Assembly: GCF_014196125.1 (NCBI RefSeq)
Contig: NZ_JACIDA010000001.1
Location: forward strand, 1,240,001 to 1,304,000
Direction of reading: 5' to 3'
Length of the DNA stretch: 64,000 nt
From: Brevundimonas mediterranea
GTDB lineage: Bacteria > Pseudomonadota > Alphaproteobacteria > Caulobacterales > Caulobacteraceae
Below are positions 1 through 64,000 of the stretch, piece after piece. A model generated the notes under the pieces. It searched no databases, was not told the origin of the DNA, and saw only the letters and a list, made by a program, of their open reading frames with translations. A program made the position numbers and the translations under genes. How positions within the stretch are numbered: position 1 is the stretch's first letter; each line of letters begins with the position of its first letter.

Positions 1-543
1 ATCAGAGGTCTCAGCCGCCCGCTGGAATGGCTGTTCGCCGCCCTCTTCGTCATCGGCGCCGTGATCTTGGCCACGGCTGTCGTCGGCGTTCTGGCCTATG
101 ACGGACCGCGACTTCAGGTTCGGCCAGGCGGGATGCAGATAATGCTGGGCCGCGACGTCCCGCCTCTGCCCCCCGGCTGGACCACGGTCGGGGTCCTGCC
201 CTTCACCCGCAAGCTGGCCCTGGCGTGTTCGGCCACCTTGATGATCGGTCCAGCCCTGGCCGTTCTGTGGGAGTTGCGACGACTGTTCGGCCTCTACCAC
301 GCGGGAATCGTGCTTGGGGCGGAGAACGCCCGCTGCATCGGCCGGATCGCCCTCTGGCTCCTGGCCTACGCCGTGGCGCCGACGGTGGGACATATCCTGG
401 TCAGCGCCAGCGGCTTTGACGATGACGGCTGGCTCAGGCTCGACAGCGCCAAGGCCCTCTGCCTGGGCCTTGTGCTGCTGGTCATCGCTCGCGTGATGCA
501 GTTGGGCGCCGAGGTCCACGACGACGCTTCGAGGTTTGTCTGA
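1..543 (+). CDS. DUF2975 membrane protein, 5' end outside window
   Basis: The reading frame is open from base 1, so the N-terminus lies upstream; 180 residues are visible. The visible part has about four hydrophobic segments (near residues 8-32, 60-80, 95-115 and 140-160), which fits the small four-helix DUF2975 family. The next gene overlaps it by one base (TGATG) and encodes a short XRE regulator. The DUF2975/YozG-like pairing is a common conserved unit of unknown function, and the overlap suggests translational coupling. Family assignment rests on topology and this neighbour. Confidence 0.75.
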   Translation: MRGLSRPLEWLFAALFVIGAVILATAVVGVLAYDGPRLQVRPGGMQIMLGRDVPPLPPGWTTVGVLPFTRKLALACSATLMIGPALAVLWELRRLFGLYHAGIVLGAENARCIGRIALWLLAYAVAPTVGHILVSASGFDDDGWLRLDSAKALCLGLVLLVIARVMQLGAEVHDDASRFV

Positions 544-815
544 TGCCCATCATCCTGCGTCTCGATGTAGTCATGGCCCGGCGCAAGGTGCGCTCCAACG
601 TCCTGGCGCGCGCCATCGGCATTTCGGAAACCAATCTGTCCCTGCTGAAATCGGGCAAGGTGCGGGGGCTGAGGTTCGACACCCTGGAAGCTCTCTGCCG
701 CTATCTGGACTGCGCGCCGGGCGATATTCTCGAATATGCGCCCGATGAGGACGAGAATGAGGATCAGACCCTCGTCCCGACCTCCACGGCCCGTCGGCTA
801 TCCAGACTTGGCTAG
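543..815 (+). CDS. YozG-like XRE-family HTH regulator
   Basis: A 90-residue protein made almost entirely of one Cro/C1-type helix-turn-helix. It has the arrangement of short YozG-like regulators: an RxKVRxNxLA segment, the recognition region ISETNLSLLKSGK, then FDTLEALCRYLDCAPGDIL. Its ATG shares one base with the stop of the preceding DUF2975 gene. A cytoplasmic DNA-binding regulator that probably controls or senses through the membrane partner is the usual inference, but the actual signal is unknown. The acidic tail (EDENEDQ) is variable in the family. Confidence 0.85.
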   Translation: MPIILRLDVVMARRKVRSNVLARAIGISETNLSLLKSGKVRGLRFDTLEALCRYLDCAPGDILEYAPDEDENEDQTLVPTSTARRLSRLG

Positions 816-825
816 GCCTGATCCC

Positions 826-1317
826 CTAAGCCGCCTCGTCCCTCGGCATCACATCCCCCACCGTCGGCCGGTTCTCCGCCCGCGTCAGCAGGATCTCCTT
901 CGGCTTGACGATCTCGCCGCAGCAGCCGCAGGCGATGCGCGGCGTCAGGGTCTGGCCGCAGGTCGAGTGGACCATTTCGATGCCGCAGTCGGTCTCGCCA
1001 TAGACGTGTTTGGCGCCCCAGCCGTGCAGGGTCACCAGAACCCCGTACAGATCCTTGCCCTTGGCGGTCAGCACATATTCGTTGCGCGGCGGACGTTCCG
1101 AATAGGGGCGCGGCTCCAGCACCCCGTGCTGGACCAGGCTTTTCAGACGCGCGGCCAGGACGTTGCGCGCCACGCCCAGATTGTCCTGCCACTGTTCGAA
1201 TCGGCGCACCCCGTTGAAGGCGTCGCGGATGACCAGCAGGGTCCACGGATCACCGATCACCTCCAGCGTGGCGGCGATGGAGCAGCTTTGGCGGCTGTAG
1301 TCTGCGGTGCGTCCCAT
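826..1317 (-). CDS. HxlR-family winged-helix transcriptional regulator
   Basis: A 163-residue winged-helix protein with the HxlR signature: an N-terminal Cys12 in RQSCSIAATLEVIGDPWTLLV, then RFEQWQDNLGVARNVLAARLKSLVQHGVL and the wing region RNEYVLTAKG. The C-terminal third is rich in cysteine (ACGCCGEI), suggesting thiol or metal sensing, though that is an inference. It is divergent from an acyl-CoA thioesterase gene across a 179 bp gap. That gap contains a perfect TTGGCAA/TTGCCAA inverted repeat next to this start codon, a plausible autoregulatory operator. Confidence 0.9.
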   Translation of the reverse strand: MGRTADYSRQSCSIAATLEVIGDPWTLLVIRDAFNGVRRFEQWQDNLGVARNVLAARLKSLVQHGVLEPRPYSERPPRNEYVLTAKGKDLYGVLVTLHGWGAKHVYGETDCGIEMVHSTCGQTLTPRIACGCCGEIVKPKEILLTRAENRPTVGDVMPRDEAA

Positions 1318-1345
1318 GCGACAAAAGTGACCTCGCGTCAGCCGC

Positions 1346-1364
1346 TTGGCAAGAGGGTTGCCAA
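1346..1364. promoter_or_regulatory. inverted repeat, probable HxlR operator
   Basis: TTGGCAA, five bases, then TTGCCAA: a perfect 7-bp dyad 29 bp upstream of the HxlR regulator start. Its size and position fit an operator for a dimeric winged-helix repressor. A second element further on, two TGACAA direct repeats exactly 11 bp apart (1391-1396 and 1402-1407), may be another binding or promoter element facing the thioesterase gene. Confidence 0.5.
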
Positions 1365-1438
1365 ACCGAACCCGCTAAGTCAGTCTTGTTTGACAACGGA
1401 CTGACAAACCTCCCGGTTCGCCACCCTTGTTCCCGACT

Positions 1439-1467
1439 GGCGGAAGGCTCTCTTTTAGCCTTCCGCC
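1439..1467. terminator. perfect 11-bp hairpin in thioesterase leader
   Basis: GGCGGAAGGCT, loop CTCTTTT, then AGCCTTCCGCC, followed by a T/C-rich run. No gene ends here: the hairpin lies between divergent genes, 29 bp before the thioesterase ATG. It could be an attenuator in the leader, or a terminator against antisense transcription. Confidence 0.55.
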
Positions 1468-1496
1468 TCTTCTTCGCCTGACGCAGGATCGCGCCC

Positions 1497-2354
1497 ATGG
1501 CTCACATGACGACTCCCATTTCCCTCGACGCCGCCCTGGCCTTCCACACTTTGGACGACGGCGGCCTGTCGGCGCCCGTTCCCGGTCATTTCTCCAACGG
1601 CCCCTCGGGCCTGGCGCCGGAAAAGGGCTTCCCCTTCGGCGGCCTGCTGGCGGCCCTGTGCGCCCAGTCGATGCGTCAGGGCCTGTCCCTGACCGCGCCG
1701 CTGCGCACCCTGTCGGTCCAGTATCTGTCGGCCGCCAAGTTCGGTGATCAGGTCGCCTTTCGTCCGCGCCTGCTGCGCGGCGGCCGCAACGTCGTCTATG
1801 CGGCGGTCGAGGCCGAGCAGGACGGCCGCATGACCCATCACGCCACCGGCACCTATGGCCTGGACGGGGACACGCCGCCCCTCACCCCGCTTCATCTGCC
1901 GCCGCCCCCGCTGGACAGCCTGAACCCCGCCGCCACCATCCAGGGGCCGATGTCGCCCCACTTCGCCCAGCACGTCGAATACCGGTTCGACGGCGGCCCC
2001 AACATCCTGGGCGGCAATGCGGGCCGGCCGGTGATTGAGCGCACCTGGATGCGGATGGCCGATCGCCGCCCGCTGGACGAGGTCGGGCTCTGCTATCTGC
2101 TGGACGCCCTCTATCCCCCGGCCTGGACAGCCTCGTCCACGCCTGCGCCCATGACCACCGTCGATCTGCGCATCGACATCCTGACCGACCCGACGCCCGA
2201 AACAGCGCCCGAGGGCTGGGCCTTCTTCGAGTTCCGGATGCTGGACCTGGGCCTGGGCTGGACGGTGGACGAGGCGACCGCCTGGGGCGCGGACGGAACC
2301 CCGCTGGCGATCTCGCGACAGCGCCGCAAACTGCTCCCGCAACGGGGCGCGTGA
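1497..2354 (+). CDS. acyl-CoA thioesterase-like protein, double hotdog
   Basis: A 285-residue protein with two hotdog-like halves of the TesB/thioesterase-superfamily type. The first half contains FPFGGLLAALCAQ and LRTLSVQYLSAAKFGDQV; the second begins near residue 150 and contains PLDEVGLCYLLDALYPP. Proteins of this kind hydrolyse acyl-CoA thioesters in the cytoplasm. AGGA eight bases before the ATG supports the start at 1497; an in-frame ATG nine bases later is the alternative. It is divergent from the HxlR regulator, which may control it. Substrate cannot be read from the sequence. Confidence 0.8.
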   Translation: MAHMTTPISLDAALAFHTLDDGGLSAPVPGHFSNGPSGLAPEKGFPFGGLLAALCAQSMRQGLSLTAPLRTLSVQYLSAAKFGDQVAFRPRLLRGGRNVVYAAVEAEQDGRMTHHATGTYGLDGDTPPLTPLHLPPPPLDSLNPAATIQGPMSPHFAQHVEYRFDGGPNILGGNAGRPVIERTWMRMADRRPLDEVGLCYLLDALYPPAWTASSTPAPMTTVDLRIDILTDPTPETAPEGWAFFEFRMLDLGLGWTVDEATAWGADGTPLAISRQRRKLLPQRGA

Positions 2355-2421
2355 GCCCGGCGACGGTCAGGCCCCGTTCACCATTAGGCTGTATCCTCGA
2401 CATCTCACGAGAGAACCTCCG

Positions 2422-2697
2422 ATGACCGACCGCCGCCCCCTGCGCGCCGCCGCCCTCCCCGTCCTTCTGGGCGCCGCGCTGATGCTCCAGGGCTGCGTCG
2501 TCGGCGCCGTGGTCGGCGGAACCGCCGCCGTCGTGGGCGGCACGGCCAAGGCCACCGGCGCGGTCGTCGGCGCCGGCTTCGACGCTGTCACCACCTCCGA
2601 CGAGGAAACCCGCGCCCGCCGCGAACGCGAACAGCGCGACCACGAACGCGACCAACGTCGCTGCGAACAACGCCAGCGCCAGGGCAAGATCTGCTGA
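2422..2697 (+). CDS. small glycine/valine-rich lipoprotein
   Basis: A 91-residue exported lipoprotein. A signal peptide leads to a lipobox-like LQGC with the lipidated Cys at about residue 31. It is followed by VVGAVVGGTAAVVGGTAKATGAVVGAG, a glycine-zipper-like repeat, and a highly charged Arg/Glu/Asp C-terminus ending in CEQRQRQGKIC. The organisation resembles the NF038104-type lipoproteins of proteobacteria. Function is unknown; an outer-membrane-anchored structural role is the usual guess. It stands alone between the thioesterase and the hydrolase. Confidence 0.75.
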   Translation: MTDRRPLRAAALPVLLGAALMLQGCVVGAVVGGTAAVVGGTAKATGAVVGAGFDAVTTSDEETRARREREQRDHERDQRRCEQRQRQGKIC

Positions 2698-2758
2698 TCG
2701 ACTGAGGCAAGCCGCCTTCCCTTCAGCGGGCGAGAGAAAGCCGTGCTAATGTCGGGGC

Positions 2759-3451
2759 ATGACCCCGACCCTCCTGATCCCCGGCCTCGTTTGCACGGCC
2801 GAACTGTTCGCGCCGCAGATTCCTGCCCTGTGGTCGCACGGCCCGGTTACCATCGCCTCGACGCTGGAGGGCGACACCATCGCCGGGATGGCCGCCGCCA
2901 TCCTTCGCGACGCTCCGCCCCGCTTCGCCCTGGGCGGCCTGTCGATGGGCGGCTATGTGGCGCTGGAGATTCTGCGCCAGGCGCCGGAGCGGGTCGTGAA
3001 ACTGGCCTTGCTCGACACCGCCGCCCGCCCCGATACGCCCGAACAGTCGACTCAGCGCCGCGCCCTGATCGCCCGAGTCGAGGCCGGCGAGCTGGAAGCC
3101 GTGCTGCGCCAGATCGCGCCCAACCTGCTGCACCCCGATCATCGCATGGACCAGCGCCTGATCGAGGTCCAGGTCCGCATGGGCCTGGCCGTCGGCGCCG
3201 CCGGCTTCGTGCGACAGCAAACCGCCATCATCGGCCGCATCGACTCGCGCCCGCGCCTAGCGGATATCAAGGTTCCGACCGTGATCCTGGTCGGCGACAA
3301 GGACGCCCTGACCCCGCCGGATCGTTCCGAAGAAATGGCCGCCGCCCTCCCTGACGCCCGACTGGTCGTCGTGCCCAACTGCGGCCACGCCTCGACGCTG
3401 GAGCAGCCCGAGGTGGTGACTGCGGCGCTGGTGGAGTGGTTGACCGCCTAG
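2759..3451 (+). CDS. alpha/beta hydrolase
   Basis: A 230-residue alpha/beta-hydrolase-fold enzyme. The nucleophile elbow GLSMGG places the serine at residue 62. Asp182 in VGDKDALTPP and His210 in PNCGHAS complete a plausible catalytic triad. There is no signal peptide, so it is cytoplasmic. The length and short cap are typical of small esterase/lactonase-like members; substrate is not predictable. Its stop codon overlaps the end of the convergent queD gene by four bases, so the two transcripts overlap tail to tail. Confidence 0.85.
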   Translation: MTPTLLIPGLVCTAELFAPQIPALWSHGPVTIASTLEGDTIAGMAAAILRDAPPRFALGGLSMGGYVALEILRQAPERVVKLALLDTAARPDTPEQSTQRRALIARVEAGELEAVLRQIAPNLLHPDHRMDQRLIEVQVRMGLAVGAAGFVRQQTAIIGRIDSRPRLADIKVPTVILVGDKDALTPPDRSEEMAAALPDARLVVVPNCGHASTLEQPEVVTAALVEWLTA

Positions 3452-3816
3452 AGGCTCAGCACGCACCGCTCGTTGATCGTCGGCCGCGCCACCTGCACCC
3501 GGCAGAGGCCCGGCCATTGCGGCTTCAACGCCTTCACGAACCACAGGCACAGGTTCTCCAGGCTGGGCAGTTCCAGCCCCGCGTGCTCGTTCAGCATGCC
3601 GTGGTCCAGCTGTTCCGCCGCCGCCTTCAGCGCCCGGTCCAGCGCGCCCAGGTCGGCGACCCAGTTGTGCTCGGCGTCCAGGGTCTCGGAGCGGATGGTC
3701 GCCTCGACCGTGAAGGAGTGGCCGTGGACGCGGCGATAGATGCTGCCCTCGGGTTCGTTGGGGAAATGGTGGGCGGCGTCGAACGTCGCCTGTTTGGTGA
3801 TTTCGAAGACGGGCAT
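3448..3816 (-). CDS. queD: 6-carboxytetrahydropterin synthase QueD, atypical
   Basis: A 122-residue PTPS-fold protein, third gene of the queC-queE-queD operon. QueD converts dihydroneopterin triphosphate to 6-carboxytetrahydropterin in queuosine synthesis. The zinc histidines are present (His16 in DAAHHF; His31 and His33 in VHGHSF), as is LDHGMLNEH. The position of the usual catalytic Cys27 (Cys-x3-His-Gly-His) is Tyr27 here, and the C-terminal segment RPTINERC also differs from the usual pattern. Length is normal. Operon context argues strongly for the QueD role, perhaps by a variant mechanism. The ATG is adjacent to the queE stop. Confidence 0.85.
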   Translation of the reverse strand: MPVFEITKQATFDAAHHFPNEPEGSIYRRVHGHSFTVEATIRSETLDAEHNWVADLGALDRALKAAAEQLDHGMLNEHAGLELPSLENLCLWFVKALKPQWPGLCRVQVARPTINERCVLSL

Positions 3817-4451
3817 TAGCGGACGCCGATGTACTTGTGGGTCTGGACGCTGAGGCGCCACTGGGGATGGGTCAGGCAGTATTCGATGGCGGCGGCGGTG
3901 TTTTCCGCCTGGTCGGGACCGTCCATGGGCTGCAGCCAGAACCGTTCGAAATCCAGGTCTTCGAACCGCTCCGGCAGGGCCTTGGCCTGCGGATAGACCA
4001 GCTTCAGCTCCTGGCCCTTGATCTGGATCAGGCCTGTATCCGCCTTGGGACTGACGCAGATCCAGTCGATCCCGTCCGGCGCCGCCAGGGTGCCGTTGCT
4101 CTCTATGGCGATCTCGAAACCCCGCGCGTGCAGCGCCGCGATCAGCGACGGGTCCAGCTGCAACAGAGGCTCCCCGCCGGTGCAGACCACCAGTTTCGGA
4201 TCCCCCGCCCGCCCCCGCCACATCGCCGCGACATGATCGGCCAACAGGTCCGCCGTGGCGAACTTGCCCCCGCCGTCCCCGTCCACGCCGACGAAGTCCG
4301 TGTCGCAGAAGCTGCAGACAGCGCTCGCCCGATCCTGCTCGCGCCCGCTCCACAGATTGCAGCCGGCGAAGCGCAGGAAGACCGCCGGCCGTCCCGCCTG
4401 TCCGCCCTCGCCCTGGACGGTCAAAAACACTTCCTTGGCCGAATAGGTCAC
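3816..4451 (-). CDS. queE: 7-carboxy-7-deazaguanine synthase QueE
   Basis: A 211-residue radical-SAM enzyme that contracts 6-carboxytetrahydropterin to 7-carboxy-7-deazaguanine (CDG). The Fe-S cysteine motif is of the long type: C-N-L-W, a 14-residue spacing, then C-SF-C (CX14CX2C), as in the Burkholderia-type QueE clade rather than the common CX3CX2[11 protein letters not shown] is the SAM-binding GGE motif. It starts with GTG at 4451, whose GTGA overlaps the queC stop, and it abuts queD, so the three genes are translationally coupled in order queC, queE, queD. Confidence 0.95.
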
Positions 4452-5179
4452 GTCCTGGCGCCTTGGGACGCGACCCAGTCGTCATACCCCGCCGCGCGCA
4501 GTTCACAGGCCGGGCACTCGCCGCAGCCATAGCCCCAGACGTGCCGATGCGTCCGGTCGCCCAGATAACAGGTGTGGCTGTCCTCAATGATCAGTTCGAC
4601 CAGCTTCTCCCCGCCGATCCGGTCGGCCAGTTCCCAGGTCTGCCCCTTGGTCAGCCACATCAGCGGGGTGTCAATCACTACGGGCTTGTCCAGACCCAGC
4701 GACAGGGCCCGCGCCATGGCTTCCATCGTTTCATGGCGACAGTCGGGATAGCCGGAATAGTCCGTCTCGCACATGCCGCCGACCAGCACCTCCAGCCCGC
4801 GCCGATCCGCCAGGGCCGCCGCCGCCACCAGGAAGATCAGGTTGCGCCCTGGCACAAAAGTCGTCGGCAGGCCGCGCGCGTCCATTTCGATCTTACGGTC
4901 GGCGGTCAGGGCGCTCTCGGCGATCCGACCATAGCCGGTCAGGTCCACCACATGATCGTCGCCCAGCCGGTCGGCCCATTGCGGCAGGGCCGTCTTGATC
5001 CCCGCACGCACGGCCTGGCGCGCCTCCATCTCGACCAGATGACGCTGGCCATAGTCGAAGCCGACCGTCTCCACCCGCTCGAACCGCTCCAGCGCCCAGG
5101 CGAGACAGGTCGCGCTGTCCTGCCCGCCGGAGAACAGAACCAGAGCCGATGTGGGGGTCTTTTCCAGGATGACGCTCAT
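4448..5179 (-). CDS. queC: 7-cyano-7-deazaguanine (preQ0) synthase QueC
   Basis: A 243-residue ATP-dependent enzyme converting CDG plus ammonia to preQ0, first gene of the queCED operon. The PP-loop SGGQDSAT lies near the N-terminus, and the C-terminal zinc cysteines are visible in HTCYLGD and [13 protein letters not shown] place the start at the ATG at 5179 (MSVILEK), because the 19-residue upstream extension (MGPHPF...) is Arg-rich and unlike the family. The leader shows no obvious preQ1 riboswitch. QueF and FolE are not in this window; queA and tgt are about 10 kb away. Confidence 0.95.
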
Positions 5180-5401
5180 GACGAATCTGCGGTCGGCCGT
5201 TCGGCCGCGCGCATGCACAAAGGGATGGGGACCCATATGGGTCGGGGCGGCCTTCTACACCAGAGGGGCCGATGGCGCAAAATCCCGGTCGCGGGTCCGG
5301 ACCTGACGCCGCATATCATCCACGAAACTTTTTGATCCGGCTTAACTAATCCGCAAGCGCTTCCGGTCAAGGTTGTCAGGGAGTAAGGAGTTCCAGGCAG
5401 T

Positions 5402-7060
5402 ATGCCGATCATTGAGACCCTTTCAGAGCGGCCCGAGCCCATCGCCCCGTCCACGCTCGGCTGCGCCGTGCTTGCGCGTTTCGAGCGCGAGCCCGACACC
5501 CTGGTCATCCCGGTTGTCGAGAATGGCCGTCCCGTGGGTCTGGTCGAACGCACCGCCTTCCTTCAGAAAATCGCCGGCCGCTTCGGCCACGCCCTTTACG
5601 ACAATCGCCCCATCAGTTTCGCCATGGACGCCGAACCTGCGGTCGTCGAAGGCGACACCCGGATCGACGCCTTCTCCGACATCATGTTGCGGGGCGGTCC
5701 CGCCGCCCTGCTGCGCGGCTTCATCGTCACCCGGAACGGCCGGTACCACGGGGTCGGGACAGCGGCGACCCTGCTCAAGGCCGCCACGGACCGCCAGCGT
5801 GAATACGACGCCCGGATGGCCGATCAGACCGCCATCCTCAACGACACCCGCGCCCAGGCCATCACTGCCGCCCGCGCCAAGAGCCAGTTCCTGGCCATCA
5901 TGAGCCACGAACTGCGCACCCCGATGAACGGCGTGCTGGCCGTGGCCGAACTGCTGCGCCGCCAACCTCTGAACGAGGCGGCCCAGGCCCACGTCCAGAC
6001 CATCGTCGATTCCTCCGAAAGCCTGCTGCGCATCCTTCAGGACGCGGTCGACCTGTCCAAGGCCGAGGCGGGCGAGCTCGAGCTGAATCCCATCGCCACC
6101 CCGCTCCGCGCCGTCATGGACGACGTCCAGTCCCTGTGGGAGCCGCGGGCGTCCCAGGACGGCGTGACCCTGATGGTCGGTTACGAGGGCGACACCGAAC
6201 TGGCGGCCGTCATCGACGGCGTGCGGCTGAAACAGGTGTTCAACAACCTGATCGGCAACGCCCTGAAATTCGCGCGCAACGGCGTGGTCGAGGCCCGGCT
6301 CAAGGCCTGGGTCGAGGGCGACCAGATCCGCATGCAAGCCCGCGTCCGCGACGACGGCCCCGGCCTGGACGCAGACCGCGTCGATTCCGTCTTCGAACCC
6401 TTTGTGCACGGCTCGGGTCCTGACGGGGCCGGCCTGGGCCTGTCGATCTGCCGTCAAGTGGTCGACCGCATGGGCGGGCGCATCTGGGCCGAGAACAACC
6501 AGGGCCGCGGCGCCACCTTCGCCTTCGACCTGACCGCGCGCCGCGCCGTGGTCGAGGTCGAGCCTCCGTCGAACGTGTCGGACCTGTCCGAGCTGAACCT
6601 CCAGTCCGCCCCGCACATCCTGATCGTCGACGACAACGCGACCAACCGCGTGGTGGCCCAGGCCCTGTGCGAAATGTTCGGCTGCAGCTCGGAACTGGCC
6701 GAAGACGGGATCGAGGCGCTCCAGGCCGTTCAGGAAAACCGCTACGACCTGATCCTGATGGATATCAAGATGCCGCGCATGGACGGCGTCCAGGCCACCC
6801 AGGCCATCCGCGCCCTGGACGGTCCCGTCAGCCGCATTCCCATCGTCGCCCTCACCGCCAACGCCGATCCGGAAGACGCCAAACACTATCTGTCCATCGG
6901 CATGGCCGCCGTGGTCGAGAAGCCGATCAAGCCCGAACGCTTGCGCATGGCGATGAACGCCGCCCTCTCGACGACCCAGGCCGCCGCCGCCGATGAGAAT
7001 GGCGACGGCGATGGTGAGGACGCCCGGGCTCCAAGGCGCCGCGCCGCCCGTCGCGCCTGA
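5402..7060 (+). CDS. hybrid histidine kinase with receiver domain
   Basis: A 552-residue cytoplasmic hybrid sensor kinase. Residues about 1-125 form a CBS-like or unclassified sensing region without membrane segments. A short coiled linker precedes the HisKA H-box SHELRTPMNGV, with the phospho-accepting His169. The HATPase_c domain follows, with the N-box NNLIGNALKFA and G-boxes DDGPGLD and GAGLGLSICRQ. The receiver domain (about 405-520) has its acceptor Asp454 in LILMDIKMPRMDG. The tail is Arg-rich. No response regulator or Hpt gene is adjacent, so the output partner is unknown. A purine-rich AAGGAG lies 12 bases before the ATG. Confidence 0.9.
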   Translation: MPIIETLSERPEPIAPSTLGCAVLARFEREPDTLVIPVVENGRPVGLVERTAFLQKIAGRFGHALYDNRPISFAMDAEPAVVEGDTRIDAFSDIMLRGGPAALLRGFIVTRNGRYHGVGTAATLLKAATDRQREYDARMADQTAILNDTRAQAITAARAKSQFLAIMSHELRTPMNGVLAVAELLRRQPLNEAAQAHVQTIVDSSESLLRILQDAVDLSKAEAGELELNPIATPLRAVMDDVQSLWEPRASQDGVTLMVGYEGDTELAAVIDGVRLKQVFNNLIGNALKFARNGVVEARLKAWVEGDQIRMQARVRDDGPGLDADRVDSVFEPFVHGSGPDGAGLGLSICRQVVDRMGGRIWAENNQGRGATFAFDLTARRAVVEVEPPSNVSDLSELNLQSAPHILIVDDNATNRVVAQALCEMFGCSSELAEDGIEALQAVQENRYDLILMDIKMPRMDGVQATQAIRALDGPVSRIPIVALTANADPEDAKHYLSIGMAAVVEKPIKPERLRMAMNAALSTTQAAAADENGDGDGEDARAPRRRAARRA

Positions 7061-7078
7061 CGCGCTTCAGGCCCAGGC

Positions 7079-8110
7079 TCAGTCTGGCCGGACCTCCAGC
7101 GCCTCCTCATCCTCCTCGTCATAGCCCACGAGGCGCAACGCCCGCGCCTTCTGACCGTTCAGCTCGGCCCATCGCAGCAGCCCCTCCTCGCGACCGTGGG
7201 TGATCCAGATCTCGTCGGGCTTCAGCTCTTCGAAGGTGGCGACCAGCTCGCCCCAGTCTGCGTGATCCGACACCACCAGCGGCAGTTCCACGCCGCGCTG
7301 TCGCGCCCGCGCCCGCACCCCCATCCAGCCGGAGGCAAAGGCCGTCACCGGATCGGCGAAACTGCGGGCCCACCGATCCTGGATGGCCGACGGCGGCGCG
7401 ATCACCACCTCGCCGCCCAAGGCGCCCTTGCCCAAACCTCGCGCCGGCAGGACCGGCCCCAGGTCGATCCCCTCGCGTTCATACAGGGCGTTCAGCCGCT
7501 CCATGGCGCCGTGGACATAGATCGGCCGTTCCCATCCCGCCTCGCGCAGGCTCACGATAATCCGCTGCGCCTTGCCCAAGGCGTAGGCGCCGACCAGATG
7601 GGCGCGTTCCGGAAACTGACCCAGCGACCGGACCAGCCGTCCGATCTCCTCCTCGGTCGGCGGATGGCGGAACACCGGCAGGCCGAAGGTCGCCTCCGAG
7701 ATGAAGACATGACAGGGCGTCGGCTCGAACGCCGGGCAGGTCGGGTCGCGCCGGCGCTTGTAGTCGCCCGACACCACCATGGTCAGGCCCTTCCACCTCG
7801 CCTCGACCTGGGCCGAGCCCAGCACATGGCCGGCCGGGACCAGCCGCAGGTCCACGCCGTTGACTGCGGCGGCCTCGCCATACTCCACAGCCCGCATCTG
7901 CCCCGCGAACTCGGCGCCATAGCGTTCGGCCATGATGGCCAGGGTCTGGCGTGTCGCCAACACCACGCCGTGCCCGGCCCGCGCATGATCCGAATGGCCG
8001 TGGGTGATCACCGCCCGATCCACCGGCCTCACCGGATCGACGTAGAAGTCGCCCGGCGGGCAATACAGGCCGGCGGGCGTGGGGTGCAGCAGGTCTTCGG
8101 GGCGGATCAT
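7079..8110 (-). CDS. ligase-associated DNA exonuclease, MBL fold
   Basis: A 343-residue metallo-beta-lactamase/beta-CASP-type nuclease. Metal motifs are THGHSDHARAG near residue 38 and SGDYKRRRDP, and VVSDHADW lies near the C-terminus. This arrangement matches the ligase-associated DNA exonuclease family, which normally sits beside an ATP-dependent DNA ligase, an Lhr-type helicase and a phosphoesterase in a DNA-repair cluster. None of these partners is adjacent here; the neighbours are a histidine kinase and thioesterases. The ATG at 8110 (MIRPEDLL) fits the family start. Divergent from the thioesterase at 8191. Confidence 0.85.
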   Translation of the reverse strand: MIRPEDLLHPTPAGLYCPPGDFYVDPVRPVDRAVITHGHSDHARAGHGVVLATRQTLAIMAERYGAEFAGQMRAVEYGEAAAVNGVDLRLVPAGHVLGSAQVEARWKGLTMVVSGDYKRRRDPTCPAFEPTPCHVFISEATFGLPVFRHPPTEEEIGRLVRSLGQFPERAHLVGAYALGKAQRIIVSLREAGWERPIYVHGAMERLNALYEREGIDLGPVLPARGLGKGALGGEVVIAPPSAIQDRWARSFADPVTAFASGWMGVRARARQRGVELPLVVSDHADWGELVATFEELKPDEIWITHGREEGLLRWAELNGQKARALRLVGYDEEDEEALEVRPD

Positions 8111-8190
8111 GGGACCGTAACGCTCTCGACGCCGTCGGGTCCCCCCTCCATACAGAAGACGATCATCGGCTTCACGGGCGTTCCTTTCGC

Positions 8191-8661
8191 ATGCAAGACA
8201 GTTTCGTCGACACCATCCTGCCCCAGCTCGCGACGGGGTCCGCCCACACCAGCGCGCTAGGCTTCGTCTTCGACGGCCTGTACGAGGGCGATCCCCGCAT
8301 TCGCGTGCCCTGGCGGCCCGATCTGGTCGGCGATCCGGACACCGGCGTCCTGGCCGGCGGCCTCGTGACCACCCTGCTGGACCACATCGGCGGCCTGGCG
8401 GTCTGGACGGCCATGGCCGAGTTTCAGCCCATCGCCACCCTGGATCTGCGGGTGGACTATATGCGCGCCGCCCATCCGCGCGTGGACCTGCTGGCCCAGG
8501 GGAAATGCTACCGGCTGACGCCGACCATCGCCTTCGTCCGGGCCTGGGCCTTTGAGGAAGACCCTTCCGACCCGGTCGCGGCGGCTCAGTCCGCCTATGT
8601 GCTGAACCGCGCGCGCCCCGCCCGGGAAAAGACGGCCGCCAGCCGTGAGGCCACGGCATGA
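8191..8661 (+). CDS. PaaI-family hotdog thioesterase
   Basis: A 156-residue single-hotdog protein. The segment GVLAGGLVTTLLDHIGGLAVWTAM is the helix region with the catalytic-type Asp, followed by ATLDLRVDYMRAAHP, typical of PaaI/YdiI-like acyl-CoA thioesterases. These form homo-oligomers in the cytoplasm. Its stop overlaps the ATG of a second, smaller hotdog gene by four bases (ATGA). The pair is therefore co-translated and may form a hetero-oligomer, although that is only inferred from the arrangement. Confidence 0.88.
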   Translation: MQDSFVDTILPQLATGSAHTSALGFVFDGLYEGDPRIRVPWRPDLVGDPDTGVLAGGLVTTLLDHIGGLAVWTAMAEFQPIATLDLRVDYMRAAHPRVDLLAQGKCYRLTPTIAFVRAWAFEEDPSDPVAAAQSAYVLNRARPAREKTAASREATA

Positions 8662-9050
8662 GCGACCTTCTCGAACGCATCCCCTACGCCCGCTTCCTGA
8701 ACCTTCAGACCCTGGTCAGCGGCGACGAGATCACCGTCATCCTGCCCTTCGCCGACCGGCTGATCGGCAATCCCATGCTGCCGGCCCTGCACGGCGGTTC
8801 GACGGCGGCCCTACTGGAAATGACGGCCATGGCCCAGGTCGCCCTGGCCTTCCCCAGCCCGCGCCTGCCCCGCCCGATCAATGTCACCGTCGCCTATCTG
8901 CGCACCGGCCGCCCGGTCGACGTCTTCGCCCGCGCCAGCATCAGCCGCGCTGGCCGGCGCGTCGCCCATGTCCAGGCCGAGGCCTGGCAGGAAGCCCGCA
9001 ACCAGCCCATCGCCTCCCTGACCGCCCATTTCCTGCTGGACAATCCCTAA
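8658..9050 (+). CDS. PaaI-family hotdog thioesterase, second copy
   Basis: A 130-residue hotdog protein related in fold to the preceding gene. LHGGSTAALLEMTAMAQVAL is the central helix and PINVTVAYLRTGRPVDVFARASI the beta-strand signature. In the motif region Glu occupies the acid position (LLEM) where the upstream gene has Asp (LLDH). Coupled to the upstream gene by an ATGA overlap. Probably a cytoplasmic acyl-CoA thioesterase; specificity unknown. Confidence 0.87.
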   Translation: MSDLLERIPYARFLNLQTLVSGDEITVILPFADRLIGNPMLPALHGGSTAALLEMTAMAQVALAFPSPRLPRPINVTVAYLRTGRPVDVFARASISRAGRRVAHVQAEAWQEARNQPIASLTAHFLLDNP

Positions 9051-9214
9051 GCCTTTCAGCGGCTTCGGGCGGACAAAGACAGAAGTGGCATACCGTTCGT
9101 CGAACAATCGACGCTAAAGACGCCCACGATCCTCACGGTTAACAAGACTCTACCAAGCAAGGTTAATCCATGTTAAGCTTGCACCTCTTGTAAACCTTGT
9201 TTTAGGGGCTTTCT

Positions 9215-9565
9215 ATGGAACGGACCGAAGTCATCGCCAGCGTCGCCGGCGATCTCCACGCGACCGAACACGCGATCGACGCCGCCATCACCCAGGCGAC
9301 GACGCTGGTTCAATCCTTCATCGGCGCCCGCGCCGCTCTGTCCCTTTCGCCCGTCGCCGCCACGGCGTCGCAGGCCAAGGCCATGGAAACCATCGCCGCC
9401 CTCGCCGCCGCCCGCGAGTCCATCGTCGCCTGCCACGCTGAACTCCAGAAGGATCACCGCCGCCTGGGCTACGGCGCCTACGCAGTTGGGCCAATCGGCA
9501 AGCCCGATGACTGGCTCGACCCCAAGGAGACTCGCCGCATCTCCCACCTACGCAATGTTGCGTGA
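9215..9565 (+). CDS. hypothetical protein, 116 residues
   Basis: Not recognised. It is predicted to be mostly helical: residues 1-95 are Ala-rich with regular hydrophobic spacing and no membrane segment, and the C-terminus (GPIGKPDDWLDPKETRRISHL) is charged. Codon use is like the rest of the chromosome, so it looks like a real gene. The 164 bp upstream contains several TTAA elements (9138-9176), including TTAA-N6-TTAA, one base short of a CtrA box. It precedes the AT-richer membrane gene at 9654. Confidence 0.6.
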   Translation: MERTEVIASVAGDLHATEHAIDAAITQATTLVQSFIGARAALSLSPVAATASQAKAMETIAALAAARESIVACHAELQKDHRRLGYGAYAVGPIGKPDDWLDPKETRRISHLRNVA

Positions 9566-9626
9566 AATTAATTCAAGATTAGCCGTTTCCATATTGGCTT
9601 AACGCAAACTGCGCCATAATCGTCCT

Positions 9627-9640
9627 CAGACTTTCGTCTG
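9627..9640 (+). promoter_or_regulatory. small leader hairpin before membrane gene
   Basis: CAGAC-TTTC-GTCTG, extendable to eight pairs with flanking CCT/GGG and one G-U pair. It ends immediately before the purine-rich stretch and ATG at 9654. It may be a leader structure that affects initiation. Confidence 0.35.
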
Positions 9641-9653
9641 GGGGCGATTTCTT

Positions 9654-10088
9654 ATGGTGAACATGCTTTACGCTCAGATCGGCGCTATTTTCGTCGTGAC
9701 GATCTGTCTGTTCGCGTTTCTCAAAGGCGACAATCCTGAGCGAGCGGGGGCCGCCGCCTATATAGTGGGATGGTTTTCGTCCCTCATTCTTCAGCAGCAG
9801 TCACCTCAGTATTCCCTGTATGGCGTGTTTATATTAGACGTGCTGATGTTGGCAATTCTGTGTGTAATATCATGGCGTTCACGCCGATCCTGGCCAATCT
9901 GGGCAGCGGCGCTTCAGTTATTGGCAGTAACAAGCCATGTCATGATCCTCACCAATACGAAAACGCCGATCGCTTCACTCTACACGATCCTAAACTTGAC
10001 CGGTTACGGCGTCCTAATCTGCATCGGCGTCGGCGCCTTCTGGGCTTGGCAGGAGCGCAAGGTTGAGGCCGAGTTTGCGTCTAGGTAG
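9654..10088 (+). CDS. hypothetical four-helix membrane protein
   Basis: A 144-residue protein with four strongly hydrophobic segments (about residues 7-25, 35-55, 60-75 plus 83-98, and 110-132) and a short charged tail (QERKVEAEFASR). I recognise no family. Its DNA is visibly richer in A/T than its neighbours, with runs such as tttatatta and gtgtgtaatatc, so it may be a recent acquisition. It lies between an unknown gene and an S24 repressor with a consensus -10 box. An in-frame ATG three codons later is an alternative start. Confidence 0.6.
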   Translation: MVNMLYAQIGAIFVVTICLFAFLKGDNPERAGAAAYIVGWFSSLILQQQSPQYSLYGVFILDVLMLAILCVISWRSRRSWPIWAAALQLLAVTSHVMILTNTKTPIASLYTILNLTGYGVLICIGVGAFWAWQERKVEAEFASR

Positions 10089-10114
10089 AAATTCCTAATC
10101 TCATCCCCTATAAT
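10086..10114 (+). promoter_or_regulatory. putative promoter and operator of S24 repressor
   Basis: TAGAAATTCCTA (10086-10097) is a near-palindrome matching its own complement at 10 of 12 bases. A consensus TATAAT follows (10109-10114), 25 bp before the repressor ATG. The palindrome sits where the -35 region would be, as expected of a self-controlled repressor gene. No good TTGACA is visible, so activation may also be needed. Confidence 0.45.
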
Positions 10115-10139
10115 TCCCCGACTCAGTCGCGGGAACCCC

Positions 10140-10775
10140 ATGCCCCTGTCACACGCAAAGCTTTGGAAGGCCGTGGACGCCCTGGCGCGGCGCGAGGGGT
10201 TGTCGCCGTCGGGGCTGGCGCGGCGGGCAGGGCTGGATGCGACCAGTTTCAATCCGTCCAAACGCTTCGGCGCCGGTGATCCGCCGCGTCCCCGCTGGCC
10301 CTCGACCGAGAGCATGACCCTGATCCTCCAGGCGACCGGCGTCTCCCTGGCCGAGTTCGCCGGCCTGGCCGACGACGCGCCGCCGACGTCCACGACCGTG
10401 CCCCTGCTGGGCCTGGCCCGCGCCGGCCTGGACGGCTTCTTTGACGATGCAGGCCTGCCGGTCGGCGACGGCTGGGATCAGACCGAACTGCCCCGCGTCA
10501 ACGCCACCACCTTCAGCCTGCGCATCAGCGGGGATTCCATGTCGCCCCTGTATCGCGAGGGCGACCGCGTCATCGTCGACCGCGGCGACCCCGCTGTGCG
10601 GCGCGGCGACCGGGTCGTGGCGCGCCTCGCCTCGGGCGAGGTGGTGGCCAAGGAGCTGAGCGGTCTGACCGCCCGCGCCGCCACCCTGTCCTCGATCAAC
10701 CCCGACTATCCGCCCCGAATCGTGCCCCGGCGTGAGATCGAATGGATGGCCCGCATCCTGTGGGTCAGCCAATAG
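10140..10775 (+). CDS. XRE/S24 LexA-like repressor-protease
   Basis: A 211-residue phage-CI-like repressor: an N-terminal helix-turn-helix (about residues 1-70, EGLSPSGLARRAGLDATSFNPSKR) joined to a peptidase S24 domain. The serine is in ISGDSMSPLYREGDRVIVD and the lysine in SGEVVAKELSG, the Ser/Lys dyad for self-cleavage. An Ala-Gly site occurs in LARAGLDGFF near residue 100. It is not LexA itself, whose N-terminus is a winged helix. Such genes control prophages or stress regulons. No phage genes adjoin it, and it may act on its AT-rich neighbour. Confidence 0.88.
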   Translation: MPLSHAKLWKAVDALARREGLSPSGLARRAGLDATSFNPSKRFGAGDPPRPRWPSTESMTLILQATGVSLAEFAGLADDAPPTSTTVPLLGLARAGLDGFFDDAGLPVGDGWDQTELPRVNATTFSLRISGDSMSPLYREGDRVIVDRGDPAVRRGDRVVARLASGEVVAKELSGLTARAATLSSINPDYPPRIVPRREIEWMARILWVSQ

Positions 10776-10776
10776 A

Positions 10777-10804
10777 AAGCCCCGCCCGGCGAACCGGACG
10801 GGGC
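10777..10804 (+). terminator. terminator-like hairpin after S24 gene
   Basis: AGCCCCG-c-CCGG-cgaa-CCGG-a-CGGGGCT: 11 pairs with one mismatch and a four-base loop, directly after the S24 stop. The region to 10906 also holds long-range pairs (GACTGT/ACAGTC and CGGCGG/CCGCCG) that could end the convergent SH3 gene. Confidence 0.55.
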
Positions 10805-10906
10805 TCGGCTCAAACGGCGAACCGTGAGCCTTCGACTGTCCCGACGGCGGAACCGGACGGGGCGTGAGCAGCCCGCCGCCGAAAACAGTCTTTCCGGAGG
10901 CGAACC

Positions 10907-11377
10907 TTAGCGGGTCACGTAATTCGCATTGACCCAACCGCCGCCGGCGATCTGGATCCAGTCGCCTTGCGAGGCGACGGCCGTGAATTGTTGACCGGCC
11001 GACAGGCTGCCCGCCTGGCGGAAGCCGGTGCCGGGACCGCTGCGGATGCGCAGGTTCGTGCCGGCGCGATAGGTGTTGGCGTTGGCCTGGGCGGCCGCGC
11101 GGGTGCGTTGCTGATTGCAGCCGATATAGGACCCGGCCGCCGCGCCGGCTCCGGCGCCGACCACGGTCCCGGCCGTGCGCTCATTGCGCGCCAGGTTCGA
11201 GCCGACCACGCCGCCGACAACGGCGCCGATCAGGGCGCCCGCGCGCTGGCGACCGCCGGGGGCGTCGCAGTTGGTCACGCCATTGGCCTGGGCCTGGGCG
11301 GCCATGGGGGCGGCGGTCACCAGGGCGGCCAACGCCGCAGCCGTGGCCAGACCCGTCTTCAGAAACTTGTTCGACAT
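10907..11377 (-). CDS. exported glycine-zipper and SH3b-domain protein
   Basis: A 156-residue exported protein. A signal peptide (MSNKFLKTG to AAQAQA) is followed by a glycine-zipper segment (GALIGAVVGGVVGSNLA and VVGAGAGAAAGSYIG, about residues 45-90). A bacterial SH3 domain (about 105-155, NLRIRSGPGTGFRQ, GDWIQI, GGWVNANYV) forms the C-terminus. Probably envelope-associated, binding peptidoglycan or a protein partner. The ATG at 11377 is chosen because AGGAGA lies eight bases upstream and it begins the signal peptide. Confidence 0.8.
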   Translation of the reverse strand: MSNKFLKTGLATAAALAALVTAAPMAAQAQANGVTNCDAPGGRQRAGALIGAVVGGVVGSNLARNERTAGTVVGAGAGAAAGSYIGCNQQRTRAAAQANANTYRAGTNLRIRSGPGTGFRQAGSLSAGQQFTAVASQGDWIQIAGGGWVNANYVTR

Positions 11378-11466
11378 AACTCTATCTCCTGTCATCGGGC
11401 TTGCCGATGAGGAGACAATGCCCGGCCGAACCTGAAGGCTCCCGGAGCTTCGCCGTTATTTTCGGT

Positions 11467-11844
11467 TCATCTTAAGGGTCGCAGGCCGCGTCGGCGTTCG
11501 ATCAATCGGCGCGCCGCCTCGGTGTCGCGCTCAATCAGGTGTTTGCGGCGCGCGAACTGGAAGTCCAGCACCCGCGCCCACAGGTGCAGCAGCCGGTCCT
11601 GAGTGACGAAGACCGTGATTGCCTCCACCTCAGGCGGCGGACCCCAAGCTTCGGCCAGTTTCGAAAGATGATCCACCGTCGCATCGTCGGGCATGGGCTG
11701 GCACTCGACGATCCAGTCCCAACTGCACAGCTCCGGCCGCGCCGTAATCAGCGCCACCGTCGCCGTCAGCACCTTGTCTGCGGATCCGGCCGAGACCAGG
11801 TCCAACCACAGAAGCCGCGCCTGTTCGTCGATCTCGTACCGCAC
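11467..11844 (-). CDS. hypothetical protein, 125 residues
   Basis: Unrecognised. A GTG start at 11844 is chosen because GGGGAGG lies five bases upstream, giving VRYEIDEQARLLWLDLVSAG. The protein alternates predicted strands and helices (ALITARPELCSWDWIVECQP, ITVFVTQDRLLHLWARVLDFQ) and ends in a basic tail (RRLIERRRGLRPLR). No signal peptide or membrane segment. The layout resembles small SpoIIAA/STAS-like folds, but no motif proves that. It is convergent to nothing and has its own ribosome site. Confidence 0.6.
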   Translation of the reverse strand: MRYEIDEQARLLWLDLVSAGSADKVLTATVALITARPELCSWDWIVECQPMPDDATVDHLSKLAEAWGPPPEVEAITVFVTQDRLLHLWARVLDFQFARRKHLIERDTEAARRLIERRRGLRPLR

Positions 11845-11903
11845 GTCGCCTCCCCGGCCACGCCCACATACCATCGCGTTACAGTTAAGAAATGTTACTT
11901 AAG

Positions 11904-13577
11904 TCAAGCTTGCGTCAGTTCGCCGCGCGCCCCGGCCTCGATCAGGGCGATGGTCTGCGGCAGGCCGTAAATGGCCGCGAACGAACCGAAGCGCGGCCCC
12001 TGCGACGCGCCCAGCAGCACCTCGTACAGCGCCCCGAACCAGGCCCTCAGCGGCTCGAACTCATGCGCCTTGCCCACCGCATAGACCTCGTTCTGAATCA
12101 GCTCGCCGTCCGTGGTGTCCGCCGGCAGGGCCTTCAGCCGCTCCGCCAGATCCAGCAGCGCCGCCTTCTCCTTGTCGTGGGGCAGGCGATACGCCTTCGA
12201 GGGCTTCACGAAGTCCTCGTAATAGTTCAGCGCCCGGTCCATCAGCTGGTCCAGCAGCGGCTCGTTCTGCGGCGTCGCCTCGGGCAGATATTTGGCGAAA
12301 TAGGCCCACAGCTGGTCCTTGGTCGAGGCGTTGGCCACCCCAACCAGGTTCAGCAGCAGGGCGAACGACACCGGCGAGGTATGGGTCGGCGGGTTCCCCG
12401 CATGGATCGACCAGACGGCGTTGTCGATGCGCTTGGCCGGCTCCTGCGTCTTGTAGCTTTCGATGAAGGCCAGATAATCGTCGATGGCGCGCGGAATGAC
12501 GTTGAAGTGCAGGCTCTTGGCCGACTTCGGCGACTGGAACATGTACCAGCTCAGGCTCTCCGGCGTGCCGTAGCGCAGCCATTCGTCCATCGTCAGGCCG
12601 TTGCCCTTGGACTTGGAGATCTTCTTGCCCTCGATATCCAGGAACAGTTCATAGTTGAACCCTTCCGGCGGCGTCCCGCCCAGGGCGCGACAGATCTTGC
12701 CGCTCTCGCGGACGCTCTCGATCAGGTCCTTGCCCGACATCTCGTAATCGACGTCCAGTGCGACCCAGCGCATGGCCCAGTCCGGCTTCCACTGCAGCTT
12801 CACATGACCGCCCGTGACCGGCAGCTCGGTGCGTCCGCCGGCCGGGTCGTCGAAGACGATGGTCCCCTTCTCGACATTCCGCTCCAGGGTCGGGACCTGC
12901 AGCACATGGCCGGTGATCGGGCTGACCGGCAGGAAGGGCGAATAGGTCGCCCGCCGCTCTTCGCCCAGGGTCGGCAGCATGATGGCCATGACCGCGTCGA
13001 ACCGCTCCAGCAGGGTCAGCAGCGTCGCATCGAAGACGCCGGACCTGTAGGTCTCGGTCGAGCTCATGAACTCGTAGTCGAAGCCGAACCCGTCCAGAAA
13101 CGCCCGCAGCCGCGCATTATTGTGCGCCCCGAAACTGTCGTGCGTGCCGAACGGATCGCGCACCCGGGTCAGCGACAGGTTCAGGTCCTCGCGCAGCATC
13201 TCCGGGTTCGGCACGCCTTCCGGCACCTTCCTCAACCCGTCCATGTCGTCGCTGAAGGCGATCAGTCGCGTGCGCCAGTGGTCGCCGGTCAGCGCCCGGA
13301 AGGCGTTGCGCACCATGGTGGTCCGCGCCACCTCGCCGAAGGTGCCCATGTGCGGCAGGCCCGACGGCCCATATCCGGTCTCCAGCACCACCGGCCGGCG
13401 CAGGGCCTCGAACTTCGCCAGGGCCTCGTCGGCCTTGCCTGCGTCGATCAGCGCCCGCGCCTCGGCCCGCTCGCTCTCGCCCAGCCGCTTTTTCAGAACA
13501 TGGGCGAGCAGATTGCGGGCTTGTTCGAACGGCCAGGACTTGGCCTCACGGGCGAGGATTTCGAGGTTCTGAAGCAT
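11904..13577 (-). CDS. lysK: class I lysyl-tRNA synthetase
   Basis: A 557-residue class I LysRS, the archaeal/alphaproteobacterial form unrelated to the class II enzyme. It charges tRNA-Lys with lysine. The HIGH-type motif is PSGLPHMG at residues 71-78 and the KMSKS-type loop is KKISKS at 318-323. It also has GHVKLQWKPDWAMRW and DYEMSGKDLIES, typical of the class I core, and an alpha-helical C-terminal anticodon-binding region. Length is normal. Monocistronic by appearance. The cognate tRNA-Lys(TTT) is in this window at 19827. Confidence 0.96.
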   Translation of the reverse strand: MLQNLEILAREAKSWPFEQARNLLAHVLKKRLGESERAEARALIDAGKADEALAKFEALRRPVVLETGYGPSGLPHMGTFGEVARTTMVRNAFRALTGDHWRTRLIAFSDDMDGLRKVPEGVPNPEMLREDLNLSLTRVRDPFGTHDSFGAHNNARLRAFLDGFGFDYEFMSSTETYRSGVFDATLLTLLERFDAVMAIMLPTLGEERRATYSPFLPVSPITGHVLQVPTLERNVEKGTIVFDDPAGGRTELPVTGGHVKLQWKPDWAMRWVALDVDYEMSGKDLIESVRESGKICRALGGTPPEGFNYELFLDIEGKKISKSKGNGLTMDEWLRYGTPESLSWYMFQSPKSAKSLHFNVIPRAIDDYLAFIESYKTQEPAKRIDNAVWSIHAGNPPTHTSPVSFALLLNLVGVANASTKDQLWAYFAKYLPEATPQNEPLLDQLMDRALNYYEDFVKPSKAYRLPHDKEKAALLDLAERLKALPADTTDGELIQNEVYAVGKAHEFEPLRAWFGALYEVLLGASQGPRFGSFAAIYGLPQTIALIEAGARGELTQA

Positions 13578-13632
13578 GTCGGCGGTTTGCAGTCTGCAAA
13601 CCGCCGGGTCAACCGCCTTATCCCCCGCCCCG

Positions 13633-13977
13633 TCAGCCCCTGGCGGCGATGACGATCACCTCGACCTTGTAGTCCGGCGAGGCCAGCCGGCTCTCGCCCG
13701 TGGCGCGGGCCGGCGGATTGGCCGTATCGACCCAGGCGTCCCAGACGCTGTTCATCGCGTCGAAATCGGCGATGTCGGCCAGCCAGATCTGGGCCATCAG
13801 GATCTTGGACTTGTCGCTGCCCGCCTGGGCCAGCAGGGCGTCGACCTCGGCCAGCGCCGTCTTCGTCTGGGCGATCACATCATCGCCGGGCTCTCCGACC
13901 TGGCCGGCCAGATAGACGGTGTCGCCGTGAACCACGGCTTCGCTCATACGAGCGCTGGGCTGGATGCGGGTGATCAT
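13633..13977 (-). CDS. RidA/YjgF-family protein
   Basis: A 114-residue RidA-superfamily protein. Such proteins hydrolyse reactive enamine/imine intermediates such as 2-aminoacrylate, or act in related catabolic steps. Visible are DTVYLAGQVGEPGDDV, QTKTALAEVDALLAQAGSDKSKILMAQIWLADIADFDAMNSVWDAWV and ATGESRLASPDYKVEVIVIAA. The catalytic-type arginine lies in GESRLAS; the canonical RidA form is RxxV, so a YjgF-like subgroup is likely. The ATG at 13977 is chosen for its AGGAG ribosome site. Confidence 0.88.
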   Translation of the reverse strand: MITRIQPSARMSEAVVHGDTVYLAGQVGEPGDDVIAQTKTALAEVDALLAQAGSDKSKILMAQIWLADIADFDAMNSVWDAWVDTANPPARATGESRLASPDYKVEVIVIAARG

Positions 13978-14015
13978 GGGAGGGCTCCTGATTATTTGGC
14001 CCCTATCATACCCGC

Positions 14016-14495
14016 TCACCGCCCTCGGTCGAACGCTCCAACCGCCCAGCTCACCACCGCAGCCCCGGCCGCCACGATGATCGCATCCTCGATCAGGCCG
14101 CTCTTCGTCTGCCCGATCCGCACCATCGCCTTCTTGCGTCCCGCCAGCCCCAGATAGGCCAACGGCACGGCCGTCCCAACCGCAAGCGCCGCCCCCAGCT
14201 TCTCACGCCCGCGCGGCGCCAAAGCCGACCCGGCGATCCCCGCGCTCATCACCCGCGCCAGCAGGCCCAGGAACACCGTCCGGTCCGGCGCCGACTTCAT
14301 CTTGTCGCCGAACAGCTCGCCCACCCCCATGGCCAGACCGCCGAACTTGAACAGCGGGTGATCCAGCAGCACCAGCCGCCCGGGCGTTTTCCGGTGCGCC
14401 AGCCGCGCCCCGGCTATGGCGGCCATGGGCGTCATGGAGCGGGCGCTGGCGACGGCGCCGATGAGGACGGACGGGAGGAGTGCGAGGGTTTTCAT
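14016..14495 (-). CDS. DUF4126-like membrane protein
   Basis: A 159-residue hydrophobic protein with several short transmembrane helices and glycine-rich turns: MKTLALLPSVLIGAVASARSMTPMAAIAGARLA, a cluster near residues 80-115, and a final helix AIIVAAGAAVVSWAVGAF. The opening SARSMTPMAA is characteristic of DUF4126-related proteins. Function unknown. It is divergent from queA. Confidence 0.7.
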   Translation of the reverse strand: MKTLALLPSVLIGAVASARSMTPMAAIAGARLAHRKTPGRLVLLDHPLFKFGGLAMGVGELFGDKMKSAPDRTVFLGLLARVMSAGIAGSALAPRGREKLGAALAVGTAVPLAYLGLAGRKKAMVRIGQTKSGLIEDAIIVAAGAAVVSWAVGAFDRGR

Positions 14496-14578
14496 GCCCC
14501 ATCAACACCGCAGCGGAGCGGAGGTTCACCGGTCGCCGCACTTGACCCCCCGCCCCGCTCATGGCCTTTGCCCCGCCG

Positions 14579-15676
14579 ATGAAGACCGCCGATTTCGACT
14601 TCGACCTGCCCGAGGACCGCATCGCCCTGCGCCCCGCCGATCCGCGCGATTCCGCCCGGCTGCTGGTGGTCAAGGACGGCGCCCTGGACGACCGCATCAT
14701 CCGCGACCTGCCCGACTTCCTGCAGCCCGGCGACGCCCTGGTGTTCAACGACACCCGCGTCATCCCCGCCCGCCTGTCGGGCGTCCGCACCCGTCCCAAC
14801 CCCAATCCCGGGCCGGACGGCGACACCCTGACCGTCGCCGTAGAGGCCACCCTGCACCACCGCGACGCCCCCGACGTCTGGTCCGCCTTCATGAAGCCCG
14901 GCAAACGCATCAAGCCCGGCGACCGCATCCGCTTCGGACAGGAAGCCGACGCCGCCTGCGATCTGGGCCGTCTCGACGCCACCGTGGCCGACAAGGGCGA
15001 AGACGGCCTGATCACCCTGAAGTTCGACCTGTCCGGCCCGGCGCTGGACGACGCGATCCGCGACGTCGGGGTCATGCCCCTGCCGCCCTATATCGCCGCC
15101 AAACGGCCCGAGGACGACCGCGACCGGTCGGACTATCAGACCGTCTTCGCTGAACACGACGGCTCGGTCGCCGCCCCCACGGCGGGACTGCATTTCACCC
15201 CCGTCCTGCTCGACGCCATCCGGGCCAGGGGCGTCTCGACCCACGCCGTCACCCTGCACGTCGGCGCCGGCACCTTCCTGCCGGTCAAGGCCGACGACCT
15301 GGCCGACCACAAAATGCACAGCGAATGGGGCGAGGTCTCGCCGGACACCGCCGCCGCCCTGAACGCCGTCCACGCCGCCGGCGGCCGCATCGTCTGCGTC
15401 GGCACCACCTCGCTGCGCCTGCTGGAATCCGCCACGACCGAGGCCGGCGAGATCCGCCCCTTCCACGGCGACACCGCCATCTTCATCACGCCCGGATACC
15501 GCTTCCGCGCCGTCGACGTGCTGATGACCAACTTCCACCTGCCCCGCTCCACCCTCTTCATGCTGGTCAGCGCCTTCGCCGGCCGGGCTGCGATGAAGAC
15601 CGCCTATGCCCACGCCGTCGCCGACGGCTACCGCTTCTACTCCTACGGCGACGGCAGCCTGCTGTTCCGGGGCTAA
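14579..15676 (+). CDS. queA: S-adenosylmethionine:tRNA ribosyltransferase-isomerase QueA
   Basis: A 365-residue enzyme that transfers the ribosyl part of SAM to preQ1 in tRNA, forming epoxyqueuosine. The family start [19 protein letters not shown] decides the ATG at 14579; an in-frame ATG at 14561 would add six residues, and neither has a clear ribosome site. Further family blocks: [59 protein letters not shown] and [19 protein letters not shown]. It precedes tgt by 1.2 kb on the same strand, and queCED is on the other side of the window. Confidence 0.96.
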
Positions 15677-16353
15677 CCCCAGACCCTCTCCCGCTTGCGG
15701 GAGAGGTGGCCCGGCGTTCGCGAAGCGAACCAGGGTCGGAGAGGGGAGTGTCGCTAAAAAGAAGACTTCCCCCATCGTCAAGCGTGTCGCTGCGCGCCAC
15801 GACCTGACACTTCCCCCGCGAGCGGGGGAAGATCTGAGCGACGACCTTCTCTGCCCAACTGTCACAATGACGCTGGTCTCACTCCAATGATTCCAAACGC
15901 TTGCCAGATTCTCGCTCCAACTTCCCCGCCAGGGTTTCCCCGTCCCCTATAATCACGCCCGGTCTCGTCGCTTGGAGGGCTCGTAAGGCCTGCGACCTTG
16001 CGGCGGCGGGAGCGGATGGAACGGGAGCGGGGGTGAAATTCCTCCGCGCCGACGATGTCTCAGGACGTCGGCGGAGGGTCGAGGGGGATACTCGGCCGCA
16101 CTCGGGACAGGGTTCGCAGACCCTGCCGACCCGTCGCAGGCTTATGGGGTTAGGCGATAAGACCGCCACCGCTCGGCGCCCCGAGCTTGCAGGCCAACCA
16201 CCCGCGCGGGGCGTCAAACCTTCGTCGAAACGGTAACCAAAACACAAAGCTCCGGGCGAAGGCCCGGCGCCCCGCCCAGCCCTCCATAACTTCGCAGCGA
16301 AAGCGCGAGGATGACGCCGCATGTCTGTAGCCTTCCGCCGCCCAACCCCTTAA
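15677..16353. other. hairpin-rich 677 bp gap between queA and nucleotidyltransferase gene
   Basis: No convincing gene. The open frames here (15901-16236 plus; 15879-16322 minus) are Arg/Pro/Ser-rich and look non-coding. Contents: the repeat at 15682; a hairpin CTTCCCCCGC-GA-GCGGGGGAAG at 15810-15831; TATAAT at 15948-15953; then a series of hairpins. These are CCTCCG(CG)CCGACG paired with CGTCGGCGGAGG near 16040-16078, CAGGGT/ACCCTG near 16108-16125, GCTCGG-CGCC-CCGAGC near 16173-16189, and CCGGGC-GAAG-GCCCGG near 16252-16268. This could be an unrecognised structured RNA on the plus strand or a composite repeat. Confidence 0.5.
15682..15745. repeat. dispersed palindromic repeat, copy 1 (queA end)
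   Basis: CCTCTCCCGC-TT-GCGGGAGAGG, a perfect 10-bp hairpin, then GTGGCCC, a second perfect hairpin GTTCGC-GAA-GCGAAC, and a closing AGGGTCGGAGAGGGG. It has the same order of elements as the copies at 31917 and 39253. The first hairpin also lies where a queA terminator is expected. Confidence 0.7.
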
Positions 16354-16869
16354 ATGCCGCCTGCTGACGAAAACGAGCCCCCCTTGTCCCTCGACGACTT
16401 CCAAAGCGACCTTCCGCAGGATCTCCAGGACGGCCTGATCGCCGTTGGCGAGGCCGCGCGCGATCTGCGCGAGCCCTGGTGGATCTTCGGCGGGGCGGCC
16501 ATGGCCCTGTACGGCCTGACCGACCTGCATGTGCCCGACATCGACGTCCTGTGCGCGCCGCGCGACGCCCGCGCCCTGCTGGCGGCGCTGGACGGCCAGG
16601 TCGTGGCCGATCCGGGCGAGGGTCTGTTCCGCTCGGCCGTCTTCGGCCGCGCCCCGGATCAGCCGATCCTGGTCGAGGTCATGGCCGACCTTGAGACCCG
16701 CGACGGCGCCGAATGGCGGCCGGTCGTCTTTACTTCGCGGCGTCGGGTCTTCATCGACGACGTCCCGTTGTTCGTGCCCGACATTCGGGACCATATCGCC
16801 CTTTACCGCCTGTTCGGCCGCCCCAAGGATCTGGCGCGCGTCGAACGGCTTGAACGACTGATCGCCTGA
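16354..16869 (+). CDS. nucleotidyltransferase-fold protein coupled to tgt
   Basis: A 171-residue cytoplasmic protein. [25 protein letters not shown] (about residues 42-67) resembles the GG-x-A...D-x-D core of minimal nucleotidyltransferases of the AbiEii or Pol-beta-like type, and ILVEVMADL could supply the third carboxylate. No toxin/antitoxin partner is visible. Its TGA overlaps the tgt ATG by one base, so it is translationally coupled to the queuosine gene. The role is unknown; tRNA-related nucleotidyl transfer is a possibility suggested only by the coupling. Confidence 0.7.
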
Positions 16870-17978
16870 TGCCCTTCCCCTTCGAGATTTCCGCCAAAGA
16901 AGGCCGCGCCCGCACCGGCGTGCTGAAGACCGCGCGCGGCGACATCCGCACCCCGGCCTTCATGCCCGTCGGCACGGCGGCGACGGTCAAGGCCATGACG
17001 GTGGATCAGGTCAAGGCGACCGGAGCCGACATCATCCTGGGCAACACCTATCACCTGATGCTGCGCCCCGGCCCCGAGCGGATGGAGCGTCTGGGCGGTC
17101 TCCACAAATTCATGGGCTGGGACAAGCCGATCCTGACCGACAGCGGCGGCTTCCAGGTCATGTCCCTGGCCGGCATCTCCAAGGTGAAGGAAGAGGCCGT
17201 GACCTTCTCCTCCCACATCGACGGCTCCAAACACGTCCTGACGCCGGAACGCTCGATCGAGATCCAGGCCGACCGGATCGGCGCCGACATCTCGATGCAA
17301 CTGGACCAGTGCGTCGCCTATCCGGCCGAAAAGGACGCCGCCCGCAAGGCCATGGAACTGTCGATCCGCTGGGGCGCGCGCTCCAAGGCCCGGTTCGGCG
17401 AGCGCGAGACCCAGGCCCTGTTCGGCATCCAGCAGGGCTCGACCTATGAGGACCTGCGCCGCCAGTCGTCGGACCAGCTGCGTGAAATCGGCTTCGACGG
17501 CTACGCCATCGGCGGTCTGGCCGTGGGCGAAGGCCACCAGGCCATGTGCGCGGTGCTGGACTATGCGCCCGAGATGCTGCCCGCCGACCGTCCCCGCTAT
17601 CTGATGGGGGTGGGCAAGCCGATCGACCTGGTCGAGGCGGTGTATCGCGGCGTGGACATGTTCGATTGCGTCCTGCCGACCCGCGCCGGCCGCCACGGCC
17701 AGGCCTGGACCTGGGACGGTCCGCTGAACCTGAAGAACGCCCGCTTCGCCGAGGACCAGGATCCGCTCGACCCTGCCATCGACGGGCCGTCGTCGCAGTA
17801 TTCAAAGGCCTATCTGCACCACCTGATCCGCGCCGACGAAATCCTCGGCAAGGTCCTGCTCAGCTGGCACAATATCGCCTTCTACCAGGCCCTGACCGCC
17901 GCCATGCGCGCCGCGATTTCGGAAGGCCGCTTCGAACAGTTCCGGCGCGACTTCCACGCGCGGCACGTGTCGAACTGA
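16869..17978 (+). CDS. tgt: queuine/preQ1 tRNA-guanine transglycosylase Tgt, zinc cysteines missing
   Basis: A 369-residue TGT that exchanges G34 of Asn/Asp/His/Tyr tRNAs for preQ1. Substrate-pocket and catalytic blocks are present: [30 protein letters not shown], and the nucleophile-containing [11 protein letters not shown] (Asp266). In the zinc region the family has three cysteines (C-x-C-x2-C before SRAYLHHL). Here the same segment reads [18 protein letters not shown], with Ala303, Asp305 and Ser308 at the cysteine positions, while the fourth ligand His334 remains. The gene is full length with no frameshift. It follows the nucleotidyltransferase-like gene with a one-base overlap. Confidence 0.95.
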
Positions 17979-17980
17979 CC

Positions 17981-18289
17981 ATGCGCGTCGAGAAGTCGGG
18001 CTTCCACGCCTACAACACCTATCTGGAAGAGCCGCCCCGCGACGCGGGGAACGAGACGGCCCGGCACCGCCACGTCATCATCATCGGCGGCGACAAATAC
18101 TCATTCTTCGCCCATTGGTCCGGCAAGTTCGCGCACAAGGGCGAACGGATCTCGTTCGACTGGGAATGGGACCGGACCGGCGAGTTCCGCAACATCGACA
18201 AATCGTCCTTCGAGGCCTTCGCCAAGGACGGCGCGGTACACATCAGAGGCGATCGCACCGACAAGCGCCGGCCTGCCGGCAGACGTTAG
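17981..18289 (+). CDS. hypothetical protein, 102 residues, downstream of tgt
   Basis: Unrecognised soluble protein starting two bases after the tgt stop, so probably in the same operon. It is rich in aromatic residues and histidine (HAYNTYLEEP, RHRHVIIIGGDKYSFFAHWSGKFAHKGERISFDWEWDRTGEF), with strand-like alternation suggesting a small beta-rich domain, and it ends in a basic tail (RGDRTDKRRPAGRR). No signal peptide. The basic tail and position beside tgt allow an RNA-binding role, but nothing proves it. Confidence 0.65.
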   Translation: MRVEKSGFHAYNTYLEEPPRDAGNETARHRHVIIIGGDKYSFFAHWSGKFAHKGERISFDWEWDRTGEFRNIDKSSFEAFAKDGAVHIRGDRTDKRRPAGRR

Positions 18290-18324
18290 ATCCCGTCGGT
18301 AGACCCGGTGCGCATACGGTTCCC

Positions 18325-18867
18325 CTACCGCTTCGGCCGGAACCAGCTCGGCGCCGCCGGCGGAGCGCAGTTCCTCTGCATGCCGATCCCCTTCAGGAAG
18401 GCGCGACGCATCCGCCCCGACTGGATGGCCGACTGGACATGGCGGCTGTGCTGATCGGCGCCGCTGAGACGGCGGATCCAGCTTCGTCCGGGGATGAAAT
18501 CGGTCGTCGTCCCGCGAATGGCGTCCAGGGCCGCCCTGGCCGCCGCATCGGCCGCCTGTTCGCTGCGATACGAGCCGTCCTGGCGTGGCGGCTCGTCCGT
18601 ATCCGGCCCCAGGGCCTCGTCCAGCCGCGCCACCTCAGCGCCGATGGTCGAGCACTGATTCAGATTGCGCAGGTCATAAGGATTGGCCTCGGCCTGCAAC
18701 AGCACCGTCGGAATCAGCTGACGCCGCAGGTTGAAATCGTCCAGCGGGGCGGTGACGGCGTCGCCCAGCCCCGCCCCGACCTGTTCCGCGCCGCTCATGG
18801 CCGAACGCCCGGCGTTGCAGCCGGCGAGCAGGACGGCCGCGAGGGCCAAAGGGAGGATCGGCTTCAT
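18325..18867 (-). CDS. hypothetical lipoprotein, 180 residues
   Basis: An exported lipoprotein: MKPILPLALAAVLLAGC gives a classic lipobox with the lipidated Cys17. The mature part is soluble, with a predicted helical region (GAEQVGAGLGDAVTAPLDDFNLRRQLIPTVLLQAEANPYDL) and two more cysteines (NQCS, QRNC) that could form a disulfide. I recognise no family. It stands alone between the tgt operon and the ROK kinase. Confidence 0.75.
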   Translation of the reverse strand: MKPILPLALAAVLLAGCNAGRSAMSGAEQVGAGLGDAVTAPLDDFNLRRQLIPTVLLQAEANPYDLRNLNQCSTIGAEVARLDEALGPDTDEPPRQDGSYRSEQAADAAARAALDAIRGTTTDFIPGRSWIRRLSGADQHSRHVQSAIQSGRMRRAFLKGIGMQRNCAPPAAPSWFRPKR

Positions 18868-18936
18868 CCGGCTCTTAGACCACGCCCGGCCGTCGCGATC
18901 AAAACCCCCGCGACCTTGGGCGGCGTTTATCCGCGA

Positions 18937-19803
18937 TCAGGCGGCCAGGTCCAGCGCCATCAGCATCGCCCCATCCAGCCCGGCGTGCTCACGCTCGGCC
19001 GCCACCAGATAGCCGCCCTCGCCCATCACCACCGCCGATCCATAGCCGTTGACCCGGCGTCGCGCCGCCGCCTCGACCTCGGCGATCAGGCCCGGCGTGG
19101 ACATGACGCCGCCGCCCAGCACGATCCGATCCGGCGCCCAGGCGAACACCAGCCCGGCGACCAACTGCCCCAGATAGTCGGCGACCACAGCCCGTACCTC
19201 ATCCGCGTCTTCCAGGCCTCGCCCCGCCAGCCGCGTCTGCACCGCCGGCCCGGCCGCCAGCCCCTCGACGCAATCGGCATGGAAGGGGCAGGCGCTGGCC
19301 TGGACGTCGCCCTCGGCCCGGCGCACGAACAGATGACCGATCTCCGGATGCAGCGCCCCCTTCAGCGTCTGGCCGTCCACACACAGGCCGCCGCCGATTC
19401 CGGTACCCACGGTGACATAGGCCACGGCCCGCGCCCCCCGGCCGGCGCCCAGTCGGGCCTCGGCCACGGCGGCGGCGTTGACGTCGGTATCCACGGCGAA
19501 CGGGGCGCCCAGACGGTCGGCCAGGGCCCTGGACAGATTGAACCCGGTCCAGCCCGGCTTGGGCGTGGCCAGCATCAGCCCGCGCTGGGGCGAGGCCGGA
19601 TCGACCACCAGAGGCCCGAAACTGGCGACGCCCAGACCGGCGACCGGCCTTTCGGCCGCCGCAGCCACAAGGGCCTCGACCGCCGCCTCAGGCCGCCCGG
19701 TCACGAACCGGCCCTCGTCCAGCACGACGCCCGCCGCATCGGCGATGCGCCACACGACCTTGGTCCCGCCCGTCTCGACTGCAAAGAAGAGGGGCTGGGG
19801 CAT
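18937..19803 (-). CDS. ROK-family sugar kinase, fructokinase-like
   Basis: A 288-residue ROK kinase phosphorylating a hexose (fructokinase-type by similarity to ScrK/GmuE). ATP-binding VETGGTKVVWRI is at the N-terminus, and the central VGTGIGGGLCVDG and LHPEIGHLFVRR blocks contain the catalytic region. The zinc signature is CPFHADCVEGLAAGPA. No sugar transporter or regulator adjoins it, and there is no helix-turn-helix, so it is an enzyme rather than an ROK repressor. Confidence 0.88.
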   Translation of the reverse strand: MPQPLFFAVETGGTKVVWRIADAAGVVLDEGRFVTGRPEAAVEALVAAAAERPVAGLGVASFGPLVVDPASPQRGLMLATPKPGWTGFNLSRALADRLGAPFAVDTDVNAAAVAEARLGAGRGARAVAYVTVGTGIGGGLCVDGQTLKGALHPEIGHLFVRRAEGDVQASACPFHADCVEGLAAGPAVQTRLAGRGLEDADEVRAVVADYLGQLVAGLVFAWAPDRIVLGGGVMSTPGLIAEVEAAARRRVNGYGSAVVMGEGGYLVAAEREHAGLDGAMLMALDLAA

Positions 19804-19826
19804 GGGCGCTCCGGATCAGGAGAAAA

Positions 19827-19903
19827 TGGTACGTCCTCTCGGGCTCGAACCGAGGACCCTCTGATTAAAAGTCAGATGCTCTAACCAACTGAGCTAAGGA
19901 CGC
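19827..19903 (-). tRNA. tRNA-Lys(TTT)
   Basis: Read on the minus strand: acceptor GCGTCCT pairs with AGGACGT (first pair G-T), the D-arm contains AGCTCAGTTGGTTAGAGC, the anticodon loop is CTTTTAA within the CTGA/TCAG stem (anticodon TTT), and the T-arm is CTCGG-TTCGAGC-CCGAG. Discriminator A and an encoded CCA end it. 77 bases including CCA. Confidence 0.96.
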
Positions 19904-19992
19904 ACCGCGCGACGTCCGGGGCGAGCCCGAACCGTCGAAGGGCGCCTTCTGTTGCAATCCGCCCTTCCGGTCAAGACCGGGTCTGCTACTCA

Positions 19993-21084
19993 ATGCGAAT
20001 GAAACCGCTCAACGGACTGCGCATCCTCGAATTCGACGGCCTGGGGCCTGTGACGTTCGCCGGCCTGATGCTGGCCGACATGGGGGCCGAGGTCCTGCGT
20101 CTGACCCGCGCAGCCTCGGCGGGCGCCCCCGTTTTCGCCGAGGTGGGCGGGGCCCTGCTGCATCGGGGGCGGTCCGCCGTGCCGGTGGACCTGAAGTCCG
20201 AGAACGACCGCGACCGAATTCTGCGTCTGGCCGAGGGCGCGGACGCGGTGATTGAGGGATTTCGGCCCGGCGTCATGGAACGGCTGGGCTATGGCCCCGA
20301 GGTTTTGCACGCCCGCAACCCGGCCCTGGTCTTCGGTCGGGTGACGGGCTGGGGCCAGACCGGGCCGCTGGCCGACGCCGTGGGGCACGACCTGAACTAT
20401 ATCGGCCTGTCGGGGGTGCTGCACGCCATGGGCGAGGCGGACCGCCCGCCGCCCCCGCCGCTGAATCTGGTCGGCGATTACGGCGGCGGGGCGATGATGC
20501 TGACGACAGGGGTGCTGGCGGCCCTGCTGGAGGCCAGGACCACGGGACGGGGCCGGATCGTGGACGCCGCCATGACCGACGGGACGGCCCTGTTGGGCGG
20601 CCTGTTCCAGGCCCTGCGCGGCCAAGGGCTCTGGAGCGAGCGCCGCGGAGCCAATCTGCTGGACGGAGGCGCGCCCTTCTATCGCTGCTACGCCTGTCGG
20701 GACGGCGGCTTCGTCGCGGTCGCGGCGCTGGAGCCGCGCTTCTACGCCGCCCTGCTGGCGGGCCTTGGGATCGATCCATCCGAAGCGCCTCAGCATGACA
20801 GGACCGGCTGGGCCGCCCTGCACGACCGGTTCGCCGCCCTGTTCGCGGCGAGGGACCGGGACGACTGGACGACGCATTTCGCCGGGACCGAGGCCTGCGT
20901 GACGCCCGTTCTCAGCCTGGCGGAGGCGCCGGATCATCCGCACAATCGCGACCGGGCGACCTTCCGGAACGGCCTGCCCGCTCCCGCGCCCCGCTTCGAC
21001 GGCGCCGAACCGTCAACGCCGCCCGTCCCGCCCCTGACCTCCCTGGGCGAGGCGGTCTGGAGCAAGAGGCGGGATGACCCCTGA
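19993..21084 (+). CDS. CaiB/BaiF (class III) CoA-transferase family protein
   Basis: A 363-residue member of the CoA-transferase III family, close to alpha-methylacyl-CoA racemases. MKPLNGLRILEFDGLGPVTFAGLMLADMGAEVLRL is the N-terminal signature, VDLKSENDRDRILRLAEGADAVIEGFRPGVMERLG binds CoA, and GHDLNYIGLSGVLHAMG carries the catalytic-type Asp. Racemases keep this HD-N-Y block, which favours a racemase role over transferase. An ATG six bases downstream (MKPLNG) is an equally good start. Monocistronic. Confidence 0.88.
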   Translation: MRMKPLNGLRILEFDGLGPVTFAGLMLADMGAEVLRLTRAASAGAPVFAEVGGALLHRGRSAVPVDLKSENDRDRILRLAEGADAVIEGFRPGVMERLGYGPEVLHARNPALVFGRVTGWGQTGPLADAVGHDLNYIGLSGVLHAMGEADRPPPPPLNLVGDYGGGAMMLTTGVLAALLEARTTGRGRIVDAAMTDGTALLGGLFQALRGQGLWSERRGANLLDGGAPFYRCYACRDGGFVAVAALEPRFYAALLAGLGIDPSEAPQHDRTGWAALHDRFAALFAARDRDDWTTHFAGTEACVTPVLSLAEAPDHPHNRDRATFRNGLPAPAPRFDGAEPSTPPVPPLTSLGEAVWSKRRDDP

Positions 21085-21156
21085 AGTTTTCCGCGCTATG
21101 GGAACGAGGCGGCGCCGAGGGCGTTGCAACGGACGATATCCGGGGAACTATTTCTG

Positions 21157-21426
21157 ATGAGACGCTCGATCTTCGTTCTGACCGCGACGGCGCTGGGCGC
21201 GCTGGTGCTTGCGGGCTGCGACGACTACCAATCGAGATCGCAGGATGACTATGCCGACGCCCCTCCGGTCGAAGAACAGGCTCCCGCCGCCGAGGATTCG
21301 GCCGAGCCGGTCGTGGCGCCTGAAGTGACCGATCCGGCGCCGGCGCCGGCGCCAGCCCCCCTTCCGCCGGAAGAGCGGACGTCCGAACAGTCGGTTCAGC
21401 CGGAAAGCGAAACCCTGTTCTACTGA
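21157..21426 (+). CDS. small acidic/proline-rich lipoprotein
   Basis: An 89-residue lipoprotein: signal peptide MRRSIFVLTATALGALVLAGC with the lipidated cysteine at residue 21. A low-complexity mature chain rich in Glu, Pro and Ala (APAPAPAPLPPEE) follows and ends ETLFY. Such chains are often flexible envelope tethers. The start at 21157 is preferred over 21124 because it begins the signal peptide. Located directly upstream of tamA, but with 85 bp between them. Confidence 0.7.
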   Translation: MRRSIFVLTATALGALVLAGCDDYQSRSQDDYADAPPVEEQAPAAEDSAEPVVAPEVTDPAPAPAPAPLPPEERTSEQSVQPESETLFY

Positions 21427-21511
21427 GGCGCGCCGCTTCGCCGCCACATCAGGATGCAAGGGCGTACCGAGACGCCGACTTGGAGTCCGCGCCCTTGACG
21501 AAAGCTAGAGT

Positions 21512-23308
21512 TTGACGTTCCGGCCCACCCTGTTTCTCGCTGCGCTGGCGACCTGCAGCCTTTCCGCCCAGGCCGCCTCAGCCGATCCTCGCGCCCAGAT
21601 CCGCGGCGACATGGACGCCGAACTGCGCCGCATGCTGGAACGTGCGGTCGGCGAGGTGGATGGGGCCCCGGAAAGCCGTTTCGAAGCCCGTCGCCGCGCT
21701 CAGGGCGCCCTTTCGGCGGCCGAGGCCCTGCTGCGTTCCGAGGCCTATTACCAGCCCGTGCTGGAAGACGTGGTCGAGGGCGAGGATCGGCCGTCGGCCA
21801 TCGTGGACGTCCAGCCTGGCCGCCGCTTCCTGCTGACCCAGCCCACGATTACCTGGACCGATCCCGCGCCTGACGCCGAAAGCGCCGCCGACGCCCTGAA
21901 GGCCATAGGCTTGAAGGCGGGAGCCCCCGGACGGGCGGTGGACGTCATCTCCGGCGAAGGCCGGGCGGTCGCCACCCTGGTCCGCGACGGCTACGCCGAC
22001 GCCAAGGCCGATCCGCGCCGCGTCGTGGTCGATCACGCCGCCTTCACGGTCGCCCCGGAATACCGCATAGACTCGGGCCGGCTCGTTCTGCTGGACGGCG
22101 TGGTCATGCCCCGGACCGGTCGCACCAATCCGGCCTGGGTCGCGGGCCTGGCCCCCTGGACCGAGGGCGATCGCTATGATCCCGACCAGGTGGCCGAACT
22201 GGAACGCCGGCTGCTGGACACCGGGGTCTATGACGGGGTCGGCGTCGCCCTGGCGCCCGTCGACCAGACCAACGCCGACGGGCACCGCCCCATCATCGTC
22301 AATCTGCAGGACCGGCCGCGCCGCGTGCTGGAGGCCGGCGCCACCTGGTCCACGGCCGAGGGCGCGGGTGTCGATCTGATCTGGACCCGCTACAACCGTT
22401 TCGGCCGCGCCGATACCCTGAGGCTGGAAACGCGGCTGGCCGATATCGACAGCCGTATCGGCGCCGATCTGTCCCTGCCCCATTGGCGCAAGCCCGGTCG
22501 GACGCTGAAGCTGAGCGCCGGCGTGGTCAAGGAAGACACCGACGCCTACGACCGCACCGCCCTGGTGCTGGCCGCCGAACTTCAGCAGCGGATCGGCAAG
22601 ACCTCCTACTTCAACTATGGCGTCGGGCTGGACGCCGGCCGGTACAACGAGATCCGGTACGACTACACCTCCATCCCGCCCCGTGCGGTCAGCTTTGATC
22701 GCGATCTGGCCATCATCACCGGGCGGACCAGCGCCTATATCGACAACTCCAACGACCCGCTAAATCCGACCCAGGGCTGGCGCGTGACCGCCTCGGTCCA
22801 GCCGACCGCCGTGACCGGCCAGGACACGATCCTGTTCCTGCGCGGCGAAACCCAGGCCACGGCCTATCTGCCGCTCCAGGACGGGGCGCGCACGGTTCTG
22901 GCCGGCCGTCTCCGCATCGGTTCGATCATCGGCGGCGGCGAGCTGAGCGTGCCGTCGGACCGTCTGTTCTACTCGGGCGGCGGCGGATCGGTGCGCGGCT
23001 ACTCCTATCAGAGCGTCAATCCCAAACTGCCCGACCTGACCCCGCGCGGCGGCCTGTCGCTGTTCGAGACCTCGCTGGAGGTTCGTCGTGACATCGGTCA
23101 GAGCTTCCAGGCCGTCGCCTTCGTCGATGCGGGCGCCGTCGGCTTCCAGGAGACGCCGAACCTGACCAATATGCGCTACGGCGCGGGCCTGGGCGTCCGC
23201 TACAAGCTGCCGTTCGGTCCCATCCGCGCCGACATCGCCGTGCCGCTGGACAAGCGCGAGGGCGATTCCGCCTTCCAGATCTACATCAGCATCGGGCAGG
23301 CGTTTTGA
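21512..23308 (+). CDS. tamA: TamA outer-membrane assembly factor (Omp85)
   Basis: A 598-residue Omp85-family barrel. With TamB it inserts autotransporters and other proteins, or moves lipids, at the outer membrane. Signal peptide residues 1-24 (MTFRPTLFLAALATCSLSAQAA), POTRA domains to about residue 265, then a C-terminal barrel with SVRGYSYQS (lid/L6-like VRGY motif) and a terminal phenylalanine (ISIGQAF). A TTG start at 21512 is required: an in-frame stop lies two codons upstream, and the next ATG would remove the signal peptide. Its stop overlaps the TTG start of tamB. Confidence 0.92.
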   Translation: MTFRPTLFLAALATCSLSAQAASADPRAQIRGDMDAELRRMLERAVGEVDGAPESRFEARRRAQGALSAAEALLRSEAYYQPVLEDVVEGEDRPSAIVDVQPGRRFLLTQPTITWTDPAPDAESAADALKAIGLKAGAPGRAVDVISGEGRAVATLVRDGYADAKADPRRVVVDHAAFTVAPEYRIDSGRLVLLDGVVMPRTGRTNPAWVAGLAPWTEGDRYDPDQVAELERRLLDTGVYDGVGVALAPVDQTNADGHRPIIVNLQDRPRRVLEAGATWSTAEGAGVDLIWTRYNRFGRADTLRLETRLADIDSRIGADLSLPHWRKPGRTLKLSAGVVKEDTDAYDRTALVLAAELQQRIGKTSYFNYGVGLDAGRYNEIRYDYTSIPPRAVSFDRDLAIITGRTSAYIDNSNDPLNPTQGWRVTASVQPTAVTGQDTILFLRGETQATAYLPLQDGARTVLAGRLRIGSIIGGGELSVPSDRLFYSGGGGSVRGYSYQSVNPKLPDLTPRGGLSLFETSLEVRRDIGQSFQAVAFVDAGAVGFQETPNLTNMRYGAGLGVRYKLPFGPIRADIAVPLDKREGDSAFQIYISIGQAF

Positions 23309-26300
23309 CCGAAGCCCCGCCCGAAAACACGCAGGACGCCGCGCCGCCGGCAGAATCCGCCGCCGAGGTTCGCAAGAAGCGCAGCCTGCTGCAGCTGTTG
23401 GCCCTGATCGCCGGCGGCGTGGTCGGCGGCCTGCTGGTGCTGCTGGTCATCGCCCTGATCGGCGGGCGGATGTACATCGTCTCGGACGGCGGGCGCGACC
23501 TGGTGACCGGCTTCGTCCAGGGTCAGAAGATCAGCCGCTATGGTCGGATCAATGTCTATGGACTGAAGGGCGACCTGTTCGACGACTTCACCCTGGACCG
23601 GGTCACGGTGACCGACCGCGACGGCGTCTGGCTGGACGCCCGCAATGTGCGGGTGGACTGGTCCTACTGGCCGCTGATCACCCGCCGATTCCACGCCACC
23701 GACATCAGCGCAGAGGTGATCCAGCTGATCCGCCGGCCGGTTCTGGACGCCCCCAGCGGCGAACCCGGCGGCCCCCAACCCATCGACGTCGATATCGACC
23801 GCTTCTCCGCCAGGGTCGAACTGCTGGAAGGCTTTTCGAAGGAATACGGCCGGTGGAACCTGACGGGCGACATCGCCCTGCCCCGCCGGGGCGCCAAAAA
23901 CGCCACCGTCAACGCCGACAGCCTGAACCGTCCCGGCGACTATCTGCGGCTGGCGGCGACCTTCGGCGGCAAGCTGGAAGAGACGCGCGTCAATCTGCGC
24001 GCCAACGAGGCTCAGGGCGGGCCGCTGGCCGGCTCCCTGGGCTATTCGCCCGACCTGCCCTTCTCGGCCGTGGCCGTGGTGAACGCCGACATGGTCCACG
24101 CCAAGGTCCAGACCGGCCAGTTCACGCCCCTGACCGTCGATGGCCGCTTCGGCGAAGACGGCTCGCGCGTCTCGGGCTTCCTCGACTTCAGCGGATCGGA
24201 CCTGTTCGAACCCTTTGTTCAGCGCGTGGGCCGCACCGCCCGGTTCGGCTTCGCCATGGTTCCGGCCAAGGACAAGGCGTTCCAGGGCGTGGGCTGGAAG
24301 CTGATGTCGGACAATGTCGCGTCCGAGGCGCGCGGTCTGATCCGCATGTCGGATCGCAGTTCGCCCGATGGAATCAGGCTGGATCTCCAGACCGTCTCGC
24401 TGAGCCGTCTGGTCGGGTCCGATGTCGGCGGGCCGGCCGCCTATTCGGGCCTGTTCAAGGGCGACGCCGAGACCTGGACCCTGGAAGGTCAGGCCAGCCT
24501 GCTGAACGCCAATCTGGCCAGCTATCGCGCCACCCGCTTGGCCGGTCCGCTGAACGTCCAGGTCAAGGACGGCCGGATCGATCTGGACGGGGACATCCGC
24601 GCCGTTGGCGGTTCGAGCGAAGGGCTGATCGGCGGCCTGCTGGGCGCGACGCCGCGCGTGCAGATGGAGGCCGCCCGGATGAAGGACGGCGCCCTGTTGC
24701 TGGAAAAACTTGATCTTCAAGGCCAGGGGCTGACGCTGAAGGGCTCGGGCTCGCGCAATCTGCTGGGCGGCATGGGCTTCCGCGGCGATGCGCAACTGAC
24801 CGACGCCTCGCGCGTCCTGCCCGACGCCAGGGGCGCCTTTGGCGGCCCGATCCGCGCCTCGTCCGCCAAAACGGGCGCGCCCTGGGTGCTGACCTTCGAC
24901 GGCCGGGGCCGCAATCTGACGGTCGGAATGGACGAACTGAACCGGTTGCTGGGCCGCACGCCCCGCCTGCAACTGACCGGCAAGCTGAATGGGAACCGGA
25001 TCGAGGTGGATCGCGGCGAACTGACCGGGGCGGCCGGTCGCGCCGGGGCCAAGGGCCTGATCGAGACCGACGGCCGGCTGCGGCTGGCGCTGGACTGGAA
25101 CGCGCGCGGCCCCTTCGCCGTCGGACCGGTCGAGATCGGCGGCGACATGAACGGGCGCGGCGCCCTGACCGGCACATTATCCCAGCCGCGCGTCGATCTG
25201 ACCGCCGGGTTCGACAGGGTCACGGCCGGCGCCCTGACCCTGACCCAGGCCGACCTGATCCTGAGTTTCCGCAAGGGCGCGGATGCGTCGGACGGCCGGA
25301 TCACTGTGACCAGCGGTTCGAACTACGGCCCGGCCCGGGCGTCCGGGAACTTCTTCCTGGGCGGTCAGCGGATCCGGCTGAGCGATCTGGACGTCAACGC
25401 CGGCGGGGTGACCGCCCAGGGGGCGATCGCCCTGTCCAACAACGTCCCCTCCAGCGCGGACCTGACCTTCACCGCCCGCACCGGCGCCTTCCTGGCGTCG
25501 GGCGAGGCCAACGGCCGCATTCGTCTGACCGAAGGCGGCGGATCCGAAAGCGCCATCCTGGACGTCAGCGGCCGCAACATCCGCCTGGCCGGCCAGAGCT
25601 GGAACATCCGCACAATCGACCTGGACGGCCGCGGCACGCTGGACAACCTGCCCTTCACCCTGGCGCTGGACGTCGGCGGCGGCGTTCCTGCCCAGTTCAA
25701 CGGCACAGGCGTCTATTCGCGGCGCGGGGCCGCCCAGACCCTGACCCTGCGCGGCGGCGGCCGGGTGCGCGAGGTGGCCTTCACCACCCGCAGCGCCGCG
25801 ACGATCACCTTGAACGGCGAGAGCCGGTCGGCCCACCTCGACCTGGGCGTCGGCAGCGGCGTGCTGCTGGCCGATCTGCGTCAGGACGCCCGCACGGCGA
25901 TCATCCAGGCCGACCTGACCAGCGTGGACCTGCAGACCCTGTCGCCCAATCTTCGTGGTCGCGCTACCGGGCGGGTCGCCCTGCGCGGCGCGGGCGACGA
26001 CCTGTCCGGGTCGGCCAACGTCACCCTGGCGGACGTCCGCAGCATCGACGCCCCCAGCGGGCTTTCGGTCGACGGCCGGCTGGACGCGACCCTGATCAAC
26101 AACAGCCTGACGATCAAGGCGACGGCGTCCGACGAGGGCGCGGTCCAAGCGGCCGCCGATGTCGTTCTGCCGGTCGAGGCCTCGGCCGCCCCGCTGCGTC
26201 TGGCCATCGCCCGCCAGCGGCCCATGTCCGGCAATGTTTCGATCAACGGCCAGATCCAGCCGATCTGGGACCTGTTCCTGGGCGGCGACCGCAGCCTGGC

Positions 26301-27537
26301 GGGCCAGGTCGCGGGTCAGGCGACCCTTGGCGGCACCCTGGCCGCGCCGCGCCTGAACGGGCGCTTCGACCTGACCCAGGGCTCCTATCGCGAGAAGGCG
26401 GTCGGCCTGGTCCTGGGCGACCTGACTCTGAGGACAAGTTTCGACGACACCACGGCACTGATCGAGACCTTCACTGCCAATGACACCGCCGGCGGCACAG
26501 TCGCCGGCCAGGGCCGGATCGGGCTGCGTGAAGGCTCGGGCTCGACGGCGCGGCTGGACCTCACGCGGTTCCGGGTCATCGACAACGATATCGGCGAGGC
26601 CCGCGCTTCGGGTCCGATCACCATTGTTCGCGGTCAGGACGGCAACATCCAGCTGTCGGGCCAGATGAATATCGACGAGGCCCGGATCGAGCCGGAAGTG
26701 CCCGGCGCCACCGGCATCGTCTCGATGGACGTGGTCGAGATCAATCGCCCCGGCGGCGACCCGGTCGAGACCGAGGCCCGTCAACGTGGCCCGCAGATCG
26801 GGCTGGACATCGGTCTTCGCTCGACCGGCGGCAAGGTGCGGGTCAGCGGCCGCGGCCTGAACGTCGTGCTCGACGTCAACGCCCGGGTGCGGGGCACCAT
26901 CGCCCAGCCGCAACTGACCGGTACGGCCAATGTGGTGCGCGGCGATTACGAGTTCGCGGGCAAGCGATTCATCTTCGACGACACCGGCCGCGTGACCCTG
27001 TCGACCGATCCGAAACAGATCCGCCTGAACCTGTCGGCGACGCGTGAGGATACGGCCCTGACCGCCTCCATCGACGTGACCGGCACGGCCGACCAGCCGA
27101 AGATCGCCCTGACGTCCACCCCCGCCCTGCCCCAGGACGAAATCCTGTCCCAGGTGCTGTTCGGCCGTTCAGCCTCGCAACTGTCGCCGTTCGAGGCGGC
27201 GCAACTGGCCGCCGGGGTCGCGGCCCTGGCGGGCGGCGGCGGCTTCGACGTGATCGGGAACCTGCGCGAGCTGGCCGGGCTTGACCGTCTGTCGTTCGGC
27301 GGCCAGGCCTCGGCCGTGACGGTCGCCGGCGGTCGCTACATCACCGACAACGTCTATCTGGAGGTCATCGGCGGCGGCGAAGGCGGGGCGGCCGTGAAGG
27401 TCGAATGGCAACCGCGTCGCAACCTGGCCATCAGCTCGCAGTTCAGCGGCCAGGGCGACACCAGCCTGTCGATCCGCTGGCGCCGCGAAAGCCGCGAACC
27501 CGGCCAGCGCACCGACCGCCGCCCGAACCGGAACTAG
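23305..27537 (+). CDS. tamB: TamB inner-membrane-anchored translocation module (DUF490)
   Basis: A 1410-residue AsmA-like/TamB protein. One N-terminal transmembrane anchor (about residues 28-52) is followed by a very long beta-rich periplasmic repeat region and the C-terminal DUF490 domain (about 1040-1390), including PQLTGTANVVRGDYEFAGKRFIFDDTG and QDEILSQVLFGRSASQLSPFEAAQLA. It spans the periplasm and docks on TamA. The TTG start at 23305 overlaps the tamA stop (TTGA), so the pair is coupled. Convergent with the next gene with only two bases between stops. Confidence 0.95.
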   Translation: MTEAPPENTQDAAPPAESAAEVRKKRSLLQLLALIAGGVVGGLLVLLVIALIGGRMYIVSDGGRDLVTGFVQGQKISRYGRINVYGLKGDLFDDFTLDRVTVTDRDGVWLDARNVRVDWSYWPLITRRFHATDISAEVIQLIRRPVLDAPSGEPGGPQPIDVDIDRFSARVELLEGFSKEYGRWNLTGDIALPRRGAKNATVNADSLNRPGDYLRLAATFGGKLEETRVNLRANEAQGGPLAGSLGYSPDLPFSAVAVVNADMVHAKVQTGQFTPLTVDGRFGEDGSRVSGFLDFSGSDLFEPFVQRVGRTARFGFAMVPAKDKAFQGVGWKLMSDNVASEARGLIRMSDRSSPDGIRLDLQTVSLSRLVGSDVGGPAAYSGLFKGDAETWTLEGQASLLNANLASYRATRLAGPLNVQVKDGRIDLDGDIRAVGGSSEGLIGGLLGATPRVQMEAARMKDGALLLEKLDLQGQGLTLKGSGSRNLLGGMGFRGDAQLTDASRVLPDARGAFGGPIRASSAKTGAPWVLTFDGRGRNLTVGMDELNRLLGRTPRLQLTGKLNGNRIEVDRGELTGAAGRAGAKGLIETDGRLRLALDWNARGPFAVGPVEIGGDMNGRGALTGTLSQPRVDLTAGFDRVTAGALTLTQADLILSFRKGADASDGRITVTSGSNYGPARASGNFFLGGQRIRLSDLDVNAGGVTAQGAIALSNNVPSSADLTFTARTGAFLASGEANGRIRLTEGGGSESAILDVSGRNIRLAGQSWNIRTIDLDGRGTLDNLPFTLALDVGGGVPAQFNGTGVYSRRGAAQTLTLRGGGRVREVAFTTRSAATITLNGESRSAHLDLGVGSGVLLADLRQDARTAIIQADLTSVDLQTLSPNLRGRATGRVALRGAGDDLSGSANVTLADVRSIDAPSGLSVDGRLDATLINNSLTIKATASDEGAVQAAADVVLPVEASAAPLRLAIARQRPMSGNVSINGQIQPIWDLFLGGDRSLAGQVAGQATLGGTLAAPRLNGRFDLTQGSYREKAVGLVLGDLTLRTSFDDTTALIETFTANDTAGGTVAGQGRIGLREGSGSTARLDLTRFRVIDNDIGEARASGPITIVRGQDGNIQLSGQMNIDEARIEPEVPGATGIVSMDVVEINRPGGDPVETEARQRGPQIGLDIGLRSTGGKVRVSGRGLNVVLDVNARVRGTIAQPQLTGTANVVRGDYEFAGKRFIFDDTGRVTLSTDPKQIRLNLSATREDTALTASIDVTGTADQPKIALTSTPALPQDEILSQVLFGRSASQLSPFEAAQLAAGVAALAGGGGFDVIGNLRELAGLDRLSFGGQASAVTVAGGRYITDNVYLEVIGGGEGGAAVKVEWQPRRNLAISSQFSGQGDTSLSIRWRRESREPGQRTDRRPNRN

Positions 27538-27539
27538 CG

Positions 27540-28082
27540 TCAGGGCTCCCGCCGCAGACGGTGCAGCATCATCGCCCCTTGAAGGGCGGCGACATAGATG
27601 ACGGCCGAGACGAGCGTCGCCGGCCAGACCAGAAGCATGATCCACAACGGCAGTTCGGGCCCCCGGAAGCTGTCCAGCAGGCGCATCCCGATGTTGGCGA
27701 CCAGGCTGTAGGCGACCAGGGCCAGCATGATCAGGGGAATGGCCCGGGTCATCATCCGCCACTGGACGGCGGCCAGCACCCCGTACAGGACGACGGAAAA
27801 AATCGCGCCGAAGCCGATCATATAGGGCCACATGGTCTCCATCACCGCGCGCTGAGTAGCGAGCTGAGCAGCCGTAAGGTTCATGCGGCTGTATTCTTCG
27901 TTCATCGCGGTCGCGAACCAGCCCGAGTGGAACATCCACCAAGTGGGGACCAGGCCCACGACCAGGGCGATGACCAGACCGACGACCATGCCCCGCGCGG
28001 ACCGCTGGGCCTCGGCCATGCCGCGCGGCAGGACGAACGGATTCATCGCCCGCAGCCAGAGATCGATCGTCGAACGCGTCAT
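27540..28082 (-). CDS. hypothetical membrane protein, 180 residues
   Basis: Four to five hydrophobic helices (about residues 30-50, 80-100, 112-132 and 145-170) and an N-terminal cytoplasmic segment MTRSTIDLWLRAMNPFVLPRGMAEA. The layout resembles the Yip1-like membrane protein family, but there is no decisive motif. The ATG at 28082 is chosen over 28136 because the longer N-terminus looks unrelated. It ends two bases from tamB. Confidence 0.6.
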   Translation of the reverse strand: MTRSTIDLWLRAMNPFVLPRGMAEAQRSARGMVVGLVIALVVGLVPTWWMFHSGWFATAMNEEYSRMNLTAAQLATQRAVMETMWPYMIGFGAIFSVVLYGVLAAVQWRMMTRAIPLIMLALVAYSLVANIGMRLLDSFRGPELPLWIMLLVWPATLVSAVIYVAALQGAMMLHRLRREP

Positions 28083-28210
28083 GAAGCCATTCTTGTTTCG
28101 CGGGCAACCAAAAGCCTGAACGACTTGATCGATCAAGGCCTAGTCATGATCGGCCCGACTTGAGGGCCTTGACCTTCACCTTTGCCGTCGTGGCGGCTAG
28201 GGTCCGGCCG

Positions 28211-29464
28211 ATGCGGATTCTGACCACGGACCAGGCCGTCCTCGACCACGTCGCCGCGCGACGCGAGGCGATTATCGGCCGCACCATCGACTGGGCGAAC
28301 ATCAACTCCGGCAGCCGCAACGCCGCCGGTTTGAACGCCGTGCTGGACGCGCTGGAGGCCGTGGCTAGGGGACTGCCCGGCGCCGTCGTCGAACGAATCG
28401 CCACCCAGGGTTCGACCAGCGTCGCCGACGACGGATCGGTGCGGACCGAGGCCCATGCCGACGCTTTGAAGATCACGACGCGGCCGGCGGCGCCGATCCA
28501 GGTGGTCCTGACCGGGCATTACGACACCGTCTTCGGCGCCGACAGCCGGTTCCAGACCGTGACCACGCGCGCGGACGGCGCCCTGAACGGCCCTGGCGTG
28601 GCCGACATGAAGGGCGGGATCAGCGTTCTGCTGGCGGCGCTCGAAGCCTTTGAGACCCACCCCGACCGGCACGGCGTCGGCTGGACCGTGCTGCTGAGCC
28701 CGGACGAGGAGATCGGCTCGCCCGCCTCGGCCCCCCTGCTGGCCGAACTGGGCGCGCGGGGGCATGTGGGCCTGACCTATGAACCGGCCTTGGCGGACGG
28801 CACCCTGGCCGGGGCGCGCAAAGGCAGCGGCAACTATCATCTGATCGTGACGGGCAAGGCCGCTCACGCCGGCCGCGCCTTCGAGGAGGGCCGCAACGCC
28901 GTCGCCGGCGCGGCCATGATCGCCGCCGCCCTGCACGGACTGAACGGCCAGAGGGACGGGGTCACCGTCAATGTCGCCAAGATCTCAGGCGGCGGCGCCC
29001 TGAACGTCGTCGCCGACAACGCCGTGGTGCGGTTCAATGTGCGGGTGCCGGACAAGGCGGCGGCCGACTGGATCGACGCCTCGGTCCGCGCCATCGCCGC
29101 CGCACCGCCGTTCGAGGGGCTGACCCTGGACCTGCACGGCGGCTTCACCCGCGCCCCCAAGCCGATGGACGCCGCCCAGACCGCCCTGTTCGAGGCGGTG
29201 AAGGAAGCCGGCGCCCTGCTGGGCCAGCCCATCGCCTGGAAGCCCTCGGGCGGCGTCTGCGAAGGCAACAACCTCCACGCCGCCGGCCTGCCCAACATCG
29301 ACACCCTGGGCGTCCGGGGCGGCGAGATCCATTCGGACCAGGAGTTCGCCTGGCCCGACAGCTTCGTCGAACGCGCCCAGCTCAGCGCCCTGATCCTGTG
29401 CAAGATCGCCTCGGGCGAGATCGACGCGGCTAAACTGAAAGCTCTGCGGATGGAAACCCTCTGA
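28211..29464 (+). CDS. M20-family metallohydrolase in AST cluster
   Basis: A 417-residue M20/ArgE/DapE/CPG2-type zinc hydrolase. Metal ligands and catalytic residues appear in TGHYDTVFG, GPGVADMKGG, SPDEEIGS, YEPALADGTL and GEIHSDQEF, and the lid domain lies between. It is the first gene of an astA-astD-astB cluster with no canonical AstE. The obvious inference is that it removes succinate from N-succinylglutamate in the final AST step. The ATG at 28211 (MRILTTDQ) is preferred to the longer frame start. The astA ATG follows its stop immediately. Confidence 0.85.
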   Translation: MRILTTDQAVLDHVAARREAIIGRTIDWANINSGSRNAAGLNAVLDALEAVARGLPGAVVERIATQGSTSVADDGSVRTEAHADALKITTRPAAPIQVVLTGHYDTVFGADSRFQTVTTRADGALNGPGVADMKGGISVLLAALEAFETHPDRHGVGWTVLLSPDEEIGSPASAPLLAELGARGHVGLTYEPALADGTLAGARKGSGNYHLIVTGKAAHAGRAFEEGRNAVAGAAMIAAALHGLNGQRDGVTVNVAKISGGGALNVVADNAVVRFNVRVPDKAAADWIDASVRAIAAAPPFEGLTLDLHGGFTRAPKPMDAAQTALFEAVKEAGALLGQPIAWKPSGGVCEGNNLHAAGLPNIDTLGVRGGEIHSDQEFAWPDSFVERAQLSALILCKIASGEIDAAKLKALRMETL

Positions 29465-30472
29465 ATGCTCGTCGTCCGTCCCGCCGGCCCTGCCGATCTC
29501 GATTATCTGCTGGAGCTGGCCATCCTGTCCGGCCCCGGCTTCACCAGCCTGCCGGAAGATCCCGACGCCCTGGCCGAACGGCTGGAGCTGAGTCAGGCCA
29601 GTTTCCGGGGCGAGGTCACGCCGCAGGAGGCCTGGTACACCCTGATGCTGGAAGACGGCGACACCGGCGACATCGACGGGGTCGGATCGGTCAAGGCGAC
29701 CGTGGGGCTGAAACGGCCCTTCTTCTCGTTCCGCATCGTCAACAACACGGCCTCGTCGCCGTCCCTGGGGGTCAAGCTGGATCACCAGACCCTGGTGCTG
29801 GTCAATGAATGCACCGGCTGGACCGAGGTCGGGTCGCTGTTCCTCAAGGCCGATCGGAGGAAGGGCGGGGCGGGGCGCCTGCTGAGCCAGTCGCGCTACA
29901 TGCTGATCGGCGCCCAGCCGGAGCTGTTTGCGGAAAATGTGCTGGCCGAGTTGCGTGGCGTCTTCACCCCTGACGGCGCCTGTCCGTTCTGGGATCATGT
30001 GGCGCACAAGTTCTTTCCGATGGAGTTCGATCACGCCGACCGGATGAGCGGATCGACCGACAAACAGTTCATCCTGGACCTGGCCCCGCGCCACCCGATC
30101 TATACCGAGCTTCTGCCCGAGCCGGCGCGCGCCGTGATCGGCAAGGTCCACCCCCAGGGCGTGCCGGCCATGGCCCTGCTGGAAAGCGAAGGGTTTCGGC
30201 CCAATGGGCTGGTGGACATCTTCGACGCCGGTCCGACCGTGTCGTGCGGGCGCGACAATATCCGCACCGTGCGCGATGCGCGCCGCCTGACGGTCGAGAT
30301 CACCGACCGGGTCGAGGCCGAACTGCCGGCCCTGATCTCGACCGACAGCATCGCCGCCTTCCGCGCCGTCCGCGCCAAGGCGGACATCCACGGCGACACG
30401 GTTCGCATCGGCGCCGAGACTGCTGCGACCCTGAAGGTCCAGAGCGGCGCCAGCGTGCGGGTGAAATCGTGA
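29465..30472 (+). CDS. astA: arginine N-succinyltransferase AstA
   Basis: A 335-residue enzyme that transfers succinate from succinyl-CoA to arginine, the first AST step. Family blocks: VRPAGPADLDYLLELAILSGPGFTSLPED, WTEVGSLFLKADRRKGGAGRLLSQSRY, FWDHVAHKFFPMEFDHADRMSGSTDKQFI, and PQGVPAMALLESEGFRPNGLVDIFDAGPTV. It is one subunit type and close to the usual length. It starts at the base after the upstream stop. A five-codon frame (ATGAGCGGACTGGAATAG, 30472-30489) overlaps its stop and may couple it to astD. Confidence 0.95.
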   Translation: MLVVRPAGPADLDYLLELAILSGPGFTSLPEDPDALAERLELSQASFRGEVTPQEAWYTLMLEDGDTGDIDGVGSVKATVGLKRPFFSFRIVNNTASSPSLGVKLDHQTLVLVNECTGWTEVGSLFLKADRRKGGAGRLLSQSRYMLIGAQPELFAENVLAELRGVFTPDGACPFWDHVAHKFFPMEFDHADRMSGSTDKQFILDLAPRHPIYTELLPEPARAVIGKVHPQGVPAMALLESEGFRPNGLVDIFDAGPTVSCGRDNIRTVRDARRLTVEITDRVEAELPALISTDSIAAFRAVRAKADIHGDTVRIGAETAATLKVQSGASVRVKS

Positions 30473-30493
30473 TGAGCGGACTGGAATAGAGGC

Positions 30494-31912
30494 ATGACCA
30501 TTTTCAACTCCACCGACCCCGCCACCGAAGCCGTGAACTGGGAAGGCGAAGCCGCCAGCCCCGTTCAGGTCCAGGCCGCCGTGGACGCCGCCCGCGCCGC
30601 CTTCCCCGACTGGGCCGACCGGCCGCGCCAGGACCGGATCGACGCGGTCAAACGCTATCAGGCCGTGCTGAAGGACCGCGCGCCCCAGATCGCCGAGGCC
30701 ATCGCCCGCGAGACCGGCAAGCCGCTGTGGGAGACCAAGACCGAGGCCGCCGCCATGGTCGGCAAGGTGGACATCTCCATCCGCGCCTATGACGAACGCA
30801 CCGGCGAACGGACCAGCGACACCGCCTTCGGCCGCGCGACCCTGCGCCACCGTCCGCACGGCGTGGCGGCGGTGCTGGGCCCGTTCAACTTCCCCGGCCA
30901 CCTGCCCAACGGCCATATCGTCCCCGCCCTGCTGGCCGGGGATGCGGTCGTCTTCAAGCCGTCGGAGGAGACGCCCCTGGTCGGCCAGGTCATGGCCGAG
31001 GCCTTCGCCGCCGCAGACCTGCCGACCGGCGTGGTCAATGTCGTCCAGGGCGGACGCGAGACCGGCGCGGCCCTCCTCGACGCCGGGATCGACGCCCTGA
31101 TGTTCACCGGTTCCGGCGCGGCCGGCGCCCATTTCCGTCGCAAGTTCGCCGACGATCCGCACGTCATCCTGGCGCTGGAGCTGGGCGGCAATAATCCTCT
31201 GGTCGTCTGGGATGCGGCGGACGCCGAAGCCGTAGCGGGCATAGCGGTGCAGTCCGCCTTCATCACCACTGGCCAGCGCTGTTCCTGCGCCCGACGCCTG
31301 ATCGTGCCGGAGGGAGCGCAGGGCGACGCCATCATCGAAGCCATCGCCGCCCTATCCGACCGCCTGGTCTTCGGCCCGTGGGACAGCGACCCCGAACCCT
31401 ACGCCGGACCGCTGATCTCGGCCCGCGCCGCCGAGGCGGCGTTGAAGGCTCTGCAGGACCGGATCGACAGGGGGGCCAAGGTCGTCCGCGCCTCCGGTCC
31501 CGTCGCCAATTTGCCCGGCGCCTTCGTCAAGCCCGCCATCATCGACGTGACCGGGATCGACGTCCCCGACGAGGAGATGTTCGCCCCCTTCCTGTCGGTT
31601 ACGCGGGTTGTGAGCTTCGACGCCGCGATCCAGGCGGCCAATGCGACCCGCTACGGTCTGTCGGCGGGCCTGGTCAGCGACGATCCGAAAAACTGGGACC
31701 ATTTCATCCGTCGCATCCGCGCCGGCGTGGTCAACTTCAACCGTCCGACCACCGGCGCGGCCGGCGACATGCCGTTCGGCGGCCTGGGCGCCAGCGGAAA
31801 CCATCGGCCGTCGGCCTATTACGCCGCCGACTACTGCGCATATCCGGTGGCCAGCTTCGAGGCGGACGCGGTCGCGAACATCGAGGGCGAGATCAAGGGA
31901 CTACGGTCGTGA
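30494..31912 (+). CDS. astD: succinylglutamate-semialdehyde dehydrogenase AstD
   Basis: A 472-residue NAD-dependent aldehyde dehydrogenase, the fourth AST step. The catalytic cysteine is Cys263 in TTGQRCSCARR and the general-base glutamate is in LELGGNNPLVV; AVLGPFNFPGHLPNGHIVPALLAG and FKPSEETP are cofactor blocks. AstD-type substrate specificity follows from the cluster and from FNRPTTGAAGDMPFGGLGASGNHRPSA. A dispersed palindromic repeat begins right after its stop. Confidence 0.95.
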   Translation: MTIFNSTDPATEAVNWEGEAASPVQVQAAVDAARAAFPDWADRPRQDRIDAVKRYQAVLKDRAPQIAEAIARETGKPLWETKTEAAAMVGKVDISIRAYDERTGERTSDTAFGRATLRHRPHGVAAVLGPFNFPGHLPNGHIVPALLAGDAVVFKPSEETPLVGQVMAEAFAAADLPTGVVNVVQGGRETGAALLDAGIDALMFTGSGAAGAHFRRKFADDPHVILALELGGNNPLVVWDAADAEAVAGIAVQSAFITTGQRCSCARRLIVPEGAQGDAIIEAIAALSDRLVFGPWDSDPEPYAGPLISARAAEAALKALQDRIDRGAKVVRASGPVANLPGAFVKPAIIDVTGIDVPDEEMFAPFLSVTRVVSFDAAIQAANATRYGLSAGLVSDDPKNWDHFIRRIRAGVVNFNRPTTGAAGDMPFGGLGASGNHRPSAYYAADYCAYPVASFEADAVANIEGEIKGLRS

Positions 31913-31916
31913 TTTC

Positions 31917-32012
31917 TTCTCCCCTTGCGGGAGAAGGTGGCCCGCGCAGCGGGTCGGATGAGGGGTTTCTCGCTGTCGGCCGCCTGCAGGACCCTCAGCC
32001 GCAAGGGGAGAG
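31917..32012. repeat. MITE-like palindromic repeat, copy 2 (astD-astB gap)
   Basis: CTCCCCTTGCGG (31919-31930) and CCGCAAGGGGAG (31999-32010) form a perfect 12-bp terminal inverted repeat around about 68 bp. Inside are a CTTCTCCC/GGGAGAAG hairpin, then GTGGCCCG and GGGTCGGATGAGGGG as in the copies at 15682 and 39253. The right arm provides the purine-rich ribosome site of astB. Confidence 0.75.
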
Positions 32013-32018
32013 GGCCGA

Positions 32019-33356
32019 ATGACCCACGCCGTCGAAGCCAACGCGGACGGCCTGATCGGGCCGACGCACTCCTACGCCGGTCTGTCGCCCGGCAATCTGG
32101 CCTCCAGCCTGAACAAGGGCGAGGCATCCAACCCGCGCGCGGCGGTGCTGCAGGGACTCGACAAGATGAAGACCCTGGCGGACCTGGGCCTGCCCCAGTT
32201 CGTCCTGCCGCCGCACGAGCGGCCGAACATCCCCTTCCTGCGGACCCTGGGTTTCACAGGGTCGGACGCCCAGGTGCTGGAGCGGGCGTGGAAGGATGCG
32301 CCGTCCTTCGCCGCCGCCGCCTGCTCGGCCTCGCCCATGTGGGCCGCCAACGCCGCGACCGTGACGCCCAGCGCCGACGCCGCCAACGGCCGGGTGCATT
32401 TCACCCCCGCCAATCTGATCACCAACCTGCACCGGTCGCTGGAGCATCAGCAGACGAAGCGGGCGCTGGACGCCCTGTTCCCCGCCGCCGATCATTTCGC
32501 CGTCCACGACGCCCTGCCCTCCGTGGCTCATCTGGCCGATGAAGGCGCCGCCAACCATGTGCGTCTGTGCGCAGAGCATGGGGCGCCGGGCGTCAATCTG
32601 CTTGTCTGGGGGCGCGAGGCCTTCACGCCCTGGGACGGTCCCTACCCCGCCCGCCAGACGCGCGAGGCGTCCCAGGCCGTCGGTCGTCGCCACGGCGCCA
32701 GCGGCGTCGTCCTGGCCCAACAGTCGAAAGCCGCCATCGCCGGCGGCACCTTCCACAACGACGTGGTCTGCGTGGGGGCGCTGGACACCCTGTTCTTCCA
32801 CGACCTCGCCTTCGAGGACACTGCCGGAACCCAGACCGCCATCCGTCGCGCGGCCGAGGGCCTGTTCGAGCCGATCTTCGTCGAGGTGTCGTCCGCCGAT
32901 CTGCCCTTGGCCGACGCCATCAGCTCCTATCTGTTCAACTCGATGCTGATCCAGATTCCGGGCGAAGACCGCCTGACCCTGATCTGTCCGACCGAGACCC
33001 GCGAGAACCCGCGCAGCCATGCGGTGGCGCAATCCCTCGCCGCCTCCAACGGTCCCATCGGGCGGGTCCAGTATGTCGATGTGCGCCAGTCGATGCGCAA
33101 CGGCGGCGGTCCCGCATGCCTGCGCCTGCGCGTTGTGCTGACCGAGGCCGAGCTGGCCGCAACCAATCCGGCAATGCGCCTGACGAACGCGCTGCACGCT
33201 CGGCTCAAGACATGGGGCGCGCGCTGGTACCGCGACGAATTGCGCCCCGCCGACCTCGCCGATCCGGCCTTGCTGGACGAGAGCCGGAGCGCGCTGGATG
33301 AACTGACGGCGATTCTGGATTTGGGCGGCGGCTTCTATCCGTTCCAGCAGACCTAG
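32019..33356 (+). CDS. astB: N-succinylarginine dihydrolase AstB
   Basis: A 445-residue amidinotransferase-fold enzyme that hydrolyses succinylarginine to succinylornithine, CO2 and ammonia, the second AST step. EANADGLIGPTHSYAGLSPGNLAS opens the protein, the catalytic cysteine is Cys367 in RNGGGPACLRLR, and the catalytic histidine is in AGGTFHNDVVCVG. The ribosome site GGGGAGAGG lies in the right end of the upstream repeat. AstC (succinylornithine aminotransferase) is absent from the cluster, so ArgD or a distant gene must serve. Its end overlaps the convergent phhA by four bases. Confidence 0.95.
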   Translation: MTHAVEANADGLIGPTHSYAGLSPGNLASSLNKGEASNPRAAVLQGLDKMKTLADLGLPQFVLPPHERPNIPFLRTLGFTGSDAQVLERAWKDAPSFAAAACSASPMWAANAATVTPSADAANGRVHFTPANLITNLHRSLEHQQTKRALDALFPAADHFAVHDALPSVAHLADEGAANHVRLCAEHGAPGVNLLVWGREAFTPWDGPYPARQTREASQAVGRRHGASGVVLAQQSKAAIAGGTFHNDVVCVGALDTLFFHDLAFEDTAGTQTAIRRAAEGLFEPIFVEVSSADLPLADAISSYLFNSMLIQIPGEDRLTLICPTETRENPRSHAVAQSLAASNGPIGRVQYVDVRQSMRNGGGPACLRLRVVLTEAELAATNPAMRLTNALHARLKTWGARWYRDELRPADLADPALLDESRSALDELTAILDLGGGFYPFQQT

Positions 33357-34228
33357 GCCGCGAACCGCCCGCCCTTGGCCGCATAGGCCTGGGTGCCGCG
33401 GGTGAAGACCTGATCGCTGGGCAGGACGGTCTCGATCGGCAGATCGGCCTGACCTTTCAGGGCGTCATAGATCGGGCCGAAGTCCTTCAGGGTCTCGTCC
33501 TTCAGCGCTTCCAGGCTGTCGATGACGAAATAGACCTGCTGGAAGTCGTCGATCCGGTAGAGGGTCCGCATCACCCGTTCCAGATCAAAGCCCAGCCGGT
33601 TCGGTGACGGGTCTTCCAGAGCGAAGACGCTCTCGGTCGCCGACGAGACAATCCCGGCGCCATAGATGCGTAAGGCTCCGGCCTCCTGCATCAGGCCGAA
33701 CTCGACCGTATACCAGTACAGCCGCGCCAGGTTCGGCAGCATGCCCAGGCCCGCCGCGCGCTGCCCGCCTTTGCCATAGGCCTCCATATAGGCGGCGAAG
33801 TCGGGGTCGGTCAGCATGGGGACATGGCCGAAGACGTCGTGGAAGATGTCGGGTTCCTGGAGATAGTCCAGCTGGTCCGGCTTCCGGATGAACTGACCCG
33901 AGACGAAACGACGGTTGGCCAGGTGGTCGAAAAAGACCTCGTCCGGCACCAGGCCGGGCACACAGACCACGGTCCAGCCGGTCAGAGCCTGAAGCTTGGG
34001 ATTGATGACGTCGAAGTCGGGAATGCCGCCGGCGTTCAGGTCCAGCGAGTCCAGGCCGCGCAGGAAGGCGTCGCACGCGCGGCCGGGCAGGATCTTCATC
34101 TGACGGGCGTACAGGGTATCCCAGGTCTGGTGTTCGACCTCGGTATAGGCGGCCCAGTTCTGGGGGATGGTCCAGTCGGCGGCCGCACCCTCGGGCGGCT
34201 GTTCGAAGACGTGTTCGAAGTCGGACAT
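33353..34228 (-). CDS. phhA: phenylalanine 4-monooxygenase
   Basis: A 291-residue monomeric bacterial aromatic amino-acid hydroxylase converting phenylalanine to tyrosine with tetrahydropterin. Iron ligands are His130 and His135 (IFHDVFGHVP) and Glu176 (YWYTVEFGL). The pterin region FVSGQFIRKPDQLDYLQEPD precedes them. The length matches bacterial PhhA; no regulatory ACT domain. No pterin-carbinolamine dehydratase gene adjoins. An Lrp-type regulator, often neighbouring in relatives, is absent here. Confidence 0.96.
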   Translation of the reverse strand: MSDFEHVFEQPPEGAAADWTIPQNWAAYTEVEHQTWDTLYARQMKILPGRACDAFLRGLDSLDLNAGGIPDFDVINPKLQALTGWTVVCVPGLVPDEVFFDHLANRRFVSGQFIRKPDQLDYLQEPDIFHDVFGHVPMLTDPDFAAYMEAYGKGGQRAAGLGMLPNLARLYWYTVEFGLMQEAGALRIYGAGIVSSATESVFALEDPSPNRLGFDLERVMRTLYRIDDFQQVYFVIDSLEALKDETLKDFGPIYDALKGQADLPIETVLPSDQVFTRGTQAYAAKGGRFAA

Positions 34229-34286
34229 GGGACGCTCCTCTTTTGCCCTATCCTAACGCCCGCTCGGCGCCCGTTCAAAGGCCTGG

Positions 34287-34595
34287 TCAGTGAATGGCTT
34301 CGTTCAGGGGCGCGTGATGGCCTTCAGCATCGACGGTGAACCAGCGCTGGGCGTCGTCGGGCAGCAGAACCGACTCGCCGTCCTCCAGCACGCCTTCGGC
34401 GGCATAGGCCACGAAGCCGCCGCCCTCGCCGAGGGCGAAGACGCGGTAAAAGGGTTGGTCCGGAGAGACCGCGCCCGTGTCGATCGCCGGGCCGTCGTAG
34501 GCGGGGTCGACGTCCATCACCACGCCCCGGAAGGCGTCGTCGCGGTGGCGGACGATCTGGCCGATGGCGAAACGGGCTGTGTGAACCTGGGTCAT
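34287..34595 (-). CDS. hspQ: HspQ/YccV-like heat shock protein
   Basis: A 102-residue protein with the YccV-like DNA-binding fold: ARFAIGQIVRHRDDAFRGVVMDVDPAYDG, then QPFYRVFALGEGGGFVAYAAEGVLEDGES. In enterobacteria HspQ is a heat-induced specificity factor for the Lon protease. Length is normal. Single gene, divergent from ppx/gppA. I see no clear heat-shock promoter. Confidence 0.9.
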   Translation of the reverse strand: MTQVHTARFAIGQIVRHRDDAFRGVVMDVDPAYDGPAIDTGAVSPDQPFYRVFALGEGGGFVAYAAEGVLEDGESVLLPDDAQRWFTVDAEGHHAPLNEAIH

Positions 34596-34742
34596 GTGAT
34601 CTTGTTACGCTTGGCCCGATGACCCTGATCCACGCAGGCCTGTTCATCTTCCTGACAGAATGGCTTGGCGCGGACGATCTTAGCGGGCTAGGTTGATCGG
34701 GACGGGCGCCGCTTTGGACCGCCCACATCGGAATGACGGCCC

Positions 34743-35843
34743 ATGCCGGAGACCCACGGCGCGCCCCGACGGCGCGACGAGCGGTCCCAGCCTTCCCGCG
34801 AGCGGGATGCGTCGGGTCGGGATGCGCAACTCTATGGCGCGCTCGATCTGGGGACCAATAATTGCCGGCTGCTGATCGCGCGGCCGTCCCGCGACGGCTT
34901 TCGGGTGGTCGACAGCTTCAGCCGCATCGTGCGGCTGGGCGAAGGCCTGTCCCGGACGGGACGGCTGGACCCTCGCGCGATGGACCGCGCCTATGACGCC
35001 CTGGCCCTGTGCGCCGACCGGATCGTCAGGAAGGGCGTGGAGTCGGTCCGGCTGAGCGCGGTCGCCACCCAAGCCTGCCGGGCGGCCGAGAACGGGGCCG
35101 AGTTCATTGATCGGGTGCGCAAGGGAACCGGGCTGAGGCTGAGGATCATCGATCCGGCGGAAGAGGCGCGGCTGGCGGTCGAGGGCTGTCTGAACCTGAT
35201 CGACCCCCGGGCCGAGGGGGTGGTGATCATCGACGTGGGCGGGGGTTCGACCGAACTGTCCTGGCTGAAGCGCGAGGGGTCGGACTGGACGACCACGGGC
35301 TGGATGTCGGCGGCCCTGGGGGTCGTCACCCTGGCGGAGCGGCATCCGGAACCGGAAGGCGCGGGCGAAGACTGGTACGAGGCCATGGTCGCCGATATGG
35401 GCGCGGCCCTGGCCGGCGGCGGGATCGAGGACCCGGGCATGCTGGACCTGCTGCGGCGGGACCGGGCCCATCTGATCGGGACGTCCGGCGCGATCACCAG
35501 TCTGGCGGGCATCCACCTGAACCTGCCCCGGTACAATCGGGACCGGGTCGATGGCCTGTGGATGACGCGCGGCGACTGCGAGGCGGCGGCGGAGCGGCTG
35601 AAGGCCCTGGGGCCGGACGGCCGGGCCAAGGAGGCCTGTATCGGGCCGGATCGGGCCGATCTGGTGCTGGCCGGGGCGGCGATCCTGGAGGCCATCCAGC
35701 GGGCCTGGCCGTCGGAGCGGGTCCGGGTCGCCGATCGGGGTCTGCGCGAAGGCCTGCTGTTGCAGCAGATGCGCGAGGACAAGAAGCCGCCCAAACGGCG
35801 CAGGCGGCGTCGGGGTCGCGGCCGGGGACCGGCGGCGGCCTAA
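34743..35843 (+). CDS. Ppx/GppA family phosphatase
   Basis: A 366-residue exopolyphosphatase/guanosine pentaphosphatase-type enzyme of the ASKHA fold. Phosphate loops are ALDLGTNNCRLLI (near residue 38) and VIIDVGGGSTELSW (near 165), with GTSGAITSLAGIHL later. It lacks the extra C-terminal domain of long Ppx proteins and ends in a basic tail (RRRRRGRGRGPAAA). It hydrolyses polyphosphate or pppGpp; which one cannot be told from sequence. Confidence 0.9.
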   Translation: MPETHGAPRRRDERSQPSRERDASGRDAQLYGALDLGTNNCRLLIARPSRDGFRVVDSFSRIVRLGEGLSRTGRLDPRAMDRAYDALALCADRIVRKGVESVRLSAVATQACRAAENGAEFIDRVRKGTGLRLRIIDPAEEARLAVEGCLNLIDPRAEGVVIIDVGGGSTELSWLKREGSDWTTTGWMSAALGVVTLAERHPEPEGAGEDWYEAMVADMGAALAGGGIEDPGMLDLLRRDRAHLIGTSGAITSLAGIHLNLPRYNRDRVDGLWMTRGDCEAAAERLKALGPDGRAKEACIGPDRADLVLAGAAILEAIQRAWPSERVRVADRGLREGLLLQQMREDKKPPKRRRRRRGRGRGPAAA

Positions 35844-35881
35844 CCTACTGTCTGTTTAGATAATTCAGAAAAAATAAGGGC

Positions 35882-36754
35882 TCAGCCCGCCGTGGCCAGC
35901 CGCACCGGCACGTCGATGTCGCAGACCGAGAAGTCCGCCCCTTTGGCCTGGCGGGCCTGGTCGATCAAGGCGCGGAAAGTCGGCGAAGCGGTGTTCAGCA
36001 TCTGAACCGCCGGGCGTTCGGCGGCGGGCAGGTCGGAGGCCAGGCGGACGCGGGTCATGCGGTCGGGATCGGCGACGATGCCGCTCGATTCGGGGCTGGC
36101 CTTCAGGGCGCGAACGACCTCCAGCCCGACGACGACGCGGCCCCACACGGTGTAGCGCTTGTCCAGGGCGGGATAGGCCTGGCGCATCAGGAAGAACTGG
36201 CTGTTGGCGGTGTCATTGCCCTCGTCCCGCGCCATGCCCGCCACGCCCGGGCAATAGAGGCCCCAGCCGTGAACCTTGCGGTCGGTCGTGCCAGCCATCA
36301 GGGCGTCGGGCTGGGTCTGGACCGGAACGGAATGATAGAAGCCGACCAGGGCCCCGGCCGGCGCCGCCACGGGGGTGAAGCCCATGTCCGGCCCGCGCCG
36401 GAAGGTGAACTCGGCCTTCAGATCGGGATACCAGCTCTGGCCGTCGCCGGTGCCGAGGGGGTCGCCGGTCTGGGCCATGAACCAGTCGATGACCCGGTGC
36501 CAGGCCAGATTGTCGTAGAAGCCGCGCGAGGCCAGCAGCTTGATCCGCTCGACATGGGCGGGGGCGATTTCGGGCGCCAGCTCGACCAGGATCCGCCCCT
36601 TGGTCGTGTCGATGACCAGCAGATTGTCGGGGGCGACGGCGCGCCATTCGGTCGGGCCGGGCGGGGGCGGCGGAACGGCCGCCTCCTGCGCCAGGACGGG
36701 GCCGGACACCAGAGCGGCCAGCCCCGCCGCGATCAGTGCGTTTCGAAAGATCAT
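35882..36754 (-). CDS. exported cyclophilin-type peptidyl-prolyl isomerase
   Basis: A 290-residue periplasmic cyclophilin. Signal peptide MIFRNALIAAGLAALVSGPVLA, then a cyclophilin domain (about residues 45-215) with LVIDTTKGRILVELAPEIAPAHVERIKLLASRGFYDNLAWHRVIDWFMAQTGDP. The classic FMAQ-G element is present, and NSQFFLM contains the active-site aromatic region. The C-terminal 70 residues are an extension. It follows a homologue at 36779 after a 24 bp gap, so the two are a tandem pair downstream of coaD. Confidence 0.9.
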   Translation of the reverse strand: MIFRNALIAAGLAALVSGPVLAQEAAVPPPPPGPTEWRAVAPDNLLVIDTTKGRILVELAPEIAPAHVERIKLLASRGFYDNLAWHRVIDWFMAQTGDPLGTGDGQSWYPDLKAEFTFRRGPDMGFTPVAAPAGALVGFYHSVPVQTQPDALMAGTTDRKVHGWGLYCPGVAGMARDEGNDTANSQFFLMRQAYPALDKRYTVWGRVVVGLEVVRALKASPESSGIVADPDRMTRVRLASDLPAAERPAVQMLNTASPTFRALIDQARQAKGADFSVCDIDVPVRLATAG

Positions 36755-36778
36755 AGCCCCTGCCCCCTCATATAGTCC

Positions 36779-37672
36779 TTAGCCGCCGACGACCTCGGCC
36801 ACCGGCTGGACGTCGCAGATGTTGAAGCCGCCGCCGCGCGCGGTGCGGGTCGCGGCGATACGCTCTGCGAAGGCGGCGCTGGCGGGGTTCAGCACCCGCA
36901 CGGTCGGGCGTTCGCCCTCCGGCAGGGCCGAGGCCATGCGGACCCGCGTCATGACGTCGGGGTTGGCGACCTTGCCGTCGTCTGCGTCCGTGCCCTTGTT
37001 CAGCTTGTTCACGACATCCAGGCCGGAAACCACACGACCGAAGGCGGTGTAGACGCCGTTCAACTGGTCCCGGTCGCCCATCATCAGGAAGAACTGGCTG
37101 TTGGCGGTGTCGGGCGCGCCGGCGCGTGCCATGCCCAGGACGCCGGGGCAGAACAGGCCGTGGGCGCCGACCTTGAAGTCGGCGGTGATCATCATCTGGG
37201 CGTCCGGCTGGGTCTCGACCGGCAGGACGCCGACCAGGCCGCGCACGCCCTGACCGGCGTTCGGCACGGCGAAGAATCCTGCGTCGCGGCCGCGACGGAA
37301 GTTGAACTCGGCCTTCAGATCGGGCAGTTCGCTGCCGCCCTCGCCCGTGCCCTGGGGATCGCCGGTCTGGGCCATGAAGTCGGGGATGACGCGGTGGAAC
37401 TTGAGCCCGTCATAGAAGCCCTGGTTGGCCAGGATGCGAATGCGTTCGGCGTGGGCGGGTGCGGCGACCGGCGTCAGCTCGACCAGGATTCGGCCCTTGG
37501 GGGTGTCGATGACCAGCAGGTTCTCGGGCGCGACAGTGCGCCAGTCCGCAGCGGGAGCCTGAACCGGGGCTTGGGCCTGGGCCTGGGCCATAGCCGGGGC
37601 CTGGGTCGCAACCGACGCCAGAAGAGCGGCGGCGGCCGCCGCGATCACACCAAGACGCATTGACGCACTCAT
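36779..37672 (-). CDS. exported cyclophilin-type peptidyl-prolyl isomerase, paralogue
   Basis: A 297-residue exported cyclophilin, paralogous to the gene after it: signal peptide MSASMRLGVIAAAAAALLASVATQAPAMA, an Ala/Gln-rich linker, then FHRVIPDFMAQTGDPQGTGEGGSELPDLKAEFNFRRG and NSQFFLMMGDRDQLNGVYTAFGRVVSG. It keeps the canonical FHRVI-FMAQ-GD residues better than its neighbour, whose block is WHRVIDWFMAQ. Its ATG overlaps the coaD stop (ATGA), so it is translated with coaD. Folding of secreted proteins is the likely role. Confidence 0.92.
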   Translation of the reverse strand: MSASMRLGVIAAAAAALLASVATQAPAMAQAQAQAPVQAPAADWRTVAPENLLVIDTPKGRILVELTPVAAPAHAERIRILANQGFYDGLKFHRVIPDFMAQTGDPQGTGEGGSELPDLKAEFNFRRGRDAGFFAVPNAGQGVRGLVGVLPVETQPDAQMMITADFKVGAHGLFCPGVLGMARAGAPDTANSQFFLMMGDRDQLNGVYTAFGRVVSGLDVVNKLNKGTDADDGKVANPDVMTRVRMASALPEGERPTVRVLNPASAAFAERIAATRTARGGGFNICDVQPVAEVVGG

Positions 37673-38157
37673 CCTCTGTTCTTGACCTTGTCCCGCACGC
37701 GCGCGGCGATGGCGGGGCTGACGAAACTGTCGATCGCGCCGTCCAGACGGGCGATTTCCTTGACCAGCCGCGAGGCGATGGCCTGATGCCGCGGATCGGC
37801 CATCAGGAATACCGTCTCGATGTCCTGATTGAGGCGCTGATTCATGGCCGTCATCTGGAACTCGTATTCGAAATCGGCGACCGCGCGCAAACCGCGAATG
37901 ATGACATTGGCGTTCAGCTCTTCCGCGAAATGCATCAGCAGGGTCGAGAAGGGCTGGACCACGATATCGCCGCCCAGACCCGCGACCTCGGCCTGGAGCA
38001 TCTCGACCCGCTCGGCCGTGGTGAACAGCGGCCCCTTGTCATCGTTCTGGGCCACGCCGATGACCAGTCGATCCACCAGCTTGAGCGCCCGCTTGATGAT
38101 GTCGGTGTGACCGTTGGTCACCGGATCGAAGGTGCCCGGATAGAGTCCGATGCGCAT
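37669..38157 (-). CDS. coaD: pantetheine-phosphate adenylyltransferase CoaD
   Basis: A 162-residue nucleotidyltransferase that adenylylates 4'-phosphopantetheine, the penultimate step of CoA synthesis. The nucleotide motif T-N-G-H occurs in YPGTFDPVTNGHTDII, and the family blocks NANVIIRGLRAVADFEYE and the ISSSxxR-equivalent ASRLVKEIARL are clear. First gene of an operon with two exported cyclophilins, a linkage found elsewhere in Caulobacterales. The 264 bp upstream (to 38421) shows no gene. Confidence 0.97.
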   Translation of the reverse strand: MRIGLYPGTFDPVTNGHTDIIKRALKLVDRLVIGVAQNDDKGPLFTTAERVEMLQAEVAGLGGDIVVQPFSTLLMHFAEELNANVIIRGLRAVADFEYEFQMTAMNQRLNQDIETVFLMADPRHQAIASRLVKEIARLDGAIDSFVSPAIAARVRDKVKNRG

Positions 38158-38421
38158 GGCGTGTCTCCCCAGCCTGTCGCCTGCTGTTCGGCGTGACTTA
38201 GCAGGTGCGAAAGGTTCGGCCTAGCAGCCGGTTGGCGTAGAGGCGTGTCGTAAAAACAGGGTGACAAAGCGCCAAACCGCCAATGCAGGTGGGTCGTCGG
38301 AGGGGCGGGTTTTGGCGTCACGTCGGTCATTGAGCGACTTTACACCCGCCGCAAACCCAGGCGCGCTGATTGCTGATTTCGCTGACGACGATGCTGAATT
38401 CGTTAGGTTTTTCTTGCAGAA

Positions 38422-39228
38422 TTAGGAGAGCTGGACCGCCAAGGGCAGCGGATCATTGGCCGCCCAGGCGGTTTTGATCGCCGTCAGCAGGGTCGGATCG
38501 ACGGCGAAAACCGTGTCGTCAATTGCAGTGATGGGACATGCAGGGGTGGCGCTGTTGCACAGGAATGCGCCATCGAAGCTCGCGATTTCCGAAAGATGCA
38601 CCGCGCGGGTCTGCGACGATAGGCCCAGCCCAGCCAAGCCGCGCGCGATCAGGACCTGGGTCACGCCCGCCAGCATCGGCGCCTGGGGCCAGACGATGCG
38701 ATCCCCCTGGATGAAGCCGATGTTCCAGGTCACGCCTTCGGACACATGACCCTGATCGTCGACGAACAGGGCGTCGTCGAAGCCCGCCGCACGCGCCGCC
38801 CGGCGCACGCGCGTCTGACCAAAGGTGGCGACGTGTTTCAGGTGCGGCGTTTCGCGGACATGGGGGACGGTCGTCACCCGCATCTGGGTGGCCAGGGGCG
38901 GCGGGGGCGGCGAGACGACGGTCATCACCTTGGGTCGGCCGACGAAGGACGGATTGCGATGGCCGATCTCGGGCGAGAACAGGCTGACCCGCAGCCATGC
39001 CTTGTCGCGGCCAACGACGGCGAGCGCGATCAGGCGGCGGAACTCGGCCTCGCCGGGGCTTTCGCCGAACAGTTCGACGGCGGCCTGGTCCAGGCGGGCG
39101 AGATGCAGGTCGAGGCCCCGGACGGCGCCGTGCTCAACGCGGAAGGAGGTGTAGGCGCCGTAGTTGACGAGGGCCTGGTGGGCCAGGTCGTCAGCGGTGG
39201 CGGGAAGGCCGTCGATCAGGATGTCCAC
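38422..39228 (-). CDS. class IV (branched-chain-type) aminotransferase
   Basis: A 268-residue PLP fold-type IV protein of the branched-chain aminotransferase/D-amino-acid aminotransferase/aminodeoxychorismate lyase group. Visible: NYGAYTSFRVEHGAVRGLDLHLARLDQAAVELFG at the N-terminus, KHVATFGQTRVRRAARAAGFDDALFVDDQGHVSEGVTWNIGFIQGD with the conserved Glu, and APMLAGVTQVLIARGL. The usual Lys-containing block is replaced by HLKHVATFGQ, whose lysine is the presumed PLP lysine. Which of the three activities it has is not decidable. Confidence 0.82.
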   Translation of the reverse strand: MDILIDGLPATADDLAHQALVNYGAYTSFRVEHGAVRGLDLHLARLDQAAVELFGESPGEAEFRRLIALAVVGRDKAWLRVSLFSPEIGHRNPSFVGRPKVMTVVSPPPPPLATQMRVTTVPHVRETPHLKHVATFGQTRVRRAARAAGFDDALFVDDQGHVSEGVTWNIGFIQGDRIVWPQAPMLAGVTQVLIARGLAGLGLSSQTRAVHLSEIASFDGAFLCNSATPACPITAIDDTVFAVDPTLLTAIKTAWAANDPLPLAVQLS

Positions 39229-39252
39229 TGCCAGCTCCCGTTCCCTTCTTCC

Positions 39253-39300
39253 TTCTCCCCTTGCGGGTGAAGGTGGCCCGAAGGGCCGGATGAGGGGTCC
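39253..39300. repeat. dispersed palindromic repeat, copy 3 (gyrA 3' side)
   Basis: CTTCTCCCCTTGCGGG, TGAAGGTGGCCCG, hairpin GGCCC-GAA-GGGCC, then GGATGAGGGG: nearly identical to the left half of the copy at 31917. It lies between the aminotransferase start and the gyrA end, together with the hairpin at 39378. Confidence 0.75.
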
Positions 39301-39377
39301 GCCGGTGGGCCAGTTCGCACCCCCTTGCCCCTCACCCTTTCGCGCCAGAACGATCGCTTCGCTCTCGTGCGCTCAAG

Positions 39378-39398
39378 CCCTCTCCCGGCGGGAGAGGG
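39378..39398 (-). terminator. gyrA terminator hairpin
   Basis: CCCTCTCCC-GGC-GGGAGAGGG: a perfect 9-bp stem with a 3-base loop, seven bases after the gyrA stop in its direction of transcription. Its arms resemble the ends of the dispersed repeat, so a repeat copy may have become the terminator. Confidence 0.65.
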
Positions 39399-39405
39399 TG
39401 TGAAC

Positions 39406-42183
<2,778 letters not shown>

Positions 42184-42305
42184 GGAAGCGTGGCTTTATG
42201 CGGCCGGAATCGGAACGTGATCCGCTGTGACGATTTCTAGCATTCCAGGGCCTCGGTGGCAAAGCGACGTCGCCGTGAAAGCCCGTCTCTGAAAGGACGT
42301 TCCAC

Positions 42306-42881
42306 ATGCGCTTCACGCCCCTCGCCGCCGCCCTCGCTCTCGCCGCCCCGCTGGCCCTCGCCGGAGCCTGCGCTTCGACCGCCGATGCGGCCCAGATGCA
42401 GGCTGAACGCGCGCCCGTCGGCGCCACCGGACAGGCCGTTCTGATCAACGCCCAGGGGGCCAATATCGGACGCGTCGATCTGCGCCAGGGACCGACCGGC
42501 CTGGTGATCAAGGTCGAGGCCTCGGGCCTGACGCCCGGCTGGCACGGCATCCATATCCATGCGACCGGCGAATGCGCCGCACCCTTCACCTCGTCCGGCG
42601 CCCATATCAACCACGGCGAGCCCAAGGCCCCGCACGGCCTGCTGAACGCCGCTGGCCCCGACGACGGCGACCTGCCGAACGTCTACGCCGGCGCCGACGG
42701 CAAGGTGAACGCCGAACTGTTCACCACCCGCGCGCGGATTTCGTCGGAAGGTCCGGGACAATGGCTGTGGGACGCCGACGGATCGGCGATCATCATCCAC
42801 GCCAATCCGGACGACCACTCCAGCCAGCCCATCGGCGGCGCCGGAGATCGGGTCGCCTGCGCGGCGCTGAGCGCGAGCTGA
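42306..42881 (+). CDS. sodC: Cu/Zn superoxide dismutase-like exported protein
   Basis: A 191-residue periplasmic SodC-family protein with a signal peptide ending near residue 28; ALAGAC could also be a lipobox. Copper ligands His83 and His85 (HGIHIH), bridging His100, His110 and C-terminal His165 (IIIHAN) are present, with the disulfide cysteines Cys90 and Cys185 and an Arg182. The zinc site normally has His-x-Gly-Asp-Leu-Pro; here it is Asp119-Asp-Gly-Asp122-Leu-Pro, so one zinc histidine is an aspartate. It probably still dismutes superoxide, but with an altered zinc site. Confidence 0.88.
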   Translation: MRFTPLAAALALAAPLALAGACASTADAAQMQAERAPVGATGQAVLINAQGANIGRVDLRQGPTGLVIKVEASGLTPGWHGIHIHATGECAAPFTSSGAHINHGEPKAPHGLLNAAGPDDGDLPNVYAGADGKVNAELFTTRARISSEGPGQWLWDADGSAIIIHANPDDHSSQPIGGAGDRVACAALSAS

Positions 42882-42901
42882 GCCACGCCAGTCCCCTGTC
42901 T

Positions 42902-42938
42902 CCCCGCCATCCTCGCGCTTGACCCGAGGATGGCGGGG
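42902..42938. terminator. bidirectional terminator between sodC and DUF1003 gene
   Basis: CCCCGCCATCCTCG, nine bases, then CGAGGATGGCGGGG: a perfect 14-bp stem between two convergent genes. The core CATCCTCG/CGAGGATG around CTTGACC is also a common intergenic palindrome of alphaproteobacteria, so it may be a repeat reused as a terminator. Confidence 0.75.
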
Positions 42939-42949
42939 GATGGGATGCG

Positions 42950-43480
42950 TCAGCGCCCCTTCTCGGCCAGCAACCGCTCGATCATTTCAGTCTGTTCCTG
43001 CTGGCGTGCCGTCAGGTGTTCGACCTTGTCCAGCAGGGCCATGATCTCGATCTCGGCCTTCAGATTGACCTGGTAGTCGTTGCCGGCGTCCAGCCGGTCC
43101 TTCGAGGCCTGACGGTTCTGGCTCATCATGATGATCGGCGCCTGGACCGCCGCGACCATCGACAGCATCAGGTTCAGAAAGATGAAGGGATAGGGGTCGA
43201 ACGCGTCCCGTCTCAGAACCAGATTGATCAACGTCCAGGTCACGAGGAACAGGCCGAAGGCGATCAGAAAGGTCCAGGATCCGCCGAACTCCGCCACGCG
43301 ATCCGCCAAACGGTCGCCGAAACTCTGGCGGTCGTCGAAGGCCTCGTTCACATCCTCCGAGATGGGGCGGCGTTCGGCGGCGCTGCGAACGACGCTGGCC
43401 TCGTTAGCAGCCAGTTCATGCGTCTCCTTGCCCAGCCAGCGGCGGGAGACATGATCGGCGTCGAGAGGGGCGTGCGGCAT
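42950..43480 (-). CDS. DUF1003 membrane protein
   Basis: A 176-residue protein with two central transmembrane helices (about residues 62-82 and 95-120). They are surrounded by DUF1003 signatures: FGDRLADRVAEFGGSWTFLIAFGLFLVTWTLINL, FDPYPFIFLNLMLSMVAAVQAPIIMMSQNRQASKDR and a coiled C-terminal segment ending MIERLLAEKG. Function unknown; members are common inner-membrane proteins. Convergent with sodC. Confidence 0.9.
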   Translation of the reverse strand: MPHAPLDADHVSRRWLGKETHELAANEASVVRSAAERRPISEDVNEAFDDRQSFGDRLADRVAEFGGSWTFLIAFGLFLVTWTLINLVLRRDAFDPYPFIFLNLMLSMVAAVQAPIIMMSQNRQASKDRLDAGNDYQVNLKAEIEIMALLDKVEHLTARQQEQTEMIERLLAEKGR

Positions 43481-43510
43481 GACATATTCCTGAATCGCTC
43501 AGGAAACAGA

Positions 43511-44431
43511 TCAAGCCTTGGCGGCCCCCGCGCGCAAGCCCCGTTCGGCCAGGGCGACCAGGGCGACCCCGCCCATGGTAATGGCCGAGCCGGTCAGGAT
43601 TTGGGGCGTCAGGACGTCGCCCATCAAGCCCCAGCCGATCAGCATCGACACCACGGGGGTCACCAGAAGATAGGGCGTCACCCGCCCGGCCTCGCGCCGC
43701 TGCACCAGCCAGAACAACAGGGTGGTGGCCAGGACGGAGGAGACGATCCCCGCCCACAGCAACGAGGCCCAGACCATGGGCGTGGCGGACTTCACCGCCT
43801 CCCACTGCCCGTGCTCGAACACAGCCGAACCGAAGGCCATGACGGGGAAGGCGCCGAGCGCCAGCAGCCCCTGCATCTTCAGCGGCGGGATCGAGGTCGT
43901 GCGCCGCGCGACCACCGTCGTCACGCCCCAGGCCGCCCCCGCCGCGATGGCGACCAGGATGGCCTTCCAGTCCTGAAGCGCATGGGCGTCCAGCGTCATC
44001 CAGGCCACGCCGACAAAGGCCACGCCCATGCCGACCAGGGCCGCCTTGCTCAGCCTTTCACCCAGGATCAGGAAGGCGAACAGGGCGGTAAAGGGAATCC
44101 ACAGCTGGTTGGCCACCGTCACGGGGCTGACGTCGGTCGCCATCCAGTAGGCGGTGTAGGCCAGACCATACTGGATCGGCCCGCCGACGATGACGATCAG
44201 CAGCAGGCTCCTCCAGTCCGGGAACGGCGGACGGACGAAGACGATCAGACAGGCCGTTGCGAGACCGAAACGGATCGCCCCGACCAGCAGCGGCGGCAGG
44301 GTCTCGGTCGCCAGCTTGGCGCCGGCGTTGTTGACGCCCCACACCACGATGATCGCCACGATGGCGGCGATCTCCAATCCGGTCAGGGCGTGGGGCTTGT
44401 GCGATGGCGGGGCGGGGGTGGCGGCGGTCAT
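43511..44431 (-). CDS. EamA-family (DMT) transporter
   Basis: A 306-residue inner-membrane protein with ten predicted helices in two EamA repeats (about residues 22-155 and 165-295). Repeat features include WGVNNAGAKLATETLPPLLVGAIRFGLA and LVTPVVSMLIGWGLMGDVLTPQILTGSAITMGGVALVAL. Drug/metabolite exporters of this type move amino acids or other metabolites; substrate is unknown. Stands alone. Confidence 0.88.
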   Translation of the reverse strand: MTAATPAPPSHKPHALTGLEIAAIVAIIVVWGVNNAGAKLATETLPPLLVGAIRFGLATACLIVFVRPPFPDWRSLLLIVIVGGPIQYGLAYTAYWMATDVSPVTVANQLWIPFTALFAFLILGERLSKAALVGMGVAFVGVAWMTLDAHALQDWKAILVAIAAGAAWGVTTVVARRTTSIPPLKMQGLLALGAFPVMAFGSAVFEHGQWEAVKSATPMVWASLLWAGIVSSVLATTLLFWLVQRREAGRVTPYLLVTPVVSMLIGWGLMGDVLTPQILTGSAITMGGVALVALAERGLRAGAAKA

Positions 44432-44495
44432 GGTCCGCCTATCGCACGACGCAGGCCTCGCGTCGGCTCACTTTGAATGAGCTTAGGTTTCCGGC

Positions 44496-44966
44496 TTAAA
44501 ATTCAGGCTTGGCGACCATCAGCCAGTAGATGGCCAGGACGCCGGCGAAGGCGGGCCAGCCCAGGGCGAACCACCAGCGGAACAGGCGATGGTAGGCGGA
44601 CGGAAGCGCCGCCCCCTGCCCCGCCGCCTGCTCGGCCAGCTTCATCATCCGATACTGTATCCAAACGACCGGCAGCCAGCAGACGCCGATGAAGACATAG
44701 AGGCCATAGGCCGCCAGCAGCCAGGGACTGGTCAGGGACCAGCCCTGCAGATGGATCAGGCCCAGGCCGCTGATGGGCTGGACCACCACGGCGGTGGTGG
44801 TGAAGACGAAATCGGCCAGGACCACGATGCGGCCGACCTCGGCCACCGTGCGGGCGTCGCGCGTGGCGTGGGCGCGAAGCATGAAGAAGGCGATGCCCGC
44901 CCCCGTGCCGAACAGGACGGCGCCGGACAGGATGTGGATGATTTTCAACGCGAAATAGAGGCTCAT
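44496..44966 (-). CDS. DUF2269 membrane protein
   Basis: A 156-residue four-helix membrane protein. It starts MSLYFALKIIHILSGAVLFGTGAGIAFFML, has the conserved LADFVFTTTAVVVQPISGLGL segment, and ends in WWFALGWPAFAGVLAIYWLMVAKPE, all typical of DUF2269. The ATG at 44966 overlaps the stop of the upstream epimerase gene (ATGA), making it the third gene of a coupled operon. The long frame that begins at 45581 is a shadow of that gene. Function unknown. Confidence 0.88.
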   Translation of the reverse strand: MSLYFALKIIHILSGAVLFGTGAGIAFFMLRAHATRDARTVAEVGRIVVLADFVFTTTAVVVQPISGLGLIHLQGWSLTSPWLLAAYGLYVFIGVCWLPVVWIQYRMMKLAEQAAGQGAALPSAYHRLFRWWFALGWPAFAGVLAIYWLMVAKPEF

Positions 44967-46264
44967 CGGCGGGCGTCCGTTGCGGCCACGAACAGGCACA
45001 GCGCCATCATCGGCAGGACCTTCAGCCACGGCCCCAGCGGATCGATCCAGTAATGGGGCAGGCTGAGCGTGCCCGCGATCAGATAGCCGACGGTCGCCAG
45101 ACACATGAAGATCGCCACCCGCGCCGTCCAGGGCCGCACGAATAGGGCCAACCCAAGAACCACGTCCAGCAGCGCGCCCCACCCGGCCACCGGCACGGCC
45201 CAGCGGCCGTAGCCGCCCTCGTGCAGAATGGCGACGGCGCCGTTCCAGCCCGGCCCGAAGCTGATCAGGCCCGTGATCAGCCAGAACAGGCCCAGGGTCA
45301 GAATGGAGATCGGGCGGACGAACCACAGCCGCGCGTGCCAGACGTCCTGGACCGAAGCCGGGGTCTCGGCCAGGAAACGCGTAAAGCCGCGCGAAGACAC
45401 GCCCAAACGCTCGGCCCAGCCGCTGTCGTGGCCGGAGACGTCGTGGTCCATCTGGCGCAGGGCCGTGGTGCGGATCGGCGAGGACCAGCCCAACCGCCCC
45501 AGCAGATCGCCGACCGCCAGGGCCGGAGCGGCGAGGGCGCGCGTGACGCGCACCACCGGCGCCGGTTTCAAGCCCAGCCAACCACGATAGAGGCGCACCG
45601 TCTGGGCCATTGTCACCGCCTCCGGACCCGGCATGTCCAGGGTCAGACGCGACGGAGCGCCGGGCCGCAAGGCCGCGACGATGGCGGCGGTCAGGTCGCC
45701 GAGGGCGATCGGACGAAAGACCTGGTCGCCGCCCACGACCGGCGAGAACAGCGGGAAGGCCGCCAGCGCCCGGATCAGACCCGTGCCGCCGAAGGCCGCC
45801 CGGTCCACCACCAGCGACGGCCGCAGGATCAGCCAGTCGAGCGTGCCGTCCTCGACCAGGCGTTCGGTCTGCGCCTTGGTGCGGGCGTAGTCGGTGCCCG
45901 CCGCGTCATCGGCGCCGACAGCGGAGATATGGATCAGCCGGGCGACGCCCGCCGCCTCACAGGCCGCGATCAGGGCGCGCGGCCCGTCGACATGGGCGGC
46001 GCGGGTGCTGTCGCCGCCGCCGTCCTGCAGGACGCCGACGCAGTTCACCACAGCCGACACCCCGTCCAGCAGCGGCGCCCAGGCCTGGGCCGTCGTCAGT
46101 TTCAAAAAGTCGGCCGCCACCCAGTCGAAGCTGGGGGCGCGTCGGGACGGTTCGGCGATACGCCGGGCGCCCGCTCTCACGCTCCAGCCTTCGGCGGACA
46201 GGGCGGCCGAGACATGCGAGCCGATGAAGCCGTTGGCGCCCAGCACCAGCACCCGTCCGCTCAT
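44963..46264 (-). CDS. NAD(P)-binding epimerase fused to DoxX-like membrane domain
   Basis: A 433-residue fusion. Residues 1-290 are an atypical SDR with the Rossmann motif VLVLGANGFIGSHVSAAL, DWVAADF and YARTKAQTERLVEDG (the YxxxK-like site). Residues about 310-430 are a DoxX-like four-helix membrane domain (ILTLGLFWLITGLISF, DVVLGLALFVRPWTARVAIF). It tethers a nucleotide-sugar- or quinone-type reductase to the membrane. Coupled by ATGA overlaps to a DCC-family protein upstream and a DUF2269 protein downstream, which suggests one membrane redox function. Confidence 0.85.
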   Translation of the reverse strand: MSGRVLVLGANGFIGSHVSAALSAEGWSVRAGARRIAEPSRRAPSFDWVAADFLKLTTAQAWAPLLDGVSAVVNCVGVLQDGGGDSTRAAHVDGPRALIAACEAAGVARLIHISAVGADDAAGTDYARTKAQTERLVEDGTLDWLILRPSLVVDRAAFGGTGLIRALAAFPLFSPVVGGDQVFRPIALGDLTAAIVAALRPGAPSRLTLDMPGPEAVTMAQTVRLYRGWLGLKPAPVVRVTRALAAPALAVGDLLGRLGWSSPIRTTALRQMDHDVSGHDSGWAERLGVSSRGFTRFLAETPASVQDVWHARLWFVRPISILTLGLFWLITGLISFGPGWNGAVAILHEGGYGRWAVPVAGWGALLDVVLGLALFVRPWTARVAIFMCLATVGYLIAGTLSLPHYWIDPLGPWLKVLPMMALCLFVAATDARR

Positions 46265-46716
46265 CCCAGCACTCTATCCTTCAGATCGACGCCCGCCGGA
46301 GGGAGGGCGCACCAGGTCGCGCCCGGAAACCGACGACGGCGACGCGCGATAAAATCATACAGCCGGTCACGAATGAACCGAGGCGCGATGCGCCCGACGC
46401 TCGCCCAACGATAAGGCGCGGGCAGTTGGGCGACGATGGCCAGCACGGCGTCGGAGCGTTCGCGCGCCACGCCGTCCTGGATCAGCAGCATGGTCGCCGG
46501 ATCCTGGGGATCAACGCCGTAATGCGTCAAAAGCGACTGCCCCAAGGCCGATTGCGTCGGCGCCAGCCGGAATACGCCGGCCCCGTCGGTCTTCAGGATC
46601 TTGCGCGCCGAGCCGGAGCAGAGCGCGCAATCGCCGTCGAACAGAACCAGGGGGCGGTCGTCCGGGAAGGCCGGAACGGCGAGATCCTCACGATAGCTGT
46701 AAGGCCCCCGCCCCAT
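46261..46716 (-). CDS. DCC-family (DUF393) thiol-disulfide protein
   Basis: A 151-residue protein with the DCC signature LVLFDGDCALCSGSARKILKTD near residue 24, a thioredoxin-like CxxC family. It continues with ILKTDGAGVFRLAPTQS, TMLLIQDG and PYRWASVGRIAPRFIRDRLYDFIARRR. Likely a membrane-associated thiol oxidoreductase; the real substrate is unknown. First gene of a three-gene operon joined by 4-base overlaps with the epimerase-DoxX and DUF2269 genes. It lies downstream of ssb. Confidence 0.88.
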   Translation of the reverse strand: MGRGPYSYREDLAVPAFPDDRPLVLFDGDCALCSGSARKILKTDGAGVFRLAPTQSALGQSLLTHYGVDPQDPATMLLIQDGVARERSDAVLAIVAQLPAPYRWASVGRIAPRFIRDRLYDFIARRRRRFPGATWCALPPAGVDLKDRVLG

Positions 46717-46734
46717 GGTTGGTTCGGATCGACC

Positions 46735-47241
46735 TTAGAACGGAATGTCGTCGTTCAGGTCGTAGCTCTCCTTGGGCCCGCTCGGCTTGTTGGCGCCGCC
46801 GGTGGAGAAGCCCGAGGAATAGTCGTCGTCGCCGCGACCACCACCGCCGCCGCCGCCGTAACCGCCACCTTGCGAGGCGCCGCCTTCCGCACGGCCGCCC
46901 AGCATGGTCAGTTCACCCTTGAAGCGGCTGACCACGATCTCGGTCGAATATTTCTCGACGCCCTGCTGATCGGTCCATTTGCGGGTCTGGAGCGCGCCCT
47001 CGATATAGACGGTCGATCCCTTCTTCACATAGTTCTCCACCACCTTGACGATGTTGTCGTTGAAGATGACGACCCGGTGCCACTCGGTCTTTTCCTTGCG
47101 CTCGCCCGAGGACTTGTCGCGCCAGGTTTCCGAGGTCGCGATCGACAGGTTGGCGATACGGTCGCCGTTCGGCATCGACCGGATTTCGGGATCGCGGCCC
47201 AGATTGCCGACCAGAATGACCTTGTTGACGCTGCCCGCCAT
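46735..47241 (-). CDS. ssb: single-stranded DNA-binding protein
   Basis: A 168-residue SSB: OB-fold residues 1-110 ([59 protein letters not shown]), a glycine-rich linker, and the conserved acidic tip DLNDDIPF that recruits repair proteins. It coats ssDNA in replication and repair. A GTTC-N7-GTTC box lies 134 bp upstream, indicating LexA control, as for ssb in other alphaproteobacteria. Confidence 0.97.
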
Positions 47242-47374
47242 GGAAACTTCTTTCTCGTAGGGAGCGGCGAGTCCCTCGCCCGCTCCGTAATTCAGCCGGA
47301 TGTCTTAGAGCCGCCGCCAGTCACCGCCAGCCGCATTCGACATCAGACCCGCCAAATCGGTGGATTAACGAAAT

Positions 47375-47389
47375 GTTCCACCTTTGTTC
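47375..47389 (-). promoter_or_regulatory. LexA (SOS) box upstream of ssb
   Basis: GTTC-CACCTTT-GTTC, an exact match to the alphaproteobacterial LexA site GTTC-N7-GTTC. It lies between ssb, which reads away from it, and the 3' end of the lipoprotein gene at 47426, so ssb is the target. Confidence 0.8.
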
Positions 47390-47425
47390 ACGTCACGCAA
47401 GTCTCTTCTACGACCGGCCGGAGCC

Positions 47426-47851
47426 CTACTTCGTTTCGGGGGGCGGGGCGGCGATCGCGATCGGGCGCCCCGTCTCGTCACGCTGGATGGCGCCGGGAAT
47501 AGCTAGGCGGCCGTCGCCGGTCCGGGCCATGGCGAAGAAACGGCTGCCCGTCAGGCTCTTGCCGAATTTCACGCCTTCGCGGTCGACGAAGATGAAGCGG
47601 CCCTGATAGGCGCCCGCGACCTCCTGGTTCGAGCCGCCCATGCGCAGGAAGCGCAAACGCATCTCTTCCAGCTGGCCGGCGCACAGTTCGATCTGGGTGA
47701 CGTTCTCACCCATCTTCTGCAGGCGCGGCGGCTGACCCTCCGGGGTGGCGACGAAATAGCAGACGCCCGGCTCGAACTCGAACTTCGGCTGGTTGCTGCA
47801 CGCCGCCAGGACGGCGGCGACGGCGATGGCGGAAACAGCGAAGACGCGCAT
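47426..47851 (-). CDS. hypothetical lipoprotein, 141 residues
   Basis: An exported lipoprotein: MRVFAVSAIAVAAVLAAC puts the lipidated cysteine at residue 18. The mature domain is beta-rich (FEPGVCYFVATPEGQPPRLQKMGENVTQIELCAGQLEEMRLRFL) with two cysteines that may pair, and ends in a Pro-rich tail. The start shares one base with the upstream stop (TGATG), so the two genes are coupled. Family not recognised. Confidence 0.75.
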   Translation of the reverse strand: MRVFAVSAIAVAAVLAACSNQPKFEFEPGVCYFVATPEGQPPRLQKMGENVTQIELCAGQLEEMRLRFLRMGGSNQEVAGAYQGRFIFVDREGVKFGKSLTGSRFFAMARTGDGRLAIPGAIQRDETGRPIAIAAPPPETK

Positions 47852-48531
47852 CAGTTCAGACCCGGGAATTGGCAGTTGCGGTCCTGCTCCGCCAGGGTGC
47901 GGAAACGGCTGTTGTCGCCCGACTGTTCCACACGACGCGGGACGAGGCGAAGCGTCGTGTCGCCCCAGCGGCCGTACTGGGCGTCGCCGGGACGGACGCA
48001 GGTTCCGGCGTACAGGGCCTGGACGCAGGCGTTCAGGCTCATGCCGCTGGACAGGACACGCCAGTCGGACCCGCTGTGGCGCAGGCACTGGGCGCCGGCG
48101 GACGGCGCGGGCGCCGGATTGCTGGGCGCGGCGGCGCCCTGAGCCGGACTCGGCAGGGGATCGGCCTGGGCCATCTCGACCGGCGGCAGTTCCGGCGGCG
48201 GGGCGAAGGCGGCGGTGGGAGCGGCCGCCAGGGCGCCCGTCTCGTCGATGCCGACATCCAGGGCGTCCGTCGCCAGGCCGTTGCGTTGGGCGCAGACAGC
48301 CAGGGTCGCCATGCCCACGAACTGGCCGTCCACGAAGCAGCGCAACTCGCGCGTCGGCTCCAGCGTCGGGGCGTCGGCCAGGTCGACGGTCAGACCGCCC
48401 CTCGCGGCCGGCGGGGCTTCCGGCGTCTTGTCGCCGCCACCGGTGAAGATAAGCGCCAGCACCACGGCGGCGATGATCACCAGACCTGCGCCGATGGCGA
48501 TGATGACGCGATTGTCGTTCGGAAGGGCCAT
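47851..48531 (-). CDS. single-pass membrane protein with exported Cys-rich domain
   Basis: A 226-residue protein with one N-terminal membrane anchor (about residues 12-32, IIAIGAGLVIIAAVVLALIF). An extracytoplasmic chain follows, with a Pro/Ala-rich middle and two cysteine-containing lobes: ELRCFVDGQFVGMATLAVCAQRNG, and QCLRHSGSDWRVLSSGMSLNACVQALYAGTCVRPGD ... QDRNC. The spaced cysteines suggest disulfides. It is coupled to the lipoprotein gene after it. The ATG at 48531 is preferred; a TTG at 48546 is possible. No family recognised. Confidence 0.7.
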   Translation of the reverse strand: MALPNDNRVIIAIGAGLVIIAAVVLALIFTGGGDKTPEAPPAARGGLTVDLADAPTLEPTRELRCFVDGQFVGMATLAVCAQRNGLATDALDVGIDETGALAAAPTAAFAPPPELPPVEMAQADPLPSPAQGAAAPSNPAPAPSAGAQCLRHSGSDWRVLSSGMSLNACVQALYAGTCVRPGDAQYGRWGDTTLRLVPRRVEQSGDNSRFRTLAEQDRNCQFPGLN

Positions 48532-48610
48532 AGGGGGCTTTCGCAACTGAGGCGCCCAATAACCCGGAACGGGCGCCGGGCGTCAACCGCCTAGGCGCCC
48601 ATGACGCCGA

Positions 48611-51316
48611 TCAGACCGACAGGCGGCTCAGCGCGGCCTGGAAGTTGGCGAGTTGGGTCTGGTAGTAGGCGCTTGATGAACCTTTTCCGGTCTGGGTATT
48701 GGTGATCGTGCCGGTCGAGGGCGCCAGCGACTTGTAGGCGGACCGAACGGCCGTCATCGCCTGGGCGATGCCCTCGTTCGCCGCCTTGATCGAGGCCGGA
48801 TCGTTCAGGTTCAACAGGGTCGACAGATTCAGACCGAAGGTCTTTGGCGCATCCTTGTCCGGCTTGACGGGGCTGACGAAGCCGGGGGTCAATCCCAGGG
48901 CCGCCAGGGCGTCCTTGCCGACTGCGCCAGACGAAATGATGGCGCCCTCCCGGTTCGCCGCCGTGGATATCTGCAGCCGCTGGGTAACGGGTACGGCCTT
49001 CAGGTCCGTCACCACCTTGGCGTCCAGCTGGCGGCCCGAGGCGTTCACGATCTTCTTGGCCAGAGTCTCCAGCGTGTCCTTGGCCTCGATCGTCACGGTG
49101 ACGGCCCGCCCGCCGCCTGCCGGCGAAATGCTGAACTGATCCCCGACCCGCGCGGCGGTCCCGATCGTCAGCAGCTTGGAGTCCGCCTGCATGATCTCGC
49201 CCTGCGGCAGCCCCAGCCGGTCCAGCACGCTGGAACCGCCTGCGGCGAAGCTCAGACTGGTCGGTTTGGCCTGGTCGTCAGCGGCGCGCCAGGTCTTGTT
49301 CTGGTCCACCGCGCCTGTCGCCAGGTCGATACGCGCCAGATAGCCCTGGGTCGGACTGTCCTTGGTCGCGCCCTCGGCGCGGTTCGTGCCGGTGATCCAG
49401 ACCTTGCCGTTCTTGATTTCGACATCGGCGGCGGTGTCGTCGCCCGCCCCGCCGAAATAGGTCAGCCGGTCGCTGCCCGACGCCTGAAGATCGGCCGACA
49501 GGGTGGCGACGAACACGTCCTTGCCGCCGGCGTGGGCGTTGGTCACCGTGCCGATGTCCAGCGCGCCGTTATCGGTATGGCCGGTCACGACGACCTTGCC
49601 GTTTTCCACCGATACGCCCGCGATTTCACCGCTGGCGTAGCCCAGGTCGCGAGTCGAGGCCAAGGTCGGCACACCCTCTGCATTGAGGGTGAAGCGCCGG
49701 ACGATGGCCTTTCCGTTCTCGACCCCGGCCGTATAGAGGTCTGAACCGGACACCGTCATCGCCTGGACGGAATCGTCGCCGGCGCCGCCGAACTGCAAGG
49801 TGGAGACATTCACCCCGGCGATCGGCCCGGTCACGGTCAGGGGCTTTTCCTGGAAGGTCTGTAGATAGGAATCCCATCCGCCCAGGGCCACGGTCCCCGA
49901 CATGGCCGATTTGGACCGTCCCGCCACATACACTACGCCGTTGGCGCCGAAACTGACCTCCGTCGCCTCGTCGGCGGCCTTGGCGCCTCGACGCTGGGTC
50001 CACAGTTCCTTGCCGGAGTCATCGAAAAGCGTGACGAAACTGTCGGCGGTCGTGGCGCTGTCGCCGCTCTTGCCCGGCACCAGCGCCCCTGTGACCGAAC
50101 CGGCCAGGGCCACACGTCCTTCGCCGTCGATGGCGATGGAGAAGCCGTTCGCGCTGGACGCCGCCCCCAACAGCTTGGTCTGCATCAGGTTGCCGGCGGA
50201 ATCATACTTCATCAGGGCGACGTCGCGCGTGCCCTTGATCGGCTGGGCTGCGTCGCCGGCCTTCAGATCGGCCACGACCCAGATCGAACCGTCCGGAGCC
50301 ACGGCGCTGGCTCGCACCGCCTCGACGCCGTCGGGCATCTCGGTATGCCCGACCCGGCCCTCGACCCAGAAGGGATCGTTTACGCCCTGCTGCGCGGCGG
50401 GCGCAGCGCCGCCGTCGGCCTGGAACTTCAATATCTGTCCCGCGCCGGCCTTGCCGACGCCCTGGGTCACATAGACGGCGTCGGACGTATCGACCGCCGC
50501 GAAACTGACCTTCTCGCCCGCACCGCCCGTGACCTTCAGAGCCCACTGGTCCGGCCCGGCCGGCAGGGTGATGGTCTTGTCGCCGGACTTGATCGTCTTG
50601 GGCTCCGCGGGGATGTATTGCGTCCCTACCCGCGTCGCGACGCCGGCCGCCTCCAGCTTGCCGTTCATATAGTTGACGACATTGACCATCGACCGTTCGG
50701 TGGAGCCCATCTCGGACAGGTCCATGGCGACGGTCTGGCTTCCGGTCTCGGTCTTGGCCGTTATCGAGAACTTGACGTCGCCTTCGAACGCGGCGACCGG
50801 GCTTGTGGCGACGCCCTGGTGAAGCGGTGCGGTCGTGAAGGTCGTCGGCGCCCGCTCCAGCGCATAGCCGGTCTTGACTTTGGTCTGGGACACGCCCTGC
50901 ACCAGGCGGACGTCCTCGAAGTCGGCGGTCTTAAGATAGGCCGACATCTCGGCCAATCCCTCGCTGAAGCGTTTCGACACCTGCGCGGCTTCCGCAGCCG
51001 TCAATCCCTTGACGCCCGCGCGATCCGCCAGGGCGCTGAGGCTGTTCAGTCCCTGATAAAGGGCGAACATCTTGCGATAGTCGCTGGACGCGCCCGACAG
51101 GTCCAGTTCGACCGAACCTTCGTTGATGATGTTTCGTCCCGCCAGGGCCGCCCGCACCAGCTCGCTGGCCTTGGGCGCAGTCGCCGACGCGGTCGAAGCC
51201 CACGGCGCCGTGGGCTGGGTCTTCTTTGGCTTAGCTGCAGGCGTGTTTGAGCCGATCAGCGACCCGGTGTCCGTCGTGATCCCGTAGAGACCCAGCAGAT
51301 AGCTGTTGTTTATCAT
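48611..51316 (-). CDS. flaEY: FlaEY-like flagellar filament regulatory protein
   Basis: A 901-residue protein at the end of the flagellin cluster, the position of flaEY in Caulobacter crescentus, where it is needed for normal flagellin use. No signal peptide. The N-terminal 130 residues are helical (YRKMFALYQGLNSLSALADRAGVKGLTAAEAAQVSKRFSEGLAEM). The middle carries repeated SBBP/propeller-like units (FGGAGDDSVQAMTVSG, FGGAGDDTAADVEIKNG). Near residues 715-800 is a flagellin/hook-type insertion domain (ISPAGGGRAVTVTIEAKDTLETLAKKIVNAS). It starts 62 bp after a flagellin stop. Identity by position and layout. Confidence 0.8.
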   Translation of the reverse strand: MINNSYLLGLYGITTDTGSLIGSNTPAAKPKKTQPTAPWASTASATAPKASELVRAALAGRNIINEGSVELDLSGASSDYRKMFALYQGLNSLSALADRAGVKGLTAAEAAQVSKRFSEGLAEMSAYLKTADFEDVRLVQGVSQTKVKTGYALERAPTTFTTAPLHQGVATSPVAAFEGDVKFSITAKTETGSQTVAMDLSEMGSTERSMVNVVNYMNGKLEAAGVATRVGTQYIPAEPKTIKSGDKTITLPAGPDQWALKVTGGAGEKVSFAAVDTSDAVYVTQGVGKAGAGQILKFQADGGAAPAAQQGVNDPFWVEGRVGHTEMPDGVEAVRASAVAPDGSIWVVADLKAGDAAQPIKGTRDVALMKYDSAGNLMQTKLLGAASSANGFSIAIDGEGRVALAGSVTGALVPGKSGDSATTADSFVTLFDDSGKELWTQRRGAKAADEATEVSFGANGVVYVAGRSKSAMSGTVALGGWDSYLQTFQEKPLTVTGPIAGVNVSTLQFGGAGDDSVQAMTVSGSDLYTAGVENGKAIVRRFTLNAEGVPTLASTRDLGYASGEIAGVSVENGKVVVTGHTDNGALDIGTVTNAHAGGKDVFVATLSADLQASGSDRLTYFGGAGDDTAADVEIKNGKVWITGTNRAEGATKDSPTQGYLARIDLATGAVDQNKTWRAADDQAKPTSLSFAAGGSSVLDRLGLPQGEIMQADSKLLTIGTAARVGDQFSISPAGGGRAVTVTIEAKDTLETLAKKIVNASGRQLDAKVVTDLKAVPVTQRLQISTAANREGAIISSGAVGKDALAALGLTPGFVSPVKPDKDAPKTFGLNLSTLLNLNDPASIKAANEGIAQAMTAVRSAYKSLAPSTGTITNTQTGKGSSSAYYQTQLANFQAALSRLSV

Positions 51317-51378
51317 CTCACATGGCTCCGGCGATTACAGTGCGGCCGAGCCCGATAACGAAGTCTTAAGCCGCGGCG

Positions 51379-52296
51379 TCAGTTCTTAAACAGCGACAGG
51401 ATCATCTGCGGCGCCTGGTTGGCGATCGACAGGGCCTGGACGCCGAGCTGTTGCTGCACCTGCAGGGCCTGGAGACGGGCGCTTTCCTTGGCCAGGTCGG
51501 CGTCGACCAGATTGCCGATGCCGGCTTCCAGCGAGTCCGAAAGCTTGCCGACATAGGTGGTGTGGCGTTCGATCTGCTTGGCCTGCGCCCCCAGTTCGGA
51601 CAGTCGTGAACTGGCCACCGAGATGGCGTCGTCGATCCGCTGCAGCGCGAACTTGGCTTTTTCCTGGGTGAGCAGATCAGGGGCGGCGTTCAGCAGGGTC
51701 TCGTTTTCCGGCGTGCCGGCATTGTCGGTCCAGGCGTCGATCGCCGCAGTCGCCTTGTTCGAGTCATACGAGTTGGCCGCCAGGCCCAGGCCGACAAGCG
51801 TCAGATTCTGACGCTTCATCGCAATGGTTTCATTGCCGTCCGCACTCGCCAGGAACGTCATGTCGGTCGTGGCGGCGCCGTCGAGAATATTGGCCCCGTC
51901 GAAGATGGCGTTGTCGGCGAAGGACTGCACCGACTTCAACAGCGCCTGGAATTCCTGGTCATAGGAGGCGCGCGTCGCGGTGCTCTGGCTAGGATCGGCT
52001 GCAGCGGTCGCCTTCTGCTTCATTTCCAGCAGAATGTCCGAGATCTGTTCGCCTGCGGCCAGAGAGACGTCGGCGATCGAGGTCGCCCGGTTCAGGCTGG
52101 TCGTGACGGCTTCCAGAGACCCCTTGTCGGCGCGCTGTCCCTGGGCGACAGCCCATACGGCGGCGTTGTCCTTGGCGCCCTGGACCTTCAGGCCCGTATT
52201 CACCCGGCTCTGCGTCGACGCCAGCTGGTCGCTGGTGCGGTTCAGATTTTGCAGGGCGATCATCGCCGAGGTATTGGTGTGGATGCTGGTGGTCAT
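51379..52296 (-). CDS. flagellin, divergent (FljJ-like)
   Basis: A 305-residue flagellin. N-terminal D0/D1 MTTSIHTNTSAMIALQNLNRTSDQLASTQSRVNTGLKV, a central variable part of about 110 residues, and C-terminal D1/D0 ending LGVQALSIANQAPQMILSLFKN. It is the most distant of the seven flagellins here: longer, with a different tail (NQAPQ for NSASQ), and without the CGCC-AAAAU-GGCG start-codon hairpin. By position between flaEY and flaG it corresponds to the FljJ type, the flagellin nearest the hook in Caulobacter. Its leader holds two inverted TTAACCAT elements. Confidence 0.92.
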   Translation of the reverse strand: MTTSIHTNTSAMIALQNLNRTSDQLASTQSRVNTGLKVQGAKDNAAVWAVAQGQRADKGSLEAVTTSLNRATSIADVSLAAGEQISDILLEMKQKATAAADPSQSTATRASYDQEFQALLKSVQSFADNAIFDGANILDGAATTDMTFLASADGNETIAMKRQNLTLVGLGLAANSYDSNKATAAIDAWTDNAGTPENETLLNAAPDLLTQEKAKFALQRIDDAISVASSRLSELGAQAKQIERHTTYVGKLSDSLEAGIGNLVDADLAKESARLQALQVQQQLGVQALSIANQAPQMILSLFKN

Positions 52297-52331
52297 GGCT
52301 TCAAGCCCCGGACGTTCTGTTCCCTGCAGGA

Positions 52332-52360
52332 TTAACCATGAGTCGTGAGCGTATGGTTAA
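52332..52360. promoter_or_regulatory. paired TTAACCAT elements upstream of FljJ-like flagellin
   Basis: TTAACCAT (52332-52339) and ATGGTTAA (52353-52360): a perfect 8-bp inverted repeat with 13 bases between, 35-64 bp before the flagellin start. TTAACCAT is a CtrA half-site form described for Caulobacter. A full TTAA-N7-TTAA is not present. Confidence 0.5.
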
Positions 52361-52430
52361 CGACGGAGAAAGCATGTTTGCGCCGCCCGGCAAGCCGGCG
52401 ACGTTGGGTTCGCTTGACTGAAAGGCCTCG

Positions 52431-52727
52431 CTAGATCGAGGTCTTCAGCAGATTTCCGCCCTTGTAGTCCGGGTCCTTGGCCAGATCCTGAACCACCTCT
52501 CGCGGCAGTTTCAGCACCACCTGACCTGTTACCGGGTCGCTGACCGTATAGATGTAACGGCCGTTTTCAGCCGTCTCGATGGTCAGGCGGTAGTTGCTGG
52601 ACTCGCCCTTTTCCTCGACTGCGGTCTTTGGCGACTGCGGCTTGGCTGGAGGCGAATAGGCTGCGAGGTCGGTGTTTTCGGAAGCAAAAATCCTTACCGG
52701 CGGTACGCTCGCGACATTGTCTACCAT
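52431..52727 (-). CDS. flaG: FlaG-family flagellar protein
   Basis: A 98-residue FlaG-like protein. The family block is SNYRLTIETAENGRYIYTVSDPVTGQVVLKLPREVVQDLAKD, after a variable N-terminus. FlaG proteins affect filament length or assembly in other bacteria. It lies between the divergent flagellin and the six-flagellin array, with GAGGAG four bases before its ATG. A terminator-like hairpin separates it from the flagellin upstream, so it may have its own promoter. Confidence 0.85.
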   Translation of the reverse strand: MVDNVASVPPVRIFASENTDLAAYSPPAKPQSPKTAVEEKGESSNYRLTIETAENGRYIYTVSDPVTGQVVLKLPREVVQDLAKDPDYKGGNLLKTSI

Positions 52728-52778
52728 GGCTCCTCGCGCGGATGGACCGCGCCCTTCTAGGTTTGAAAGAGAGCGAAG

Positions 52779-52806
52779 GGTCGGAACGGCGAAAACCGTC
52801 CCGACC
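52779..52806 (-). terminator. hairpin after flagellin at 52815
   Basis: On the minus strand GGTCGG-g-ACGG, loop TTTTCG, CCGT-t-CCGACC: 10 pairs with one mismatch, nine bases after the stop of the last flagellin of the array. Confidence 0.55.
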
Positions 52807-52814
52807 GATCAGTC

Positions 52815-53612
52815 TTAACGGAACAGGCTCAGCAGCGTCTGGCTGGCCGAGTTGGCGATCGACAGCGCCTGCACGCCCAGCTGTTGCTTGGTTTGCAGGG
52901 CCGTCAGCTTGGCGCTTTCCTTGGCCAGGTCGGCGTCCACCAGATTGCCCACGCCGGCTTCAAGAGCGTCCTGAAGCTTGTTGACGAAGGTGATGCTGCG
53001 TCCCAGCGACTTCGATTTGGTGCCGAAATCGGACAGGACGCTGGTGAAGGCGGTGATGGCCGAGTCGACCGTGGCCACGATGGTGGCCGCGTCGCCGGCC
53101 ACAGCCGTCGTCGTGGTCGCTACCGCAGTGTCCGCACCTGCAATGGCCTTCAGCGTGTAGGAGGTCGAAGAACCGGTCTGCACGGTGATGGCGGCAGCGT
53201 TCGCCTTGTACAGGTTGACGCCGTCGAAGGTGGCGCCTCCCAGTGCGCTGGCGATTTCCGTGCCGATGGCGTTGTATTCCGCCAGATACGAAGTCTGGGC
53301 GGCGCCGGTCGACCCGGCGATGCTGACCGCCAGGCCCTTCTGTTCTTCCAGCGCGCTCGTGATCGTATCGCCGGCGGCCAAGGCCACATCGACGATCGAT
53401 TGACCGCGCTGGATCGAGCTGCGGACCGCGTCCTGCGACGCGGCGGCTGCACGTTGCGACGTGGCGATCGAGAAGATCGCCCCGCTGTCCTTGGCCGACG
53501 AGACCTTCATGCCGGTGTTGATGCGGTTTTGAGTCCGCTCCAGCTCCGAGCTGGTCTTGTTCAGGTTTTGCAGCGCGATGGCCGCGCCGTAGTTCGTATT
53601 GATGCTCGCCAT
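52815..53612 (-). CDS. flagellin, array member 6 of 6
   Basis: A 265-residue flagellin with near-invariant ends shared by the array (N-terminus MASINTNYGAAIALQNLNKTSSELERTQNRINTGMKV; C-terminus LGVQALSIANSASQTLLSLFR). The short variable centre (about residues 125-180) is Thr/Ala/Val-rich. Its helix segment RAAAASQDAVRSSIQRGQSIVDVA is intermediate between the two classes of its neighbours. Exported by the flagellar type III system and polymerised in the filament. The leader at 53607-53675 carries the three A-loop hairpins. Last gene of the array in transcription order. Confidence 0.97.
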   Translation of the reverse strand: MASINTNYGAAIALQNLNKTSSELERTQNRINTGMKVSSAKDSGAIFSIATSQRAAAASQDAVRSSIQRGQSIVDVALAAGDTITSALEEQKGLAVSIAGSTGAAQTSYLAEYNAIGTEIASALGGATFDGVNLYKANAAAITVQTGSSTSYTLKAIAGADTAVATTTTAVAGDAATIVATVDSAITAFTSVLSDFGTKSKSLGRSITFVNKLQDALEAGVGNLVDADLAKESAKLTALQTKQQLGVQALSIANSASQTLLSLFR

Positions 53613-53675
53613 TTTGGCGTTCCTTCTTCACTTCGTGATGGCCGGCGCCGTTTTGGCGACGGGAGCGTTTTGCTC
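53607..53675 (-). promoter_or_regulatory. triple A-loop hairpin leader of flagellin 52815
   Basis: In transcription order: GAGC-AAAAC-GCTC (53663-53675), CGCC-AAAAC-GGCG (53646-53658), a small TCAC-GAA-GTGA stem, AAGGA, then CGCC-AAAAT-GGCG (53607-53619), whose loop contains the start codon. Confidence 0.75.
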
Positions 53676-53691
53676 GGGGTTCAAGACCTAT

Positions 53692-53717
53692 GGCCCGGTC
53701 GTCGAGACGACCGGGCC
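53692..53717. terminator. perfect 12-bp intercistronic stem
   Basis: GGCCCGGTCGTC, GA, GACGACCGGGCC between flagellins 53726 and 52815, without a T-run on either strand. It may protect a processed 3' end or terminate weakly. Equivalent stems are at 54612-54637, 55469-55494 and 56395-56420, each with one mismatch. Confidence 0.55.
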
Positions 53718-53725
53718 TCCGGGCC

Positions 53726-54532
53726 TTAGCGGAAGAGGCTCAGCAGCGTTTGGCTGGCCGAGTTGGCGATCGACAGCGCCTGCACGCCCAGCTGTTGCTT
53801 GGTTTGCAGAGCCGTCAGCTTGGCGCTTTCCTTGGCCAGGTCGGCGTCCACCAGATTGCCGACACCGGCTTCAATCGAGTCCTGAAGCTTGTTGGTGAAG
53901 GTGATGCTGCGGCCCAGCGACTTGGACTGGGTGCCCAGGGTCGAAAGGGCGCCGGTGACAGCCGTGATGGCGGCGTCGACGTTGGCGGTCGTGTACTGAG
54001 CGACCGTGCCTGCGGTGAAATAACCCAGCTCCGTATTGGCGCTGAGGGCTGCCGCCGTACCCAAAACCTTGGTGTCGGATGCACCCGTTCCAGTCCGGAC
54101 CGTAGTGGTCGCACCGGAAGCGGTGTTCAGCAGGTTGACACCGTCAAAGCTCGCGCCGGCCAGAGCACTGTTAATTTCCGTACCCAGGGCCGTGAACTCG
54201 GCTTGGTAGGACGTCAGTGCAGCGCCGGTGGATCCGGCGATGCTGACCGCGAGGCCCTTCATCTCTTCCAGAGCGGAAGTGATGGTGTCGCCGGCGGCCA
54301 GGGCCACATCGACCATCGATTGACCGCGTTGCATGGAGCTGCGGACCGCGTCTTGAGCGGAAGCGTTCGCCCGTTGACCCGTAGCGATCGAGAAGATCGC
54401 GCCACTGTCCTTGGCCGACGAGACCTTCATGCCGGTGTTGATGCGGTTTTGAGTCCGCTCCAGCTCCGAGCTGGTCTTGTTCAGGTTTTGCAGCGCGATG
54501 GCCGCACCGTAGTTCGTATTGATGCTCGCCAT
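53726..54532 (-). CDS. flagellin, array member 5 (type A)
   Basis: A 268-residue flagellin of the array with the type A helix RANASAQDAVRSSMQRGQSMVDVA and a variable centre including TTVRTGTGASDTKVLGTAAALSANTELGYF. It is a close copy of the flagellin at 55503: same class, with most changes confined to the centre. With the type B gene at 54646 it forms one copy of a two-gene unit of about 1.78 kb. Secreted filament subunit. Leader hairpins lie at 54527-54595. No sigma-54 promoter is visible in its 113 bp upstream gap. Confidence 0.97.
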   Translation of the reverse strand: MASINTNYGAAIALQNLNKTSSELERTQNRINTGMKVSSAKDSGAIFSIATGQRANASAQDAVRSSMQRGQSMVDVALAAGDTITSALEEMKGLAVSIAGSTGAALTSYQAEFTALGTEINSALAGASFDGVNLLNTASGATTTVRTGTGASDTKVLGTAAALSANTELGYFTAGTVAQYTTANVDAAITAVTGALSTLGTQSKSLGRSITFTNKLQDSIEAGVGNLVDADLAKESAKLTALQTKQQLGVQALSIANSASQTLLSLFR

Positions 54533-54595
54533 TTTGGCGTTCCTTCTTCACTTCGTGATGGCCGGTGCCGTTTTGGCGCCGGGAGCGTTTTGCTC
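54527..54595 (-). promoter_or_regulatory. triple A-loop hairpin leader of flagellin 53726
   Basis: GAGC-AAAAC-GCTC (54583-54595), GGCGCC-AAAAC-GGCACC (54564-54580, six pairs with one G-U), and the start-codon hairpin CGCC-AAAAT-GGCG (54527-54539). Confidence 0.75.
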
Positions 54596-54645
54596 GGGGT
54601 TCAAGACCTATGGCCCGGCCGTCGAAACGACCGGGCCTCCGGGCC

Positions 54646-55389
54646 TTAGCGGAAGAGGCTCAGCAGCGTTTGGCTGGCCGAGTTGGCGATCGACAGCGCC
54701 TGCACGCCCAGCTGTTGCTTGGTTTGCAGAGCCGTCAGCTTGGCGCTTTCCTTGGCCAGGTCGGCGTCCACCAGGTTGCCCACGCCGGCTTCAAGCGCGT
54801 CCTGATACTTGTTCACGAAGGTGATCTGGCGACCCAGCGACTTGGACTGGGTGCCCAGCGTCGACAGGGCGCCCGTGACGGTGGCGATGGCCGAGTCAAT
54901 GGCAGTCGTCGTTGCGTCGCCACGCGCTTTGCTCCCGCCGGCGACGGCGGTGACGGTTGCGCCAGCCAAGGGTGTGGTCAGGCTGTTCACGCCATCGAAA
55001 GAGGCGCCAGAGATCGAAGAGGTGATCTCCAGGCTCAACGCATTGTATTCGGCCAGATAGGAGGTTTCCGCGCTGGAACCAGCGGTCGAGGCCGCGATGC
55101 TGACAGCCAGGCCTTTCATCTCTTCCAGAGCGGAAGTTATGGTGTCGCCGGCGGCCAGGGCCACATCGGTGATCGACTGTGTGCGTTGCAGACCCGAGCG
55201 GACCGCATCCTGAGACGCGGCGGTGGCCCGCTGCGACGTGGCGATCGAGAAGATCGCCCCGCTGTCCTTGGCCGAAGAGACCTTCATGCCGGTGTTGATG
55301 CGGTTTTGAGTCCGCTCCAGCTCAGAGTTGGTCTTGTTCAGGTTCTGCAGCGCGATAGACGCGCCGTAGTTCGTATTGATGCTCGCCAT
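54646..55389 (-). CDS. flagellin, array member 4 (type B)
   Basis: A 247-residue flagellin, shorter than type A because the variable centre is reduced. It has the type B helix RATAASQDAVRSGLQRTQSITDVA and VGNLVDADLAKESAKL. It is almost identical in sequence and length to the flagellin at 56429, differing mainly around residues 140-160. The N-terminus has NYGASIALQNLNKTNSELERTQ, unlike the GAAIA-SSEL of members 5 and 6. Filament subunit. Leader hairpins at 55384-55452. Confidence 0.97.
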   Translation of the reverse strand: MASINTNYGASIALQNLNKTNSELERTQNRINTGMKVSSAKDSGAIFSIATSQRATAASQDAVRSGLQRTQSITDVALAAGDTITSALEEMKGLAVSIAASTAGSSAETSYLAEYNALSLEITSSISGASFDGVNSLTTPLAGATVTAVAGGSKARGDATTTAIDSAIATVTGALSTLGTQSKSLGRQITFVNKYQDALEAGVGNLVDADLAKESAKLTALQTKQQLGVQALSIANSASQTLLSLFR

Positions 55390-55452
55390 TTTGGCGTTCC
55401 TTCTTCACTTCGTGATGGCCGGCGCCGTTTTGGCGACGGGAGCGTTTTGCTC
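55384..55452 (-). promoter_or_regulatory. triple A-loop hairpin leader of flagellin 54646
   Basis: GAGC-AAAAC-GCTC (55440-55452), CGCC-AAAAC-GGCG (55423-55435), start-codon hairpin CGCC-AAAAT-GGCG (55384-55396). Confidence 0.75.
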
Positions 55453-55502
55453 GGGGTTCAAGACCTATGGCCCGGCCGTCGAGACGACCGGGCCTCCGGG
55501 CC

Positions 55503-56315
55503 TTAGCGGAAGAGGCTCAGCAGCGTTTGGCTGGCCGAGTTGGCGATCGACAGCGCCTGCACGCCCAGCTGTTGCTTGGTTTGCAGAGCCGTCAGCTTGG
55601 CGCTTTCCTTGGCCAGGTCGGCGTCCACCAGATTGCCGACACCGGCTTCAATCGAGTCCTGAAGCTTGTTGGTGAAGGTGATGCTGCGACCCAGCGACTT
55701 GGACTGGGTGCCCAGGGTCGAAAGGGCGCCGGTGACGGCCGTGATGACCAGATCGACGTTGGCGGTCGTGAAGTCGGCGACAGTCGGCGACGCCGCCGTA
55801 AACTTGGCCAGGTCGGTATTGGCGCTGAGAGCGGCAGCCGTACCCAGAACCTTGGTGTCGCCAGCGCCCGTGCCGGTGCGGACCGTGGTGGTCGCGCCCG
55901 AGGCGGTGGTGAGCAGATTGACGCCGTCGAAGCTCGCGCCGTCAAGAGCGGACTTGATTTCCACACCCAGAGCCGTGAACTCAGCCTCGTAAGACGTCTT
56001 TGCAGCGCCGGTGGACCCGGCGATGCTGACCGCGAGGCCCTTCATCTCTTCCAGAGCGGATGTGATCGTGTCGCCGGCGGCCAGGGCCACATCGACGATC
56101 GATTGACCGCGCTGCATGGAACTGCGAACCGCATCCTGAGCGGAAGCGTTCGCCCGCTGTCCGGTGGCGATCGAGAAGATCGCGCCGCTGTCCTTGGCCG
56201 TTGAGACCTTCATGCCGGTGTTGATGCGGTTTTGAGTCCGCTCCAGCTCCGCGTTGGTCTTGTTCAGGTTCTGCAGCGCGATAGACGCGCCGTAGTTCGT
56301 ATTGATGCTCGCCAT
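55503..56315 (-). CDS. flagellin, array member 3 (type A)
   Basis: A 270-residue type A flagellin, the duplicate of the gene at 53726, with helix RANASAQDAVRSSMQRGQSIVDVA and centre TTVRTGTGAGDTKVLGTAAALSANTDLAKFTAASPT. It differs from its partner by a two-residue length change and scattered substitutions in the variable centre, showing that the surface-exposed part diverges first. Leader hairpins at 56310-56378; a stem at 56395-56420 separates it from the gene upstream. Confidence 0.97.
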   Translation of the reverse strand: MASINTNYGASIALQNLNKTNAELERTQNRINTGMKVSTAKDSGAIFSIATGQRANASAQDAVRSSMQRGQSIVDVALAAGDTITSALEEMKGLAVSIAGSTGAAKTSYEAEFTALGVEIKSALDGASFDGVNLLTTASGATTTVRTGTGAGDTKVLGTAAALSANTDLAKFTAASPTVADFTTANVDLVITAVTGALSTLGTQSKSLGRSITFTNKLQDSIEAGVGNLVDADLAKESAKLTALQTKQQLGVQALSIANSASQTLLSLFR

Positions 56316-56378
56316 TTTGGCGTTCCTTCTTCACTTCGTGATGGCCGGCGCCGTTTTGGCGCCGGGAGCGTTTTGCTC
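56310..56378 (-). promoter_or_regulatory. triple A-loop hairpin leader of flagellin 55503
   Basis: GAGC-AAAAC-GCTC (56366-56378), GGCGCC-AAAAC-GGCGCC (56347-56363, six perfect pairs), start-codon hairpin CGCC-AAAAT-GGCG (56310-56322). Confidence 0.75.
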
Positions 56379-56428
56379 GGGGTTCAAGACCTATGGCCCG
56401 GCCGTCGAGACGACCGGGCCTCCGGGCC

Positions 56429-57172
56429 TTAGCGGAAGAGGCTCAGCAGCGTCTGGCTGGCCGAGTTGGCGATCGACAGCGCCTGCACGCCCAGTTGTTG
56501 CTTGGTTTGCAGAGCCGTCAGCTTGGCGCTTTCCTTGGCCAGGTCAGCGTCCACCAGATTGCCCACGCCGGCTTCAAGCGCGTCCTGATACTTGTTCACG
56601 AAGGTGATCTGGCGACCCAGCGACTTGGACTGGGTGCCCAGCGTCGATAGAGCGCCGGTGACGGTGGAGATGGCGGTATCGATCTTGGCGGTTGTGGCGT
56701 CTGCGCGAGCCTTGCTACCGCCGCTGACGTCAGTCACGCCGGCGACGCCCAGAGGCGTCGTCAGGCTGTTGACGCCGTCGAACGAGGCGCCGGAGATCGC
56801 AGAGGTGATTTCCAGGCTCAAGGCGTTATATTCCGCCAGATAAGAGGTCTCGGCGCTGGAACCGGCCGTCGAGGCCTGAATGCTGACCGCCAGACCCTTC
56901 ATCTCTTCCAACGCGGTCGTGATCGTGTCGCCTGCGGCCAGCGCCACGTCGGTAATCGACTGGGTGCGTTGAAGACCCGAGCGGACCGCGTCCTGCGATG
57001 CGGCGGTGGCGCGTTGAGACGTGGCGATCGAGAAGATCGCGCCGCTGTCCTTGGCCGAAGAGACCTTCATGCCGGTGTTGATGCGGTTTTGAGTCCGCTC
57101 CAGCTCAGAGTTGGTCTTGTTCAGGTTCTGCAGCGCGATAGACGCGCCGTAGTTCGTATTGATGCTCGCCAT
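56429..57172 (-). CDS. flagellin, array member 2 (type B)
   Basis: A 247-residue type B flagellin, the duplicate of the gene at 54646: helix RATAASQDAVRSGLQRTQSITDVA and centre FDGVNSLTTPLGVAGVTDVSGGSKARADATTAKIDTAI. It is the first gene of the five-flagellin stretch with uniform spacing and has the region's clearest sigma-54 promoter 74 bp upstream, with two ftr-type enhancer sites about 90-135 bp further out. It probably leads a transcript of five flagellins. Confidence 0.97.
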   Translation of the reverse strand: MASINTNYGASIALQNLNKTNSELERTQNRINTGMKVSSAKDSGAIFSIATSQRATAASQDAVRSGLQRTQSITDVALAAGDTITTALEEMKGLAVSIQASTAGSSAETSYLAEYNALSLEITSAISGASFDGVNSLTTPLGVAGVTDVSGGSKARADATTAKIDTAISTVTGALSTLGTQSKSLGRQITFVNKYQDALEAGVGNLVDADLAKESAKLTALQTKQQLGVQALSIANSASQTLLSLFR

Positions 57173-57233
57173 TTTGGCGTTCCTTTCACTTCGTGAGATC
57201 CAACGCCATTTTGGCGAAGGGAGCTTTTTGCTC
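57167..57233 (-). promoter_or_regulatory. triple A-loop hairpin leader of flagellin 56429
   Basis: GAGC-AAAAA-GCTC (57221-57233) begins within one or two bases of the transcript start predicted from the sigma-54 promoter. CGCC-AAAAT-GGCG occurs twice, at 57204-57216 and, containing the start codon, at 57167-57179, as identical 13-mers. Confidence 0.78.
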
Positions 57234-57245
57234 GGTGGGTAAGAA

Positions 57246-57260
57246 GCAATTGCCGGGCCA
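57246..57260 (-). promoter_or_regulatory. sigma-54 promoter of flagellin 56429
   Basis: TGGCCC-GGCAA-TTGC on the minus strand: GG and GC are separated by ten bases, as sigma-54 requires, and TTGCTT follows the -12 consensus. The transcript start would be near 57234. Confidence 0.8.
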
Positions 57261-57331
57261 GAGGCGACGGCGAAATATCAGCGTAACTTATTGAAAAGTC
57301 GCGTTTACTATTGATTTACCCTCCCTGGATG

Positions 57332-57350
57332 CCCGGCAATATTTGCCGAC
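57332..57350. promoter_or_regulatory. ftr-type (FlbD) enhancer site, proximal
   Basis: CCCGGCAATATTTGCCGAC: CGGCAA/TTGCCG dyad as in Caulobacter ftr elements bound by FlbD. About 85-100 bp upstream of the sigma-54 promoter, a normal enhancer distance. Confidence 0.7.
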
Positions 57351-57362
57351 TGAAGGCCATGA

Positions 57363-57382
57363 TCCGGCAGAATTTGCCGAGC
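57363..57382. promoter_or_regulatory. ftr-type (FlbD) enhancer site, distal
   Basis: TCCGGCAGAATTTGCCGAGC: a second CGGCA/TTGCCG dyad, its centre about 32 bp (three helical turns) from that of the proximal site, so both would lie on the same face of the DNA. Confidence 0.7.
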
Positions 57383-57449
57383 AGGGTCTAAAAATGTGGC
57401 GCGGCCGGCGACCGACCGCGCCCCGAAAGAGACGCGCCTGAAGGCCGCC

Positions 57450-58262
57450 TTAGTTCCGGAAGAGGCTCAACAGGGTCTGGCTGGCCGAGTTGGCGATCGA
57501 CAGCGCCTGCACGCCCAGCTGTTGCTTGGTTTGCAGGGCGGTCAGCTTGGCGCTTTCCTTGGCCAGGTCAGCGTCCACCAGGTTGCCGATGCCGTTCTCG
57601 GTAGCGTCCTGCAGCTTGTTGACGAAGGTGACCTGACGGCCGACCGACTTGGACTGGGTGCCCAGCGTCGACAGGGCGCCGGTGATTTTGGTGATGGCCG
57701 CATCGACGACCGCCGTCGTCGCGGCTGCTGCGGTGATGGTCTGGCTGGTGATGGTGGTGATGTCGGTGTCCGCCGCCATGCCGCCGGCGACCGTGAAGCC
57801 GATGGCGGTGGTGCCGCCGCTGACGTCCTTGATCAGGTTCGTCGCGGTCGCGCCTGTCCACAGATTGACGCCGTCGAAGGTCGCGCCGGCCAGGGACGAC
57901 GTGATTTCAGCGCCCAGCGCACGGAATTCGGTCAAGTAGGAGGTCTGGGCGGCGCCGGTGGAAGCGGCCAGGCTGACGGCCAAACCCTTCATCTCTTCCA
58001 GGGCGGCGGTCACGGTGTCGCCCGAGGCCAGGGCCACGTCGACGATAGATTGGCCGCGTTGCAGCGATGCCCGCACGGATTCCATGGCGCCCATGTTGGC
58101 GCGTTGGCCGGTCGCGATGGCGTAGATCGCGCCGCTGTCCTTGGCGGAGGAGACCTTCATGCCGGTGTTGACGCGATTTTGCGTCATTTCCAGCTGGGCG
58201 TTGGTCTTGTTCAGGTTTTGAAGCGCAATTGCTGCGCCGTAATTCGTATTGATGCTCGCCAT
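57450..58262 (-). CDS. flagellin, array member 1, separately promoted
   Basis: A 270-residue flagellin with array-type ends (MASINTNYGAAIALQNLNKTNAQLEMTQNRVNTGMKV; SANSAS-type tail ending LLSLFRN). Its helix is distinct (RANMGAMESVRASLQRGQSIVDVA) and its variable centre is Thr-rich (DITTITSQTITAAAATTAV). The most diverged of the six array members. The start is MASINTN at 58262; the longer open frame to 58433 runs into the promoter. It has its own sigma-54 promoter at 58340 and a 188 bp-separated neighbour downstream of it. Confidence 0.96.
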   Translation of the reverse strand: MASINTNYGAAIALQNLNKTNAQLEMTQNRVNTGMKVSSAKDSGAIYAIATGQRANMGAMESVRASLQRGQSIVDVALASGDTVTAALEEMKGLAVSLAASTGAAQTSYLTEFRALGAEITSSLAGATFDGVNLWTGATATNLIKDVSGGTTAIGFTVAGGMAADTDITTITSQTITAAAATTAVVDAAITKITGALSTLGTQSKSVGRQVTFVNKLQDATENGIGNLVDADLAKESAKLTALQTKQQLGVQALSIANSASQTLLSLFRN

Positions 58263-58326
58263 TTTGGCTGCCCTCTTCACTTCTGTGCATGTACGACGCC
58301 GTTTTGGCGTCGGGAGCATTTTGCTC
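58258..58326 (-). promoter_or_regulatory. triple A-loop hairpin leader of flagellin 57450
   Basis: GAGC-AAAAT-GCTC (58314-58326), GACGCC-AAAAC-GGCGTC (58295-58311, six pairs), CAC-AGAA-GTG, and a weaker start-codon hairpin GCC-AAAAT-GGC (58258-58268). Confidence 0.7.
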
Positions 58327-58339
58327 CGCCCTCCTAAGA

Positions 58340-58354
58340 GCAAAGGCGGGGCCA
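58340..58354 (-). promoter_or_regulatory. sigma-54 promoter of flagellin 57450
   Basis: TGGCCC-CGCCT-TTGC on the minus strand, with exact GG-N10-GC spacing. The transcript would start near 58328, again directly at the first leader hairpin. Confidence 0.78.
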
Positions 58355-58430
58355 CGCTGGCACGGCGAGAAAACCCAGGTGAACTTCTGATTTTGTTGAA
58401 TTTTTCCAAATCAGCCGCACATCGGCTCGG

Positions 58431-58467
58431 CAACTTCCGTCGCGCGGCGGCAGAAGTTGCCGAGTCG
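58431..58467. promoter_or_regulatory. ftr-like inverted repeat upstream of flagellin 57450
   Basis: TCGGCAACTTC and GAAGTTGCCGA form a perfect inverted repeat around about 15 bases; each arm contains the CGGCAA/TTGCCG half of an ftr element. Roughly 80-115 bp above the sigma-54 promoter. It also overlaps the zone just after the Rz1 stop and could end that transcript. Confidence 0.6.
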
Positions 58468-58484
58468 TTTTTGCCGCTTTGCGG

Positions 58485-58799
58485 TCAGGGTCGGTCTTTC
58501 GCCGCCTCCGATATATGGGCGTCCTGCATGGCCCGCTCCGCCAGCAGGGTCTCCACCGCCAACCGCCTCGCCCCGTCGCAGGCCAGGATCTGGGCGCCGC
58601 GCTGCACATAGGCGGCGTCCAGGTCCCCGGCTGTGGGTTCAGCCGGCAAGATCGCCAGGGCGCACGGCCGCATCGCCGCCTCGGGCAGGCTGAGCCGCAC
58701 CGGCGCAACCGTCGAGATCGGGAGCGAGCCGGCACAGCTCGCGGTCATGAGCGCGCAGATGATCGGCGCGGCGGCTTTCCAGAACAGTTTCGGCGTCAT
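58485..58799 (-). CDS. Rz1-like outer-membrane spanin lipoprotein
   Basis: A 104-residue lipoprotein in a different frame from the Rz gene, which it overlaps by 161 bp before extending beyond it. A signal peptide leads to MTASC with the lipidated Cys22. The mature part follows the Rz1 pattern: LPEAAMRPCALAILPAEPTAGDLDAAYVQRGAQILACDGARRLAVE, with Pro, paired cysteines and the DL...Q...C...R order. Together with Rz it would fuse inner and outer membranes in the last lysis step. The overlapping-frame layout is itself typical of spanin pairs. Confidence 0.78.
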   Translation of the reverse strand: MTPKLFWKAAAPIICALMTASCAGSLPISTVAPVRLSLPEAAMRPCALAILPAEPTAGDLDAAYVQRGAQILACDGARRLAVETLLAERAMQDAHISEAAKDRP

Positions 58800-59118
58800 C
58801 GGCGCTCCTGGCCTGTGCGACGGCGGTCGCGGTCAAGCGGGCCGCCGTCGTCTGCTGTTGTTGAAAATCATCGAAACGGCGCAGCTGTTCGTCCGCCCCC
58901 TCGGCCTCGAGACGACGCGCCGCCGCCTGGGCGCGGGCGTCACGCTCGCCGGCCGCAGCCCGCGCCTCGGCCGCCGCCAACCGGTGCTGCTGCAGGTTCA
59001 GCGGGTCCCAGCGAAAGCCCAGGCCGCCCAGAAGCGTGGCCGCCAACCCCGCGACGACTCCCGCTACGGCGATCCAGCCGAGCGGCGTCAGCGCCTTCAG
59101 GATCGACACCGCCCTCAT
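58639..59118 (-). CDS. Rz-like inner-membrane spanin
   Basis: A 159-residue protein with one N-terminal membrane helix (about residues 13-34, LGWIAVAGVVAGLAATLLGGLGF) and a long Ala/Arg/Glu/Gln-rich periplasmic coiled coil (LAAAEARAAAGERDARAQAAARRLEAEGADEQLRRFDDFQQQQT). This is the inner-membrane spanin layout. Its ATG overlaps the endolysin stop by four bases (ATGA), and its 3' third contains the start of Rz1 in another frame. Confidence 0.78.
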   Translation of the reverse strand: MRAVSILKALTPLGWIAVAGVVAGLAATLLGGLGFRWDPLNLQQHRLAAAEARAAAGERDARAQAAARRLEAEGADEQLRRFDDFQQQQTTAARLTATAVAQARSADDAETVLESRRADHLRAHDRELCRLAPDLDGCAGAAQPARGGDAAVRPGDLAG

Positions 59119-59498
59119 GGGAAAGCCCTTCGGTCCAGTTCGAAATGCGGGCCGTCGCGCAGGCTCTTCCAGTCGCCGCCCCAGACGAGGGGGGTCTTCA
59201 GCTCCTCAGCCGCCGTCTTGAAGGCCGAGGCGATGTGTCCGTACAGCGGCCAGTCCCAACGGACCTGTCCGTCGATCAGGGCCGCCACATCGACAGCGTG
59301 GCCGCTCAGATGGCGCGACCTCAAGGTTCGGCTGGCTCCGGCCTGGACCAGAGCCGCCTGCCGTTCAGGCGAGCGCAGCCCTTCCGTGATCATGAAATCA
59401 ACGGGGCTGCGTGCGACCGCCGCCTCAACCACAGCCACCAGGGCGGGATGCACGCCCTTCAATCGCGCCCGGGAGCGGACGGACAGCGGCGTGCTCAT
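59115..59498 (-). CDS. M15 endolysin (L-alanyl-D-glutamate peptidase type)
   Basis: A 127-residue peptidoglycan peptidase of the Ply500/CwlK type that cuts the L-Ala-D-Glu bond. Zinc ligands are His63 and Asp70 (SRHLSGHAVDVAAL) and His118 (GPHFEL), and VWGGDWKSLRDGPHFE is the family signature. There is no signal peptide, so it depends on the adjacent holin for release. ATGA overlaps join it to holin and Rz. Confidence 0.92.
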   Translation of the reverse strand: MSTPLSVRSRARLKGVHPALVAVVEAAVARSPVDFMITEGLRSPERQAALVQAGASRTLRSRHLSGHAVDVAALIDGQVRWDWPLYGHIASAFKTAAEELKTPLVWGGDWKSLRDGPHFELDRRAFP

Positions 59499-59782
59499 GG
59501 CCGCCCCCCCGTCAACCGCACCCGCGCATTGGCGATGAGCGCCACCAGTTGCTCAGCCGTGGGCGCAACCAGATACAGAATCAGGATCAGGGCCAGCAGC
59601 CCCATCAGCCCATCGGTCATCTTGGGCAGCATCTCGGCCGGCATCCGCCCCACCGTCCGCATCAACAGCAGCCACAAACCAACGCTGACGGCGAAGGCGT
59701 ACAGCCTGCGCCACAGCCAGCGTCCCTCGGCCAGGGTTCCGCCCTGGGGCCGGATCGGATCCGGCGTCGTCGATCTCGTCAT
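59495..59782 (-). CDS. holin-like small membrane protein
   Basis: A 95-residue protein with two hydrophobic helices (about residues 27-42, RLYAFAVSVGLWLLLM, and 58-76, LMGLLALILILYLVAP) and charged ends, directly before the endolysin gene and overlapping it by ATGA. Size, topology and position indicate the holin that releases the M15 enzyme. Start at MTRSTTPDP (59782), overlapping the stop of the 51-residue gene. Confidence 0.8.
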   Translation of the reverse strand: MTRSTTPDPIRPQGGTLAEGRWLWRRLYAFAVSVGLWLLLMRTVGRMPAEMLPKMTDGLMGLLALILILYLVAPTAEQLVALIANARVRLTGGRP

Positions 59783-59934
59783 TCCTCGTCCTCCTCGTCG
59801 AAGATTTCGGTCGCACACTGGCCGTCGAAGCCGGTCTGGGCGCGCCAGGCCGTGTCATTCAGTCTGTCGGGTGCGTCCCAGACCTCGGGCTCCAGCACCT
59901 CCACAGGCTCCGGTCGGTTCAGCCGCCGGCTCAT
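59779..59934 (-). CDS. 51-residue acidic protein in lysis cassette
   Basis: A small gene whose frame also reads through the next upstream gene as a shadow. Start MSRRLNRPEPVEVLEPEVWDAP at 59934 overlaps the fibre gene stop, and its stop overlaps the holin start (both ATGA). It ends in an acidic tail EIFDEEDEE. No family recognised. The double overlap supports translation; a chaperone, adaptor or regulator of the neighbours is possible. Confidence 0.6.
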   Translation of the reverse strand: MSRRLNRPEPVEVLEPEVWDAPDRLNDTAWRAQTGFDGQCATEIFDEEDEE

Positions 59935-61412
59935 CCGACAGCCGTGAGTCGAACCACGCCTCCCCCGCCCGCGCCGCCCGCGCCCGACAGGGTCAGGCCT
60001 GCCCCCCCGCCTCCGCCGCCCGCGCCGAACAGGCCGCCCGCGCCACCCGCTGTTCCCGCACCGACGGCGGAAGCGCCGCCCCCGCCGCCGCCGCCGCCGA
60101 CCCAGGCCAGGTTTGGCGCCGACGAAGCCTGACCCGCCGCGCCGGCCGCCCCGCCGGGCGCCTGACGGACCGCCCAGCCGCCCGTACCGCCCTGACCGCC
60201 GGACCGCGCCACATCGCCTGTGCTCAACCCACCTCCTCCTCCGCCGCCGCCAGGGCCCTCGGGACAGGCGGTCTCGCCGCCGACGAAGGCCGTCGCCGTA
60301 ATCGAACCGCCGCCACCGGCGTTTCCCGTCCGCAGGCCCTGCCCTCCTGCGCCTCCCGCGCCTGCCGAACCTGTTCCGCCGAGGCCGCCCGCCCCGCCTC
60401 CAGCCCGCAGCAGCAGGGTTCCGCCCAGGCTCACCGCGCTCTGCCCGCCCGCGCCGCCCAAGGCGCCCGCACCTGAGCCGGCCGTGCCCGCCACGCCGCC
60501 GGCTCCGACCCCGACGATCAGGGTTTCGTTCAATTCGGCGGCGGCCCAACAGGCCTCGCTCAATCCGCCCGCACCGCCGCCCCCGCCGCCGCAGCGCGCG
60601 GTTCCCGACGACCCCGCCATGCCCGATCCGCCGCCTCCACCGCCGCCGACACAGACCGCCTCGATCCACCGCGCCCACGACGGCGGCTCATAGGCGCCGT
60701 CGGCGGTGAAGACCGTCGTCTCCCGCCGCATCGCGCCCTTGTCGAACGTGATCCGCCCCGTTGCGCGATCCACCCCAAAGGCCCGCAGCCAGGTCGATCC
60801 GTCCGGACTCACCTTCAGGCTCAGGTTCTCGTCACCTGCCAGGCCCAGTTCCGCCCGGCCGCCGTAGCCGCTCTGGAACAGCAGCGACAGGACGTCCCCC
60901 GCCGCCTCCTTGTTCAGGGTCAGGCGCAGATCGCCGTCGCCGCCCTCGGCCGCGCCGCGGGCGGTGAACAGGGCGGTGTTGGTCTTGACCGCCAGCGGAT
61001 TGGCGGCGTCCGCCGTCGTGCCGAGACCCAGCCGCGAGAGCCCCTGCACTTCGCCCAGCCACTGTCCCAACGGGCTCCAGCCCTCTTCGCCGCACACCAC
61101 CACGACGGCCGTATCCAGCACCAGGGCGATCAGCCCCACCGGCGCGGCCACGACGCTCCAGCCGCCGCTCTCGAACCGCATCAGGGCGCCGGCGGGCCGG
61201 CCGCTCCACGCCGCTCCTGTTGCGCCTTGCGGCAGGATGTAGAGATCGCCGTCGAAGGGGGCGACCGGCTGGGTCGTCAGGGTCCGGCTGACCACCGCCG
61301 TCTGCAACAGAGCGTCCAGCCGCGTCAGGGCGACATTCAGGGTCACATGCTTCTGCATCTGACCGGCTGCGAGATAAGGCAGGGCTAGCCGCGCGGTGAA
61401 ATCGTCGCTCAT
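59931..61412 (-). CDS. DUF2793 and glycine-rich phage/GTA fibre-like protein
   Basis: A 493-residue protein. Residues 1-130 are a DUF2793 domain (LALPYLAAGQMQKHVTLNVALTRLDALLQ, GDLYILPQGATGAAW, GWSPLG), residues about 130-250 a beta-rich linker, and 250-493 a very glycine-rich fibre domain (VCVGGGGGGGSG and repeats of GGAGG) ending in VRLTAVG. DUF2793 proteins are found in alphaproteobacterial phages and gene-transfer-agent loci, where they act as spikes or fibres. First gene of the lysis cassette. The GGAG ribosome site lies in the arm of an 8-bp hairpin. Confidence 0.85.
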   Translation of the reverse strand: MSDDFTARLALPYLAAGQMQKHVTLNVALTRLDALLQTAVVSRTLTTQPVAPFDGDLYILPQGATGAAWSGRPAGALMRFESGGWSVVAAPVGLIALVLDTAVVVVCGEEGWSPLGQWLGEVQGLSRLGLGTTADAANPLAVKTNTALFTARGAAEGGDGDLRLTLNKEAAGDVLSLLFQSGYGGRAELGLAGDENLSLKVSPDGSTWLRAFGVDRATGRITFDKGAMRRETTVFTADGAYEPPSWARWIEAVCVGGGGGGGSGMAGSSGTARCGGGGGGAGGLSEACWAAAELNETLIVGVGAGGVAGTAGSGAGALGGAGGQSAVSLGGTLLLRAGGGAGGLGGTGSAGAGGAGGQGLRTGNAGGGGSITATAFVGGETACPEGPGGGGGGGGLSTGDVARSGGQGGTGGWAVRQAPGGAAGAAGQASSAPNLAWVGGGGGGGGASAVGAGTAGGAGGLFGAGGGGGGAGLTLSGAGGAGGGGVVRLTAVG

Positions 61413-61415
61413 CAG

Positions 61416-61438
61416 GATCTCCGTTGTTGTCGGAGATC
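61416..61438 (-). promoter_or_regulatory. ribosome-site hairpin of fibre/lysis operon
   Basis: GATCTCCG-ACAACAA-CGGAGATC on the minus strand: a perfect 8-bp stem with a 7-base loop, three bases before the ATG. The right arm holds the GGAG Shine-Dalgarno, so the hairpin would block ribosome entry unless opened. Confidence 0.6.
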
Positions 61439-61464
61439 AGTCTGCGGGCGCGGTCAGGTCAGGC

Positions 61465-61509
61465 GGGTTGAACGGCGAATTTGTCATTCAACCCACGGTA
61501 TAAGTTGAA
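61465..61509. promoter_or_regulatory. alternating GTTGAA/TTCAAC operator-like array
   Basis: GGGTTGAA (61465-61472), TTCAACCC (61487-61494) form a perfect 8-bp inverted repeat with arm centres 22 bp apart. A third arm GTTGAA follows at 61504-61509. It is 53-97 bp upstream of the first cassette gene and suits a dimeric regulator. Confidence 0.5.
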
Positions 61510-61556
61510 GAAAATCGCCAGAATTAGGTGATCAGGGCGCCGCTGACGCCCGTAAC

Positions 61557-62018
61557 TCAGTCGTGCAGATAGACGATGCGGCGCAGCTTCTTGTCGTTTC
61601 GGACCGTCTCCAAATGACGTTCGTGGTCGCCGCTGGCCTTGGCGTTGGCTTCGGAATCCTCGACCCAGTGGCTGGTCTCGATATCCTTCTGCAACGCCCT
61701 GGCCGCCAACAACTGACCGGGGAAGAAGGTGTCGACCACGTCGCCGGCGATCGGCACCGTGCCTGTCGCCGTATCCACCGCCATATAGGCCGCCATCCGC
61801 GCCAGGGTCGCCGGCGACGCCTTGGCGCGTACCGCCTGCATCACCAGCCAGGCCCCGGTTCCAACCGTATAGACCGTACCCACCACCGGGACCCAGGTCA
61901 GCAGTCCGTCCATGCCGATGCCGAACGGTCCTATGCCGATCACCCGGTCCGACAGCTTCTTGATCCCCTCGACATTGGACCAGATCTTCTCGATATCCGT
62001 GATGGACCGTCTGGCCAT
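61557..62018 (-). CDS. DUF4112 membrane protein
   Basis: A 153-residue protein with two or three hydrophobic segments: PFGIGMDGLLTWVPVVGTVYTVGTGAWLVMQAVRAKAS, then MAAYMAVDTATGTVPIAGDVVDTFFPGQLLAARALQ, the DUF4112 signature. It then has a charged C-terminus. GAGAGG eight bases before the ATG at 62018 decides the start. Function unknown. Divergent from the EEP gene. Confidence 0.9.
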   Translation of the reverse strand: MARRSITDIEKIWSNVEGIKKLSDRVIGIGPFGIGMDGLLTWVPVVGTVYTVGTGAWLVMQAVRAKASPATLARMAAYMAVDTATGTVPIAGDVVDTFFPGQLLAARALQKDIETSHWVEDSEANAKASGDHERHLETVRNDKKLRRIVYLHD

Positions 62019-62087
62019 GTCGCGCCTCTCCAAGCGTCGCCCTAACGCGGTATAGCCGACACCGTTCACCAAGAAAGGCAATAAGCC

Positions 62088-63041
62088 ATGTCCCTGCTGA
62101 AGGCGGCGAGCAATGCGGCGGCCAGCCTCGTTCTGATCGGCCTATCGGGCTTCGGCGTGGCCAGTCTCAGCGGGATCGGCCATCGATGGGTGGACATCCT
62201 GGCCCAGTTCACCGCCCCCGTCCTGCTGGCTGCGACGGCGCTGACCCTGGCCTGCCTGGTCCTGCGCCTGTGGCCGGCCTTTGTCGTAGGCGTGCTGGCC
62301 GGCCTTGTGTTGCTGGCCGCCGCCTGGCCCCAGTGGATGACGCCCCTTGGCCGCCCGCAGCCGGGCCAGCCGATAATCCGCCTGTACTCAGCCAATCTCT
62401 GGGTGGACAACACCGACGTCGCCGCGATCCGCCGATCCATCGCCGCCGCCGACGCAGACATCGTCGTTCTGGTCGAGGTCGGAGATGCGCCGTCGGACCG
62501 GCTCGACGAGGTTCTGGCCGGCTATCCCCATCGGGCGGTCATGGGCCGCATCGAAGACCCCAGCGGTCGCGCCCTGTCCATCGTGGCCTCGCGCTATCCG
62601 ATCCAGGGCAAGCTGCCGTCGTTTCGCGATGATCTGGCGGCCATAGGCGCCGTCGTCGAAACGCCGATTGGGGCCGTCAATGTCTTCGGCGTCCACCTGA
62701 CCCGCCCCTGGCCGTATCAGTATCAATGGGGCCAGATAAACCAGGTCATGGCCCTGACCGCACGACGGGAAAAGGCAGCGCCTCATCCGACCATCGTCGC
62801 CGGCGATTTCAACAGCGTGTCCAGCGCCCGGATCGGCCGTCAGATCCAGTCCGACATGAACCTGTTGCCCGCGCCCGGCTTCCCCGGCACCTGGCCGAAC
62901 CGCCTGCCCGCCTTCGCCGGCATCACCATCGATCAGGTCTATCGTTCGCCGGACCTGGCCCTGATCAGCCGCCGCATCGGCGAACCGACCGGGTCGGACC
63001 ACTATCCGGTCGTCACCGAATTCACGCGGGCGACGCCATAG
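62088..63041 (+). CDS. membrane-anchored endonuclease/exonuclease/phosphatase-domain protein
   Basis: A 317-residue protein with three N-terminal membrane helices (about residues 8-28, 35-58 and 62-82). An EEP catalytic domain follows: LYSANLWVDNTD with the Asn, VVLVEVGD with the catalytic Glu, VAGDFNSVSS and GSDHYPVV with Asp-His. Members cleave phosphodiester bonds in nucleic acids or lipids; exported or membrane-tethered forms are common and their substrates are mostly unknown. It overlaps the convergent CCA enzyme gene by 20 bp. Confidence 0.88.
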   Translation: MSLLKAASNAAASLVLIGLSGFGVASLSGIGHRWVDILAQFTAPVLLAATALTLACLVLRLWPAFVVGVLAGLVLLAAAWPQWMTPLGRPQPGQPIIRLYSANLWVDNTDVAAIRRSIAAADADIVVLVEVGDAPSDRLDEVLAGYPHRAVMGRIEDPSGRALSIVASRYPIQGKLPSFRDDLAAIGAVVETPIGAVNVFGVHLTRPWPYQYQWGQINQVMALTARREKAAPHPTIVAGDFNSVSSARIGRQIQSDMNLLPAPGFPGTWPNRLPAFAGITIDQVYRSPDLALISRRIGEPTGSDHYPVVTEFTRATP

Positions 63042-64000
63042 CGGCCTTCAGCCGCCCCTCGTGACCGTCCGAGGGAAAATCGTCGGCGATCCAGCCCTCT
63101 TCGAAGGCGTTCAGAACACGGCCCGTCTCCGGGCCAGGCTTCAGGCCCAGTCGGGCCAGGTCCCGCCCGCCCACCGGCATTTTCGGCGGCGTCCACCCAG
63201 CCGCCAGCCGTCGCAAGGCCGCGCCGTCGCCGCCTGCCGCCTCGGCCCGTGTCAGCCGATCCTCGAAGGCGTCGCGTCCCAGCCGATAGATGGCCGCCCG
63301 CGCCTCGACCTCGGTCATGTCGGGCGCCACGACCGGCCCCTCCGCAACAGCCGCCGCCAGCCGGTCCCGCATCCCGTTCGACAGCCGCAGGCTCCCCGCG
63401 ATCCTCACGACTGCGCCCTCATCCGCCGGCAACAGGGCTGACAGACGCAGCACGGGATCGCCTGTCAATCCGCACATCGCCTCGAACAGGTTCAGCGGCT
63501 GCGTCTCGGGCAAGACCTGGCCCAGAACGCCCGTCTCGGCCATCGCCCGCACCGTAGATCGTGGATCGCGCGCCGCCAGCAGTTTCAGCAATTCCTTGGA
63601 CACCCGTTCGGCCGACAGTTGCGCCATCCCGGCCTTCAGCGCCGCACAGGCCGCCAGCCCGGTCGCATCGGGCTCGCCCCGCCCGTACCAGGCCTGGAAC
63701 CGGAAGAAGCGCAGGATGCGCAGATAATCTTCTCGGATCCGCGTTTCGGCCTCGCCGACGAAGACGATCCGGCCCTCGGCCGCATCCGCCAGGCCGCCGC
63801 CGGTCGGGTCGAACACCGTGCCGGCCGCATCGGCGTACAGGGCGTTCAGGCGGAAGTCCCGCCGCGCCGCGTCCTCGGCCCAGTCCTCGGTGAAGGCCAC
63901 GACTGCTCGCCGCCCGTCTGTCTCAACGTCCCGGCGCAGGGTCGTGATCTCATAGGGCTTTCGCTCGGACACACCCGTGACCGTGCCATGCTCCAGCCCC
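63022..64000 (-). CDS. cca: CCA-adding tRNA nucleotidyltransferase, 5' end outside window
   Basis: Bacterial class II poly(A) polymerase/CCA-adding enzyme family; about 325 C-terminal residues are visible and the frame continues past base 64000 (GLEHGTVTGVSERKPYEITTL). Family blocks: TTLRRDVETDGR, EDWAEDAARRDFRLNALY, and RIREDYLRILRFFRF. The catalytic GGxVRD head motif lies outside. It repairs or builds the 3' CCA of tRNAs. A GTG at 63972 is not the true start. Confidence 0.93.
   Translation of the reverse strand, partial: GLEHGTVTGVSERKPYEITTLRRDVETDGRRAVVAFTEDWAEDAARRDFRLNALYADAAGTVFDPTGGGLADAAEGRIVFVGEAETRIREDYLRILRFFRFQAWYGRGEPDATGLAACAALKAGMAQLSAERVSKELLKLLAARDPRSTVRAMAETGVLGQVLPETQPLNLFEAMCGLTGDPVLRLSALLPADEGAVVRIAGSLRLSNGMRDRLAAAVAEGPVVAPDMTEVEARAAIYRLGRDAFEDRLTRAEAAGGDGAALRRLAAGWTPPKMPVGGRDLARLGLKPGPETGRVLNAFEEGWIADDFPSDGHEGRLKAAMASPA

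Follow-up and report, generated by a model that had tools for sequence, protein, structure and literature searches.

The flagellin array and its leaders

The window, a 64,000-nucleotide stretch of Brevundimonas mediterranea DNA, carries on the minus strand an array of six genes for flagellin, the protein that makes up the flagellar filament. The first gene of the array (57450–58262) starts with the ATG at 58262 and encodes a product with Pfam Flagellin_N and Flagellin_C domains. It is followed by flagellin ORFs at 56429–57172, 55503–56315, 54646–55389 and 53726–54532, and by the last gene of the array at 52815–53612. Sigma-54-like promoter sequences are located upstream of the 58262 gene (GGCCCCGCCTTTGC, 58340–58353) and the 57172 gene (GGCCCGGCAATTGC, 57246–57259). 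A further minus-strand ORF (51379–52296) encodes a 305 aa flagellin paralog, supported by Pfam, with the N-terminus MTTSIHTN (VHTN type), and its leader lacks the hairpins described below. The VHTN paralog is probably of the regulatory FljJ type; among the 60 PDB matches listed, some name FljK, FljL, FljM or FljN and none names FljJ.

All six array leaders contain a series of short hairpins on the minus strand. The first, HP1, has the form GAGC-AAAAN-GCTC and is found at 58313–58327 (GGAGC-AAAAT-GCTCC), 57221–57233 (GAGC-AAAAA-GCTC), 56366–56378, 55440–55452, 54583–54595 and 53663–53675. HP2 shares the core GCC-AAAAN-GGC in all six leaders and lies at 58294–58312 (CGACGCC-AAAAC-GGCGTCG), 57204–57216 (CGCC-AAAAT-GGCG), 56345–56365, 55423–55435, 54567–54577 and 53646–53658. 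HP3 is positioned immediately 5' of the Shine-Dalgarno sequence, as CAC-AGAA-GTG in the 58262 gene (58278–58287) and as TCAC-GAA-GTGA in the other five (57186–57196, 56331–56341, 55405–55415, 54548–54558 and 53628–53638). HP4 forms around the start codon of all six genes. In five of them it reads CGCC-AAAAT-GGCG (57167–57179, with the ATG within the loop and 3' arm, 56310–56322, 55384–55396, 54527–54539 and 53607–53619), and in the 58262 gene only the inner three pairs remain (GCC-AAAAT-GGC, 58258–58268), the outer position being an A/G mismatch. The three A-loop hairpins given for every array leader in the preliminary description could thus each be located by coordinates, as could the start-codon form in five genes, with the 58262 gene as a three-pair exception; the series in these leaders has four members, HP3 having been overlooked. 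In the window leaders the hairpins have no U run after them, and a terminator or attenuator reading was rejected.

The array matches no RNA family in Rfam. At the Rfam gathering threshold the only match in the window is a tRNA elsewhere, and the flagellin array is without any family. When the search of positions 51000–59000 was relaxed to E 1, it returned one chance CRISPR-repeat match (E 0.97) inside a coding region. Matches to mmgR and ncS54 in one related locus (L086) fall below the gathering score and were discarded. The flg-Rhizobiales motif (Rfam RF01736) is presented in PMC2864571 as an alphaproteobacterial candidate structured RNA whose name is tied to flagellar genes. It resembles the present series in being alphaproteobacterial and, by name, flagellar, yet it has no match in the flagellin array.

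Conservation among related leaders

The series was followed in 137 structural flagellin leaders taken from the window and 79 related loci, the latter drawn from the best 80 of 525 candidates. Two or more hairpins with an ARAAN loop and a stem of at least 3 bp are present in 103 of the 137 structural leaders, a count from which the L016 leader, with its short upstream region, was left out and which is lowered by four leaders (L009 2010, L038 4401, L052 4488 and L075 4554) that were counted as structural though they resemble the regulatory paralog. The same criterion is reached by 0.16% of dinucleotide-shuffled leaders and by none of the 42 VHTN paralog leaders, so that the element lies on the structural flagellins and is absent from the paralog taken to be FljJ. 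When loops of 4–6 nt are allowed, 11 of the 34 remaining structural leaders also reach two hairpins, and the VHTN count stays at 0/42. The loop rule is loose in Caulobacter-like leaders because their loops have 4 or 6 nt. The repeated unit is a short stem, mostly C-G closed, topped by the loop A(A/G)AAN or by a similar one such as AGAA or GAA.

The position of the hairpins is also retained. A sigma-54-like site lies upstream of 84 of the 118 leaders with HP1 (34 are without one), and in 73 of these 84 HP1 starts 13–14 nt beyond the -12 C, which would place its beginning at about +2 or +3, some 2–3 nt from the predicted sigma-54 transcription start. The HP2 loop follows 17–18 nt downstream in the series, after HP1. 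HP3 is placed beside the Shine-Dalgarno sequence or overlaps it, and a hairpin near this sequence is found in 118/137 structural leaders vs 19% in shuffles, and in 6/42 VHTN leaders vs 15% in shuffles. HP4 encloses the start codon in Brevundimonas-like and Hyphomonas-like leaders as it does in the array; the preliminary placement of the last hairpin at the start codon does not extend to Caulobacter- and Phenylobacterium-like leaders, in which this hairpin sits at the Shine-Dalgarno sequence.

The location of HP1 at about +2 or +3 would suit hairpins that act as stabilisers without any protein, HP1 guarding the 5' end against RNase E or pyrophosphohydrolase and HP2 and HP3 tuning decay and ribosome access. 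In two window examples the calculated energies of HP1 and HP2 are -3.7 and -17.3 kcal/mol, respectively, which makes them stable, as this explanation would have it. The corresponding values for HP3 and HP4 in window examples are -0.8 and -5.3 kcal/mol, and these weak hairpins are nevertheless retained with varying stems. A pure stem also needs no invariant loop on the sense strand, whereas the structural leaders contain 278 hairpins with ARAAN loops vs 2 with the complementary NTTYT, which puts the signal on the strand of the mRNA. The remaining 5-nt loops pooled, which are all but 8 of the 1024 words, account for 406 hairpins at stem 3; at stem 4 the balance is 223 for ARAAN vs 172 for all others pooled. 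We regard protein-free stabilisation as unlikely.

Paired changes in the stems and in codon 2

Among the relatives the loops are constant and the stem arms vary on both sides. Paired changes were followed in an alignment (A3) of 36 segments, a visual selection for diversity among 72 distinct ones (92 in all). Changes on both sides are found in 8 of the 10 pairs, the covariation value is 0.470 vs 0.174 in shuffles, and 89.9% of cells are paired vs at most 48.4% when slid, a figure in which pairing of the three inner pairs is a product of selection because every candidate segment was chosen for two hairpins with 5-nt loops. The weight of the covariation case rests on the double changes, the outer pairs and the unselected leader counts. 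A quick tree built from 133 flagellin proteins gives at least 6 changes of paired state for the pairs of HP1, at least 19 for those of HP2 and at least 9 for those of HP4. The stems are thus conserved in relatives through paired changes, and their lack of conservation had been named beforehand as the outcome that would speak against the hairpins.

The start-codon hairpin covaries with flagellin codon 2. A 4-bp form is present in 59/137 structural leaders, 58 of them with an ARAAN loop, and permutation of codon 2 gives a mean of 17 and a maximum of 29. Its stems are of the types AGCC/GGCT, GGCC/GGCC, CGCC/GGCG, CGTC/GACG and CACC/GGTG. This extension of HP4 into codon 2 with matching changes is difficult to reconcile with the view that a transcription factor, for instance FlbD, binds the palindromes as DNA sites downstream of the sigma-54 promoter. 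That explanation could draw on the 84 of 118 HP1 leaders just downstream of a sigma-54-like promoter, and on palindromes farther upstream, e.g., CGGCAAATATTGCCG, which we take to resemble ftr enhancers. DNA sites would however require conserved half-sites, and here the arms change in pairs around a constant loop; the series is also retained in operon-internal leaders that have no sigma-54-like promoter. Recognition as DNA is accordingly given very little credence.

The gene at 56429–57172 exhibits one peculiarity, which was seen correctly in the preliminary description: its HP2 and its start-codon hairpin are the same 13-mer. Among 52 leaders with HP2 and an ARAAN start-codon hairpin, the predicted fold contains HP2 locally in 49 and HP4 in 50; HP2 is not formed in the prediction for L010 3007. 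Among these 52, the identical 13-mer occurs only in the 57172 leader and its relative in L002, and in both the arms of HP2 and HP4 are predicted to mispair mutually (in the 57172 leader, MFE of -28.0 vs -19.0 kcal/mol for the local hairpins). The suggestion that the repeat is a decoy or allows dual recognition of leader and start codon is rejected as a conserved device for these two reasons.

Genomic distribution and co-occurrence with FlbT

A covariance model of HP1-HP2 (R1) finds exactly six matches in the whole 3.4 Mb genome, all of them the six array flagellin leaders; R1 scoring covered a fraction of the first-look candidates (150 of 1866 for this genome), and additional weak matches may have escaped it. 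In 60 genomes of the family, searched with stricter filters, 58 of 59 matches precede flagellin or flagellin-like frames. Among 241 genomes of the class, also searched with stricter filters, R1 matches stand before flagellins in 8, and all 8 carry FlbT; these are just 8 of the 87 FlbT-positive genomes in this sample, and one genome from the same order, G153, carries FlbT without any R1 match.

Single hairpins were compared in leaders of the strongest flagellin matches listed, which are not a random sample (40 from 24 FlbT-positive genomes and 40 from 40 FlbT-negative genomes). Outside Caulobacterales, an ARAAN hairpin is present in the examined leader of 14/22 FlbT-positive vs 5/40 FlbT-negative genomes, and these five FlbT-negative genomes each have one such hairpin. 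Of the 24 FlbT-positive genomes, 8 have no ARAAN hairpin (G001, G029, G041, G046, G063, G149, G162 and G220) and 17 lack two. The class-level link between hairpin and FlbT is partial, and correlations among flagellin family, phylogeny and FlbT mean that it is not independent of descent. In this genome the FlbT gene is identified by PF07378 (C1:942010–942384, E 5.2e-44) and is followed by the FlaF gene. The connection of the leaders with FlbT put forward at the outset fits the presence of this gene and the co-occurrence, with binding as a putative step.

The partial nature of this link leaves some room for a different RNA-binding protein as the reader of the loops, either Hfq through its A-R-N face or another factor. 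The distal face of Hfq prefers A-R-N triplets, and ARAAN includes the triplets A-R-A and A-A-N. A global chaperone would be expected to have such sites elsewhere too, but the series is restricted to flagellin leaders, where all six genome matches fall, and across genomes it goes with FlbT. Another reader is considered improbable, somewhat more so than protein-free stabilisation. CsrA was also considered and is ruled out here, since a search of this genome with PF02599 gave no match; the GGA loop of CsrA operators is likewise missing, the repeated loops being AAAAN or AGAAN.

A putative FlbT operator

The comparative structure and its conservation, the paired changes, the restriction to flagellin leaders, the absence from VHTN leaders and the association with FlbT genomes accompany our proposal that in the hairpin series structural flagellin mRNAs probably carry an RNA operator with several sites, most likely read by FlbT with a flagellin co-repressor (predicted binding). 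FlbT together with the FljJ-type paralog would be the likeliest reader of the A-rich loops. Assembled on the series, the FlbT complex may cover the ribosome site and let the mRNA be degraded, presumably in that order. Completion of the hook-basal body would be followed by export of the co-repressor and the start of flagellin translation. The mRNA of the FljJ-type paralog itself would escape repression because the series is absent there.

In Caulobacter crescentus, the control that FlbT exerts on flagellin mRNA is already known, reportedly from the work of Anderson and Gober in 2000 and Ardissone et al. in 2020. It concerns the same order, target genes, flagellin mRNA leader and FlbT and FlaF genes as here, and a flagellin-like paralog is likewise set apart from the structural ones. 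The definition of the hairpin series is the addition made here: compared with the Caulobacter control, as it is known from passages of other papers, it comprises the repeated A-loop series, the two-sided covariation, the start-codon version and the taxonomic range. FlbT and FljJ are described as repressing translation of structural flagellins (PMC7591256), and FlbT as binding the flagellin 5' UTR (PMC3930126, PMC4347634). The review table of PMC4347634 states no RNA motif for the recognition of flagellin mRNA by FlbT. FlbT has been reported as an activator in Brucella, which counts against the repressor proposal.

Comparison of FlbT with CsrA

CsrA has five strands and forms a strand-swapped dimer. 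The predicted models of FlbT are monomers whose five strands match those of CsrA in number and order, with an additional helical domain as the difference. An hhalign comparison of FlbT residues 1–48 (37 rows) with alphaproteobacterial CsrA (28 rows) gives a probability of 85.7 and a score of 28.2. The scores of 150 column-permuted controls (149 shuffles and 1 reversal) have a mean of 10.0 and a maximum of 18.2, and the FlaF and flagellin controls score 9 to 11. The 18 close FlbT rows alone are not significant against CsrA (E 0.043), and hmmscan of a single FlbT against Pfam to E 1 returns the FlbT model and not that of CsrA. The fold searches do not confirm the similarity seen by profile: Foldseek provides no match at E 0.001 or better for the whole FlbT model or its first 48 residues, and CsrA is absent from the Foldseek and VIA-align matches listed for the FlbT models. 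With VIA-align the helical part matches four-helix bundles, one of which is FliS (Z 7.4 to 7.9) alongside unrelated ones; the strand part has nothing above Z 2.7. FlbT and CsrA occur together in just 2 of 115 flagellin-bearing genomes.

In Bacillus hag, CsrA reads purine-rich loops at several leader sites, one of which lies over the ribosome site, and it is released through a flagellin-linked partner. The CsrA-FliW-flagellin control of Bacillus hag and Campylobacter flaA therefore resembles the control proposed here for FlbT in its multi-site, purine-rich loops with one over the ribosome site, and differs in that the loops are GGA there and ARAAN here, in a genome without CsrA. An analogy of FlbT and FlaF with this control has been drawn (PMC4894983).

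On these grounds it is conceivable, with a chance a little short of even, that FlbT is a divergent CsrA, composed of a five-strand RNA-binding domain and a helical domain that holds the flagellin co-repressor. In roughly half of the alphaproteobacteria that have flagellin, such a protein would have taken the place of CsrA. Its target loop would have shifted from GGA to ARAAN, with the multi-hairpin plan of CsrA, ending at the ribosome site, retained. One of the sites could be the start codon itself, tying codon 2 to the leader.

The loop rule, the covariance model and the catalogue of leaders that have or lack the element open recognition by FlbT to direct tests. If FlbT is a divergent CsrA, the two flagellin control systems called analogous in PMC4894983 would merge into a single family, and there would be an explanation for the way FlbT and CsrA complement each other across alphaproteobacteria.

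Flagellin array and leader hairpins

The flagellin array is composed of six tandem genes on the minus strand, each named here by its start position (58262, 57172, 56315, 55389, 54532 and 53612). A seventh flagellin gene of another type (N-terminus MTTSIHTN) starts at 52296, downstream of the array. Directly downstream of the flagellin genes is a 901-aa open frame with no assigned role (48611–51316, minus strand).

All six array leaders encode a series of A-loop hairpins, numbered HP1 to HP4 from 5' to 3'. HP1 (GAGC-AAAAN-GCTC) is 5'-most and is followed by HP2, which has the core GCC-AAAAN-GGC and often a longer stem. HP3 lies between HP2 and the Shine-Dalgarno sequence (TCAC-GAA-GTGA; CAC-AGAA-GTG at 58262), and HP4 (CGCC-AAAAT-GGCG) lies 3' of the Shine-Dalgarno sequence. 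The preliminary description listed three hairpins per leader; HP1, HP2 and the start-codon hairpin are indeed present in all six, but HP3 was overlooked. The placement of ATG GCG that it gives, within the loop and 3' arm of HP4, holds for the array genes, with only three inner pairs at 58262. Predicted RNA folds contain all four hairpins in five of the six leaders, the exception being 57172, where HP2 and HP4 are two copies of the same self-complementary 13-mer and the prediction pairs one copy with the other. The identity of these two hairpins had also been described, but among 52 leaders with both hairpins it recurs just in the relative of 57172 at locus L002. Predicted local folding forms HP2 in 49 and HP4 in 50 of these 52.

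A sigma-54-like site is absent from the four downstream array leaders, and the array may therefore be one processed transcript. Three palindromes on the minus strand, CGGCAAATATTGCCG (57334–57348), CGGCAAATTCTGCCG (57365–57379) and CGGCAACTTCTGCCG (58448–58462), lie upstream of the two sigma-54-like promoters and resemble ftr enhancers of FlbD. A GC-rich inverted repeat lacking a U run (GGCCCGG...CCGGGCC, 56395–56420) is found 3' of a stop codon, and similar repeats lie between array genes, before 55389, 54532 and 53612.

Conservation of the hairpin series

A single scan of genome contigs yielded 525 candidates, of which the best 80 were kept as relatives; these give 79 loci that belong, by their titles, mostly to Caulobacterales but in part to Hyphomonadaceae or to unclassified alphaproteobacteria. 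Together with the window these provided 180 flagellin leaders, 179 of which were long enough for analysis. They divide into 137 structural leaders and 42 VHTN leaders, the latter from a paralog set that we take to be FljJ-like. At least two hairpins with an A(A/G)AAN (ARAAN) loop and a stem of at least 3 were identified in 103 of the 137 structural leaders, compared with 0/42 VHTN leaders and 0.16% of shuffled leaders; at least one was present in 118/137 and 1/42, respectively. Of the 34 structural leaders with fewer than two, 11 attain two once loops of 4–6 nt (such as AGAA or AGAACC) are counted, and the VHTN count remains 0/42. The signal lies on the mRNA strand, with 278 ARAAN hairpins versus 2 with the reverse-complement loop. 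Pooling all remaining 5-nt loops yields 406 hairpins at stem 3; at stem 4 the pooled count is 172, compared with 223 for ARAAN alone. Among the 168 ARAAN hairpins with a stem of at least 4 upstream of -10, a C-G pair closes the loop in 158 and the final loop position is unconstrained (T 75, C 61, A 26, G 6). In all but two of the 88 structural leaders having both HP1 and HP2 (86 leaders), their loops are spaced 17 or 18 nt apart, and HP1 begins at approximately +2 or +3 of the transcript, relative to an inferred transcription start, in 73 of 84 leaders with a sigma-54-like site.

The alignment proposed in the preliminary description as a check for compensatory changes bore out the stems, which change in pairs across 36 diverse HP1–HP2 segments. 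Changes on both sides occur at 8 of 10 pairs (61 such cells versus 16.4 in shuffles), covariation is 0.470 versus 0.174 shuffled, and sliding the partners by 1–3 columns lowers pairing from 89.9% to at most 48.4%; the inner-pair statistics are biased because the rows were selected for the presence of both hairpins. A quick tree of 133 flagellin proteins requires no fewer than 6 changes of paired state at one HP1 pair; the corresponding minimum is 19 at one HP2 pair and 9 at the outer HP4 pairs. HP3 or a counterpart near the Shine-Dalgarno sequence is present in 118/137 structural leaders (shuffles 19%) and 6/42 VHTN leaders (shuffles 15%), with highly varied stems around GAA or AAA (CCA/TGG, TCAC/GTGA, CCTT/AAGG, GTC/GAC, TTGT/ACAA). 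In the class sample, the HP3-type hairpin occurs in 17/40 leaders from genomes with FlbT (shuffles 15%), CCG/CGG being among the stems, and in 7/40 from those without (shuffles 12%).

Of the 137 structural leaders, 59 have a four-pair HP4 (the loop is ARAAN in 58), and its 5' arm tracks codon 2 (AGCC-GCT, GGCC-GCC, CGCC-GCG, CGTC-ACG, CACC-GTG). In 2000 trials that redealt codon 2 among the leaders, the number with such a hairpin averaged 17 and never exceeded 29. HP4 occurs in Brevundimonas-like and Hyphomonas-like leaders; in Caulobacter- and Phenylobacterium-like leaders the last hairpin is CCAGAATGG, located on the Shine-Dalgarno sequence in place of HP4.

The VHTN leader of the window (52297–52400, minus strand) lacks the hairpin series and features TTAACCAT ... 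ATGGTTAA. The first element is found in 34/42 VHTN leaders (with its inverted partner in 10) versus 7/138 structural leaders, and a sigma-54-like site in 5/42 VHTN leaders. This first element resembles CtrA boxes, which would place the VHTN paralog in an earlier expression class.

Genomic distribution

A covariance model of HP1–HP2 (R1) matched six places at E ≤1 in the whole 3.41 Mb genome, with 150 of 1866 first-look candidates scored, and these are the six array leaders. In 60 genomes of the family, R1 gave 59 matches spread over 45 genomes: 47 have a flagellin 34–43 nt downstream, 11 precede frames read from the DNA (9 flagellin, 2 divergent flagellin-like), and one (G259, E 0.0046) has no flagellin downstream. 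The two very divergent flagellin-like frames (loci L234 and L236; genomes G270 and G293) may encode atypical flagellins that are controlled in the same way. The 15 family genomes lacking a match include five of the seven without a flagellin at the cut-off used; R1 misses 10 flagellin-bearing genomes. At E 0.01, 13 of 241 class genomes matched, eight before flagellins, of which three (G076, G170, G193) are independent of model building. The matches in the other five are weak (E between 0.001 and 0.009) and lack a flagellin within 1.5 kb; two of these genomes encode FlbT.

Possible relationship of FlbT to CsrA

FlbT residues 1–48 are predicted to form five short strands and then a helix. Aligned with a profile of 28 alphaproteobacterial CsrA rows, one a 9-residue fragment, a 37-sequence FlbT profile scored 28.2 with a probability of 85.7; for 150 column-permuted CsrA profiles (149 shuffles, one reversal) the mean score was 10.0 and the highest 18.2, and FlaF and flagellin control profiles scored 9 to 11. 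The similarity is not evident with the 18 close FlbT rows alone (E 0.043), CsrA is not among the rows listed in structure searches with the FlbT model, and a single-sequence Pfam scan of FlbT matched the FlbT family alone. For these reasons the putative kinship, although supported by the profiles, is kept as a lead and not a fact. Residues 48–137 of the model (m08faeeec196e) match four-helix bundles, including FliS flagellin chaperones (Z 7.4–7.9), level with unrelated bundles.

FlbT and CsrA are almost mutually exclusive. Among the 241 class genomes, with 87 FlbT and 51 CsrA (50 above the curated cut-off), they occur together in three (G072, G149, G176) versus 18.4 expected. The 115 genomes with a flagellin at E 1e-15 comprise 2 with both, 54 with FlbT only, 41 with CsrA only and 18 with neither (Fisher p 1.3e-14, descent ignored). 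Passages of a 2016 paper suggest an analogous system in Caulobacter (PMC4894983). No statement of a common origin was found in the passages compared from papers naming both proteins.

Proposed function of the hairpin series

FlbT control of flagellin leaders is already known as a class of mechanism. Anderson and Gober in 2000 reportedly named a loop predicted for the leader of fljK, and part of the hairpin series may therefore be in print. No Rfam family matched the series at gathering threshold. The series, its range, the codon-2-coupled start-codon version and the FlbT–CsrA relation were not found in the titles, abstract openings and some passages compared, which leave out the contents of Anderson and Gober 2000 and Ardissone et al. 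2020. FlbT is described as binding the 5' UTR of flagellin mRNA (PMC3930126, PMC4347634). A table in PMC4347634 lists no RNA motif for FlbT and terms the mechanism unresolved; passages on Brucella describe FlbT as an activator.

This genome encodes one FlbT gene, followed by FlaF, and the 87 class genomes with FlbT include all eight with R1 matches in flagellin leaders. Outside Caulobacterales, an ARAAN hairpin was found in the examined leaders of 14/22 genomes with FlbT and 5/40 without (Fisher p 8e-5, descent ignored). At least two hairpins occur in 7/24 genomes with FlbT (G052 and G233, both of the genus of the window, G067, G099, G165, G201 and G236) and 0/40 without. The link is only partial, since 8 of the 24 have no ARAAN hairpin in examined leaders and G153, of the same order as the window, encodes FlbT without an R1 match.

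FlbT acts on the five structural flagellins in partnership with the flagellin paralog FljJ, up to the point at which FljJ leaves the cell by export (PMC7591256; also PMC9812332). If the hairpins are the operator, their presence on structural flagellins and absence from the VHTN paralog is what this Caulobacter scheme predicts. The last hairpin of the series overlies the Shine-Dalgarno sequence or the start codon. Most likely, FlbT with its co-repressor would bind the hairpin loops, the bound complex would cover the ribosome site, and the covered mRNA would be exposed to decay.
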